Origin: Eunapius fragilis
Lineage: Eukaryota; Porifera; Demospongiae; Spongillida; Spongillidae
DNA: 64,000 bases
Assembly (NCBI GenBank): GCA_963681505.1
Contig: OY811980.1
Location: 7,879,118-7,943,117, forward strand
Direction: 5' to 3'
Shown: positions 1-64,000 of the stretch, one piece after another
Layout: each line of letters begins with the position of its first letter
How positions within the stretch are numbered: position 1 is the stretch's first letter
Position numbers and translations under genes: made by a program
Notes under the pieces: model-generated
The model's database searches: none
Told to the model about the DNA's origin: nothing
Seen by the model: only the letters and a program-made list of their open reading frames with translations

Positions 1-1065
1 TCTGCTCACTGGACCACCTGAGGTTGGTGCAGTCCAAAAGACACTGATAGTTGTGGGACCAGACTGCACAGCAGTGACACCAGTGGGTAGGGCAGGAGGA
101 CCTAGGTACATGTCTATAGGTAAAAGACACTCTTCATAGGCAGTACTTACCTGATACACTGAGGGATGAGGTAATGGATCTTGGATTGAGAGTAAACCCT
201 GTGGGTCCACACACTGGTGAGCAGGTAGTGGTGACAGTGCATGTGTACATCCCAGGTGCTCTCCCAGTCACAGTCAGGGTGTTGTTGTAAGTAGATGTTG
301 GTCGATCTGTCACTATCTGAGAGGAAGCATAGTTACCACCATTCACTGGACTTCCATTGATGGTCCACTGCACAGTTGTAGGAGGAGAACTAGTGCTGTT
401 GCAGGTCAACTGGAACACTGGTATATCAACATTTGTAGGTGTCAACAGATGAAACAGGACACCTCCTGTGATGTTAGGACCATCTGTGGGAGAGTCAACA
501 CTTCCATAACACATGTGATGTACTTTCCTCTCTACTTACAAGTGGCTGCTACAGAGAGAGCATAGCCCATAGTGCCTGATGCAGCTATGCCTGATGATGC
601 TGCTAGTGTGAGATCAGTGTACATTCCAACACAGAGTGTGATGGTGGTATTGGTACAACATTGAACACCATGTGGGAAGTCATAAGGAGTTCCACGATAC
701 AGCTCTACTCCAACTGACACGTTTCGTTGACCCAACCCTCCAGGGGTGGTTACAGGGTCTGGTGTTGCTAGTGGAAACAGGGCTCCACTTGGTTGATACC
801 ACTGTCCACCTGTTATACCCTCACACACCAGAGGAAACTGTTGGGTAGATGTTGCACTCACTCTGTTTTGGATTACAGAGAGGGTCACCAGACTGTTGTT
901 GGCAACCATTAGATTTGCACCATTCACATTCCAAAAGATCCCAACAGTCTGGCCTGTGTTTAACAATAAATAATTTATATGCATTTGCGTAAGGCAGCTC
1001 TAACCTTGTGTGTATCCAACCATTATCACCGTAGCAACGAGCAAACGAACTTTTATTTCGCACAT
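1..1065 (-). CDS. RPTP-like receptor gene E, 5' part (leaves the window)
   Basis: This is the start of a fourth ectodomain-bearing paralog of the cluster. Exon 1 (1065-1005) encodes a signal peptide, MCEIKVRLLVATVIMVGYTQ, and ends in a GT donor after one base of the next codon. Exon 2 (953-540) encodes an Ig-like N-terminal domain with the pattern LVCEG...W...CC...C. Exon 3 (about 522-153) is an Ig-like domain with FQLTC, VQW and MYTCTV. An FN3 exon (from about 104 downwards: [14 protein letters not shown]) runs off the edge. Reading frames are open in every exon seen. The rest of the gene, including any phosphatase domain, is outside the window. The product should be a type I membrane receptor. 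Exon 2 mixes sequence types otherwise split between genes A and B/C. Confidence 0.8.
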
Positions 1066-1330
1066 TGCAAGGTGTGATCCGATCGTTGCAGCGACGAGCC
1101 AATCTCACGCCCTCCTGTCTTGCCTGTACGCAGGGGCGGGGGCGGGGCTTTGTCCTTGTATTCAATTTCTTTTATGGCTGTTTTGGAGAAGGCGGGACTT
1201 TTCATCGGACTGATTTAAAACATGGTTGGGGTAGGTCACGTATGAATTCTAGTAGTCTTGCAAGCCAGACGGTGCATCTACTTACTTCGACATACGACAT
1301 ACGGAGGACCGGGGACGAGGGGATGCTCTA
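1066..1330 (-). promoter_or_regulatory. Conserved 5' flank of receptor gene E with GC box
   Basis: The 270 bp upstream of the signal-peptide ATG are conserved in front of genes A, B and C as well. They include a GC-rich box (plus strand GGGGCGGGGGCGGGGC, 1132-1150) about 70-85 bp upstream of the ATG and a stretch reading TTTCATCGGACTGATT. Conservation in four paralogs and closeness to the start suggest a shared promoter. Sp1/KLF-type binding is an inference; no TATA box is obvious. Confidence 0.5.
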
Positions 1331-2040
1331 AATACTATTAAAAAGTCCGAAGGCAGATAATTGCATATAAATTATTTACTTGGGAAGTTTGCCGAATAGA
1401 GGGGGAAAAGTCCAATGTCCTATTGGAACAAAATTTTGTTTGGTTACCGTTAAAAGCTGCTTAATTAATGCCTGACGTTAGCCTGTTGGAATATTAATTT
1501 AATGCTATGATTTGGATGGATTTACCATTTTTCACCACTGGTGACTTACTACAATATGAAGAATAGAGTACCAGCAGCATATCATCACAGAGTAGCACTA
1601 AATGATAGTATAAACTACCAGTCAGTGTGCATGCATTGTGTGGCAAAAGGAGAGATGTGCTCTTCTAGGGCTGACACAACAGTTACAGAACCACTCCACT
1701 TACATAGACAACAAAAATTGCTGTGTCACACTGCCCATTATAACGACAGCTAGAATAGCTGCAGATGGAACTATTGGTCAGTTTGTCTTGCTATAACAGC
1801 ATCACATGTATAAAATGGTTATGCTAAGGGGGCATGCATATTGAATTAGGAAGAGTAACTCAATAGCTAAACACTGCAGGGAACAGTTTAATTTGGCTTC
1901 CTTGAACATGTCAATGAAACCAAACTGTTACATGTCTGTAGGTTGTTAGTGTTATACGATTGCATATTTATACAATTATAGTTGACTGAAGAAATACAAA
2001 TAATACTTGATACTCACTTGATATCTTTTAATAAATAAGT
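1331..2040. other. Duplicated upstream spacer, no gene seen
   Basis: AT-rich non-coding DNA that closely matches 61990-62650 upstream of gene A, with small indels. No convincing coding frame: short ORFs are not conserved between the two copies. It shows that genes E and A were duplicated together with about 1.5 kb of upstream DNA. Confidence 0.6.
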
Positions 2041-2109
2041 CCTACACTATATTAAGAGTACAACTTATCACACAACTACACTGCACAACAAAATCTACCA
2101 TGCAATTCT

Positions 2110-2440
2110 ACTGAATATAGCTCTGGAGTTGGCCAACTGTTTGGTTCTGATGGAGAGCCTGCGGGCCAAATGTGAGAAGGTGTGCTGTGTTTCCAGAGGC
2201 ACACAGATCCATTCACACTTTTGATCATTTTATGAGTGTTTTCCGACTTCTGCAGATGCAGCTGCTGACTCCACTGTGAATCTCACTTTGGCAATGACAT
2301 TGGTGTTAAGTGGTGAAATCACAGTTAAGTCAAAGGCTGCTGGTCTGCCACAGTACCAATTGGGGACCAATATGGCAGCCGGTCTAGTGCGACTGTTTAT
2401 AAACTGATTGCTGTACAGTAACAATGAAAGAGGCAACACA
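2110..2440 (-). pseudogene. Retrotransposon C-terminal (endonuclease-like) fragment
   Basis: The minus-strand translation contains TRPAAILVPNWYCGRPAAFDLTVISPLN followed by a KHS motif. This resembles the region after the reverse transcriptase in sponge and cnidarian retroelement proteins, where the pattern RPADxxxPNW...A.D.(S/T)V.SPL looks like a restriction-like endonuclease core. Only this short piece is present; the RT is absent. A fuller copy lies at 62750-63089, with the same flanks. It is a LINE-type fossil carried along by the receptor-gene duplication. Assignment to the R2/CRE-like endonuclease class is tentative. Confidence 0.5.
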
Positions 2441-3879
2441 TAGGTTTGAAGTTGAAATCAGAACATTGATTTAATGGTAAATGAGGGGTGGAACCTATGT
2501 CCGTCCCTCCACCCTCCCTCCCCTTGCACCCTGTTTTGGTGCCTCAGTTCAGCAAGCACTCCAACCTGGTGTGGCCCTGACTTTACCAATGAGCACCTAA
2601 GGGGTTAAACTGACCAATGTCTGCACCATCATGACTCTGTTCTTCCTCATCTCCATCACAAAGCCCCACACACTCAGCGAGGCTTCTTTCTTCATCCTGT
2701 CCATCATGGCGTCCAGTACAATGAAGGTCCCAGTGCGCCCCACCCCCGCACTGCAGTGGACCACTAGGGGAATCCCCTTGCTCTTGTCGTGGGCCTTCTG
2801 TACCCTCCTCACAAAGTCAATGATGGAGGTGGTAAACTGGGGTACCCCGTGGTCTGGCCAGGCAGTATAGTGGAAGTGGGTGAGTTTAAGAGTACCCTTG
2901 GATGGATCATCTTTCTGAGGAGAGAGACATATGGTGTGTGGCGTGTGCATGTGTGTACTGCTCGTAATCTATTGGCCCTGGTAACACGGTTTCCCTCTCC
3001 CTCACTCTCCCTCCCTCTTAAAACTCACACTCTTTATGACAAAGGTTCTCATCTCATAGTCAGCACAGGGTATGTAGGAGACAGTCTTGATGGTGAGGGT
3101 GTCTGTCTCCAAGGACTCATTAAGCCTCTCAGCCCAGTACTGCTCACACTTTGCCTACAGGGGTCAGGTGTAATAAATACAGCAAGTAAAGGGGGGCGGG
3201 CTCTAATTTGGGTAGCAAAGATGGCATACCATGCAATGATGCTCTGTAACTCATCAACATTACATTAAGGTACAACACATGAATACCTATCAGGTGATCA
3301 TTAGCTGACTAACAGATGACCATAAGTCAACCATGAAGTAATTGTCCTGCAGCTGCAGTTCTGAAAACCATTGCCTTCTTCTGGTCCCCATCCCCATACC
3401 TCTGGTCCCAATCCCATACCTCTCTGGTCCCCATCCCCATATCTCTCGTCCCGCATACCTTTCCACCTTCAATGCACTTTGTCAACATCACGATACAGCT
3501 GATGTGTAGTTCCCAGACCATCCTCCAGAAATCCTTCACCGTATGTTCCAAGGGACCTATTCCAATGGCACCATCAGATCAACGCACAAATTACCATGGT
3601 AACCAACCTTGAGCTGCAACATAGCAGTTTTTATGTTCGTAGCCCTATAAGGACATGGGTGTACACATGAGCACACACCAGTGCAGGTGAGAGTGTGGAC
3701 TTGCATCTATGTAGCTGGCATTGATGTACATGTAGTCTGACCCTTCAACACCTGGGATAGGTTCAAGCTTCACTCTACTGGCATCATCTATTGAAGGTTG
3801 AGAAGTGTAAAAAAAAAGGCCACCTGCCAAGTACTCATATATTAATGCTTTTACAAGTCCACTATACTCACTGCCTCCT

Positions 3880-4185
3880 CCCTCCCCCACATCCCCTCCC
3901 CTCCCCCACATCCCTCCCCTCCCCCACATCCCTCCCCTCCCCCACATCCCTCCCCTCCCCCACATCCCTCCCCTCCCCCACATCCCTCCCCTCCCCCACA
4001 TCCCTCCCCCTACTTCCCTCCCCTCCCCCACATCCCTCCCCTCCCCACATCCGTCCGCTCCCCACATCCCTCCCCTCCCCCACATCCCTCCCCTTCCCAC
4101 ATCCCTCCCCTCCCCACATCCCTCCCCTCCCCACATTCCTCCCCTCCCCCACATCCCTCCCCCCTACTTCCCCCATCGTCCATCT
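3880..4185. repeat. 19-bp C-rich minisatellite (CCCTCCCCTCCCCCACATC)
   Basis: About 15 units of a 17-19-bp pyrimidine-rich repeat in a gene C intron between the KNRF exon and the GSDYMYINASY exon. Long open frames through it are low-complexity artefacts of the repeat. Confidence 0.9.
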
Positions 4186-4669
4186 CCTACAGCAAACACA
4201 CACATGAAACATGTCCCCTTCCAAAACAAAGTTAAAGCTACAAACATGGACAAGTAAATGGACCACTGCCATAAATGGACCACTGCCATAAATGGATCAT
4301 TGCCGTAAATGATCATTATACTATAATAGGATCATCATCCCATCCATACATGGACATAACCCTACAAGGACATCACCCTACATGGAAAGATATTGCCAAA
4401 TCTGTTTTTAGGTCTGTTGCACTCGAGGGCAGAGGTGTTACGTGACGTCAGAGGGTGTGATGGGATCAGCTGTTTTAAGGAGAGGGGAGAGGGGAGGGAG
4501 GGAGTAAGGAAGGTGACAGCGGAGGAGTCATTACCCAACAGAGTTGGTTTGTCCTAACCTGGTACTCCTTGGCAAAGCCTCTGTCCTTCTCTTCGTGCAT
4601 CTAGCGAACATGTTCACTGAAGTCCTTCAGCTGTATGGCTTCACAGCCCGCATCTACGCACCCACACAC

Positions 4670-5262
4670 GCTGGTCAAGACACACGCCCCCACATCTAAG
4701 AGGACCCGCCCACACACTGGTCACACCCCCACATCTAAGACACACTGGTCACACCCCCACATCTAAGACACACTGGTCACACCCCCACATCTAAGACACA
4801 CTGGTCACGCCCCCACATCTAAGACACACTGGTCACGCCCCCACATCTAAGACACACTGGTCACGCCCCCCACATCTAAGACACACTGGTCACGCCCCCA
4901 CATCTAAGACACACTGGTCACACCCCCACATCTAAGACACACTGGTCACGCCCCCACATCTAAGACACACTGGTCACACCCCCACATCTAAGACACACTG
5001 GTCACACCCCCACATCTAAGACACACTGGTCACGCCCCCACATCTAAGACACACTGGTCACGCCCCCACATCTAAGACACACTGGTCACGCCCCCCACAC
5101 ACACACAGCTAAGAGAATCCACCCACACACTGGTCAAGACACACGCCCCCACATCTAAGACACACTGGTCACGCCCCCACATCTAAGACACACTGGTCAC
5201 GCCCCCCACACACACACAGCTAAGAGAATCCACCCACACACTGGTCAAGACACACGCCCCCA
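4670..5262. repeat. 28-bp minisatellite (CACACTGGTCACGCCCCCACATCTAAGA)
   Basis: About 17-18 head-to-tail units of about 28 bp with few substitutions (CACGCC/CACACC variants) and a longer higher-order block containing 'ACACACACAGCTAAGAGAATC' seen twice. It lies in the intron between juxtamembrane exons of gene C. It has no counterpart in genes A and B. Confidence 0.9.
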
Positions 5263-5484
5263 CTGCAGACCTTTCTTTTGGTCTTTGGCAGGGGTGTGGT
5301 CTTTCCTTCCCTCCTCTGTTTCGCTAGGGCTCAGTGACTGGACAGATGCTGTCTCAGACTTTGTAATATTCTGCATCTCACGGGTTTCCACAGAATTGGA
5401 GTAATGAGCTTTACGCTTATGGCTGTGCCTGCAGGAGAGAAGACATTGAGACATGTACAAAGGTGATGTAAGGGGAAGTACCTA

Positions 5485-5575
5485 ATGACTATGACAGCAG
5501 TGACTGTACTGACGACAACAATAATCACCATGACAACAATGATTACAGCTGCTATGATTCCACCACTTGAACCTG
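5485..5575 (-). other. Transmembrane segment of gene C
   Basis: The minus strand encodes SGGIIAAVIIVVMVIIVVVS followed by TVTAVIVIR and a GT donor. It is a single hydrophobic helix of about 28 residues ending in Arg, as expected of a type I receptor. Sequence is unrelated to the TM exon of A and B apart from being Val/Ile-rich, so this exon lies in the divergent half of gene C. A basic juxtamembrane exon (HSHKRKAHYSNSVETREMQ, about 5430-5260) follows. Confidence 0.7.
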
Positions 5576-5800
5576 ATGTGGGAAGGGGGAAGGTGTAAAG
5601 TAAGGAAGGGGGAGGAGGTGTAAAGGAAGGAAGGGGGAGGAGGTGTAAAGTAAGGAAGGGGAGGAGGTGTAAAGGAAGGAAGGGGGAGGAGGTGTAAAGG
5701 AAGGAAGGGGGAGGGGTTTAAAGGATAAAAGGGGAGGAGGTGTAAAGGAAGGTAGGGGGAGGAGGTGTAAAAGAAGAAGGCAAGGAAAGGAATGAGGGAA
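5575..5800. repeat. GGAGGAGGTGTAAAGGAAGGAAGG tandem array
   Basis: Purine-rich repeat of about 24-28 bp, some eight to nine imperfect units, in the intron between the last FN3 exon and the TM exon of gene C. No coding function; strand-asymmetric purine tract. Confidence 0.8.
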
Positions 5801-8800
5801 TGAGGGGTCCATCACAATTGATGAGACACACCACACCAGCACACATAGCACACACACACTACACACAATACCTGTGCCTCCTGAAACAGGTACTGAGGGA
5901 GATGTAGACTTGTTACTAATAGGACCAAGAATACCATTTTTGGTCTGAACACATACAGTCACAGAATAGTCCTTTGAAGGCTCCAGCCCTGAGACCACCA
6001 CTGATGTCATGTTGGTAGTTACAGAGATCTGACCCTGACGAATGGTCTTCACAACTGGTCCATAGGCGATGACGTAATCCACAAACCCTCTGGCCTGTGA
6101 GAGGGTCAGAGGTGACCAACTGATGTTCATGCTCAGACCATCTGGTGATCTAGACACCCTCAGTCCCCCAGGGGCCACACTGGGGACTGAACACACAGGG
6201 GGTACATGATGATGTCATAGCCACACCTCTGGTGATGTCACATCATGGCTTACCCTGCTCCACAGTGAAGAAGACCTTGCACCACGAGTCCCCAGGACCA
6301 AGTGGGTTGACTGCACTAATGCACGTCTGGTAGGGCACTCCTGGATCTGGGTGCACACAGGGTTAAAACATCAAACTGGTGGGTGTGGTGTAGGCATACT
6401 CACTTAGACCACTCCAAGTATATGACATCATGATGACATCAACAGTGGTGTTCATTGCAGTACCACTAACAGGCACACCATAGTCCAGTAGTTGTACAAT
6501 GGAGAGGACATAGCCTGTTAGTCGTCCATAGGTCAGCTGGGGTGCACTCCAACTGATCACAGAGGTACTATCTGATGGTATAGCCACTGATGGACCACTC
6601 ACCACACCTGGGACTGTAAATGGACGAATGGGAGTGAAGTGATGGAGTGTGTGGAGGTGGACATAACTCACTTCTCACAGCTACATCTGCTGCTGATGAA
6701 CCTATCCTATAGATATCCTTATATGGTAAGGTTGTCACTGCAGTACAGTTGTATGAGGTGAGGTCAGACATAGTCAGAGGACCTAGGGAGAGTGTCCCAC
6801 TGGATCCTAGATACAATCCATCTATCCTGGTCCAGGTCAGACTAACAGGTAATACCAGACCAGCTACCACCATGGCCTGACATGTTAGTGAGTACATTGC
6901 ACCAAGGGAGGGTAGAGGGAGGGAAGGAGTGATGGTGACAATGGGAGCAGGAAGATCTGATGGAAGAGGAAGGGACCAGAGATGATGAGGATGAATGGAG
7001 TGTATTGGTAGCACTGACCTAGGACCTGAAGGGACAGAGAACCACCTCCCACTCCTGAGATGGTATAGGGAGCCCCAGGTAGAACAGAGACATTACAGTA
7101 GTACCCTCCACTGTCAGCAGTACCAAGAGGGTTAAACATGAGTGTGGTGACGTAGGAGGAGCTGATGATGGAGAGTGGTGATATGGTAGTGTAGTTATCA
7201 ATAGTTATAACTGATGGTCCCTTGAACCAAGTTATGGTAACAGGAGTGTCCACTTGTGGGATGAGCTGAACATTACAGGTGAGGTTGAGTGGTGTACCAG
7301 CATAGTATGAGGAGGTGATGGGTGTGGAGGTGATGGTGACAGTGAGAGGAGGGACTGAGGGAAGGTATATTAAACTATACCAAACATAATGACTCCATCC
7401 ATACCTTGAATATAGATGTCTTTAATAGCTGTCACATTGGATGTAGCAGGGGAGGTAACCATGGATACACATGTGTACCTTCCATCGTGGGAGGTATGCA
7501 GGGGGTTAAATAAAAGGGACACTTTTCTCTCCGACTGGCCTGCTGTGTTGTCCTCAACAAGGATATGGTTTCCATTGGTAACAGGTCCCCTGGGCCCTAC
7601 CCATGATACGTTAAGTGGGCGTGTACCTCCGAGTACCTCCACAATGCATGTGAGGGAATAGTTCATTCCTCCAATGGTGGTGTTTGAGGAGGACATGACC
7701 ACTATGGAGTATATGACAACTGAAGGGAGAGATGGGCACTAAATGGAAGTAATAAACTATGACCAAGTACTCCATGGTTACCTTCAACAGGGACACTGTT
7801 ATTAGCAGTGGCTACAAATGCTGCACTGACTACTACAGTACATCTGTACACACCACTGTCCTCTTGTCCCACAGAAGGAAGCCCCAGTATGTTGGTGTAC
7901 GGTAAGCCAACTTGTGTGAAGTTTCTGACACTGAGGGGAGCTCTTCCTGGTGCAGTCCATGAGGTCTTCACCATCACTGTACTGTCCACTGATGGGTCCA
8001 ACTGGATATTACAGGTCAGGGTGAGATTGTCCCCCTCAGTGATGACCTGGCTGGGTAGTGCACTGATGGTCACAGTAGGTGGTGGGACTGGGGAGGAGAC
8101 ATCTGACTTGGCACACATGTGTAGTAAAGTGAGATCACTTACTTTGAACTGTAATGTTAGCTAAAGAGGTATCACGTAGTCCTGTGAGGGATATTATTGG
8201 GAGAGAGACATTGGCTATACAGGAGTACTGTCCTCCATCAGATGTGTGGAGAGGGTTGAATTGGAGAGTGAGGGTTGTTGTGTTAGCTGAGACCACTCCA
8301 GGAGTCACTGAGATGCCATTTCCTACAGCTACACTTGCTCCATTCTTCAACCACATCACCTGAGGAACAACTACCAGTTCATTTACTACCATCACTGTAC
8401 ATGTGAGTGTGTATGGACTTCCTGCAGTGGAGCTCCCTGATGGAGTGATGGTCACCTGAGGAGCAGGGAGAGCTGTGAGGGAGGAGGGGTGGATGGTGAA
8501 CATCAGGTGCCATCTGCTCTAACATCTACTGACCTTTCACTGTGATTGGTGATGTGGAAGAACTGACAGCTATTGAGGTGTCCACATACTGCTGACCTGA
8601 TGCAGAAACATTAACTGAACAGTTGTACACTCCAGTATCACTGGTGTAGAGAGGATAGAACTGTACAGTGGTCTGGTTGACACCAGAGGAGAGGGAGACT
8701 CTACTGCCACCACTGGAGATCTGTCCTTCTGGTCCAGTCCACAAGGAGTTAAAGGTGACAGGAGTGTCCACTTGTGGGATGAGCTGAACATTACAGGTGA

Positions 8801-11582
8801 GGTTGAGTGGTGTACCCGCATAGTATGAGGTGGTGATGGGTGTGGAGGTGATGGTGACAGTGGGAGGAGGTACTAAGGGAAGAATGATGATTTCATTAGT
8901 AAGAGTGAATACATTACATGTACATACTTTGAACAACAATATTCATTACTGCAGTGATTGTTGAGCTGGGGACTGCAGATTGACAGGTGTACTGTCCTCC
9001 ATGCGAGGTGTGCAGAGGGTTAAATGTGAGGATGCCATTGGATGCAGTGTTGTCATTTCCACTGGTAAACACTCCAGTTGAGTTCCAACATGTCACCACA
9101 GGAGTGAGTGAAGTGTTCCCCACCAGTGCTCCATTACAGATGAGTGTATACATCTGTCCTGCCACTGAACTGCCTGATGTGGTGATGTATACTGTGTGTA
9201 CTGAAACTGAATGAGATAAGAGAATATTATAATAGTTATGCTCCAAACAATGTATTTAGCTACCCAAGATGGAGGCAGTCCTTCCCATTGGTCCAGTGAT
9301 GTACTGTGAGGCCATAGGAGTGACTGACACTCCACAGATATAGTTTCCAGCATTTCCAGTCCCCAGTGAAGTCAACATCAGTGTGCTCTGGTAGGATGAC
9401 CCAGTCCATGAAGGATTACTACCACTGAGGGTAGCTCCTCCTGGTGCAGTCCATGTACTGTTCACCATCACTGTACTGTCCACTGATGGATCCAACTGGA
9501 TATTACAGGTCAGGGTGAGGTTGCTTCCAGCATTGGCGACTTGATTAGATACATTGACCATGACAGCGGGTGGAGGGACTGGCAGTATAGGGAGAAAAAT
9601 ATAATTAACCTTTACAGGGCCATAGATAACTTACATAGTATGGGGGGACACAACAGACCGACACTTTTAATAATACATTTTTAATAAATGTCAGATACAG
9701 AAATTTTAGGGGGTCATGTTCTCCCTCAAGCTACCCAGCCTTGCTTTAGTACATACCTGTCACTATGACAGAAGAGCTTGTTGTACCAAGAGTGTAGCTC
9801 TCACATGACACCGCACATGAGTACTGTCCTCCATCAGATGTGTGTAGAGAGGAGAATGGCCACTGGAGTGCGTAGGTCATCCCTGGACTAGCTGATACCA
9901 CATTGCTGGTGAGCACACTTCCATTTGGAGCTGTCAGATGGATGGTCAGTGATCCATTCCATCCAATGACTGGAGCAGTGCAGGTGAGTGTGTATGGTGA
10001 CCCTGCAGTGGGTGTGGTCCCACTACCAGTGATGGAGACATTACCTATTGCTGTGTAAAACGTGGTTGACAGTAATGCAGTAATGGTCTTGCAGTTATAC
10101 ATATGCCTTAATACTAAGCACCTATATCAGGGAGTGACCTATTTTTTCTCCAAAGGCTATGTGACGTTTGATACCACATTTAAAGAGTTTTTAGGGCTTT
10201 GGACTTGCTTTTTGGAATTATATCTAAATGCAGAAGGCAGAAGGGGAAGGGGGGGGGGGGGGGGGGGGGAGGAGATGTATCCCAGTGGCCCCCCCTGCTG
10301 CTGCACATTACCACATCTCGCACAGTATTGGTTTCTATACACAACACAGTAACTAACTTGATATAGTTGTAGCCAAAGCACTCTGAGATGGTATATAAGT
10401 ACCCACAGCTATGACAGAGATGTTGTACTGAACCCCAACTTGAAGGTTGGTTAGGACATAAGAGGTAGAAGTGGTTGAACCACCACTTGTACTTGGGACT
10501 CCATTAGCCACATAGTAGATATCATATCTGCTCACTGGACCACCTGAGGTTGGTGCAGTCCAAGAGACACTGACAGATGTGGGACCAGACTGCACAGCAG
10601 TGACACCAGTGGGTGGGGCAGGAGGACCTGTATAGAGGTACATGTCTATAGGTACAAGACACTCTTCATAGGCAGTACTTACCTGATACACTGAGGGATG
10701 AGGTAGTGGATCTTGGGTTGAGAGTAAACCCTGTACCTCCACACACTGGTGAGCAGGTAGTGGTGACAGTGCATGTGTACATCCCAGGTGTTCTCCCAGT
10801 CACAGTCAGGGTGTTGTTGTAAGTAGATGTTGGTCGATCTGTCACTATCTGTGAGGAAGCATAGTTACCACCATTCACTGGACTTCCACTGATGGTCCAC
10901 TGCACAGTTGTAGGAGGAGAACTAGTGCTGGTGCAGGTCAACTGGAACACTGGTGGATCAACATTTGTAGGTGTCAACAGCTGAAACAGGACACCTCCTG
11001 TGATGTTAGGACCATCTGTGGAAGAGTCAACACTTCCATAACACATGTGATGTACTTTCCTCTCTACTTACAAGTGGCTGCTACAGAGAGATCATAAGAT
11101 CTACCAGTTAAGCCTGATGATGCTGCTAGTGTGAGATCAGTGTACATTCCAACACAGAGTGTGATGGCGGTATTGGTACAACATTGAACACCATGTGGGA
11201 AGTCATAAGGAGTTCCACGATACAGCTCTACTCCTACTGACACGTTTCGTTGACCCAACCCTCCAGGGGTGGTTACAGGGTCTGGTGTTGCTAGTGGAAA
11301 CAGGGCTCCATTTGGTTGATACCACTGTCCACCTGTTATACCCTCACACACCAGAGGAAACAGTGATCCAGATACCACACTCACTCTCTGCAGGACCACT
11401 GAGAGGGTCACCAGACTGTTGTTGGCTACAGTCATGTCATTCCAAAAAATCCCAACAGTCTGGCCTATGTAGTGTATAGAAATATAATCATTTATATGCG
11501 TTAGCCTAACGCAGCTCTAACCTTGTGTGTATCCAACCAGTATCACCGTAGCAACGATCAAATAAACTTCAATTTTGAACAT

Positions 11583-11880
11583 TGCGAAGTGTTATCCGAT
11601 CGTTGCAGCGACGAGCCTTTTGCTTCAATCTCACGCCCTCCTGTTATTTCTGTACGCAGGGGCGGGGCTTTGTCCTTGTACGATCTATACAAGTTGAATG
11701 TATGGCTGTTTAGGAGAAGGTGGGACTTTTCATCGGACTGATTTAAAACATGTCTGGGGTAGGTCACGTATGAATTCTAGTAGTCTTGCAAACCAGACGG
11801 TACATGTACTTTACTTCGACATACGACATACGGAGGACTGGGAACGAGGGGATGCTCTATCTGAACCTGCGGCAGCAGGT
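11583..11880 (-). promoter_or_regulatory. Conserved 5' flank of receptor gene C
   Basis: Same conserved block as in front of A, B and E. It includes GGGGCGGGGC (11660-11669) upstream of the signal-peptide ATG and the TTTCATCGGACTGATT stretch. Promoter role is inferred from position and conservation in four paralogs. Confidence 0.45.
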
Positions 11881-12340
11881 TCAATATAGGATTGATTGAG
11901 GGTTGATGAATGTCATTAATAAAACTTCACTAGCATCTGGGGAAAACGGAGAAACGGATTGCTTATCTCTTTATCGCGATGGAATGAGAGCACAACGATT
12001 AACAGTTCTACGTTGGTACCGTGTCATAAAGCGGTGTGGTTATAGAGAAACAAACAATTTCCTGTTTCTCGTGCCCCAGTCCTAAAATAATTCTCCATCG
12101 TCGTCGTCTTCTTCTTAGGAAGGTATAACTCGAGCTAGGAACGGTTTAGAAGGACGGGAATAGTACCAATCGCTTCGAAATTTACCGGCACGTTATCCTT
12201 ATATGTCATATAGACACACAAATATCAAGTTCTATTTAATAATGTATAATAGATTTTTTAAAATAATTTTTGGCATTCAAACCTGCACTTATTTGGTGTT
12301 CCTATCGCAGTTTAGTTGTTACTTTGGCTAGTTGTTTTTC
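11881..12340. other. Non-coding spacer, duplicated at 42905-43390
   Basis: Nearly identical to the matching segment upstream of gene B. It contains a CGTCGTCGTCTTCTTCTT triplet stretch. No reading frame with recognisable motifs; I see no gene in it. Confidence 0.5.
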
Positions 12341-12344
12341 TAAA

Positions 12345-13190
12345 AATGCCTTCCCGTAATCATAAGAAGAGATCTAAGCAACGAGCGGAATACCTCCAAA
12401 AGCAAGACGAGAACAAAGCTAAAGCCCGAGCGCTCTACAAGGCCAATCCCGAAAAAAGAAGGCCTCTGTACGCGACAGCTACAAGGCCGATCCCGAAAAG
12501 ATGAAGGCCTTTGCACGCGACAGCTACAAGGCCAATCCAGAAAAGAAGAAGGCCTCTGCACGCGACAGCTGCATGGTCGATCCCGAATCTAAGCGATCTG
12601 CTAAAAGGCGGCGATATGAAGAGGACCTCGAGGAGAACCGTTCTGCTAAAAGGCGGCGATATGAAGAGGACCTCGAGGAGAACCGTGCTGCTAAAAGGCG
12701 GCGATATGAAGAGGACCTCGAGGGAAACCGCGCTCAGGGGCGGATACAGGGTTTTCCAAAAGGGGGGGTTGAGACCCGCGATACGAAATGCGGGGGGGTG
12801 GGGGTGCTGCCCGCTTCAGGCCCGATACGAAAAGCGGGGGGGTGCTGTCCATTTAAGGCCCGATACGAAAAGCGAAAGGGGGGGGGGGGGGGGGGGGTGC
12901 TGTCCGGCGCTTCAGGCCCGATACAAAAAGCGGGGAAGGGGGAGGGGCTGTTTAGCAGAAGAGGGGGCGTTACCATATATGAAAGGGGGGGTTGCAACCC
13001 CCAAACCCCCCCCTGGATCCGCCTCTGGCGCTGCTAAAAGGCAGAAATACCATTCAGCTGCCATTAAAGCATCTGAAAGGAGTAGGTATTGGAATGACCC
13101 TGCTGTCCGATTGGCTAAACGTGCTGCCGAGAGGACGCGGTACCGCAGGGGTCAGAGAACTACCACTATACCACCCAAAGGTATGTTATG
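12345..13190 (+). pseudogene. Lys/Arg-rich repeat-protein ORF (KANPEKKK family), broken and MITE-split
   Basis: The ORF starts MPSRNHKKRSKQRAEYLQKQ. It then runs into about 19-residue repeats of the type YKANPEKKKASARDS and 15-residue repeats of the type RRRYEEDLEENRAAK. After an inserted TIR element (12731-13026) it goes on with AAKRQKYHSAAIKASERSRY...RTRYRRGQRTTTIPPK and a GTATGTT donor-like site. Such basic repeats are known to me as the N-terminal part of many sponge predicted proteins, some of them probably mobile-element encoded. I cannot name the function. The frame is interrupted in the first repeats, identically in the duplicate at 43394-44270, so the damage predates the duplication. 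Basic composition suggests nucleic-acid binding. Confidence 0.55.
12731..13026. mobile_element. Small TIR element (MITE-like) inside the repeat-protein ORF
   Basis: It begins CAGGGGCGGATACAGGG and ends CCCTGGATCCGCCTCTG, an imperfect inverted repeat. The flanking 5 bp GCGCT is present on both sides (AACCGCGCT | GCGCTGCT). Removing the element and one GCGCT restores the open frame ...EGNRAAKRQKY..., which supports precise insertion. The interior is G-rich with repeated units 'TTCAGGCCCGATACGAAAAGCGGGG' and long poly-G runs, and ends in poly-C. The CAGNGGCGGA end recalls hAT-type termini, but the target duplication is 5 bp, so the superfamily is open. Confidence 0.7.
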
Positions 13191-13199
13191 GCATGTTGT

Positions 13200-13640
13200 A
13201 TTAACATTAAAAAGCTGTGCATGCAGCATAGTCGGGCTTGTCACCCTACTACCTGACCAAACGCGGTAGTAGGGCCCGCCCGACTATGTACAGCACGGAT
13301 CTGCACAAAACCATTCACTTCACATGGCATGGTGACTCAGCTGTGTGTACAGTACACGACCAAAAGTTTAAAACCGTTCCAAACCTGTTACCTGATTTGA
13401 ATCAGACTGTTATCAAATACTAAAAAGGTTGGGAAAAACATCCGTTTCAGATCTGGTGGAGTAATTTCCGATTCTTACCTGTACTACCACGATAATGCAA
13501 AACTGGTAACAGCCTGAATTGTGGGTGGTACCAGCGCCAAATCAAGTATTGTTCCGGTGATACACCGGGGGAATGCGTGGTTTTGTCTCGTGATCGCTAA
13601 TGTTAAATAAACGGATGAATGATTAATACATTCCATAATC
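13200..13640. other. Spacer with short palindrome
   Basis: No gene recognised. It contains the inverted repeat CATAGTCGGGC...GCCCGACTATG (about 13228-13287) around CCCTACTACCTGACCAAACGCGGTAGTAGGG, itself a palindrome. The duplicate at about 44306-44378 has a slightly longer loop (TGTTTGGTCGGGC). Confidence 0.55.
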
Positions 13641-14560
13641 ACACGCAATACAAATTTAAACAACAAAGCATATTCGTCCAGTCATGGGTATACACCAAAG
13701 CCTTCTCTCCTGATGCTTCTCTCTCTATCCTCCTAGAGCTGGACCCTCAATCAAAAGTACAACTGTCACTGCATTCATGGACTATAGAAACGGCTTGCTT
13801 GATCTGGCTGCAGTGCTGAGAATATTCTTTTCGTTATGCCAAGTATTGGGCACTCATACTCGTCCAGCACTGGTTCACTATTCACAACAAAATCATCACA
13901 TCCCTGAAGTACGCAGAATGATTCACCCGTTTCCAACTGACAGGAAGTCAAAAACAGGGCATTCTTTGTCTACAAAAGATAAACTACATGAAGTTACTGA
14001 GGTGACAAAACATACTATTTTACCTCTGAACAGAGCAGTTCAACAAAGTCTCCAGCATGAACCAATCCACCATCTGCTGCAATAACCCCTTTGAACACTG
14101 CAACAAGGCTGTCCTCCATACAGTGGAAGAGTTCTATTCTAGTTGAGCTATCATGACGATGCAGATCCTCAATGGTAGCACAGGAAAGGCCAATAGTATT
14201 GAGAACAACATGTTTGCAATACGTGTGGGGATTTTGAAAGGCGCTATAGCATAGAATGTGCACATAAAAAAACACTGACTAGTTTAACTGCAACTCACTT
14301 TCCTCAGTGCTCCAGGGTGATATATGCTCCTGTTGCCATTGAGTTCTATCATCGTAACATTGTTGAAGAAATGTCATAGGAGTTGAATAAAATGTCTTTA
14401 AGCCACCACCACACCTAAATCAACATCAATGATAAGTGTTCATTAAACTGAGTAACACACTTACTGGATGTTATCATCTCCATCACAAGCACATGTATAA
14501 CGTAGATGCTGCTGCACAGCAAAATGACCCGAGAGGGAGCAAGGCAATTACTAAAAATAT
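13640..14560 (-). pseudogene. Unrecognised multi-exon minus-strand gene, copy 1
   Basis: Four exon-like segments with good splice signals can be read. (1) GHFAVQQHLRYTCACDGDDN about 14555-14476, acceptor TTTTTAG and donor GTAAGTG. (2) CGGGLKTFYSTPMTFLQQCY...ISPWSTEE about 14414-14295, acceptor TTGATTTAG and donor GTGAGTT. (3) AFQNPHTYCKHVVLNTIGLS...GLVHAGDFVELLCSE about 14250-14022, donor GTAAAAT. (4) ALFLTSCQLETGESFCVLQG...EYECPILGITKRIFS about 13975-13800. A tail reading HECSDSC...HDWTNMLCCLNLYCV follows. Introns are 60-80 bp and phases agree. The last exon carries a 2-bp deletion relative to copy 2 and a stop shared by both. It may be a host gene relic or a transposon protein; I do not recognise the family. 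The plus-strand ORF over 14506-14865 is judged antisense shadow. Confidence 0.5.
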
Positions 14561-15420
14561 TCTGTGCTCTAACAGTAGCATTGAAGGATTCACACCTACA
14601 GAATGAGAAACATGATTTCTTTCAGGTCAAGGACAGTATAGTTTACAGCCAATTGCAACCCAAACTTGTAGATGGTCAGTTGCTATCAGCTGTGTGTAAT
14701 AAAATGTGTAGCAACTCTGTAGGGATTACCAGCCAAGGATCCATCATTGTACATGTTTGGCTTGCAGTTAATGGATTTCTATCAATGTTCAACTGTCCAC
14801 TTCCATTCCCGGCACAAAAAGTGAGAGGGCAAATTGGACGAGTTGTACTTTGTTCTCAACAATAGGAACAGCCCAAGTAAATGTGACATGTACACATGCA
14901 GAGTATTTTAATTTTTAATGTGTGATATCAGTTCTTTGTTACAGTTACATCAACACCCTCCATATCGATCCAGGAAGCAAGACCTGAAATTCTTGAGCAA
15001 ACCCACATAGTATGTAGAATTTTAATTTTGCATAGTGTGTTTCATTGAACATATATGTAACTGTATAATGTAGAGGTGAAGGGAATTGATGTTATGCTGT
15101 TACCAGCAAAGAGTATATTTGGACTGGACCTCTTTTTTACTTAAAGAGGAATTGGCAAGGTCTCTTTTTCACCAACAAAAGTGAAAGATAGGCTTTGGAT
15201 CAAACCTAAGTTGCCTAAGTGATACGTAAGCTACATTGAGGCATACTCATTTCACTTTTGTAACATTTTTCTTCATTCAGAATTGATCAAGAATAGATAT
15301 AACGACAGTGAATGGGAAATCAAAGATTTTGTACAGAAAGCAAATCAAAAGTGTAGGGACACTAAGTTATAGTTCAAGTGTATGAGTATGCTAATTTATA
15401 CATGTATACTATTATATATT
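14560..15420. other. Spacer without recognised gene
   Basis: Mostly AT-rich. Duplicated almost base for base at 45650-46510. A 119-codon plus-strand frame (14506-14865) is open in both copies but has no recognisable motif and overlaps the minus-strand exon evidence. Confidence 0.4.
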
Positions 15421-15423
15421 TAA

Positions 15424-15690
15424 CCTTGCCAAGTCATACACAATCTTGTCAAATCTTGGTAAGCCTTGTCAAGACCCATCTTGGAATAACTTGACACTTC
15501 AGGCCAAATCTTGTCACTTCTGTCCCAATTTCTTGAAATCTCTTAGCAAGTCTTGCTTGTAGTCTTGACAAGTCTTGATAAGTCTTGACAAGTCTTATGA
15601 AAACATGATGCAAGTTTTAACAAGACTTGCCAAGTCATACTTTAAATTTCTTGGCAAGACTTGGCAAGTCTTGCCACTTTTTTTTAATAA
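15424..15690. repeat. AAGTCTTG(A/C)C tandem array
   Basis: Degenerate short-period array built from TTGACAAGTCTTG / CTTGGCAAGACTTGGCAAGTC units, including both orientations, so it is able to form hairpins. Duplicated at 46515-46783. Confidence 0.8.
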
Positions 15691-15748
15691 GGTTGCGGCC
15701 GCCCAGCAGTTCGACTCGTTTCTACCTGTGGCCGATAAGCCTAAAGAA

Positions 15749-16050
15749 CACGTCTTGCCGTGTCCATAGCCTCTCGTAATACATTCAACGCCATCCTTAT
15801 GTATTGCTTGGTACTTTCTTCGTTGACATTCAGACCCTCTGTATACTCGATCAATATAAATTATGGAATCCCGCGATACACCAGCTCAATCGTTAGTATA
15901 AACTCGTCTATTTGGTCAGATGAAACGCTTCTACCATCCTGTGTTGGCACTAGGGCGTTAATAACACCTCTCAGTGATGGAAGAACTCTCGCTGCGGCAG
16001 CCATCACGAGATTTGGAGACACGGATTCAGGAATAATAATAGCCAATGGT
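15749..16050 (-). pseudogene. Unrecognised short ORF remnant
   Basis: A minus-strand reading MAIIIPESVSPNLVMAAAAR...DQIDEFILTIELVYRGIP continues in the same frame to ...YIRMALNVLREAMDTARRVL with one interruption. It is amphipathic with no motif I recognise. The second copy (46840-47140) also has an indel. It could be an exon of a lost gene or part of a repeat. Confidence 0.3.
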
Positions 16051-16194
16051 ATGGAATAGAGGTTGATATGGAATGATAGTACTTGTCTTATGTAATTATC
16101 TGCAACATTTCACAACATCCCCCCCCCCCCCCCCCCCCCCCCATCATTGAATACGGGACGTGAATTTTGGCAGCGATCACCTCCCATAGCCTTG

Positions 16195-16620
16195 CTCTAT
16201 AAAACCATTCCTATACTCGCGCGTGAAGACGACGGAGGAGAATAATTGGCCTGGGGACGCGGGAATACACGTTTGTTCTTTTAAAGCAAGCAGTTATAAC
16301 ACTGGAACAAAACAATAAAATGACCGTCTTTGCCTTCTGGTTCGATAGCAACAAAGAGCTACACTATCCGTTTCTTGGTACGCGAGTTATACGCGGGTAG
16401 CGTTTTTTTTTTTTTTTTTTTAATGATTTCACGACCCGGGTCAATTCCTAGCTCCTATATAGGAACCACTAACGTCGTAACTATAATTCGCAACTCGAAT
16501 TCGTATTTAACTTTATTTCTACACATTGTTCGCACACGATTATCTCTGACGCTATATTATCTATCCTGCTGCTGGTCGGCTCGTCGTGTGCCCGACCCTG
16601 GACCTTAGTCTCCCAGGGCT
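16195..16620. repeat. Interspersed repeat, copy 1 (also at 21190-21530, 47270-47530)
   Basis: The block starts near CTATAAAACCATTCC, includes GGCCTGGGGACGCGGGAATACACG, the sentence ATGACCGTCTTTGCCTTCTGG and a poly-T run, and ends in ACCCGGGTCAATTCCTAG. Three copies in the window share this order with different lengths of triplet and poly-T tracts. An embedded frame MTVFAFWFDSNKELHYPFLG is conserved but short. Family unknown. Confidence 0.6.
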
Positions 16621-16677
16621 CCCAAGATATATTATATAGGTTTATTTTGGGATCTGCTATATTTCCACTAACAGTTT

Positions 16678-16786
16678 CAGAGGCGGATACAGATAGGCGT
16701 GGTTCTGGGTAAACAGGATATTATCGGATATATCAACGTCAATTGTATAAATATCCGATATTATCCTCTGTCTGTATCTGCCACTG
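16678..16786. mobile_element. 109-bp MITE with CAGAGGCGGATACAG ends
   Basis: Left end CAGAGGCGGATACAGATAGG and right end CTCTGTCTGTATCTGCCACTG form an imperfect terminal inverted repeat. The interior holds GATATTATCGGATATATCAACG against TATCCGATATTATC, a second inner inverted repeat. The ends resemble those of the element at 12731-13026, so the two may be mobilised by the same transposase. Related copies lie at 50227-50318 (truncated) and 50882-50999. Confidence 0.65.
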
Positions 16787-17035
16787 AGTATGCCCTGTCC
16801 GATCTGATCTCAAATGTTACCTCAGGATGTGTGGAGTCTAGTGAATTATATGCGGTGAGTTTTAACCAAGCTGATCAAAGCTGTCAGGATGCATGGCAGC
16901 TTCCAATGAAAGACACACCACCATAATAGCTGTCATGAAGCAATATAAATTCTTCTAATTCCTCCTCACCATCTTTGATTCTCAGTGTATCAAGATCACA
17001 AAATGCTAGATTACTTCCTGTCTCGTGAAAATCAT

Positions 17036-17041
17036 TTTATT
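17036..17041 (-). terminator. Poly(A) signal of gene D
   Basis: AATAAA on the minus strand, about 65 nt after the stop codon of the last phosphatase exon. The same hexamer is found at the same distance downstream of gene A (51249-51254). Confidence 0.55.
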
Positions 17042-17105
17042 AATCTATATGCACAACACATGGTAATACAATCTTGATACAATTTCTTTTACATGTGTGT
17101 TCTTC

Positions 17106-20100
17106 TCAGGTAACCTTAAAATTGGCATATGCATCAAAGCTGTCCACATACTGAGCAAGACACTCGTGGCTATAGACATACTGCCCCTGTAGGAGAAAGA
17201 GTAAGGAGGAATGAGAATGAGAGACATACAGTGGGATTGGGGGGAAACAAGATTTGGATGTGATGGTTACAAAAAGATGATTGGAAAGGTGTGGGGTGGG
17301 GTAGGTAGCAATCACTTAAGGGTGATGGTGAAATTCTGTGTCCTTACCTCATCCTGCACAAGACCAGGTCTGGCTATCCTGGAGAACTTCACTCGCTGGA
17401 AGACATCAACAACTCCCTCTGTCTTCAACCTCTCCAGCTCTGAGTACATGGTGATGAACGTTCCTGTGCGACCTACTCCATCACGGTGAGGATGTGAGGA
17501 GTGTGAGGGAGTGGTGAGGGAGGGAGTGTACATACTTGCAGTGGACCACAACAGGCTTGTTCCCAGTGCTGATCTGGGTCCTGGTGAGAGTGTCCATCAG
17601 CTCCACCACTGAAGCAGTGTTGGCAGGCCTTCCATGTTCAGGCCATTCTGTGTAGTGAAGCTGGGTGACCACTGTGTCCTGGTCCTCACTCTGGGAGATG
17701 AGGTGGGAGGGGAAATTAAACACGACTAAACATCAATCAACACCAACCACAAGATATATATCATTTCATACTGACTTTTTTTATCTGTGATAAGAAATCT
17801 CCTAACTTTGTAACCGTCATAGCTCTGTGTTGACTCCACTGTGACAGAAAGCTTTCCATAAGTCACAGCTGCTCCTTCCTCTGTGGGCCAGTAGCAGTAA
17901 GAGGATTCACGACCTTCCTCCGTCAGGTGACACAACATGACAATGACCCTGCTCTTGAACTCCCACACCATCCTCCAGAAGTCTTCCACTGTGTTCTGTA
18001 GGGGACCCTGGGCGGCTATGTAAGCATTACGCTGCTTGTAACCCTGTAGGGGGGTGGAGGCAATTCAAGATGTGGGACCGTTAGTATCCAAGAGTATCCC
18101 TTACATCCACAAAGCTGGCATTTATGAAGTCAGAACCTTGGATACCAGACATCCTTAGAAGTACTCGACTAGTATTGTCTGTTGAGAATATCAGTCATCC
18201 TCTTCCCCTGACCCACACCTGATACCATATATGGACATACATGGTAGCTTGTTCCCATAGCGGTTCTTAGCCCTGTTGAATGGCTCCTCCCCATATGAGC
18301 ACTCACCAGGAGCTGGCTTGCGACTCACCATGTCAAGAAGCTAGAGGGAAGAGCATACAACACACACATACACATACACACACAGCCAGCTCCTAAACCA
18401 ACAACCTTATATCTGGTACAACAACATACAGAGAACTGTTTCTGGAATCCATTGAGAGTTTTCCCAGGTTTGGTCTTGGAGAGGGAGTTGATGGAGATCC
18501 TGAGGTTAGTGACAGTGATGGCAGTGTCCCCACATGTTATGTACTCATCCAGGGCATCATGGATGAACACATACTGGGCCTGGGAGGGGTGGGAGTAGGT
18601 ATCCAAGGGGTTAAGAGGTATCCAAGGGGTTAAGAGATATGACATCTTACCTGTGTTTGGACCATCTGCACACGTCTCCTTCTCATGTCCTCCACAACCT
18701 TAAATACACTGATGGACATCTCAGACCTCATCCTGTCTAGAAGTGTGTCCAGTACAATGAAGGTCCCAGTGCGCCCCACCCCCGCACTGCAGTGGACCAC
18801 TAGGGGAATCCCCTTGCTCTTGTCATGGGCCTTCTGTACCCTCCTCACAAAGCCAAGGATGGAGGTGGCAAACTGGGGTACCCCGTGGTCTGGCCAGGCA
18901 GTATAGTGGAAGTGGGTCACCTGGAGATAATCTGAATCTGGTACCATTTTCTGTATTAGGGTCAACATGAGGTAACCAGGCAGCATTCAGTACAAGCAGT
19001 AACACTTACACTTTTGATAGAGAACCTTCGAATATCAAAGTCAGCAAAAGGAAGGATGGAGGTGGTTGTTATGGTGAGGGTCTCTGTCTCATAGACCCCT
19101 CCCATGCTGTCAGCCCAGTACATCTCACACTTGCTCTATTGAAGGGTTAAATATAATAAAATGACATATCCTACAAATACGCTCATCCACCAGAGATCAA
19201 ACCAGCCATGCTTATAAGCAGCTGACAGTATGCTCACCTTTCCGCCTTCCGAACATTTTGTCAGCATGACAATGGTTTGCAGCCTTCCCTCCCACACCAT
19301 TCTCCAGAAGTCAGCAATAGTGTTGTCAGTTGGTCCTAGGGGGTTAAATGGTGTTCGGTACCATGTTTGTCATGGCAACGCGGCTGACCTTGACAGGCTA
19401 TGTAACAGTTCTCACACTTGTGTCCCTGCAATGAAAGTGCAATAACAAAACTGATTCATGGGGCATAAAAGATGTCTTACATTGATATAGCTGGCATTTA
19501 TGTAGTCAGAACCATCCACTCCTGGTATCTCCTGCAGCTTCACTCTGTCATCGTCGTCTTGGGAACGCATCGCAAAACAGGATGAGGTAATGGCTAATAT
19601 GGTTGTACCCTTACATGGTAAAATGTTAGCGAATCTGTTCTTGGCAGTGTTATAGGCGAGGGCAGCTGCCACCTGAGGCTTGCATGGCTTCACTTCCAGC
19701 AGCTGCATGAGAGAGGCAAGTCAGTACTCTTCATGATGGATGTGAGTAATTACTTCATACTCCCCCTCAAATCCTCTGCCACCATTGGTGTGCATGTTGT
19801 GAACATGGTCATGGAAGGTGACCACAGGGATGAGCTGGACGTGGTCTTTGGGTGGAGCACCCACACAGGGGTAAGAGAGAGGTGTTGAATGATGGAGAGA
19901 AGGATTTGGAGATGGAGGCAGTTTTGGGGTTAGGTGTGTGATCCCTTACCATCACTAGGAGCAGGTGCTGGCTGTGGGCTGGTGCTATTCTCACTCACAA
20001 TTACTGTACTAGTGGGAGGTGGGTGGTGCTTCTCCCCAGTGTCCCCCTGTTCATCCGGTACCTTACCCTTCACATTCACATCGGTCAGCTCTTTGGTCTG

Positions 20101-20126
20101 CTTGAAATGGGCATGGTTGGTCAATT
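17106..20126 (-). pseudogene. RPTP cytoplasmic half, gene D (5'-truncated)
   Basis: It contains the juxtamembrane exon ([20 protein letters not shown], 20126-19953), D1 exons ([10 protein letters not shown] and [11 protein letters not shown] about 19700-19487, WRMVWEGR about 19300, WPDHGVP about 18880, [11 protein letters not shown] 18764-18793) and D2 exons (KNRYGNKL about 18260, [11 protein letters not shown] about 18000, WPEHGRP about 17640, last exon ending [12 protein letters not shown], stop 17106-17108). It is nearly identical to gene B. There is no signal peptide, ectodomain or TM: homology stops abruptly inside the juxtamembrane exon at about 20124. The acceptor before the D2 signature exon reads CCG instead of CAG (position 17485), so D2 could not splice as in A and B. 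It is most likely a pseudogene made by partial duplication; transcription as a cytosolic phosphatase would need a new promoter. Confidence 0.75.
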
Positions 20127-20530
20127 GCATTGAATGGCGCACGTGATGAGTTTCCAATCCCTCTATATATTATCTCTGCCTCCACCATTTGTCTGCCTGC
20201 CTGCCGTATATATCGCGCTAATAACTACTTCCGTTGTCCGACATCCGGTCCGGGGCAACGCCCAAAAAACTTTTTGCTTCAAAAACGCTTTGCGTCTTTT
20301 TATTACGTTTTGCGCCAAATCCGTCATACGTTCTGCCGTTATATGTTTTGCGTCATACGTTTTGCGCCAAATCCGATTTGGTCTCATGCACATAACCACA
20401 TGCACATGCATGCATGTTTACCACCATGCACTTGCAATTGTTAGCAAAGTTATACCATCTCATGCATGTCAGCTATAAACCAGTACAACACTAGCGCTTA
20501 GAACATGCTAGAAACACATAGTTTTCCGGA
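20127..20530. other. Junction DNA upstream of gene D
   Basis: Unrelated to the receptor genes. Has repeats of CGTTTTGCG(C/T)CAAATCC / CATACGTTTTGCG around 20280-20380. No gene recognised. Confidence 0.4.
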
Positions 20531-21002
20531 CGCTTCTGATATAAGCGCCCTTTTCGCTGAACGCGCAGCAGAAGGGTTTCTCAATTCCTTTTGGAAACCC
20601 GATTGGTCACTGAATTTTGCTGATACTTTTGCCTCTTAGAAGCTCGTATCTCGTCGGAATTCTGTTCAGAACGCTGCCTCTTAGAAGCTCGCACCGTATC
20701 AGAATTCTGTTCATAACGCCAGAGATCATATATATAGATCTATATATGATCTATATATGATCTCTGATAACGCTGCCTCTTAGAAGCTTGGCTCGGTTCA
20801 AGCTAGGTCTGCTCTGTAGCTGCCACGAACAGACGCCCGTTTTTTTTTTTTCAGGATCTGCTCTGTAGCTGTCACGAACAGACGCCCGCTTTGTTTCAGG
20901 ATCAGCATATTGTACCATTGTCTTGATTTTGGAGGTACATGTATTTCTCTCGTCGTTTAGCTCTCCTCGTTTGTTGACGCGAAGGCATTTTGAAAAAAAA
21001 AA
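20530..21002 (-). pseudogene. Second fragment of the Lys/Arg repeat-protein family
   Basis: A minus-strand start at 20988, MPSRQQTRRAKRREKYMYLQ, matches the MPSRNHKKRSKQRAEYLQ start of the plus-strand copies. Downstream, in scattered frames, come DPETKRASVRDSYRADPEKK (about 20900-20835) and RYEQNSDTVRASKRQ / EQNSDEIRASKRQKYQQNS (about 20715-20600). A palindromic ATATAGATCTATATATGATC insertion lies near 20725-20765. It is degenerate and non-functional. It shows that the family is repetitive and occurs outside the duplicated spacer. Confidence 0.55.
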
Positions 21003-21189
21003 ACAACTTCGCTAGCCAAAAGTAATGAAATCCCACCTGTGCACAACGTTGCACAATTCTAAATAAGCGTGAATGTCGCCATGGGAAAGGATAGCACTCC
21101 ATATTACGTAATGATTACGTATATCGTTTTATGCTTTCATATATCAAGATGTCCTTCCAGGAGATTCTAAAGCGATTGGCATAACTTGC

Positions 21190-21272
21190 GCTCTTTAAAA
21201 CCATTCCCATCCCGAGTTATACTCGGCCGAGAAGAAGAAGACGACGACGACGACGATGACGACGACGACGAC

Positions 21273-21304
<32 letters not shown>

Positions 21305-21339
21305 CGGAGAAGAATTGGCCTGGGGACGAGGAAATACAC

Positions 21340-21370
<31 letters not shown>

Positions 21371-21530
21371 GTTCTCTTAAAGCAAGTACTGGATTTACAA
21401 TGACCGTCTTTGCCTTCTGGTTTGATAGCAACAAAGAGCTACACTATCCGTTTCTTGGTACGCGAGTTAACGCGGGTCGCGTGTTTTTAAAATGATTTCA
21501 CGACCCGGGTCAATTCCTATATAGCTCCTA
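21190..21530. repeat. Interspersed repeat, copy 2, with expanded GAC triplets and poly-T
   Basis: Same family as 16195-16620. Here the triplet part is expanded to GACGACGAC over 21232-21306 and the poly-T to about 28 bp. Long open frames here are low-complexity artefacts. Confidence 0.65.
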
Positions 21531-21534
21531 ATTC

Positions 21535-22260
21535 AGTGGCGTAGCTACGGTAGGGCCTGGTAGGGCCTAGGCCCTACCAACCGAGCATAATAATCTGTAA
21601 TGAACAATTAGCACGCGGGCTCGACACATATCATCATATGGTGTCGCGACGTTCAAATTTCAGTACAGCGGCTAATAGTAATATTAGTAATGTACGTGGA
21701 AGTATATGGCACGTCAGAGGACTCTTTTTCAGTGTGTGGGTTTTCCAATTTCGAGTAAGAAACAAAGAAAATCATAAATCAGTATACTTTAATATCAATG
21801 GTAAAATTAACACAATATGATGCAGATAGAAGCATAGATATTGTTAGAAGCAGCAATGATGAAGACTATATATGTTTTGCACTCAGACCCTGGTGCTGGA
21901 AAAGACAAGGAGCAATGCTTGTTGGACACGTTTGCCAGATTCAGAATTAAGACATCATTTGGAAGCGGGCGAAGCATCACGCCGCTCTGTTCCTGGTAAT
22001 CAACCTAAGAGTATTGCTGCTGACCCCACTACCGTAGTAATAAACAGCTCTCCATCTACTAATTGTATCTCAAGGATGCATTCAGCTTGCCAAGATGATT
22101 TATATAGCATCAACACCTACATTCTCCCCTGTCAGCCTGTCAGTATCAAGTACCCAGTTACTGTAATTACTACGTTATGTTGCAAGTATTCTGATGCAGT
22201 TTTAATTTATTTAGCACCAAGTCTAGAAGTTTTATTAAGTGAATTCATATTTTGATCCAT
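21535..22260. mobile_element. Possible hAT-like element fragment (one end only)
   Basis: Starts CAGTGGCGTAGCTACGGTAGG, a typical end of widespread animal hAT-type repeats, followed by a palindrome CCTGGTAGGGCCTAGGCCCTACCA. A plus-strand frame of 127 codons (21872-22255) has no recognisable motif. The matching opposite end was not found, so only the left boundary is supported. Confidence 0.35.
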
Positions 22261-22723
22261 GGAAAACCAGTTTTTTATTTTATTTTAATTTTTAGCTATC
22301 ATGTTTACAATGTACACCACCTCACTGCCTGATTATATCAGTTCCTTTTCCTTTTAATATTATTTCTACAATCGGATTACCGATATATGCTCTCTCTAGC
22401 TATGGCGGAAGGAAGGAGAAGAATAAAAATGGCGGCGAATAACAGCTGGACCACGTGGGCACGAGTATTTTTGTTCTCTAAAAGCGCGCGCTGTTATGGC
22501 ACAGAACCAACGCAAAACCGTTCTTATTTGTGTTATCGTTTGATACAATAGCCGAAGCGACAAAGAGGGAAATGATCCCGGTCACGGCGGGCAGACGCCA
22601 CGAGCTACACAGACAATTATGTACCAGACATGTTACATTTATGATACATACATGTTACCATATATGTCTGTCATATCTGTGAATACAATCTGGTACATGT
22701 ATGTACGGCAGGAATATGTAGAA
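22261..22723. other. Intergenic, no gene seen
   Basis: Contains ATGGCGG-type GC-rich words near 22400-22435 and an imperfect hairpin TGTACCAGACATG...CATGT..TCTGGTACA (22619-22700). No coding evidence. Confidence 0.4.
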
Positions 22724-23160
22724 GTATGGGACGGTCACGCGCAGCGCAACAACAGATGACGCAGCGCAGCGATTGGCATGCAGCGCAATCTCGTGCCCAG
22801 AAATCATATGTGTATCGAATATGTAATATTGATATGCTGAGAAAAACATTATTAGATGGTGGTCGGACTAGCTGACATGGCCCTATACAGCTAGGCGCAG
22901 ATAAAAAATAGGCGTAAAAGAATACATGAAAGAATATATGAAGCCTTACAGCATTCTATGAACGCTACCAGAACTGCATGGGAGGCCTTAACTGGTCACT
23001 CCCACTACAGGTCATAACAAAGCGATACTAATAATAATGCGTCTGTGTATTATTCTATTTGATGCACATCCATGTATTTGTAGTTCTTTTCGTGAGGCAA
23101 CCCCATGGTGATGTTGAATTTGAGGTGATGGTTACAGTATTATTTGGCACTCAGGCAGTG
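22724..23160 (+). repeat. Long diverged inverted repeat, left arm
   Basis: Matches the reverse complement of 30830-31170. Shared words: CGGTCACGCGCAGCG, GCTGAGAAAAACATTATT, AGATGGTGGTC, TGACATGGCC, ATTCTATTTGATGC, CATCCATGTATTT. Several indels separate the arms. The arms face each other across about 7.7 kb. Confidence 0.7.
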
Positions 23161-23212
23161 CCATAGTTACATTATTGTGCATAATAAGTATTACTGCTCA
23201 ACTTGGCATCTC

Positions 23213-23408
23213 AGAATTTCGTACCCAACACTGTCTCAACAACATCCGGAAATGAAAATTATTGAACATGAAGAGTGTTTAGGTTCTTAACTATTCTATG
23301 GTTTAGGACCTAAACTGAGCAATGCCATGTATGGGCGATTTCACATGTTAATTCACATGTTAATGAACATGACATGACATATGTTTTATTGTATAGTAAC
23401 CCTTAGGG
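23213..23408 (+). repeat. Hairpin element, left arm
   Basis: About 190 bp that is the imperfect reverse complement of 24270-24470 (ACACTGTCTCAACAACATC, GTTTAGGACCTAAAC, CATTAACATG..., ACATATGTTTTATTGTA). It contains its own palindrome TTAGGTCCTAAAC. Confidence 0.7.
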
Positions 23409-24269
23409 ATTTATGTCCCATCTCTCATGGACCAGGCCCTAGCTAAATAAGGAGTATTTGGTCTGCATGGGCCTACAGACAGAGAGAGTACTAGTATTGA
23501 GGGTCGATATAAACGTGAGTGATGCACCGAAAGTCATTTCTACAATAAAGGTTAGTTGATTTTACAGATTACATCTATTGGTGTACCCAATTCTTGCAGC
23601 AAAGGCAAGGCATTTCTCACAGAGGAAGAGGGGGGGGGGGGGGGTGGAGGGGGGCCAAAGAGCGGTCACAAACATGCACACCCATTCACTATACGCACAC
23701 CCACATGCACATACACATGCACCCCATAGAGGGATCATATGTACTCATATGGACTTGGATTCGGGGGAGTTGTGTGTGAAGGGCTACCACCTTGCACATT
23801 CCTATGGTACTAACCTAAACTGTTAACACAACACTCCATTTGGTTTGCACAGGAGGAGAGGTGACATGTTGGCTTAATGCGCGTACATGTATGTATGAGT
23901 CAGCAGTCAGCATAGGTGGGAGTATTCGTTTTAAATAATGCACTACTGAGTACTTGGAGTCCCACAGGGCCACTTGCATGAGACATGGGAACCATCCCAT
24001 TCCAGGACCACTCCTTGGAGGCCTGGGCACTAGGATAACTCCAGGGGACTGAGGGATCTCTAGGTCCAATTGGTCATCACCCTCTTTTATGTAGCCACAG
24101 GTGCCGAACACATGGATGTATAGATACCATTAGTCAGCAACTTCAAGGCTATTTACAGTTTGATTGGCACACTATACAGAGCTATAAAGATACTCATGTG
24201 GCATCCAAAGGGTAACTACTAAACAGCAGTAATGTGACCCCTTTTTGGCCCCTCCCATCTTCCCATGTA
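23409..24269. other. Interior of the hairpin element
   Basis: About 860 bp between the arms. No transposase-like frame; poly-G run near 23630-23644. The short ORFs lack motifs. Consistent with a non-autonomous fold-back element. Confidence 0.45.
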
Positions 24270-24470
24270 GGGTTACCTTACAATAAAACATATGTCATGT
24301 CATGTTCATTAACATGTGAACTCATACATGGGCATTGCTCAGTTTAGGTCCTAAACCATATTATAGTTTAGTACCTAAACCATGGTTTAGGACCTAAACA
24401 CTTGTCATGTTTGGAATTTTCATAATCTGAACTCAGATGTTGTTGAGACAGTGTTACCCAGGAATTGAAT
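24270..24470 (-). repeat. Hairpin element, right arm
   Basis: Inverted partner of 23213-23408; total element length about 1.26 kb. Ends are near TGGGTAACACTGTCTC (minus strand). No clean target duplication was seen. Confidence 0.7.
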
Positions 24471-27094
24471 TATGCGCGATTTTTAACATACATTGTGTTG
24501 TGAACTGGTAAAAGTATATAAGTTATCTTACATGTAAGAAGGAAGGGGGGATAATACAGCGTGTCTATTGGCTGGGGGGGGGGGGGGGGGTAGGTAGGGG
24601 GGGGCGGGCTATATTTGACAATTTTGTGTAGCACTCCCCTCCCCCTTTATATAAAATAGGTGAGGTGGGAGGAAAGCTCGGACCCCCTGAGCTGGATGTG
24701 AGTTCAATTGCCCCCACTGCCATTGTTAGTTCAGCAATAGGTTTTTATGAAAACGATGCATGCATGGACCAAGACAAAAGACAGTGAGACAAAAATGCAT
24801 GTACCTGGATGCCACTGGATTATATCATCTATGCCTGGACAGCGAAAGATTGGCTCTAAAGATATATACAGCAAGGGTAGATACAGTGCTTTTGTTAACA
24901 GTCCAGCTAAGGGGAGGAAGGGCGGCCCCAAAAACTTCCTTGAAAAAGTCAGTGGATTAAAATTCATCAGTATAGTTACCATTTATAGCTAGCAATTAAT
25001 TGGGATAGTCAGTGCCCAATTAAGATACTTGGGCACTAGACTAAAAACTATATACCCCATCTCCACCCACCAATGCATTAGGTCGATCTGATTTTTTAAA
25101 TAAAGATTCTACTGCATGAATTAATATTGGGTTAGAACCGTTATTGCGTCATCTGGCACAGTATTCCTGGCCATGAGGGGCCCACATAATGCCAGGGGCC
25201 CTAGACTATAGGCTGTAGCTTAGCCCCAGATTTGAGCCTAGTCAGTCCTATGGTTAATCTGGGTCTGGGGAGTTAGCCTGCAACATTTTTGATTTTTTTA
25301 CCCTTCACAGTCACGCCAGACTACTAAATCTGGACATTGTTCAGTCGAGGAACACTTTTGCATGTGTTATTTTGTGTGGTGGTGTGATTGTTTTCGTATA
25401 TCTGTACCTGGTCTGTGGAAATGCTTGTTTTAATGCGTCTTTATGTCCTTATTGTTTTTCATCTTATTGGATGGAATGCAAACACTGCCTGGTGTGTCTG
25501 GAGTTGGATTAGCAATTGAAAGGTCTCAGTTAAGTCTCTCATGTCCAAGGATGCATCTTTCTTCAGGTCATTCATGGAGGACTCAGTTGTACATGAAAGC
25601 ATACTCCATCATACTGTCTGCACCTGCAGCTAGCTCCTGTACTGTGTGGAGGACTGCACGAGAGACATCAACATTTTCAAGTTGCATGGCCTTGATGTTT
25701 AAAGGGCCCATTTCACAAAACACACAGGTAGATCATGACAAGGATTATTTTTTGGGGGGTGGGGTAGTAACTGATGCATGATGGGGACTCAGTGAAGTCA
25801 TTTCCAGCTTGCATAGTAGTATATAAAACTCAAAGACCTGCCTTTGTTTTAATTGGAGAGAACATACAACCATAACCGTGATACTGAAAACAATATTTTT
25901 TCCAAGGTATCTCACTTACCTTTATAAAGTAGTTGCAATAACCTATAATGCTAATATTCATATCAACACTAAACTCCTGTGTACTGTATGTCTTAATCCA
26001 GACCCAAATAAAGGGCCAATACTTAGGTTGATCAGAGTTAAGATGCATGATGTTTTAGTGCTAGTAATGAAGCTGGTGGTGATGAGTGCATTGTTAATAC
26101 CAAAATGTTAAATGTAATTCATACTTGGCTATACAGATAGACGTTAGGCTCCCTCAAAATTTCACGAGCAAATCTCATTCAGGGGGGGGGGGAGTCAGGA
26201 ACTCCCATATAAAACACCCTGAGAATATGACAATTTGCTTCTGGAAATAAAGAGTTGTCTGCTGAAGTATTATGGATAATTAATGTGGTCCAAAAGTACT
26301 GGCCCAGAATTATAAGCGAGCTTAGCACTTCTTTTGTACATTTACAAGTGCTCTATATATATGAACTTTGTCTCATTTTTGGTCAATTTAATTAAAGTCA
26401 TGTTCATGACTTCAGATTATATTGCTGAAACCACATTCCTACTATCTAACGTTTGTTGAACTTAAATATTCTGCCGCTCCTTCTCCTCCATGCTGGCCAT
26501 GCAGATGTTTATGGACCACCTCCTCCTGCCCAGCTCAAGTACATCCAGAAAGAATGAAGTGCTTTTGATAAACCCCACAGCGGGAAAAAAAAAGTTCTTT
26601 CTTTAATTTCAGAATTCCTATCAGTTTTGGTTTCCGAAATTAACTTGTTGTCAGTATTAATGTTAATTAACGTTAATCAATTAACCTGTGATGTATGATA
26701 CTTTCTTCCTGAAAGTGATTAGTATTATATGAAAAGTACAGAATGGTTTTATAGTTACTGTAAAATAATAAAGATTTTTTGCTAATGTGGAGCACTCTGC
26801 ATTATGGTACAATATAGTCAACCAGGTAATGAATGCAATTTTCTAACACATCACTTCTAAAGGATGCATACCAGATAGGTATTAAGAGGCAGGCAACAAT
26901 ACCAAACACCATGGTAATGAATTGAACTTGTAACAAAATATTTCTCACGCCAATTCCATTGCAATGTAAGGCATATGTGTACAATGAATGAAGTGCTTTT
27001 ATATATCTTCCCATGAATGGTCATATATAGTGTTTGTATGATAATCTGTTTGTTTATCAAATCAGGTTTGGACTATAACATTTTTTCTTTAAGT

Positions 27095-27125
<31 letters not shown>

Positions 27126-29640
27126 GGGGGGGGGGGGGTTGGGTGTTGTTCAACCCCCCGGCTATGGCTTTGTACAATGATGCTTTCACGATTTTCATCC
27201 CAGCTGCACCGTGTATTACTACATCTGTTGAGTTGTATTTTTAAAAAGCCCTTCAAAATAAGGAATCACATGCACAATGGCAAATCATTGTACCTCTTAT
27301 TTTCTTGAGCGGGATATTACTTTTAAAGGGTTTGCATGCTAACCTACAGGGGAAAAGCCATGTTTGATGTCCTTCAAACCCCAGACCACTTTCTGCTTCA
27401 ACATGGGGACCCAGGCTAGTCTACTGGCAAGATTATAAAAGGAAATCACTGACTCTAATGTGACATCTCCCTGTACTTGCATGTTAAGGCATGGTGACAT
27501 AAAGGATCTAAACCATATTATACCGGGCAGTAACCCATTACAATAGAATGTTTACAGCACCAAGGACTCATGCAGAAGTTCAACATATAATCACATGGTG
27601 TATGAATAAAAACTCTGCCGAGCTGATATGAAATATTGCACATAGGAATTATAGGTGCCAGCAGGGGGGAATCTTCTCTTAATTATAAAATTTCTACTGT
27701 GTTTTTTAAAATTTAATATATGTACCTGCAATTAACCAATCAAAATGCATGGCAAAAATGGGATTTTAAATACGTAGTAAGATGATAATCATGTGTAACC
27801 CATCAAATTAAAACTGGTTCATTAAAAAATGGGGTTACAGTCAGAACTGACATGTGTTGTCTTTCACTAAATCATGTGTTTGTACTTTCTATTTGGTTTA
27901 GGACTCTGAGCTCTGAGAAAATAGAGTGTGATTATAGCATCCAACTGGGCACAACACTTTTGCAGTCAGGGTGAGGTTAGTAAAGTCAGTATTCATCCAA
28001 ATCCCAAACCTAGCTACTTTAGAAAAGGGAACAGTACTGTCGATTGCTCACATAGCAAAATTTTGCCATAGCTGGCAAACAGAACAAAGTTAATGACAGT
28101 AGATATGCCAGGAGCAGGAGTAAATTAAGGTTAACCAGCACACACACTCACATATATTCAATGTGCATGTGCATGAGTAATGTTCCATGTTCCATGGATC
28201 CACAAATCAAATTCAGTGACGCTGTTATGCTACATATATGATCATACTTGCACCATCTACATCCCATCACATTCTCACAAATTGTCACATGCACACCCAA
28301 ACACCATGCGTAACACATTATAATTAGCACCACACACACTTGGCATGTTCATCCCTCCACAATGGTGCATTCACATTCACTGAGGGGGATGCACAGAGAG
28401 GATGTCGGCACAGCTTAGAAGGGAGAGCTGGTCCAGCAGAAGTCTGGCTGCATAACCTAGAAGGGGTTGAGGAACTGAGTGCTGCCTCAAGCAATGTGTG
28501 AAGGACAGAGAAATGCCCTCCTGGCAGTATGAGATGACATGGAGATAGGGGATATGATCAATCCCATGGGCTCGATTCTCCCATCTTTGGTACACCTCAT
28601 GTTCTTCACAATGTTATGTTCAAAAATGCCACATGTACTCATAAGACATGACCACATACACTATGCTCCCATGTGTGTGTGTATATATACTGCACAATTC
28701 ACCCTTTACCTATGATGTTTTAAAAAATGACATACATGAGTCTATGCATCACACTGCAGAATTCCTATATGGAATCTACTCTAATAGGTTCCAATACTGC
28801 AGAGGGCAGGAACCTAGCTCAGCATGAGTGCGTGTATGCTGCACTATCAGCTGTGCACTATGCCAAACAGAAAGGTTCCATTTAACGCTGTACTACAACC
28901 ATCTAGTAATACAATATTAGCTACATGTCTCCCTAGAGTAAATTCCCAGCAGGTAGACGGTTGGGTAATTGTATTGTTTTTTAGATCAATTAATTTCTTT
29001 ACTGATTAGTCCCATCACCTGCTGCACGGTGATCTAGACAGGAGAAACCTTAGCAAAAGGCATAAAACCGATTATCATGTTAGTATTGCACACGATGGCA
29101 GGGTGCAGCATGTACAAAGAGGGAATAGGTGTGCGTGTGTGGTCTACCCCATGGGCACATCCCATCACATGTTCTCTGCAGGGGAGGAGCATATGGGAGT
29201 GGTCAGGAATGCCAAGTGAATGAGACCAAGTTCTGCATCCAGTGATCAAAATGGTGTGTTTGTGAGGGTGCAAGGGTCAGTGTTAGGTCTCCGTGTTATT
29301 GTGAAGAGATATTGAAATCTTATTGTATGTATTTTGTGATTGCAATATTGTGAGGAAGGAGGAGGAGGAGGAGGATGAGGAGGCAAAGGAGGAGGAGATA
29401 AAGGAGGAATTGTATCAGGGACCTAGGGAGGAGGGGTAAGAAGATTGGAGGGTGATGTCTCAGTGATGAGGATGATGTAACAGTGAGGTGATGTCACAAT
29501 GTGGAGAACCTTGGGTGTTAAACATTAGAATGTTTTCTGCTCAGCAGATCCAGGCACATGGACATACAACCAGGAGGGCAAGCAGCAGGAGTGTGGGGGT
29601 ATACATGTAGAGAACTTGCAACTATGAGATGCCTTAGATT
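24471..29640. other. Long intergenic stretch without a supported gene
   Basis: AT-rich with poly-G runs at about 24567-24585, 26181-26191 and 27125-27137 (the last after a GT repeat). At 25480-25735 the minus strand reads CEMGPLNIKAMQLENVDVSR AVLHTVQELAAGADSMMEYA, 45 codons of gene-like composition, but only as an isolated segment. A GGAGGAGGAGGA purine tract lies at 29355-29400. Nothing else can be supported as a gene or RNA. Confidence 0.4.
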
Positions 29641-29647
29641 AAACTTA

Positions 29648-30267
29648 GGGGGCTCAGAATAGTGGAAAGTAACACCTCGCAACAGTGGAAAATTGCAGAC
29701 ATTCATAGCTTACTTTGTGACCGCTAATTGCATTTGGGGTGAAGCGTTAAAGCATCGATAAATGAAATTCAATGTTTATCGTGGCTTTGTTGTTACGCAA
29801 TGTATCGTAATCCGCCCCTTTTTCTAAAATTTCATTTCTTACTTTGTGATGTCCCATTTTCGACATGTAATGCTGCAGCTAACCAAGCAAGTTTAAGCTC
29901 TTAGCGTGCCGTTTTAGCGTACGCGTAGTGGTGTTAGAAGTACACCGGATGGCGTCTTGATGTGTGAAATCGCATTATTAAAAATGCATAACTGCAGGGC
30001 GGGCGATTGCGTTATTTTGCACGAGCATGTTGACGCTCGTTTCATTAAAACCAGCTACTATGTACCGGTAGGTGTGGCGCGGAGTATTTTAGAAAAAGGG
30101 GCGGATTACGAAACATTGCGTAACAGCAAAGCCACGTAAACATTGAATTTCATTTATCGAGCTTTAACGCTTCACCCCAAATGCTATTAGCGGTCACAAA
30201 GTAAGCTATGAATGTCTGCAATTTCCACTGTTGCGAGGTGTTACTTTCCACTATTCCGAGCCCCCCC
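29648..30267. mobile_element. 620-bp fold-back element with about 185-bp arms
   Basis: The left arm (29648-29835) starts GGGGGCTCAGAATAGTGGAA. The right arm (30080-30267) ends TTCCACTATTCCGAGCCCCCC. The arms are near-perfect inverted copies, including ATTGCAGACATTCATAGCTT and GCGTTACGCAATGT-type words. The centre (about 245 bp) has no transposase. It is a non-autonomous hairpin transposon; superfamily not determined. No clear target-site duplication. Confidence 0.8.
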
Positions 30268-30829
30268 TGTACATACACATGCCTATTCAAACATTCAAAC
30301 ACTCATGCACAAATACATGACACAAACTCTCAGTTACACATGCAAACAAATAAATGAACACTTAAAACATCAACAACTGCTTGACTCAGTCTCCATTAAT
30401 TAGTTTTGGTGTGTTTTGTCTTGAGATGCAGCTAAACAACTGTAACAGTTTCAAGCAATAAAAATGTGATCCTTTTCCACCTCGCTAAGGGGTATTATAG
30501 GCTTAGCCTTGGTCCGAAAAGTATTAGATTACCCGTGAATCTTACTGGGGTACAGCCTCCCTCCCTTGACCCGCCATTGAATTACATGAAGGTAAGTGGA
30601 TAGCCTTCTAGCCGTTGAGTCAAGCCGGTATGCTACTGTGCAGAAATTTGAATATAAGGGCAGACCCAACCACACCACAGCACTTAGTATTCTTTCAGGT
30701 GAGGTCAATTAAAGTAGCCTTACTTCTTCCAATCCTGAAGAATTTTATAATCGATAAGGCCTTATAAGGACCCGCTTTCGTTTTGATAACTTGTTTAATT
30801 ATTCGTACTGTATAAAAAAAAGAAGGGGG
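30268..30829. other. Intergenic, no gene seen
   Basis: AT-rich; an AAAAAAAGAAGGGGGGGGGG tract lies near 30815-30833. No coding or RNA evidence. Confidence 0.4.
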
Positions 30830-31170
30830 GGGGGCTTGCCTATGAGTAACCACAACATCGGTCACCATCACAAGTTGCCTCTCGAAAAGAACTGCAGTTT
30901 ACACCTCAAGCCACTACCGTAAATACATGGATGAGCATCAAATAGAGTAACAAATAGACGTACCATTATTAGTAATCATTTGGTATGAATGGTCAGATAA
31001 GGCCTACTGGTAGCGACACCTCGTTCATAGAATGATGTAGGGTTGTCTTTTATTCTGCACCTAGCTGTAAACGGCCATGTCAACCAGCCTGACCACCATC
31101 TAATAATTAAATAATGTTTTTCTCAGCACATCGATTATTACATAGGCACGAGATCGCTGCGCGTGACCGA
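30830..31170 (-). repeat. Long diverged inverted repeat, right arm
   Basis: Reverse-complement partner of 22724-23160. Shorter than the left arm because of indels. Confidence 0.7.
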
Positions 31171-31179
31171 CTTTTGGCA

Positions 31180-31626
31180 CTAATCACACACCCCATATAG
31201 AAGAATGTACCAACAAAATGTAACACAAAGATGAACATATAAGTAACAGATATGTATCATATCTGTACCATGGATTCTTTCAGGATGTAACAATATTTTT
31301 TTACTTATAAGGCAGCTGATTGTATATTGCATTTTATACACAATATATGTTAAAACAGTACATAGTGTTCTGTCTGTCATGCCTAAAAACAAGTTTGTTG
31401 GATGAAGCATCTTCTCTTTCAATAGTCCAGCTGTCTCTTGAAATTGACAAGTGGTGTGCATTCGTGAAGAATGTTCACTGGTCTTCGGACATTGGACGAT
31501 GATATGATGAAGAAATTCCAGACCAATATGTGCATTGAGTAGAAGCCTAGAACAACAGTATCCGTCACCAGTTAAGCGTTTGAATACTGCCATCACACTC
31601 CATATTGACACTGTATTATAAAACAA
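31180..31626 (-). CDS. Unsupported 148-codon open frame
   Basis: Longest frame of this region (MFYNTVSIWSVMAVFKRLTG...). No family resemblance, unusual Tyr/His/Cys-rich composition and no supporting splice pattern. It lies beside repeats. More likely a chance frame than a gene; listed because nothing else explains the stretch. Confidence 0.12.
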   Translation of the reverse strand: MFYNTVSIWSVMAVFKRLTGDGYCCSRLLLNAHIGLEFLHHIIVQCPKTSEHSSRMHTTCQFQETAGLLKEKMLHPTNLFLGMTDRTLCTVLTYIVYKMQYTISCLISKKILLHPERIHGTDMIHICYLYVHLCVTFCWYILLYGVCD

Positions 31627-31738
31627 ACATACAAGTCATATTCACATTACAGATATTCACAATACAATATAAACCACATCACATCATAATGTACATCTTT
31701 ACAATTTCATGTGTTTAAGCTCACCTGATCATAAGCTG

Positions 31739-32530
31739 AACAAACTCAAAATAGTCACCGTGTACCCACTGTCAAGATTTCTGAAGCACCAAGCGCCATC
31801 CTAAGAGGCAACACATGACCTCAATCCACTTGTGATATTCTAATTAGTGCACACCATGCTAAAAATCATGTTCAAAGGACTCACTGTGTATCGTCAAGAT
31901 TTCTGAAGCACCACAGCACTCTTAGGTAACCATCCTGGTCATCCTGTAACAGAGGCAGCACATGACCTCAAACCACCTGTGAGATATTCAACATGTCAGA
32001 GGACTCACCGTGTATTGTCAAGGTTTCTAAAGCATCAAGCTCTCTTAGGTAACCATCATGGTCATCCTGTAACAGAGACAGCACATGATCTCAAACCACC
32101 TGTGAGATATTCAACATGTCAGAGGACTCAACATGTGATCTCTGAAGCACCAAGCACTCTTAGGTAACCATCCTGGTCATCCTGTAACAGAGGCAACACA
32201 TGACCTCAAACCACCTGTGAGTTATTCAACATGTCCAGAGGACTCACCATGTATCGTCAAGGTTTGTGAAGCACCAAATGCTCTTAGGTAACCATCCTGG
32301 TCATCCTGTACCTGTAACAGAGGCAACACATGACCTCAAACCACCCGTGAGATATTCTAATTAGTGCACACCATGCAAAAATATGTCCAGAGGACTTGCC
32401 GTGTATTGTGAAGATTTCTTAAGTACCATGCGCTCTTAGGTAACCATCCTGGTCATCCTGTAACAGAGGCGCCACATTACCTCAAACCACCCGTGAGATA
32501 TTTTAATTACTGCACCCATGCCAAAAAAAC
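31739..32530. repeat. Minisatellite with unit of about 120 bp
   Basis: About six to seven diverged units containing 'GAGGACTCACCGTGTATCGTCAAG', 'TTTCTGAAGCACCAAGCGCTCTTAGGTAACCATCCTGGTCATCCTGTAACAGAGGC' and 'ACACATGACCTCAAACCACCTGTGAGATATTC' in fixed order (each shown in part only). Units vary by small indels. No coding frame runs through all units. Confidence 0.85.
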
Positions 32531-32550
32531 ATGTCCTGAGGACTTACCGT

Positions 32551-32645
32551 GTGTACTGCCTTCTCAGCGGTGTGTACTGCCTTCTCAGCGGTGTGTATTG
32601 TCTTGTCAGTGGTGTGTACTGTCTTCTCAGCGGTGTATATTGCCT
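32551..32645. repeat. 20-bp tandem repeat (GTGTACTGCCTTCTCAGCG)
   Basis: About five units of 19-20 bp, immediately downstream of the longer minisatellite. Confidence 0.85.
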
Positions 32646-32817
32646 TCTCTATAGTCCTTCAGTTGTATATTACCTGCTTCTTTGTGTTGTAGCAAAGCGC
32701 AAGAACAATATTACTAGACTACGCCACCTTGCCGTCGAGAAGACGCAAACCCTCTGAACTATTTATCGTATCCCGATCCCGTTGAGCGTATTATTATCAC
32801 AGAAATATCGTAATTGG

Positions 32818-33022
32818 GTGTAACAGATATGGCATCAATACGTAACAGATTTTTGGAATAAGATGTAACTGATTGTTAGAAGAAACTGTATCACATTTTC
32901 AGTAACAACATTTAACATAATGTAACATTATGTTGCATCAAACTGTAGCAGGAAAATAAAATGTAGAACGAATGTACAACGCATCTGTTACAGAATGATA
33001 TGCCATACAGATCTGTTACAGT
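32818..33022. mobile_element. Small TIR element with TGTAACAGAT ends
   Basis: Left end TGTAACAGATATGGCATCAA and right end ...ATGCCATACAGATCTGTTACA form an imperfect inverted repeat with internal GTAACAGAT words. Similar words occur at 31215-31265. Non-coding and MITE-like. Confidence 0.45.
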
Positions 33023-33050
33023 TAGTAGGGATTTGGTTGAGATAGTCACG

Positions 33051-33056
33051 TTTATT
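33051..33056 (-). terminator. Possible poly(A) signal of gene B
   Basis: Minus-strand AATAAA about 130 nt past the gene B stop. The flank differs from that of A and D, where the hexamer is at about 65 nt. Confidence 0.35.
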
Positions 33057-33184
33057 AATGACTTCATTATCCAACATCAAACCATAGCGGTGATATGATG
33101 TAATGCAGTGACGTAAATAGTACTCATATATTCTATATGCACAATACATGATAAAACAAGAATTTTTTTACATGTGTGTTCTTC

Positions 33185-40089
<6,905 letters not shown>

Positions 40090-40205
40090 TGCGAAGTGTT
40101 ATCCGATCGTTGCAGCGACGAGCCTTTTGCTTCAATCTCACGCCCTCCTGTTATTTCTGTACGCAGGGCGGGGGCGGGGCTTTGTTCTTGTACGATCTAT
40201 ACAAG
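40090..40205 (-). promoter_or_regulatory. Conserved 5' flank of gene B (split by a transposon)
   Basis: Carries the GC box (GGGCGGGGGCGGGGC, 40167-40181) about 80 bp upstream of the ATG. The conserved block resumes at 42737 after the inserted transposon, so the distal part was moved 2.5 kb away. Confidence 0.45.
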
Positions 40206-42736
40206 TAGGTACGGGCATATTTTTTTCAAATCACATATTTTGCAACAACTTTGGTATAGCCTGAAAGAGCAAATGAAATGAATTAAAATGATACGTGAAA
40301 TGTGGTTTTTGCATAAGTAGTGACAAAGTTATAGCGATTCAAACATTCGATTTTGCGGGAACGGTAATCCATGCGGTATCGCATAAAAAATTGTGACGGT
40401 AATTGTTCTCTTCGGTATAGCAACTACAATGTATAATATAATCACACCAAAATTTTGTTACAAGTCTTGCACACACATAGGAAACATAGAATAATGTTAT
40501 ACATCGATTTCAGTTATGTACAAATCATCAGTGATATAGTCAACTAAGAATTCATATAGAGTCATTGTAACATCATCTCCATCTTCTTGACTGCTTCCAT
40601 TTTTCCAATAGGTAGTTGTTACTTTATACATTTTAAAACTTTTAAATAACTTTACTGCTGCAATTTTACCTTGATATTACACATTTGCTTCATTAATAAA
40701 AATGTTCGAAGTATAGCCCATCAATCATCTCTGGATTGGCAAGAATTGCTTTTATAATATTCACATGACATTCATCCATCTCTGGAAACTATGCAGTTAC
40801 ATTTCCAAGATGTTCAAGAACGGCCTTTATAACATTGCATACACTAGTAACAGGCACCTGATACTCAAGGCATGAATATATTGTTTTACGACATGCTGTA
40901 CTGTATGTTTTATTGTCTTCTCTAGTACTGATGCATCATGCTAAATTGTGGCTCTGATCAGCTGCTTCAGCCCTTAATACTTCATTTTCCAGCTCAAGAT
41001 CGCAGCGGACCTTCTTACTTAAAAAGGCATTGCTTCTCTTCAGAGCACGCTCTGTATTTTTTTGATGTATGTCACACCTTCTATGAGCAGACCTCATTTT
41101 AACCTTTGAATGTTTTATTGAAGCTATTTCATGCAAATGACCTGTGTTTTTTAATAATAAGTTTTCATTTGCCAAACCTTTTAAAGTGGCCTCTTTTTGT
41201 TTCAACTCCTTTTTTAGATTATTTAAATGTGCACTCATATTTCTTTCAATTTTAACTTTTCTGCTGAAAGCTTGTCTAAGTTTACGATTGTCACGTTGCT
41301 TAGTTATAACTGTTTGAAACTTGTGACTGAGCATTCGCTTAGAAATTAGTAATTCCCTTAGTTTCACTCTCTTGATTCCACATTCTTTGCAAGGAGTTCT
41401 TAATTTAGTAAATTGCAAAGGGGTTTGACAAGTAGAACTTGGTAATTCTTCAGGAGGGCATAGAGATGGTATATAGCAGGGATTTGGCAAGTAGAGCTAC
41501 TTGGTAATTCATCAGGAGGGCACTGAAATGCTGTAGCAGGGGTTTGAATAGGAAATGGAAACGCATCCTCTAATAGATGAACAATATCCTCCCAAACCCT
41601 TTCAAGATGCTTCTTCATGCTTTTTAATTTCTCCATGAGCTTTTGTATTGATGTAAAGCATTAACATTTCCACATTCTCTGCATGAATAAAAGCCACCAT
41701 TTTGGCAGTTTTAACAATGCTTTGCTGCGTTATGTTGGTATATATGTGCACTACCAAGCCATTTCTTATTGCTGAAACCTGTAGTACATTATCTACACTG
41801 ACATCACTACGAAAACCTTCAATCAACTTCTTTAAATCTTCTGTAGTCTTCATCCTAATTTGGAAAGTCAACACATTCATACACACCAACACGATATTTG
41901 CAGCAAAAAGAGCAGACTAACATGTTACATGCAAGGTTTTAAGTTTTAAACACAAAGGAAAGTTGTTAAAACATGCGATAGCTCCGTTTTCACCGCAACG
42001 TCCAATGATCATTAGATATATATGTATATTTATATTTATATCTGGGGACGAGTCATAATCTGAGAAAATCTGGGGTATGCCTTGGGCATCAGCCAAAAAA
42101 AAAGATATTTTCACAGCATGTAGATTTATACCAAAACTGCATTCATAGCTATTTCTCTTATCGGTAGCTCGAAGATTATGGTAGTCTTTATTTAGAGTTA
42201 AACTTTGCTAATGCTACAAAGTACTCAAAATTAAGCAATGTTCTCCAAAAGTTGCAAAGCCATGTTATACGGGCAGTGCTGAGCCACAAATAAAATTTTG
42301 ACGTGGGCTGGCTTGATGAAAAGCACGTACCACATTTAAACACACAGGCTGCTGGATAACACCTTGGGCATCAACCGAAGTTCATAAAATTTGAAGTGCA
42401 TATACATTATGACCTTGGGAGTACGTAAATTTGATCCGTTTCCCGGTAGTTCGAAGCACAAAAAAATCCTACTAAAACTAAAGGGTACATATTTATTTTA
42501 CGCGCCAGAAATATTGAACAAAACGTTGCGAATAAACCAGAGATGTATCACAGCATAGACAATGTAAGGACATACCGATAAATCCCGAAACAGTCCAAAA
42601 CAGCGATCAAACGAACACAAACCAGCCTTCACTCGAATATGATGTACCTCAACAATTAGCAACCCGCGTCACAATTTTTACCTAAAATTGGATCACCAAT
42701 TTTTCGGTACTCGTACGTGAAATATGCCCGTACCTA
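40206..42736 (-). mobile_element. 2.53-kb DNA transposon with 17-bp TIRs
   Basis: Ends TAGGTACGGGCATATTT...AAATATGCCCGTACCTA are perfect 17-bp inverted repeats. ATACAAG flanks both sides (40199-40205 and 42737-42743) and occurs once at the empty site in front of gene C (CTATACAAGTTGAATG near 11690), giving a 7-bp target duplication. Minus-strand coding pieces are described separately. No catalytic DDE core was recognised, so it may be internally deleted or of a family I cannot name. A P-element-like superfamily (8-bp duplication) is possible but not shown. Confidence 0.8.
40700..41892 (-). CDS. Transposon-encoded coiled-coil protein (broken)
   Basis: Piece 1 (41892-41602) reads LKKLIEGFRSDVSVDNVLQV...NTKAHGEIKKHEEAS. 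Piece 2 (41636-41400) overlaps it with MEKLKSMKKHLERVWEDIVH. Piece 3 (41490-40936) begins PSLCPPEELPSSTCQTPLQF, has a C-x2-C pair (CKECG) and then a long Lys/Glu/Leu-rich coiled coil (KRMLSHKFQTVITKQRDNRK ... ALKRSNAFLSKKVRCDLELE). Weak coding continues to about 40700 (REDNKTYSTACRKTIYSCLE). The layout of a zinc pair plus coiled coil before a missing catalytic region is seen in transposase-like proteins of sponges and cnidarians. Function not determined. Confidence 0.45.
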
Positions 42737-43390
42737 ATACAAGTTGAATGTATGGCTGTTTAGGAGAAGGTGGGACTTTTCATCGGACTGATTAAAAACA
42801 TGTCTGGGGTAGGTCACGTATGAATTCTAGTAGTCTTGCAAGCCAGACGGTACATGTACTTTACTTCGACATGCGACATACGGAGGACTGGGAACGAGGG
42901 GATGCTCTATCTGAACAGGTTCAATATAGGATTGATTGAGGGTTGATGAATGTCATTAATAAAACTTCACTAGCGTCTGGAGGGACAACGGAGAAACGGA
43001 TTGCTTATCTCTTTATCGCGATGGAATGAGAGCACAACGATCTACAGTTCTACGTTGGTACCGTGTCATAAAACGGTGTGGTTATAGAGAAACAAACAAT
43101 TTCCTGTTTCTCGTGCCCCAGTCCTAAAATAATTCTCCATCGTCGTCGTCTTCTTCTTAGGAAGGTATAACTCGAGCTAGGAACGGTTTAGAAGGACGGG
43201 AATAGTACCAATCGCTTCGAAATTTACCGGCACGTTATCCTTATATGTCATATAGACACACAAATATCAAGTTCTATTTAATAATGTATAATAGATTTTT
43301 TAAAATAATTTTTGGCACTCAAACCTGCACTTATTTGGTGTTCCTATCGCAGTTTAGTTGTTACTTTGGCTAGTGAAGTTGTTTTTCTAA
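42737..43390. other. Distal 5' flank of gene B and duplicated spacer
   Basis: Continues the conserved promoter block (TTTCATCGGACTGATT) and then the spacer homologous to 11880-12340. No gene. Confidence 0.5.
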
Positions 43391-43393
43391 AAA

Positions 43394-44270
43394 TGCCTTC
43401 CCGTAATCATAAGAAGAGATCTAAGCAACGAGCGGAATACCTCCAAAAGCAAGACGAGAACAAAGCTAAAGCCCGAGCGCTCTACAAGGCCAATCCCGAA
43501 AAAAGAAGGCCTCTGTACGCGACAGCTACAAGGCCGATCCCGAAAAGATGAAGGCCTTTGCACGCGACAGCTACAAGGCCAATCCCGAAAAGAAGAAGGC
43601 CTCTGCACGCGACAGCTACATGGTCGATCCCGAATCTAAGCGATTTGCTAAAAGGCGGCGATATCAAGGGGACCTCGAGGAGAACCGTTCTGCTAAAAGG
43701 CGGCGATATGAAGAGGACCTCGAGGAGAACCGTGCTGCTAAAAGGCGGCGATTTGAAGAGGACCTCGAGGGAAACCGCGCTCAGGGGCGGATACAGGGTT
43801 TTCCAAAAGGGGGGGTTGGGACCCGCGATACGAAATGCGGGGGGGGGGGGGGGGGGGGGGGGGGGGTGCTGCCCGCTTCAGGCCCGATACGAAAAGCGGG
43901 GGGGGGTGCTGTCCATTTAAGGCCCGATACGAAAAGCGAAGGGGGGGGGGGGGGGTGCTGTCCGGCGCTTCAGGCCCGATACAAAAAGCGGGGAAGGGGG
44001 AGGGGCTGTTTAGCAGAAGAGGGGGCGTTACCATATAAGAAAGGGGGGGTTGCAACCCCCAAACCCCCCCCCCCCCCCCCCCCCCCCCCCTGGATCCGCC
44101 TCTGGCGCTGCTAAAAGGCAGAAATACAATTCAGCTGCCATTAAAGCATCTGAAAGGAGTAGGTATTGGAATGACCCTGCTGTCCGATTGGCTAAACGTG
44201 CTGCCGAGAGGACGCGGTACCGCAGGGGTCAGAGAACTACCACTATACCACCCAAAGGTATGTTATGGCA
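43394..44270 (+). pseudogene. Lys/Arg-rich repeat-protein ORF, copy 2, MITE-split
   Basis: Near-identical to the copy at 12345-13190, with the same start MPSRNHKKRSKQRAEYL, the same interruption and the same TIR element insertion (43778-44106), and the same restored junction NRA/AKRQKY. Differences are mainly in homopolymer length and single substitutions, so the duplication is recent. Confidence 0.55.
43778..44106. mobile_element. Small TIR element, copy 2, with long poly-G and poly-C runs
   Basis: Duplicate of 12731-13026 in the identical site with the GCGCT target duplication. It contains a G run of about 25 bp (43842-43866) and a C run of about 24 bp (44067-44090), both much longer than in copy 1. 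Confidence 0.7.
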
Positions 44271-44729
44271 TGTTGTATTAACATTAAAAAGCTGTGCATG
44301 CAGCATAGTCGGGCGGTGTTTGGTCGGGCTGTCACCCTACTACCTGACCAAACGCGGTAGTAGGGCCCGCCCGACTATGTACAGCACGGATCTGCACAAA
44401 ACCATTCACTTCACATGGCATGGTGACTCAGCTGTGTGTACAGTACACGACCAAAAGTTTAAAACCGTTCCAAACCTGTTACCTGATTTGAATCAGACTG
44501 TTATCAAATACTAAAAAGGTTGGGAAAAATATCCGTTTCAGATCTGGTGGAGTAATTTTCGATTCTTACCTGTACTACCACGATAATGCAAAACTGGTAA
44601 CAGCCTGAATCGTGGGTGGTACCAGCGCCAAGTCAAATATTGTTCCGGTGATACACGGGGGGAATGCGTGGTTTTGTCTCGTGATCGCTAATGTTAAATA
44701 AACGGATGAATGATTAATACATTCCATAA

Positions 44730-45650
44730 TCACACGCAATACAAATTTAAACAACAAAGCATATTCGTCCAGTCATGGGTATACACCAAAGCCTTCTCTC
44801 CTGATGCTTCTCTCTCTATCCTCCTAGAGCTGGACCCTCAATCAAAAGTACAACTGTCACTGCATTCATGGACTATAGAAACGGCTTGCTTGATCTGGCT
44901 GCAGTCTGCTGAGAATATTCTTTTCGTTATGCCAAGTATTGGGCACTCATACTCGTCCAGCACTGGTTCACTATTCACAACAAAATCATCACATCCCTGA
45001 AGTACGCAGAATGATTCACCTGTTTCCAACTGACAGGAAGTCAAAAACAGGGCATTCTTTGTCTACAAAAGATAAACTACATGAAGTTACTGAGGTGACA
45101 AAACATACTATTTTACCTCTGAACAGAGCAGTTCAACAAAGTCTCCAGCATGAACCAATCCACCATCTGCTGCAATAACCCCTTTGAACACTGCAACAAG
45201 GCTGTCCTCCATACAGTGGAAGAGTTCTATTCTAGTTGAGCTATCATGACGATGCAGATCCTCAATGGTAGCACAGGAAAGGCCAATAGAATTGAGAACA
45301 ACATGTTTGCAATACGTGTGGGGATTTTGAAAGGCGCTATAGCATAGAATGTGCACATAAAAAAACACTGACTAGTTTAACTGCAACTCACTTTCCTCAG
45401 TGCTCCAGGCTGATATATGCTCCTGTTGCCATTGAGTTCTATCATCGTAACATTGTTGAAGAAATGTCATAGGAGTTGAGTAAAATGTCTTTAAGCCACC
45501 ACCACACCTAAATCAACATCAATGATAAGTGTTCATTAAACTGAGTAACACTTACTGGATGTTATCATCTCCATCACAAGCACATGTATAACGTAGATGC
45601 TGCTGCACAGCAAAATGACCCGAGAGGGAGCAAGGCGATTACTAAGAATA
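44730..45650 (-). pseudogene. Unrecognised multi-exon minus-strand gene, copy 2
   Basis: Same exons and splice sites as 13640-14560. The last exon is better preserved here (SCQLETGESFCVLQGCDDFV...ADCSQIKQAVSIVHECSDSC, 45044-44838) and then meets the shared stop before the HDWTNMLCCLNLYCV tail. Exon 3 reads NSIGLSCATIEDLHRHDSST...VFKGVIAADGGLVHAGDF. The family is not recognised. Very high identity of both copies says more about recent duplication than about constraint. Confidence 0.5.
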
Positions 45651-46514
45651 TTCTGTGCTCTAACAGTAGCATTGAAGGATTCACACCTACAGAATGAGAA
45701 ACATGATTTCTTTCAGGTCAAGGACAGTATAGTTTACAGCCAATTGCAACCCAAACTTGTACATGGTCAGTTGCTATCAGCTGTGTGTAATAAAATGTGT
45801 AGCAACTCTGTAGGGATTACCAGCCAAGGATCCATCATTGTACATGTTTGGCTTGCAGTTAATGGATTTCTATCAATGTTCAACTGTCCACTTCCATCCC
45901 CGGCACAAAAAGTGAGAGGGCAAATTGGACGAGTTGTACTTTGTTCTCAACAATAGGAACAGCCCAAGTAAATGTGACATGTACACATGCAGAGTATTTT
46001 AATTTTTAATGTGTGATATCAGTTCTTTGTTACAGTTACATCAACACCCTCCATATCGATCCAGGAAGCAAGACCTGAAATTCTTGAGCAAACACACATA
46101 GTATGTAGAATTTTAATTTTGCATAGTGTGTTTCATTGAACATATATGTAACTGTATAATGTAGAGGTGAAGGGAATTGATGTTATGCTGTTACCAGCAA
46201 AGAGTGTATTTGGACTGGACCTCTTTTTTACTTAAAGAGGAATTGGCAAGGTCTCTTTTTCACCAACAAAAGTGAAAGATTGGCTTTGGATCAAACCTAA
46301 GTTGCCTAAGTGATACGTAAGCTACATTGAGGCATACTCATTTCACTTTTGTAACATTTTTCTTCATTCAGAATTGATCAAGAATAGATATAACGACAGT
46401 GAATGGGAAATCAAAGATTTTGTACAGAAAGCAAATCAAAAGTGTAGGGACACTAAGTTATAGTTCAAGTGTATGAGTATGCTAATTTATACATGTATAC
46501 TATTATATATTTAA

Positions 46515-46783
46515 CCTTGCCAAGTCATACACAATCTTGTCAAATCTTGGTAAGCCTTGTCAAGACCCATCTTGGAATAACTTGACACTTCAGGCCAAAT
46601 CTTGTCACTTCTGTCCCAATTTCTTGAAATCTCTTAGCAAGTCTTGCTTGTAGTCTTGACAAGTCTTGATAAGTCTTGACAAGTCTTATGAAAACACGAT
46701 GCAAGTTTTAACAAGACTTGCCAAGTCATACTTTAATTTTCTTGGCAAGACTTGGCAAGTCTTGCCACTTTTTTTTAATAAGG
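46515..46783. repeat. AAGTCTTG(A/C)C tandem array, copy 2
   Basis: Duplicate of 15424-15690. Confidence 0.8.
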
Positions 46784-46839
46784 TTGCGGCCGCCCAGCAG
46801 TTCGACTCGTTTCTACCTGTGGCCGATGAGCATAAAGAA

Positions 46840-47140
46840 CACGTCTTGCCGTGTCCATAGCCTCTCGTAATACATTCAACGCCATCCTTATGTATTGCTT
46901 GGTACTTTCTTCGTTGACATTCAGACCCTCTGTATACTCGATCAATATAAATTATGGAATCCCGCGATACACCAGCTCAATCGTTAGTATAAACTCGTCT
47001 ATTTGGTCAGATGAAACGCTTCTACCATCCTGTGTTGGCACTATAGGGCGTTAATAACACCTCTCAGTGATGGAAGAACTCTCGCAGCGGCAGCCATCAC
47101 GAGATTTGGAGACACGGATTCAGGAATAATAATAGCCAAT
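46840..47140 (-). pseudogene. Unrecognised short ORF remnant, copy 2
   Basis: Duplicate of 15749-16050 with a small indel that breaks the frame. No family recognised. Confidence 0.3.
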
Positions 47141-47269
47141 GGTATGGAATAGAGGTTGATATGGAATGATAGTACTTGTCTTATGTAATAATCTGCAACA
47201 TTTCACAACACCCCCCCCCCATCATTGAATACGGGACGTGAATTTTGGCAGCGATCACCTCCCATAGCC

Positions 47270-47530
47270 TTGCTCTTTAAAACCATTCCTATACTCGCGC
47301 GTGAAGACGACGACGGAGGAGAATAATTGGCCTGGGGACGAGGGAAAACACGTTTGTTCTTTTAAAGCAAGCGGTTATAACACTGGAACAAAACAATAAA
47401 ATGACCGTCTTTGCCTTCTGGTTCGATAGCAACAAAGAGCTACACTATCCGTTTCTTGGTACGCGAGTTATACGCGGGTAGCGTTTTTTTTTTTTTTTAA
47501 TGATTTCACGACCCGGGTCAATTCCTAGCT
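47270..47530. repeat. Interspersed repeat, copy 3, interrupted by the RAG1-N-like element
   Basis: Same family as 16195-16620. It breaks off at ATTCCTAGCT and resumes at 50002 (TCCTATATAGG), the point where the next element is inserted. Confidence 0.6.
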
Positions 47531-48067
47531 CACGGCTGTACTTAGTACGCGCGCGCCGCGTAAAAATTTCCCCTAGCAACCTCCTTGGATACCATGGAGG
47601 CATGTCGCTTCACAATGGCTTACAAGTGCGTGGGAGCGTAGCCACGTCTCAAAACTTTTAAGATGAATGAAGCAGTCCCCTGACTCTGTTTTTATGTGCT
47701 TTCTGATTTTAAATTTCTATTATTTCACGCGTTGTTTGACCATAAATCACATAACGTATTTCAATTATACTGCTACTCCTGCAGTTTTCCTAAGGAAATG
47801 TTTAAAAGAACTAAAAAGCTTGCCAAGTTAGCTACCAGATTATGCAGAGCAATTGTTATGAAACCTTTTTTTAATCCGTATATAATGTGGCTACCTACAA
47901 GTCATGAAAAACTCATAATAATTACACAGTGAATCACAAAATCGCACATAAAGGTATTAATTACTATACAAACATTATGTAGGTTCGTTCAGGTAGCATC
48001 TCAGCTGAAATACAATTGCACCAGTACAATTAAATGAACATACATGAATACGCAGACATTTACTCAC

Positions 48068-48556
48068 CTAAAATTGCTTACTTTTCTTTTTGTAGTGTTT
48101 TACTTCAGGCCTAGCAGCTACATTAATTGGTGTTACGTGTAACATATGCTCTTTAAACATTAATAATAATTTCTGTGCAGGTTGCTTACCAGAGTTATAT
48201 GTGCGAACAAGGTTATTGAAATACGGATGCATGCTTTCAATACCCTGCTCCCCTAAGTAGCCAAAACCAAAATGCCATCGTCTTAAGAAGGGTACCACAT
48301 GAGACTCAAGTATGTGCATTTTAGGGGTTGAAATGGAGACTCAGTTGAAATGGAGACTCTGAAATCTCCAGTTTGAGATGAAATGACTTCCAAAAGCTTG
48401 GCTCTTTCTTCAGGAGTACAAGCCTCCACTTCTTTGGACAGTTGAGTCATTGTGTCACCAGCACTAACAAAACTACGACGATCACTCAGGTTCGTGGTTC
48501 GATTCTTCACAGTTTTGGAAGACGCAGAGCTGGTAGGAACCTGCGCCTGACTGATA
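48068..48556 (-). pseudogene. Linker and C-terminal transposase-like piece
   Basis: The linker exon reads KNRTTNLSDRRSFVSAGDTM...EERAKLLEVISSQTG. In another frame follows HILESHVVPFLRRWHFGFGY LGEQGIESMHPYFNNL. The pattern 'HVxPFxxxxxxxFGxxGEQGxESxH' is common near the C-terminus of several uncharacterised cnidarian and sponge transposase-like proteins, where the Glu in GEQGxES could be the last acidic residue of a DDE triad. Linker and C-terminus are too close for a complete enzyme, so the core has been deleted and the two pieces are out of frame. Confidence 0.5.
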
Positions 48557-48607
48557 TGTGCAAAATGGAGTGGCTATGAGAATTGTATGTAATAAATGAC
48601 TGAAAAT

Positions 48608-49549
48608 TTAAAAATTGTGAGCTAAGTATTTACCTTCCCTGAGGTCTTTACTACTAGTACATCTTTTGTTGGACTTTGCAGCAGGGAACGCCTCACAAAA
48701 TGTGACTGTACGTAATGCTGACTCAACAGGAGATAGGGGCTCAGTCACAGGATTGTGAAGAATCTCTTGAAGTACACCATCCACTGGAACATACTGACAT
48801 GAGCTTTGCAAATGAGGTGTGTAGTCTGATAGTGGAAATTTGTTTTTGCATCGACTGCAAGCAACACTGATACTGCTTAGTGTGTCTAAAACAAGGCTAC
48901 ATGGTGGTCTTATTGTAGCAGCATCCTTCAAATGATCACCATAACAACAGGGACACACAAGCTCATGCTTGACTTCAAGCCAAGAGCAGCAACATTTGGA
49001 GCATACTATAGCTCCACATGTAACTAACTCAATTGGGCTGTTGAGGACTTCGAGACACAGTGGACACATAGCGCTATCTTTAGATGCATTACCCACCAAT
49101 TTGGGTGGCTCTTCAGTAAATGGTACAAGAGGCGGTGGTGCTATCAACCCAATGTGATGGACTAAATTCCTGATTGGAATTTCTGGAGGCCTACCATCTA
49201 ACTTGATCTTCTTTGGTCTCCCTCCCCTATCACATTTCCTCCCTTGCTCACACACCCTACACACATCGTCATTGTGTGACATCCAACCATCAAAAACCAC
49301 AGTGCACACATTGTATGATCTTCCGCTATCTAGTGCCTTCTTATAAGATGCAATGGTTTAGTAGCACAAGTAGCAAAATGAAGTAGGATGTGTGGATGGC
49401 AGATCATTGCTGATACTTATTCTGAATACAATTAATAGGTCTGAAGTATATGAGATACAACTGTAGATAGGTACTTTACGTCTTGTAGATGTGCAAAGCC
49501 TAGCACAAATCCTGCATAACTTTGCTAAATGGTGTGCATGTTCCGCCAT
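48608..49549 (-). pseudogene. RAG1 N-terminal-like zinc/RING protein of the transposon
   Basis: The first part reads KLCRICARL...VFRISISNDLPSTHPTSFCY-LCY. Vertebrate RAG1 has CRLC...[22 protein letters not shown] at the same place. After one in-frame TAA (near 49357) the same frame continues CTVVFDGWMSHNDDVCRVCE, GGRPKK, then a RING-like block CPLCLEVLNSPIELVTCGAI-VCSKC...CPCC, and a C2HC finger ISVACSRCKNKFPLSDYTPH-LQSSC that parallels the RAG1 finger after its RING. The usual RING His is not conserved (TCGAIVC instead of xCxHxxC). The exon ends in a GAAG|GTAAATAC donor; an acceptor ATATCAG lies near 48556. In RAG1 this region is a zinc-dimerisation and ubiquitin-ligase module. Here a DNA- or protein-binding role is inferred. 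Confidence 0.7.
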
Positions 49550-50001
49550 TGTGTGACTTTACGCAAGCGCTCACCTCCAACTACGTGAAAGTCAACGATT
49601 TTAGCCACATTATAGAATACGAGAAAAAAACACTCATTATACCTGGTTACTTTACACGTGTTGTGTAATGACACAGGAACACAGATATGTTGGCATAATC
49701 GCTGGGAAAACTGCAGGAAGCTGAAAAAGTGACCTTCTATGCACACCGCTCGAACCACTCGTTGTAAACGTAGCTCAATTAACACATGCGCAGTAGACAG
49801 GAACCAAAAACTGAAGTTGCGTGCTTGGGACACGAAATCCATCTAGGACTGCCCCACAATATGCTACGTGCCAAACCTTGTACATTGCCACCCGATACCA
49901 GACACATCGAGCGTTTCGAAGCATACTTGGTTGCTATGCTGGTTGCTAAGAGGATGTTAACTAATACCGTAAAATTCTATTTACAGCCGCAAACAGCCGT
50001 G

Positions 50002-50318
50002 TCCTATATAGGAACCACTAACGTCGTAACTATAATTCGTAACTCGAATTCGTATTTAACTTTATTTCTACACATTGTTCGCACACGATTATCTCTGACG
50101 CTATATTATCTATCCTGCTGCTGGTCGGCTCGTCGTGTGCCCGACCCTGGACCTTAGTCTCCCAGGGCTCCCAAGATATATTATATAGGTTTATTTTGGG
50201 ATCTGCTATATTTCCACTAACAGTTTCAGAGGCGGATACAGATAGGCGTGGTTCTGGGTAAACAGGATATAATCGGATATATCAACGTAAATTGTATAAA
50301 TATCCGATATTATCAGCC
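50002..50318. repeat. Spacer segment, first tandem copy with truncated MITE
   Basis: Contains CACACGATTATCTCTGACGC and the MITE start CAGAGGCGGATACAG (50227). The block from about 50040 is repeated at 50703-50981. Confidence 0.65.
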
Positions 50319-50375
50319 ACAGCAAATGGAGGTATTAACACACACACGTCATTAGTGCCTGAAAAGGGTCCGTGT

Positions 50376-50420
<45 letters not shown>

Positions 50421-50702
50421 TATGTGTGTGCATAAGGGGAGGTGAATGGGGGGAACAATGCCACATACCCTGGCTATGAAATATTGTGTACAGGCACAAA
50501 AGGTGACAGTGCATAGATCACTTCTTTGTGCATACACATGTGCATGTTCAAGCTCCATAACACATTTACATGAGCCCAACCCACCAGACCACTCAATCCA
50601 CCCCCCACACTCTCTACATGTATGTGCGTACCGTGTGCACGTTTTTCCCCCTGCGCACAGATATTACACATATCAACCTACTCATGTTAAGGGTGTGGGC
50701 AT
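50319..50702. other. Unique insert with (GT)n between the two tandem copies
   Basis: A GT microsatellite lies at 50376-50432, followed by about 270 bp without gene signals. Absent from the C-D spacer, where one continuous copy is seen. Confidence 0.55.
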
Positions 50703-50999
50703 TCGTATTTAACTTTATTTCTACACATTGTTTGCACACGATTATCTCTGACGCTATATTATCTATCCTGCTGCTGGTCGGCTCGTCGTGTGCCCGACCC
50801 TGGACCTTAGTCTCCCAGGGCTCCCAAGATATATATTATATAGGTTTATTTTGGGATCTGCTATATTTCCACTAACAGTTTCAGAGGCGGATACAGATAG
50901 GCGTGGTTCTGGGTAAACAGGATATAATCGGATATATCAACGTAAATTGGATAAATATCCGATATTATCCTGTACCACACCTGTCTGTATCTGCCACTG
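50703..50999. repeat. Second tandem copy with complete MITE (50882-50999)
   Basis: Begins at TATTTAACTTTATTTCTACA as in 50050 and 16503 and runs through the full MITE ending CTGTCTGTATCTGCCACTG. The single copy at 16503-16786 is the simpler state. Confidence 0.65.
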
Positions 51000-51318
51000 A
51001 GTATGCCCTGTCCGATCTGATCTCAAATGTTACCTCAGGATGTGTGGAGTCTAGTGAATTATATGCGGTGAGTTTTAACCAAGCTGATCAAAGCTGTCAG
51101 GATGCATGGCAGCTTCCAATGAAAGACACACCACCATAATAGCTGTCATGAAGCAATATAAATTCTTCTAATTCCTCCTCACCATCTTTGATTCTCAGTG
51201 TATCAAGATCACAAAATGCTAGATTACTTCCTGTCTCGTGAAAATCATTTTATTAATCTATATGCACAACACATGGTAATACAATCTTGATACAATTTCT
51301 TTTACATGTGTGTTCTTC
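51000..51318 (-). other. 3' flank of gene A, with poly(A) signal
   Basis: AATAAA on the minus strand at 51249-51254, 65 nt after the stop. Homologous to 16787-17105 behind gene D. A plus-strand frame YALSDLISNVTSGCVESSEL followed by GTGAGT is present in both copies but is probably chance. Confidence 0.5.
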
Positions 51319-52555
51319 TCAGGTAACCTTAAAATTGGCATAGGCATCAAAGCTGTCCACATACTGAGCAAGGCACTCGTGGCTATAGACATACTGCCCC
51401 TGTAGGAGAAAGAGTAAGGACGAATGGGAATGAGAGACATACAGTGGGATTCATTGGGGGGAAAAAAGATTTGGATGTGATGGTTACAAAAAGATGATTG
51501 GAAAGGTGTGGGGTGGGGTAGGTAGCAATCACATAAGGGTGATGGTGTAATTCTGTGTCCTTACCTCATCCTGCACAAGACCAGGTCTGGCTATCCTGGA
51601 GAACTTCACTCGCTGGAAGACATCAACAACTCCCTCTGTCTTCAACCTCTCCAGCTCTGAGTACATGGTGATGAACGTTCCTGTGCGACCTACTCCATCA
51701 CTGTGAGGATGTGAGGAGTGTGAGGGTGTGGTGAGGGAGGGAGTGTACGTACTTGCAGTGGACCACAACAGGCTTGTTCCCAGTGCTGATCTGGGTCCTG
51801 GTGAGAGTGTCCATCAGCTCCACCACTGAAGCAGTGTTGGCAGGCCTTCCATGTTCAGGCCATTCTGTGTAGTGAAGCTGGGTGACCACTGTGTCCTGGT
51901 CCTCACTCTGGGAGATGAGGTGGGAGGGGAAGTTAAACATGACTAAACATCAATCAACACCAACCACAAGATATATATCATTTCATACTGACCTTTTTAT
52001 CTGTGATAAGAAATCTTCTAACTTTGTAACCGTCATAGCTCTGTGTTGACTCCACTGTGACAGAAAGCTTTCCATAAGTCACAGCTGCTCCTTCCTCTGT
52101 GGGCCAGTAGCAGTAAGAGGATTCACGACCTTCCTCCGTCAGGTGACACAACATGACAATGACCCTGCTCTTGAACTCCCACACCATCCTCCAGAAGTCT
52201 TCCACTGTGTTCTGTAGGGGACCCTGGGTGGCTATGTAAGCATTACGCTGCTTGTAACCCTGTAGGGGATGGAGGCAATTCAAGATGTGGGACTGAGAGT
52301 ATCCAAGAGTATCCCATACATCCACAAAGCTGGCATTGATGTAGTCAGAACCTTGGGTACCAGACATCCTTAGAAGAGCTCGGCTAGTATTGTCTGTTGA
52401 GAATATCAGTCATCCTCCTCCCCTGACCTACAACTGATACCATATATGGACATACATGGTAGCTTGTTCTCATAGCGGTTCTTAGCCCTGTTGAATGGCT
52501 CCTCCCCATATGAGCACTCACCAGGAGCTGGCTTGCGACTCACCATGTCAAGAAG
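51319..52555 (-). other. Phosphatase domain D2 of gene A
   Basis: [54 protein letters not shown] (near 51870), VVHC[16 protein letters not shown], [12 protein letters not shown]. The Cys-x5-Arg loop is kept, but the WPD Asp is Glu. This is known to lower activity strongly in vertebrate RPTP D2 domains. D2 is probably regulatory. Confidence 0.75.
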
Positions 52556-52580
52556 CTAGAGGGAAGAGTATACAACACAC

Positions 52581-52641
<61 letters not shown>

Positions 52642-55600
52642 ACACACAACACAGCCAGCTCCTAAACCAACAACCTTATATCTGGTACAACAACATACAG
52701 AGAACTGTTCCTGGAATCCATTGAGAGTTTTCCCAGGTTTGGTCTTGGAGAGGGAGTTGATGGAAATCCTGAGGTTAGTGACAGTGATGGCAGTGTCCCC
52801 ACATGTTATGTACTCATCCAGGGCATCATGGATGAACACATACTGGGCCTGGGAGGGGTGGGAGTAGGTATCCAAGGGGTTAAGAGGTATCCAAGGGGTT
52901 AAGAGGTATGACATCTTACCTGTGTTTGGACCATCTGCACACGTCTCATTCTCATGTCCTCCACAACCTTAAATACACTGATGGACATCTCAGACCTCAT
53001 CCTGTCTAGAAGTGTGTCCAGTACAATGAAGGTCCCAGTGCGCCCCACCCCCGCACTGCAGTGGACCACTAGGGGAATCCCCTTGCTCTTGTCATGGGCC
53101 TTCTGTACCCTCCTCACAAAGCCAAGGATGGAGGTCGCAAACTGGGGTACCCCGTGGTCTGGCCAGGCAGTATAGTGGAAGTGGGTCACCTGGAGATAAT
53201 CTGAATCTGGTACCATTTTCTGTATTAGGGTCAACATGAGGTAACCAGGCAGCATTCAGTACTAGCAGCAACACTTACACTTTTGATAGAGAACCTTCGA
53301 ATATCAAAGTCAGCAAAAGGAAGGATGGAGGTGGTTGTTATGGTGAGGGTGTCAGTCTCATAGACCCCTCCCATGCTGTCAGCCCAGTACATCTCACACT
53401 TGCTCTATTGAAGGGTTAAATATAATAAAATGACATATCCTACAAATACGCTCATCCACCAGAGATCAAACCAGCCATGCTTGTAAGCAGCTGGCAGTAC
53501 GTTCACCTTTCCGCCTTCCGAACACTTTGTCAGCATGACAATGGTTTGCATCCTTCCCTCCCACACCATTCGCCAGAAGTCAGCAATAGTGTTGTCAGTT
53601 GGTCCTAGGGGGTTAAATGGTGTTCGGTGCCATGTTTGTCATGGAAATGTGGCTGACCTTGACAGGCTATGTAACAGTTCTCACACTTGTGCCCCTGCAA
53701 TGAAAGTGCAATAACAAACTAATTCATGTGGCATAAAAGATGTCTTACATTGATATAGCTGGCATTTATGTAGTCAGAACCATCCACTCCTGGTATCTCC
53801 TTCAGCTTCACTCTGTCATTGTCGTCTTGGGAATGCATCGCAAAACAGGATGAGGTAATGGTTAATATGGTTGTACCCTTACATGGTAAAATGTTAGCGA
53901 ATCTGTTCTTGGCAGTGTTATAGGCGAGGGCAGCTGCCACCTGAGGCCTGCATGGCTTCACTTCCAGCAGCTGCATGAGAGAGGCAAGTCAGTACTCTTC
54001 ATGATGGATGTGAGTAATTACTTGGTACTCCCGCTCAAATCCTCTGCCACCATTGGTGTGCATGTTGTGAACATGGTCATGGAAGGTGGCCACAGGGATG
54101 GGCTGGGTGTGGTCTTTGGGCGGGGCACCCACACAGGGGTAAGGGTGAGGTGTTGGATGATGGAGAGAAGGATTTGGAGATGGAGGCAGTTTTGGGGTTA
54201 GGTGTGTGATCCCTTACCATCATTAGGAACAGGTGCTGGCTGTGGGCGGATGCTATTCTCACTCACGATTACTGTACTGGTGGGAGGTGGGTGGTGCTTC
54301 TCCCCAGTGTCCCTATGTCCATCTGGTACCTTACCCTTCACATTCACATCGGTCAGCTCTATGGTCTGCTTCTCATGGGCATGATTGGTCATACTAACTG
54401 CCATGTCTTCCAATTGGAGCACTCCCTTCCTCCTTGATCTGAGCAGACACATTTCTCACCACAGAGACACTTACCAAAGTGATGGTTGCTGACCTTAATA
54501 CCAGGACAATAGCTACTATGGCCACCACAACAATGATAGCCACAGCACCTCCACCAATAGCTCCACCAATTGGGCCAATAGGTAAGGAGTCGCCAGAGCC
54601 AGTGGTTGGCCCAGCACTTGTACTGGCTGAAGTAGTAGGCACCATGGTAACATAACAACATCACATGGGGTACAGCATAATAACAAGCAACATGATGGAA
54701 CGACAGGTCACCATAGTAACATGAGGGGAAAATATAACCATAGAAACATGAGGGATACCCATGGAAACATGAGGAAACAGAAAATTAGACCCTCTTAGGG
54801 GGAGGGGCACTACATGCAGTGGTAAAGGGGGAGGGGCTTGACATGCAGTGGTAAAGGGGGAGGGGCACTACATGCTGTGGTAAAGAGGGAGGGGCTCGAC
54901 ATGCTGTGGTAAAGGGGGGAGGGGCTCAGTATGGTTTGCTACCTCACCTGTAACTGGTGATGGTGAAGTGACTGGTGCATTACTGGGCCCAGGACCTTTA
55001 CTGGTCTGACCTCTGACCACAACAGAGTAGGTTGCCATAGCATCCAGTGAGGTTGCCATGACATATGTGATATTGGTCATTATTTCCAGCTGTTTGTTGA
55101 TATCTCCAACTGGTCCATAGGCGATGACGTAATCCACAAACCCTCTGGCCTGTGAGAGGGTCAGAGGTGACCAACTGATGTTCATGCTCAGACCATCTGG
55201 TGATCTTGACACCCTCAGTTCCCCAGGGGCCATACTGGGGACTGAACACACAGGGGGTACGTGGTGATGTCATAGCCACACCTCTGGTGATGTCACATCA
55301 TGGCTTACCCTGCTCCACTGTGAAAAAGACCTTGCACCACGGGTCCCCAGGACCAAGTGGGTTGACTGCACTAATGCACGTCTGGTAGGGCACTCCTGGA
55401 TCTGGGTGCACACAGGGTTAAAACATTAAACTACACGAGCATCGAAACCAGCATAAATAATTTTTTTGTATAATCTTAATGGGGAGGAGGGGACAGTCAT
55501 TGAAGACGTATACAGTACGCCACGTGATGCACATGTTATGGTTTGGATCCATAAGGTTTTATTGCATGCTCTCAGATAGCATCCCATGTGTGTATGCTCA

Positions 55601-58600
55601 TGTATAAGTCAACCATTGCAACCATCTTAGATTTGCACAATGCTCGTCTGGATCGAAGGGCACTACACACTGAGAGCTTAGACAGTAGGGGTTATAATTA
55701 GTGGTATGAAATACACCAGCAACTTGAAACTAATGCATGGACAGCAACAGAAGTAAAACTACCATTCCTGTTTTAACTGTAGACATTGCACCACACAATT
55801 TACAACAGTCTGCCAACCCTCAAGTCTGTTATATGACTTGTTGCTTGAAGCTTTACCCGTGATATCTGAACATTAATAAAGCTTGCAAAGCTTCTGGTGG
55901 CTGGGGAGGAGGGATGGATGACCACACCCACCCCTGGCTGGATAAAAGGGATGATGATCTCTTCTGTACCAACCCTCTGGTCCCCCCCCTGCCCATTATT
56001 AATGATCCTACCCATTATTAATGATCCTGCCCATTATTAATGTTCCCGCCCATTATTAATGATCCTGCGCATTATTAATGATGCCGCCCATTATTAATGA
56101 TGCCGCCCATTATTAATGATACCGCCCATTATTAATGATGCCACCCATTATTAATGATGCCACCCATTATTAATTATCCCCGCCCATTATTAATGATCCC
56201 GCCCACTATTAATGATCCCAACCATTATTAATGATCCCGCCCATTATAATGATGCCGCCCATTATAATGATGCAGTGATCCCCGCCCACTATTTTATTGC
56301 CGCACCAATGGTGAAAAACCTCCGACACACATGAACTGAGGTGTGTCTAAGAATACTCACTTAGTCCACTCCAAGTATATGACATCATGATGACATCAAC
56401 AGTGGTGTTCATTGCAGTACCACTAACAGGCACACCATAGTCCAGTAGTTGTACAATGGAGAGGACATAGCCTGTTAGTCGTCCATAGGTCAGCTGGGGT
56501 GCACTCCAACTGATCACAGAGGTACTATCTGATGGTATTACCACTGATGGACCACTCACCACACCTGGGGCTGGAGACACCAATAGGCTAAACATACCAC
56601 ATGCATACACATATGCATACACACTCACACACACTTACACACACACACACACTCACACACACCACACACACGCACATGCACACACACATGCACACACACA
56701 CACACGTCCCCAGTCCTCCATTACCTTTCAGAACAATGCTGGTGGTAGTGGTTGCTGCAATGCCCTTATATGGTAGAGAGATCTTAGCAGTGCAGCTGTA
56801 TTCAGCCAGGTCCTGTGCCCTCCATGAAGTGAAGGTGAGGGTGATGGTGGTACTGTTGGTCATCACTGGGGTGACCCCCAATGTAATACCATCTCCCCTG
56901 GTCCAGGTCAGACTAACAGGTAAGACCAGACCAGCTACCACCATAGCCTGACATGTTAGTGAGTACATTGCACCAAGGGAGGGTAGAGGGAGGGAAGGAG
57001 TGATGGTGACAATGGGAGCAGGAAGATCTGATGGAAGAGGAAGGACCAGAGATGGTGAGGATGAGTGGAGTGTATTTGTAGCACTGACCTAGGACCTGAA
57101 GGGACAGAGAACCACCTCCCACTCCTGAGATGGTATAGGGAGCCCCAGGTAGAATAGAGACATTACAGTAGTACCCTCCGCTGTCAGCAGTACCAAGAGG
57201 GTTAAACATGAGTGTGGTGACATAGGAGGAGCTGATCATGGAGAGTGGCAATATGGTAGTGTAGTTATCAATAGTTATAACTGATGGTCCCTTGAACCAA
57301 GTTATGGTAACAGGAGTGTCCACTTGTGGGATGAGCTGAACATTACAGGTGAGGTTGAGTGGTGTACCAGCATAGTATGAGGATGTGATGGGTGTGGAGG
57401 TGATGGTGACAATGGGAGGAGGGACTGTGGAAAGGTATAGCAAACATAATGACTCCATCCATACCTTGAATATAGATGTCTTTAATAGCTGTCACATTGG
57501 ATGTAGCAGGGGAGGTAACCATGGATACACATGTGTACCTTCCACCGTGGGAGGTATGCAGGGGGTTAAATAAAAGGGTTGCATTTCTCCCTGACAGGCT
57601 TGCTGTGTAATTGTTCTCAACAAGGACATGGTTTCCATTGGTAACAGGTCCCCTGGGCCCTACCCATGATACATTAAGTGGGCGTGCACCTCCAAGTACC
57701 TCCACAGCACATGTGAGGGAATAGTTCATCCCTCCAATGGTGGTGTTTGGGGAGGACATGATCACTATGGAATATATGGCAACTGAAGGGAGAGATGGGC
57801 ACTAAATGGAAGTAATAGCCAAGTACTCCATGGTTACCTTCAACTGGAACACTGTTGGATGTAGTGGCTACAAATGCTGCACTGACTACCACAGTACATC
57901 TGTACATACCACCCTCCTCTTGTACCACTGAAGGAAGCCACAGTGTGTTGGTGAACAGGGAGCCAACTTGTGTGAAGTTTCTGACACTGAGGGTAGCTCC
58001 TCCTGGTTCTATCCATGAGGTGTTCACCATCACGGTACTGTCCACTGATGGGTCCAACTGGATATTACAGGTCAGGGTGAGGTTGTCTCCCTCAGTGATG
58101 ACCTGGCTAGGTACTGTTGTGATGGTCACTGTGGGTGGAGGGACTGGAGAGGAGACATATGACTTGGCACACATGTGTAGTAAAGTGAGATCACTTACTT
58201 TGAACTGTAATGTTAGCTAAAGAGGTATCACGTAGACCTGTGATGGATATTACTGGGAGGGAGACATTGGCTATACAGGAGTACTGTCCTCCATCAGATG
58301 TGTGGAGAGGGATGAATTGGAGAGTGAGGGTTGTTGTGTTAGCTGAGACCACTCCAGGAGTCACTGAGATGCCATTTCCTACAACTACACTTGCTCCATT
58401 CTTCAACCACATCACCTGAGGAACAACTACCAGTCCATTTACTACCATCACTGTACATGTGAGTGTGTATGGACTTCCTGCAGTGGAGCTCCCTGATGGA
58501 GTGATGGTCACCAGAGTAGCAGGGAGAGCTGTGAGGGAAGAGGGGTGGATGGTGAACATCAGGTGTCATCTGCTCTAACATCTACTGACCTTTCACTGTG

Positions 58601-61600
58601 ATTGGTGATGTGGATGAACTGACAGCTATTGAGGTGTCCACATACTGCTGACCTGATGCAGAAACATTAACTGAACAGTAATACACTCCAGTATCACTGG
58701 TGTTGAGAGGATAGAACTGTACAGTGGTCTGGTTGACACCAGAGGAGAGGGAGACTCTACCAACACCACTGGAGATCTGTCCTCCTGGTCCGGTCCACAA
58801 GGAGTTAAAGGTGACAGGAGTGTCCACTTGTGGGATGAGCTGAACATTACAGGTGAGGTTGAGTGGTGTACCAGCATAGTATGAGGAGGTGATGGGTGTG
58901 GAGGTGATGGTGACAGTGGCAGCAGGGACTGTGGGAAGAATGATGATCTTATTAGTAAGAGTGAATACATTACATGTACATATTATTGTATGCACACCCT
59001 TCATGATGTCTTACTTTGTACAGTGACATTTGTGTTTGCTGTGGCTGTTGAAGTATTCACTGAAGTGACTACAGACTGACAGGTGTACTGTCCTCCATGA
59101 GAGGTGTGCAGAGGGTTAAATGTGAGGATGCCATTGGTTACAGAGATGTCATTTCCACTGGTAACCACTCCAGTTGAGTTCCTCCATGTCACCACAGGAG
59201 TGAGTGAAGTGTTCCCCACCAGTGTTCCATTACAGATGAGTGTGTACATCTGTCCTGCCACTGGACTGCCTGATGTGGTAAGGCTGATGGAGTGTACTGA
59301 AACTGAATGAGATAAGAGAATATTATAATAGTTATGCCGCAAACAATGTATTTAGCTACCCAAGATGGATGCATTCCTTCCCATTGGTCCAGTGATGTAC
59401 TGTGAGGCCATAGGAGTGACTGACACTCCACAGATATAAGTCCCAGCATCTCCAGTCCCCAGTGAAGTCAACATCAGTGTGCTCTGGTAGGATGACCCAT
59501 TCAATGAAGGATTACTACCACTGAGGGTAGCTCCTCCTGGTCCAGTCCATGTACTGTTCACCATCACTGTACTGTTCACTGATGGGTCCAACTGGATATT
59601 ACAGGTCAGGGTGAGGTTGCTTCCAGCAATGGTAACTTGATTAGATACATAGACCGTGACAGTGGGTGGAGGGACTGGCAGTATGGGGAGAAACATATAA
59701 TTAACATATAATTAACCACCATGCTTTACAGATAACGTTCATAGTATGGGGGGACCGACACAATAGGCCGACACTTTTAATAATTATGCTATTATATTTT
59801 TAATAAATGTCAGATACAGAAATTTTAGGGGGGCATGTTCTCCCTCAAGCTACCCAGCCTTGCTTTAGTACATACCTGTCACTATGACAGAAGAGCTTGT
59901 TGTACCAAGAGTGTAGCTCTTATATGACACCACACATGAGTACTGTCCTCCATCAGATGTGTGTAGAGAGGAGAATGGCCACTGGAGTGTGTAGGTCATC
60001 CCTGGACTAGCTGATACATTGCTGGTGAGCACACTTCCATTTGGAGCTGTCAGTTTGATGGTTAGTGATCCATTCCATCCAATGACTGGAACAGTGCAGG
60101 TCAGTGTGTATGGTGACCCAGCAGTGGGTGTGATCCCACTACCAGTGATGGACACATTACCTAATGCTGTGTAGGAAGATGAACAGTGAGAATATGCCTT
60201 AATATTAAGCACCTATATCATGGAGTGGATCCAGAGTGAATTATTTTTCCCCCAAAGGCTATGTGACGTTTGATACCACATTAATACATTTCATTTAAAG
60301 GGTTTTTAGGGCTTTGGACTTGTTGAATTTTACCTTTCTATAATTATTTCTAAATGCAGAATGCAGAAGGAGAGGGCGGAGTAGATATATCCCAGTGGCC
60401 CCCCCCCCCCCCCCCCCCCATGCTGCTGTACGTTTACCACATCTCGCACAATATTGGTTTCTATACACAACACAGTACTCAGCTTACTTGATACATTTGT
60501 AGCCAAAGCACTCTGAGATGGTATATAAGTGCCCACAGCTATGACAGAGATGTTGTACTGAACCCCAACTTGAAGGTTGGTTAGGACATAAGAGGTAGAA
60601 GTGGTTGAGCCACCACTTGTACTTGGGACTCCATTAGCCACATAGTAGATATCATATCTGCTCACTGGATCACCTGAGGTTGGTGCAGTCCAAGAGACAC
60701 TGACAGATGTGGGACCAGACTGCACAGCAGTGACACCAGTGGGTGGGGCAGGAGGACCTGTATAGAGGTACATGTCTATAGGTACAAGACACTCTTCATA
60801 GTCAGTACTTACCTGATACACTGAGGGATGAGGTAGTGGATCTTGGATTGAGAGTAAACCCGTTACCTCCACACACTGGTGAGCAGGTAGTGGTGACAGT
60901 GCATGTGTACATCCCAGGTACTCTCCCAGTCACAGTCAGGGTGTTGTTGTAAGTAGATGTTGGTCGATCTGTCACTATCTGAGAGGAAGCATAGTTACCA
61001 CCATTCACTGAACTTCCATTGATGGTCCACTGCACAGTTGTAGGAGGAGAACTAGTGCTGGTGCAGGTCAACTGGAACACTGGTGGATCAACATTTGTAG
61101 GTGTCAACAGCTGAAACTGGACACCTCCTGTGATGTTAGGACCATCTGTGGGAGAGTCAACACTTCCATAACACATGTGATGTACTTTCCTCTCTACTTA
61201 CAAGTGGCTGCTACAGAGAGAGTATAGCCCATAGTGCCTGATGCAGCTATGCCTGATGATGCTGCAAGTGTGAGATCAGAGTACATTCCAACACAGAGTG
61301 TGATGGTGGTATTGGTACAACATTGAACACCATGTGGGAAGTCATAAGGAGTTCCACGATACAGCTCTACTCCTCGTGATGCATTTCGTTGACCCCAAGA
61401 TTGAGGAATAGTTGCATTGTCTGGTGTTGCTAGGGGAAACAGGGCTCCATTTGGTTGATACCACTGTCCACCTGTTATACCCTCACACACCAGAGGAAAC
61501 TGTTGGGTAGATGTTGCGCTCACTCTTGGTAATACTGCTGAGAGGGTCACCAGACTGTTGTTGGCAACCATTAGATTAACATTCCAAAAAATCCCAACAG

Positions 61601-61725
61601 TCTGGCCTGTGTGGCGTATTAAAAAAATTATATGCATTACAATTTAGCCGAGCGCAGCGCTAACCTTGTGTGTATCCAACTATTATCACTGTAGCAACGA
61701 GCAAATAAACTGCAATTTTGAACAT
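51319..61725 (-). CDS. RPTP-like receptor gene A (most complete member)
   Basis: Type I membrane tyrosine phosphatase, about 31 exons. Signal peptide 61725-61665 ([20 protein letters not shown]); Ig-like N-terminal domain 61606-61202; Ig about 61183-60813; FN3 about 60760-60490; nine Ig exons (about 60180-59877, 59680-59360, 59304-59015, 58930-58590, 58530-58197, 58150-57840, 57780-57475, 57426-57090, 57010-56730); FN3 on two exons (about 56570-56365 and 55420-55306, ending NPLGPGDPW); FN3 about 55240-54950; TM about 54640-54475; juxtamembrane about 54440-54212; FEREYQ exon near 54030; D1 53976-52920; D2 52555-51319. Each Ig or FN3 domain shows the W/C or YxVxV core. D1 has all motifs of an active phosphatase. 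It should dephosphorylate phosphotyrosine proteins at the plasma membrane in response to cell-surface contacts. All exons are open and spliceable as read. Ligand unknown. Confidence 0.85.
52575..52650. repeat. (CA)n microsatellite in a gene A intron
   Basis: About 35 CA units between D1 and D2 exons. Genes B and D have only a short ACACACATACAC version. Confidence 0.9.
52920..54120 (-). other. Phosphatase domain D1 of gene A
   Basis: Motifs in order: [74 protein letters not shown] (near 53160), [20 protein letters not shown] (signature 53033-53063) and VQMVQTQ (Q-loop region). The Cys nucleophile, Arg and WPD Asp are present, so D1 is predicted active. Spread over five short exons. Confidence 0.85.
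54475..54640 (-). other. Transmembrane exon of gene A
   Basis: Stalk [20 protein letters not shown] and helix [18 protein letters not shown], donor GTAAGTG. The next exon starts with basic residues (LLRSRRKG), a stop-transfer signal, placing the phosphatase domains in the cytosol. Confidence 0.75.
54795..54930. repeat. 28-bp GA-rich minisatellite in gene A
   Basis: About five units of ATGCAGTGGTAAAGGGGGAGGGGC. Same array as 36720-37005 in gene B. Confidence 0.9.
55440..55985. other. Long intron segment in the split FN3 of gene A
   Basis: Non-coding; absent from gene C, where the two FN3 half-exons are about 60 bp apart. It was therefore inserted (or lost in C). No transposon ends recognised. 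Confidence 0.5.
55986..56290. repeat. 17-18-bp tandem array (CCCATTATTAATGATCC)
   Basis: About 16 units with single-base variants, within the same intron of gene A. Confidence 0.9.
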
Positions 61726-61990
61726 TGCAAGGTGTGATCCGATCGTTGCAGCGACGAGCCTTTTGCTTCAATCTCACGCCCTCCTGTCGTGCCTGTACGC
61801 AGGGGCGGGGGCGGGGCTTTGTCCTTGTACGATCTATTGCATGCATGGCTGTTTAGGAGAAGGCGAGACTTTTCATCGGTCTGATTAAAAACATGTCTGG
61901 GGTAGGTCACGTATGAATTCTAGTAGTCTATCAAGCCAGGCGGTACATGTATACTTCGACATACGACATATGGAGGACTGGGGACGAGGG
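61726..61990 (-). promoter_or_regulatory. Conserved 5' flank of gene A with GC box
   Basis: GGGGCGGGGGCGGGGC (61802-61817) lies about 80 bp upstream of the ATG; the TCATCGGTCTGATT block follows. Shared by genes B, C and E. Confidence 0.5.
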
Positions 61991-62650
61991 GATGCTCTAA
62001 AGGACATAAGGCAGATAATTGCATATAAATTATTTACTTGGGAAGTTTGCCGAATAGAGAGGGAAAAGTCCAATGTCATATTGGAACAAAATTTTGTTTG
62101 GTTAAAGGAATTCAGCTGCCTGACGTTAACCTGTTGGAATATTTATTTAATACTATGATCTGGATGAAAAATTTACCATTTTTCACCACTGGTGGCTTAC
62201 TAAAATATGAAGAACAGTGTACCAGCAGCATATCATCACAGAGTAGCACTAAATGATAGTATAAACTCTAATATCTATGGTATAAACTACCAGCCAGTAT
62301 GGAGAGATGTGCTCTTCTACGGCTGACACTAGTCACAGAATCACTCCACATACACAGACAAAAACAATTGCTGTGTCACATTGCCCATTATAACGACAGC
62401 TAGAATAGCTGCAGATGGAACTATTGGTCAGTTTGTCTTGCTATAACAGCATCACATGTATAAAATGGTTATGCTAAGGGGGCATGCATATTGAATTAGG
62501 AAGAGTAACTCAATAGCTAAACACTGCAGGGAACAGTTTAATTTGGCTTCCTTGAACATGTCAATGAAACCAAACTGTTACATGTCTGTAGTGATATACG
62601 ATTGCATAATAGTTGACTGAAGAAATACAAATTATACTTGATACTTGCTT
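61991..62650. other. Upstream spacer of gene A, homologous to 1331-2040
   Basis: No gene seen. Differs from the left copy by indels of about 10-60 bp. Confidence 0.55.
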
Positions 62651-62699
62651 GATATTTTTTAATAAATATGGATAAGTCCTACACTATATTAAGAGTACA

Positions 62700-63089
62700 A
62701 CTTATCACACAACTACACTGCACAACTAAATCACAATGCAATTCTACTGAATATAGCTCTGGAGTTGGCCTTAACTGTTTGGTTCTGATGGAGAGCCTGC
62801 GGACCAAATGTGAGAAGGTTTGCTGTGTTTCCATACCCCATGCACCATAGGCTTCAACTGCTAGAGGCACACAGATCCATTCAAGTTCTTCACACCTTTG
62901 ATCATTTTCTGAGTGTTTCCTGACTTCTGCTGACCCCCCTGTGAATCCTGCTTCGGCAGTGACATTGGTGTTAAGTGGTGAAATCACAGTTAAGTCAAGG
63001 GCTGCTGGTCTGCAGCAATACCAATTGGGGACCATTATGTCAGCCGGTCTAGTGCGACTGTTTATAAACTGATTGCTGTACAGTAACAA
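62700..63089 (-). pseudogene. Retrotransposon C-terminal (endonuclease-like) fragment, fuller copy
   Basis: Reads SRTRPADIMVPNWYCCRPAA, LDLTVISPLN, then RKHSENDQRCEELEWICVPL and AVEAYGAWG, ending TPELYS. Such a tail follows the RT in sponge and cnidarian retroelement proteins: RPADxxxPNW plus AxDLTVxSPL for the nuclease core, then KH..ND.KC...GW.C.PL..E.YG.WG. No RT is present. LINE-type fossil. The same segment with an internal gap is at 2110-2440. Confidence 0.6.
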
Positions 63090-63255
63090 CAGAAGAGGGA
63101 ACGTATAGGTTTGAAGTTGAAATCAGAATATTGATTAAATGGTAAAATGAGGGGTGTAACCTGTGTCCATCCCTCCACCCTCCCTCCCCTTGCTCCTTGT
63201 TTTGGTGCCTCAGTTCAGCGAGCACTCCAACCCACTGTACTAGCAAAACGTCACG

Positions 63256-64000
63256 ATGTCCGGTGTATCCTCCAATCTTGCCCAAAGGCTATCTGTTGCT
63301 ATTCAGAGAGGCAATTCAGCTTCAGTAATGGGGACAATGAATGGGGATGATGAAGAGTTTTTTGTATGATTTAGTTCAATAGTGAGTTATGAAAATATTT
63401 GACTGGTTTTTATTTTATTTTTTATTAGACATTCAATGAGTCTGTATCTCCTTCTGATACAATTCAGTCTGATGGTTTAGTTTCATCTTCAGTCCATCAA
63501 AATCAACTTTCGAGCAAGATTGACATCCATCAGTTCAATAACATCCTGATCGTTTCTTCTGTTGCTGATAAGGCTCGTTTGTTGTCTGTCTCATCCCCAC
63601 ATGCTGCTTCATGGCTAACTGTAGTCCCTTCTGAAGGTCTCGGCCTTCATCTTGAGCCCTCAGTATTCCAGGTAGCAGTCAAGTGGTGGCTTGGTTTGGA
63701 CACCTCCAATGGTTCTCTGTGTGCCCTATGCCCAAACAGTGCATTAGATCCCCTTGGTCATCATGCTACAACGTGCAAAAAAGGAGGAGACGTAGTCACC
63801 CGACACAACCAGCTGCGCAATGTGTTGGCGGAGACTTGCCGTAGAGCCCACTTGAGCGTAAAGGTGGAGATGGGTAGCAATCTTACATCTGAGCATGACC
63901 ATTCACGCCCTGCAGACATTTTGCTACCCAACTGGGCCCTTGGCAAACCAGCTGCCTTTGATATTTCAGTGACATCACCGCTAAACCCTAAAATTGTTTC
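63256..64000 (+). CDS. Two-exon ORF with retroelement C-terminal domain (partial)
   Basis: Exon 1 (63256-63363) reads MSGVSSNLAQRLSVAIQRGN and ends GDDEEFF before a GTATG donor. A 65-bp intron ends TTTTTATTAG. Exon 2 (from 63429, phase 0) is open to the window edge: TFNESVSPSDTIQSDGL..., SPHAASWLTVVPSEGLGLHL, VKWWLGL, a zinc-knuckle-like C-x2-C...H-x4-C (CALC...DPLGHHATTC), GGDVVTRHNQLRN and RPADILLPNW...AAFDISVTSPL. These are the motifs that follow the RT in REL-endonuclease-type elements, but no RT precedes them. It is either a decayed LINE 3' part or a spliced, domesticated derivative. It lies opposite in orientation to the fragment at 62700-63089. Confidence 0.55.

Follow-up and report, generated by a model that had tools for sequence, protein, structure and literature searches.

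Was RAG1, the enzyme that assembles antibody genes and cuts 12/23 signals, put together from two separate transposons, or did its N-terminal parts already sit beside the catalytic core in an ancestral element? The question is raised by a short transposon in the sponge Eunapius fragilis, found in a 64,000-nucleotide stretch of contig OY811980.1 (the window), that encodes a protein resembling the N-terminal part of RAG1. An earlier note, made from the letters alone, read it as a RAG1 N-terminal module carried on a transposon of its own. The RAG1-like module, the inverted ends beginning with CAC, the internal deletion and a proposed last catalytic acid all hold up in the analysis reported here, while the separate-transposon reading does not, as full copies hold the module and the core inside the same ends. 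Taken as a whole, the evidence is probably best explained by an inactive cut-and-paste DNA transposon of the Chapaev type that has suffered an internal deletion, whose full-length relatives code for a single transposase (about 1000 residues) in the RAG1 domain order and have two-part ends that are brought together short with long. The ends of known RAG-like transposons are symmetric or asymmetric in ways unlike 12/23 (27/31 in ProtoRAG). A multi-copy transposon with the full RAG1 layout and polar ends that differ by one helical turn offers a test of whether a RAG1-like enzyme can impose the pairing of unlike ends without RAG2.

The window copy has perfect 9-bp inverted termini and carries its gene on the minus strand (Table 1). 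Of the full element it retains 1-1671 and 3637-4435, and the exons for GGDKGG, CGDYEF and CLWC are gone. Its GEQGIES motif lies at 48233-48253, downstream of the H-x4-H pair, and in the longer open frame the reading frame departs from that of most sister copies close to where the RING exon ends. The 4-bp target duplication was not found at the flanks of this copy.

Table 1. Features of the element in the window (positions are those of the 64,000-nucleotide stretch).
Feature	Position	Strand	Basis or remark
Whole element, internally deleted and inactivated member of family A (probably Chapaev type)	47531..50001	-	97% identity to full copy
Gene-far terminus, CACGGCTGT	47531..47539	+	Spacer and inner motif GGAAACTTAG at 21 bp (full copies) mostly deleted here
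Open frame, 90 residues: last exon, transposase end	48068..48340	-	
Last catalytic exon remnant: KMHILESH (H-x4-H) and GEQGIES	48233..48322	-	Sequence; relatives
Internal deletion junction, full-element positions 1671/3637	48329..48340	-	Copies aligned
Open frame, 249 residues: rest of Chapa module, GGRPKK, RING, zinc finger	48608..49357	-	
Zinc finger after RING, C-x2-C..H-x4-C, position as in RAG1	48797..48859	-	Sequence; aligned to RAG1 by profile
RING-type zinc finger	48944..49069	-	Pfam RING weak, below cut-off; RAG1/BRCA1/TRIM RINGs by profile
GGRPKK..GRP basic hook, between Chapa module and RING	49187..49225	-	Sequence and relatives
Stop closing the first coding piece	49358-49360	-	Translated family A copies compared
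First coding piece, 66 residues: Chapa/RAG1 N-terminal zinc module (CRIC..HPTSFCYLC)	49358..49558	-	Pfam RAG1_imp_bd E 1.9e-6
Gene-start terminus, CACGGCTGT	49993..50001	-	Inner motif after 10 bp in full copies; deleted here

The ordered N-terminal features that the earlier note likened to RAG1 are recovered by profile searches, and the outcome went beyond generic RING or ZAD hits. Pfam RAG1_imp_bd (PF12560) matches the first coding piece above its curated cut-off and a sister-family exon at 2.1e-12, and P0001, P0002, P0004, P0005 and others also exceed the cut-off. For a profile of six sequences (five relatives and the second frame of the window copy), the strongest PDB hits are the two full-length chains of RAG1, 6oem_A and 9jpu_A, at E 1.9e-11 and collinear over RAG1 147-379. 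The same profile finds the RINGs of BRCA1 and TRIM31 at 7e-7, above the RAG1 fragments 1rmd (9e-7) and 21wb (1.3e-6), so the RING part by itself is not specific to RAG1. The observation in the earlier note therefore stands, borne by the whole order rather than by the RING. When the second frame was used alone, its Pfam RING matches were weak and under the cut-off, and against the PDB no RAG1 chain stood among the 46 matches listed at E ≤ 1, the best being BRCA1 and TRIM RINGs. A GGRPxK or GRxKK-like hook is present in most relatives that possess the region.

The search of the genome (219 Mb, 24 contigs) for the parent element, which the earlier note had proposed, uncovered full copies of 4455-4467 bp on C23, C17 and C2. 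They have the same ends as the window copy and are multi-exon, with candidate GT-AG splice sites between exons visible by eye, and module and core exons are enclosed within one element. On C23, the exons that follow the RING exon hold GGDKGG, CGDYEF, CLWC, HILESH and GEQGIES. In families A and B, the motifs GGDKGG, CGDYEF, CLWC, HxLExH and GEQGxES follow one another in this order, and they are conserved in two sets of relatives, of 13 and 29 sequences; the GGDKGG exon of the sister family B falls in DUF1280 (PF06918, 2.6e-17). At least 148 exon-level matches to the Chapa-RING module occur in the genome (150 of 420 candidates scored). A module lies upstream on the same strand and within 5 kb for at least 79 of the 131 DUF1280 core exons, 67 of those at 600-950 bp; among the module places listed, none of the 131 core exons has a module on the wrong side and one has it on the other strand. 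The module and core exons would be joined by splicing into one protein in the Eunapius fragilis genome, and the predicted transposase would run from the Chapa zinc module through the RING and zinc finger to an RNase H-like DDE core with a C-x2-C/H-x4-H zinc pair.

Single proteins with both PF12560 and PF06918 above cut-off are found in E. muelleri (P0023), Hydra (P0076, in which PF00097 is above cut-off as well), P0072 (a scpid-named EukProt record that we take to be Sycon) and further contigs. Other combinations occur: starfish P0020 has a RING and PF06918, P0026 has Chapa without a RING and lancelet P0069 has PF06918 only. Core relatives are present in Hydra, lancelet, starfish, sea urchins and sponges, with many in Ephydatia muelleri, which would agree with the sponge-like genome proposed in the earlier note. 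Among viral contigs searched with A3, 41 stretches fit the pattern and none encodes a relative. Within families, pN/pS of the Chapa-RING exon is mostly near neutral; the ratios are 0-0.86 in nine family A pairs (lowest for window/C23 and C23/C17) and exceed 1 in 6 of 10 pairs of five family B copies, all from small counts, and they are not taken as support for selection. Positions 1-782 of L025 (plus strand), immediately upstream of a family B copy, hold an open frame (SKVASITGSTKNAVMWTKY..), about 260 residues long, that is apparently another gene or element.

The relation of the core to RAG1 is seen in fold alone. No significant match to the RAG1 core was found by sequence: A3 and A4 returned nothing significant against the PDB (2.3 and -1.1 bits over the RAG1 core stretch; ProtoRAG at E 0.12), and the RAG1 core profile PF12940 has no match in the genome, the control genomes being equally without a match. 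The core modelled for a relative nevertheless has the RAG1 fold in the prediction, with 11-16% identity in structural alignments. The modelled protein comes from a relative without a RING, 34% identical to the family A core, and the model has low confidence in the region that in RAG1 holds the nonamer-binding domain. In a sub-threshold alignment, the second E of GEQGIES stands opposite the E of SEGNES in RAG1 (Q in 6oem_A; E962Q is stated in the titles of the RAG1 structure entries matched). This supports GEQGIES as the probable carrier of the last catalytic acid, as suggested in the earlier note. In RAG1 numbering this acid is E962, and the histidines are H937 and H942.

Target duplications help to place the element. 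Chapaev target duplications are 4 bp. Among 20 elements here, 13 are flanked by a duplication of exactly 4 bp, one of these within a poly-G run; one has 3 bp, one only 2 bp and five, including the window copy, have none; a duplication of 5 bp fits one of the 20, in a poly-G run. The termini are CACGG..CCGTG. The CMCT elements are described in PMC12730594 by 5'-CA..TG-3' termini, duplications of 2-5 bp and a DDE core in which C(2)C and H(3-4)H lie between the second D and the last E. Families A and B have a core of this kind, and their transposases have the Chapa zinc module followed by a RING (in the six-sequence profile, and above cut-off in Hydra P0076). With Chapaevs as presented in PMC4411706 and PMC12730594, the element thus shares the Chapa module, the RING, the core with its zinc pair, the termini and the short duplications; what sets it apart is the asymmetry of its bipartite ends (10 and 20-22 bp) across divergent families. 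The element type was already known, since Kapitonov and Koonin reported Chapaevs bearing Chapa and RING domains in 2015 (PMC4411706); in their account the RING occurs in two subgroups, and such Chapaevs serve as an argument that a common ancestor already had the N-terminal parts of RAG1 joined to the core. A probable sponge Chapaev supports this early-fusion view.

Two sets of deleted copies bear on how the window copy arose. L014 and L015 have the same two breakpoints as the window copy, and L012 is off by 4 bp at one of them. The stop that closes the first coding piece is common to all four and absent in 10 other translated family A copies, which argues that the subfamily spread after its module had broken, and that this module has not been kept as a gene. 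The window subfamily may have been moved by transposase supplied from elsewhere. A second deletion subfamily (1292/2920) comprises L016-L021 and L023. In L016-L021, the Chapa-RING frame is still open (286-294 residues) and the central catalytic exons are lost. Truncated P-element proteins act as repressors, and by analogy those of L016-L021 could do the same.

Two rival readings concern what the element is. It might belong to the RAG-like (RAG1L/Transib) lineage rather than to Chapaev, and the RAG1 fold of the relative's modelled core together with the full RAG1 N-terminal region speaks for this. The duplications, however, are of 4 bp rather than the 5 bp given for Transib in PMC4411706, the core falls in PF06918 and the genome has no match to PF12940 (nor have the controls), so that membership in that lineage appears improbable. 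More improbable still is the reading closest to the earlier note, in which the RAG1 N-terminal module forms a core-less lineage of its own, moved by a foreign transposase, in keeping with a two-source picture of RAG1. It can point to two multi-copy deletion subfamilies without central catalytic exons, one of them with an open Chapa-RING frame, and to N-RAG-TP of Aplysia (Panchin and Moroz 2008), cited along with the two-transposon idea in PMC8355894. Like the core-less elements here, N-RAG-TP is a transposon that has sequence resembling the RAG1 N-terminus but no complete core. Yet the core-less elements here are deletion derivatives of a core-bearing parent: they have the same ends as the full copies and retain the last core exon, a piece of which is kept in the window copy. 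Against this reading also stand the module stop in 4/4 copies of the window subfamily, the position of the module upstream of at least 79 core exons and never on the wrong side among the places listed, and the fused proteins of Hydra, E. muelleri and P0072; for this family the full copies and the exon layout rule it out. The Chapaev-type element argues against the assembly of RAG1 from two separate transposons.

The ends of these elements have a structure of their own. With 1322 genomic occurrences against 456 of the reversed pattern, the 9-mer CACGGCTGT is enriched, but a single one is not diagnostic: three loci (L003, L004, L007) have it while the remaining end sequence is absent. Across divergent families, a GGACATTAGG-like motif stands downstream of CACGGCTG, 10 bp away at the gene-start end and 20-22 bp away at the far end. 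Family A has 28 exact CACGGCTGTT..GGAAACTTAG sites, with the motif at 10 bp (n=13), 21 bp (n=14) or 25 bp (n=1) after CACGGCT, and these make 13 pairs, all of them short with long. Ten C1 elements were picked solely by inward-facing CACGGCTGT pairs, blind to the inner motif, and three further pairs of this kind were added afterwards together with some copies that bear genes. All of this material, apart from the exceptions given below, repeats the layout, although the letters of the inner motif have diverged (GGACATTAGG, GGACATTTAG/GGACAATAAG, TGACAATAGG, TGCCATTAGG, GGAAACTAGG). Genome-wide, the pattern CACGGCTGN{4,34}GACAWTAGG has 180 sites, whereas its reverse has 0; of the 180, 106 have a spacer of 10 bp, 63 of 20-22 bp and 11 of other lengths within 4-34, which puts 169/180 in the two classes.

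The two kinds of end are consistently found together. Inward-facing neighbours within 12 kb combine short with long in 37/37 cases, or 50/50 with the family A pairs, a count of exact motif matches that leaves family B and decayed ends aside. The input comprised 100/106 short, 63/63 long and 28/28 family A sites, and four further pairs of neighbours are not inward-facing. When these ends were mated at random, at most 40/50 pairs came out mixed in 100,000 trials, which treat the copies as independent although they are kin; the end counts rest on about eight lineages, and copies within a family are not independent. An earlier one-to-one pairing, in an analysis that used 34 hand-picked gene places, was mixed in 27/27, the 27/29 of a greedy pairing arising because one minus end was used twice. 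The polarity is equally regular: distinct ends that face a module gene place are short on the start side in 25/25 and long on the far side in 16/16, the gene places being the 148 module matches, with a further 50 places and 131 core places left out. In nine typed ends per kind (the short set without family B, the long set with it), conservation is about 2.0 bits per base over the terminal ten bases, about 1.5 in the inner motif and about 0.8 in the spacers. The long spacer is partly conserved, CATTGAA recurring in it, and positions 28-29 and 34-36 inside the short end are conserved as well.

Conserved asymmetric ends, with two spacer classes one helical turn apart and one of each per pair, are a regular property of these elements, family B excepted. 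In family B (L073-L076, L001/2), the far end fits at 21 bp and the start end has no motif at 10 bp, so that as a test of the end rule this family fails at the gene-start end. Other far ends have 20 bp (family E), 23 bp (L098) or a deleted motif (L086); L022 is without the start-side inner motif, and L090 is unlike an element end. In families D and G the inner-motif matches are weak, with an equal score in 45/500 and 37/500 shuffles, and in D2 the best shared block differs from the inner motif. Two 852-bp end pairs in G000 (C3:13611352-13612203 and C3:13735520-13736371), MITE-like minimal elements with spacers of 10 and 22 bp, are possible natural test substrates.

A working of these ends can be proposed. 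The transposase most likely recognizes a two-part end made of the terminal CACGGCTGTT block, which would be the cut site, and the GGACATTAGG-like inner motif. In a transposase multimer, the core would sit on the terminal block and a separate DNA-binding part on the inner motif, which would be a transposase site read by the GGRPKK hook, by helices before the core or by both. The gap is 10 bp long at the gene-start end and 20-22 bp long at the other, a difference of about one helical turn, and the partners in synapsis would be one short and one long end, in the manner of RAG and its 12- and 23-RSS; insertion would give the 4-bp duplications. By analogy with RAG and the P element, unlike ends would then have to pair; the proposal is that unlike spacers force short with long, so that only the whole element would be excised and not the like ends of neighbours.

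The known systems provide several points of comparison. The RSS consists of the heptamer CACAGTG and the nonamer ACAAAAACC (PMC8289069); both RSS and element have two-part ends with gaps one turn apart, 12/23 in the RSS and 10/20-22 here, while the letters of CACGGCT and the GGACATTAGG-like motif share just CAC and ACA with it. Taking CACGGCT as a heptamer and ACATTAGGT as the counterpart of the nonamer gives spacers of 12 and 23, in a register chosen post hoc; the difference of 10-12 bp holds whatever the register. Besides its heptamer and nonamer letters, the element differs from RAG1/RAG2 in its 4-bp duplications and in its GGRPKK hook, which stands before the RING, whereas RAG1 has GGRPR after it. 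The 12/23 rule is an experimental fact in RAG, whereas for the element here we infer such a rule by likeness. Transib and ProtoRAG have in common with the element a RAG1-like core, CAC ends and, in some members, asymmetric ends. Transib is described in PMC7204232 as lacking the RAG1 N-terminal region, and ProtoRAG spacers (27/31, PMC8289069) differ by 4 bp, those of the element by one turn. Some Transibs have 12/23 ends, and the passage on them in a 2021 review (PMC8355894) gives these as the only 12/23 layout known outside V(D)J. In the P element, terminal repeat and inner transposase site are separated by 9/21 bp in a polar arrangement that has been likened to 12/23, as set out in PMC7776569; it differs in its transposase family, its 8-bp duplications and its 31-bp terminal repeats.

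The asymmetry could be real without being a pairing rule, if promoter or repressor sites lie in the gene-start end and a single founder passed on the polarity. The short end does stand at the gene start in 25/25, and the extra conserved bases inside it and the CATTGAA of the long spacer would fit. This reading explains less because the inner motif is at both ends, including the gene-far one, which a promoter leaves unexplained; moreover, spacer length is kept while letters change across lineages that share 29-42% identity with family A in their module exons, and the bipartite layout fits known synapsis signals (the RSS and, in PMC7776569, the P element). Regulatory sites are an unlikely explanation. 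The history of the asymmetry can be read in two ways. Dimeric transposases may gain from unlike ends in general, and the asymmetry may have arisen independently of the RSS, as with the 9/21 bp of P elements, in which case it is silent on RAG ancestry; this has close to an even chance. Against it stand the RAG1 domain order and core fold shared by the transposase, the Transibs with 12/23 ends (PMC8355894) and the 12/23 spacers in the post hoc register. A more tentative reading, to which we give rather less weight, is that a pairing rule of the 12/23 type predates RAG: one ancestral animal transposon would have had the whole RAG1 domain order and ends one turn apart, sponge Chapaevs would keep both, and elements of the N-RAG-TP kind would have come from Chapaevs by deletion. 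If true, RAG1 was not built from two sources.

The asymmetric ends look like the new part of the finding. A search of the open-licence PMC literature, a scope beyond which lie most subscription journals and the Repbase reports, turned up no description of Chapaev ends as bipartite and asymmetric.

The surroundings of the window copy hold further repeats. Beyond its gene-start end is a direct duplication (50048-50314 and 50701-50969) with copies 653-655 bp apart and 98-99% identical, between which lies a GT run (50372-50430). On the other side, an inverted repeat at 44310-44380 (..CGGGCGG..GTAGGG / ..CGCCCGAC-like) has by eye the appearance of a short foldback, and 46480-46740 holds a degenerate array of CTTGACAAG/CTTGGCAAG-like units, within which TRF reports a 10-bp unit in 3.6 copies at 46652-46687.
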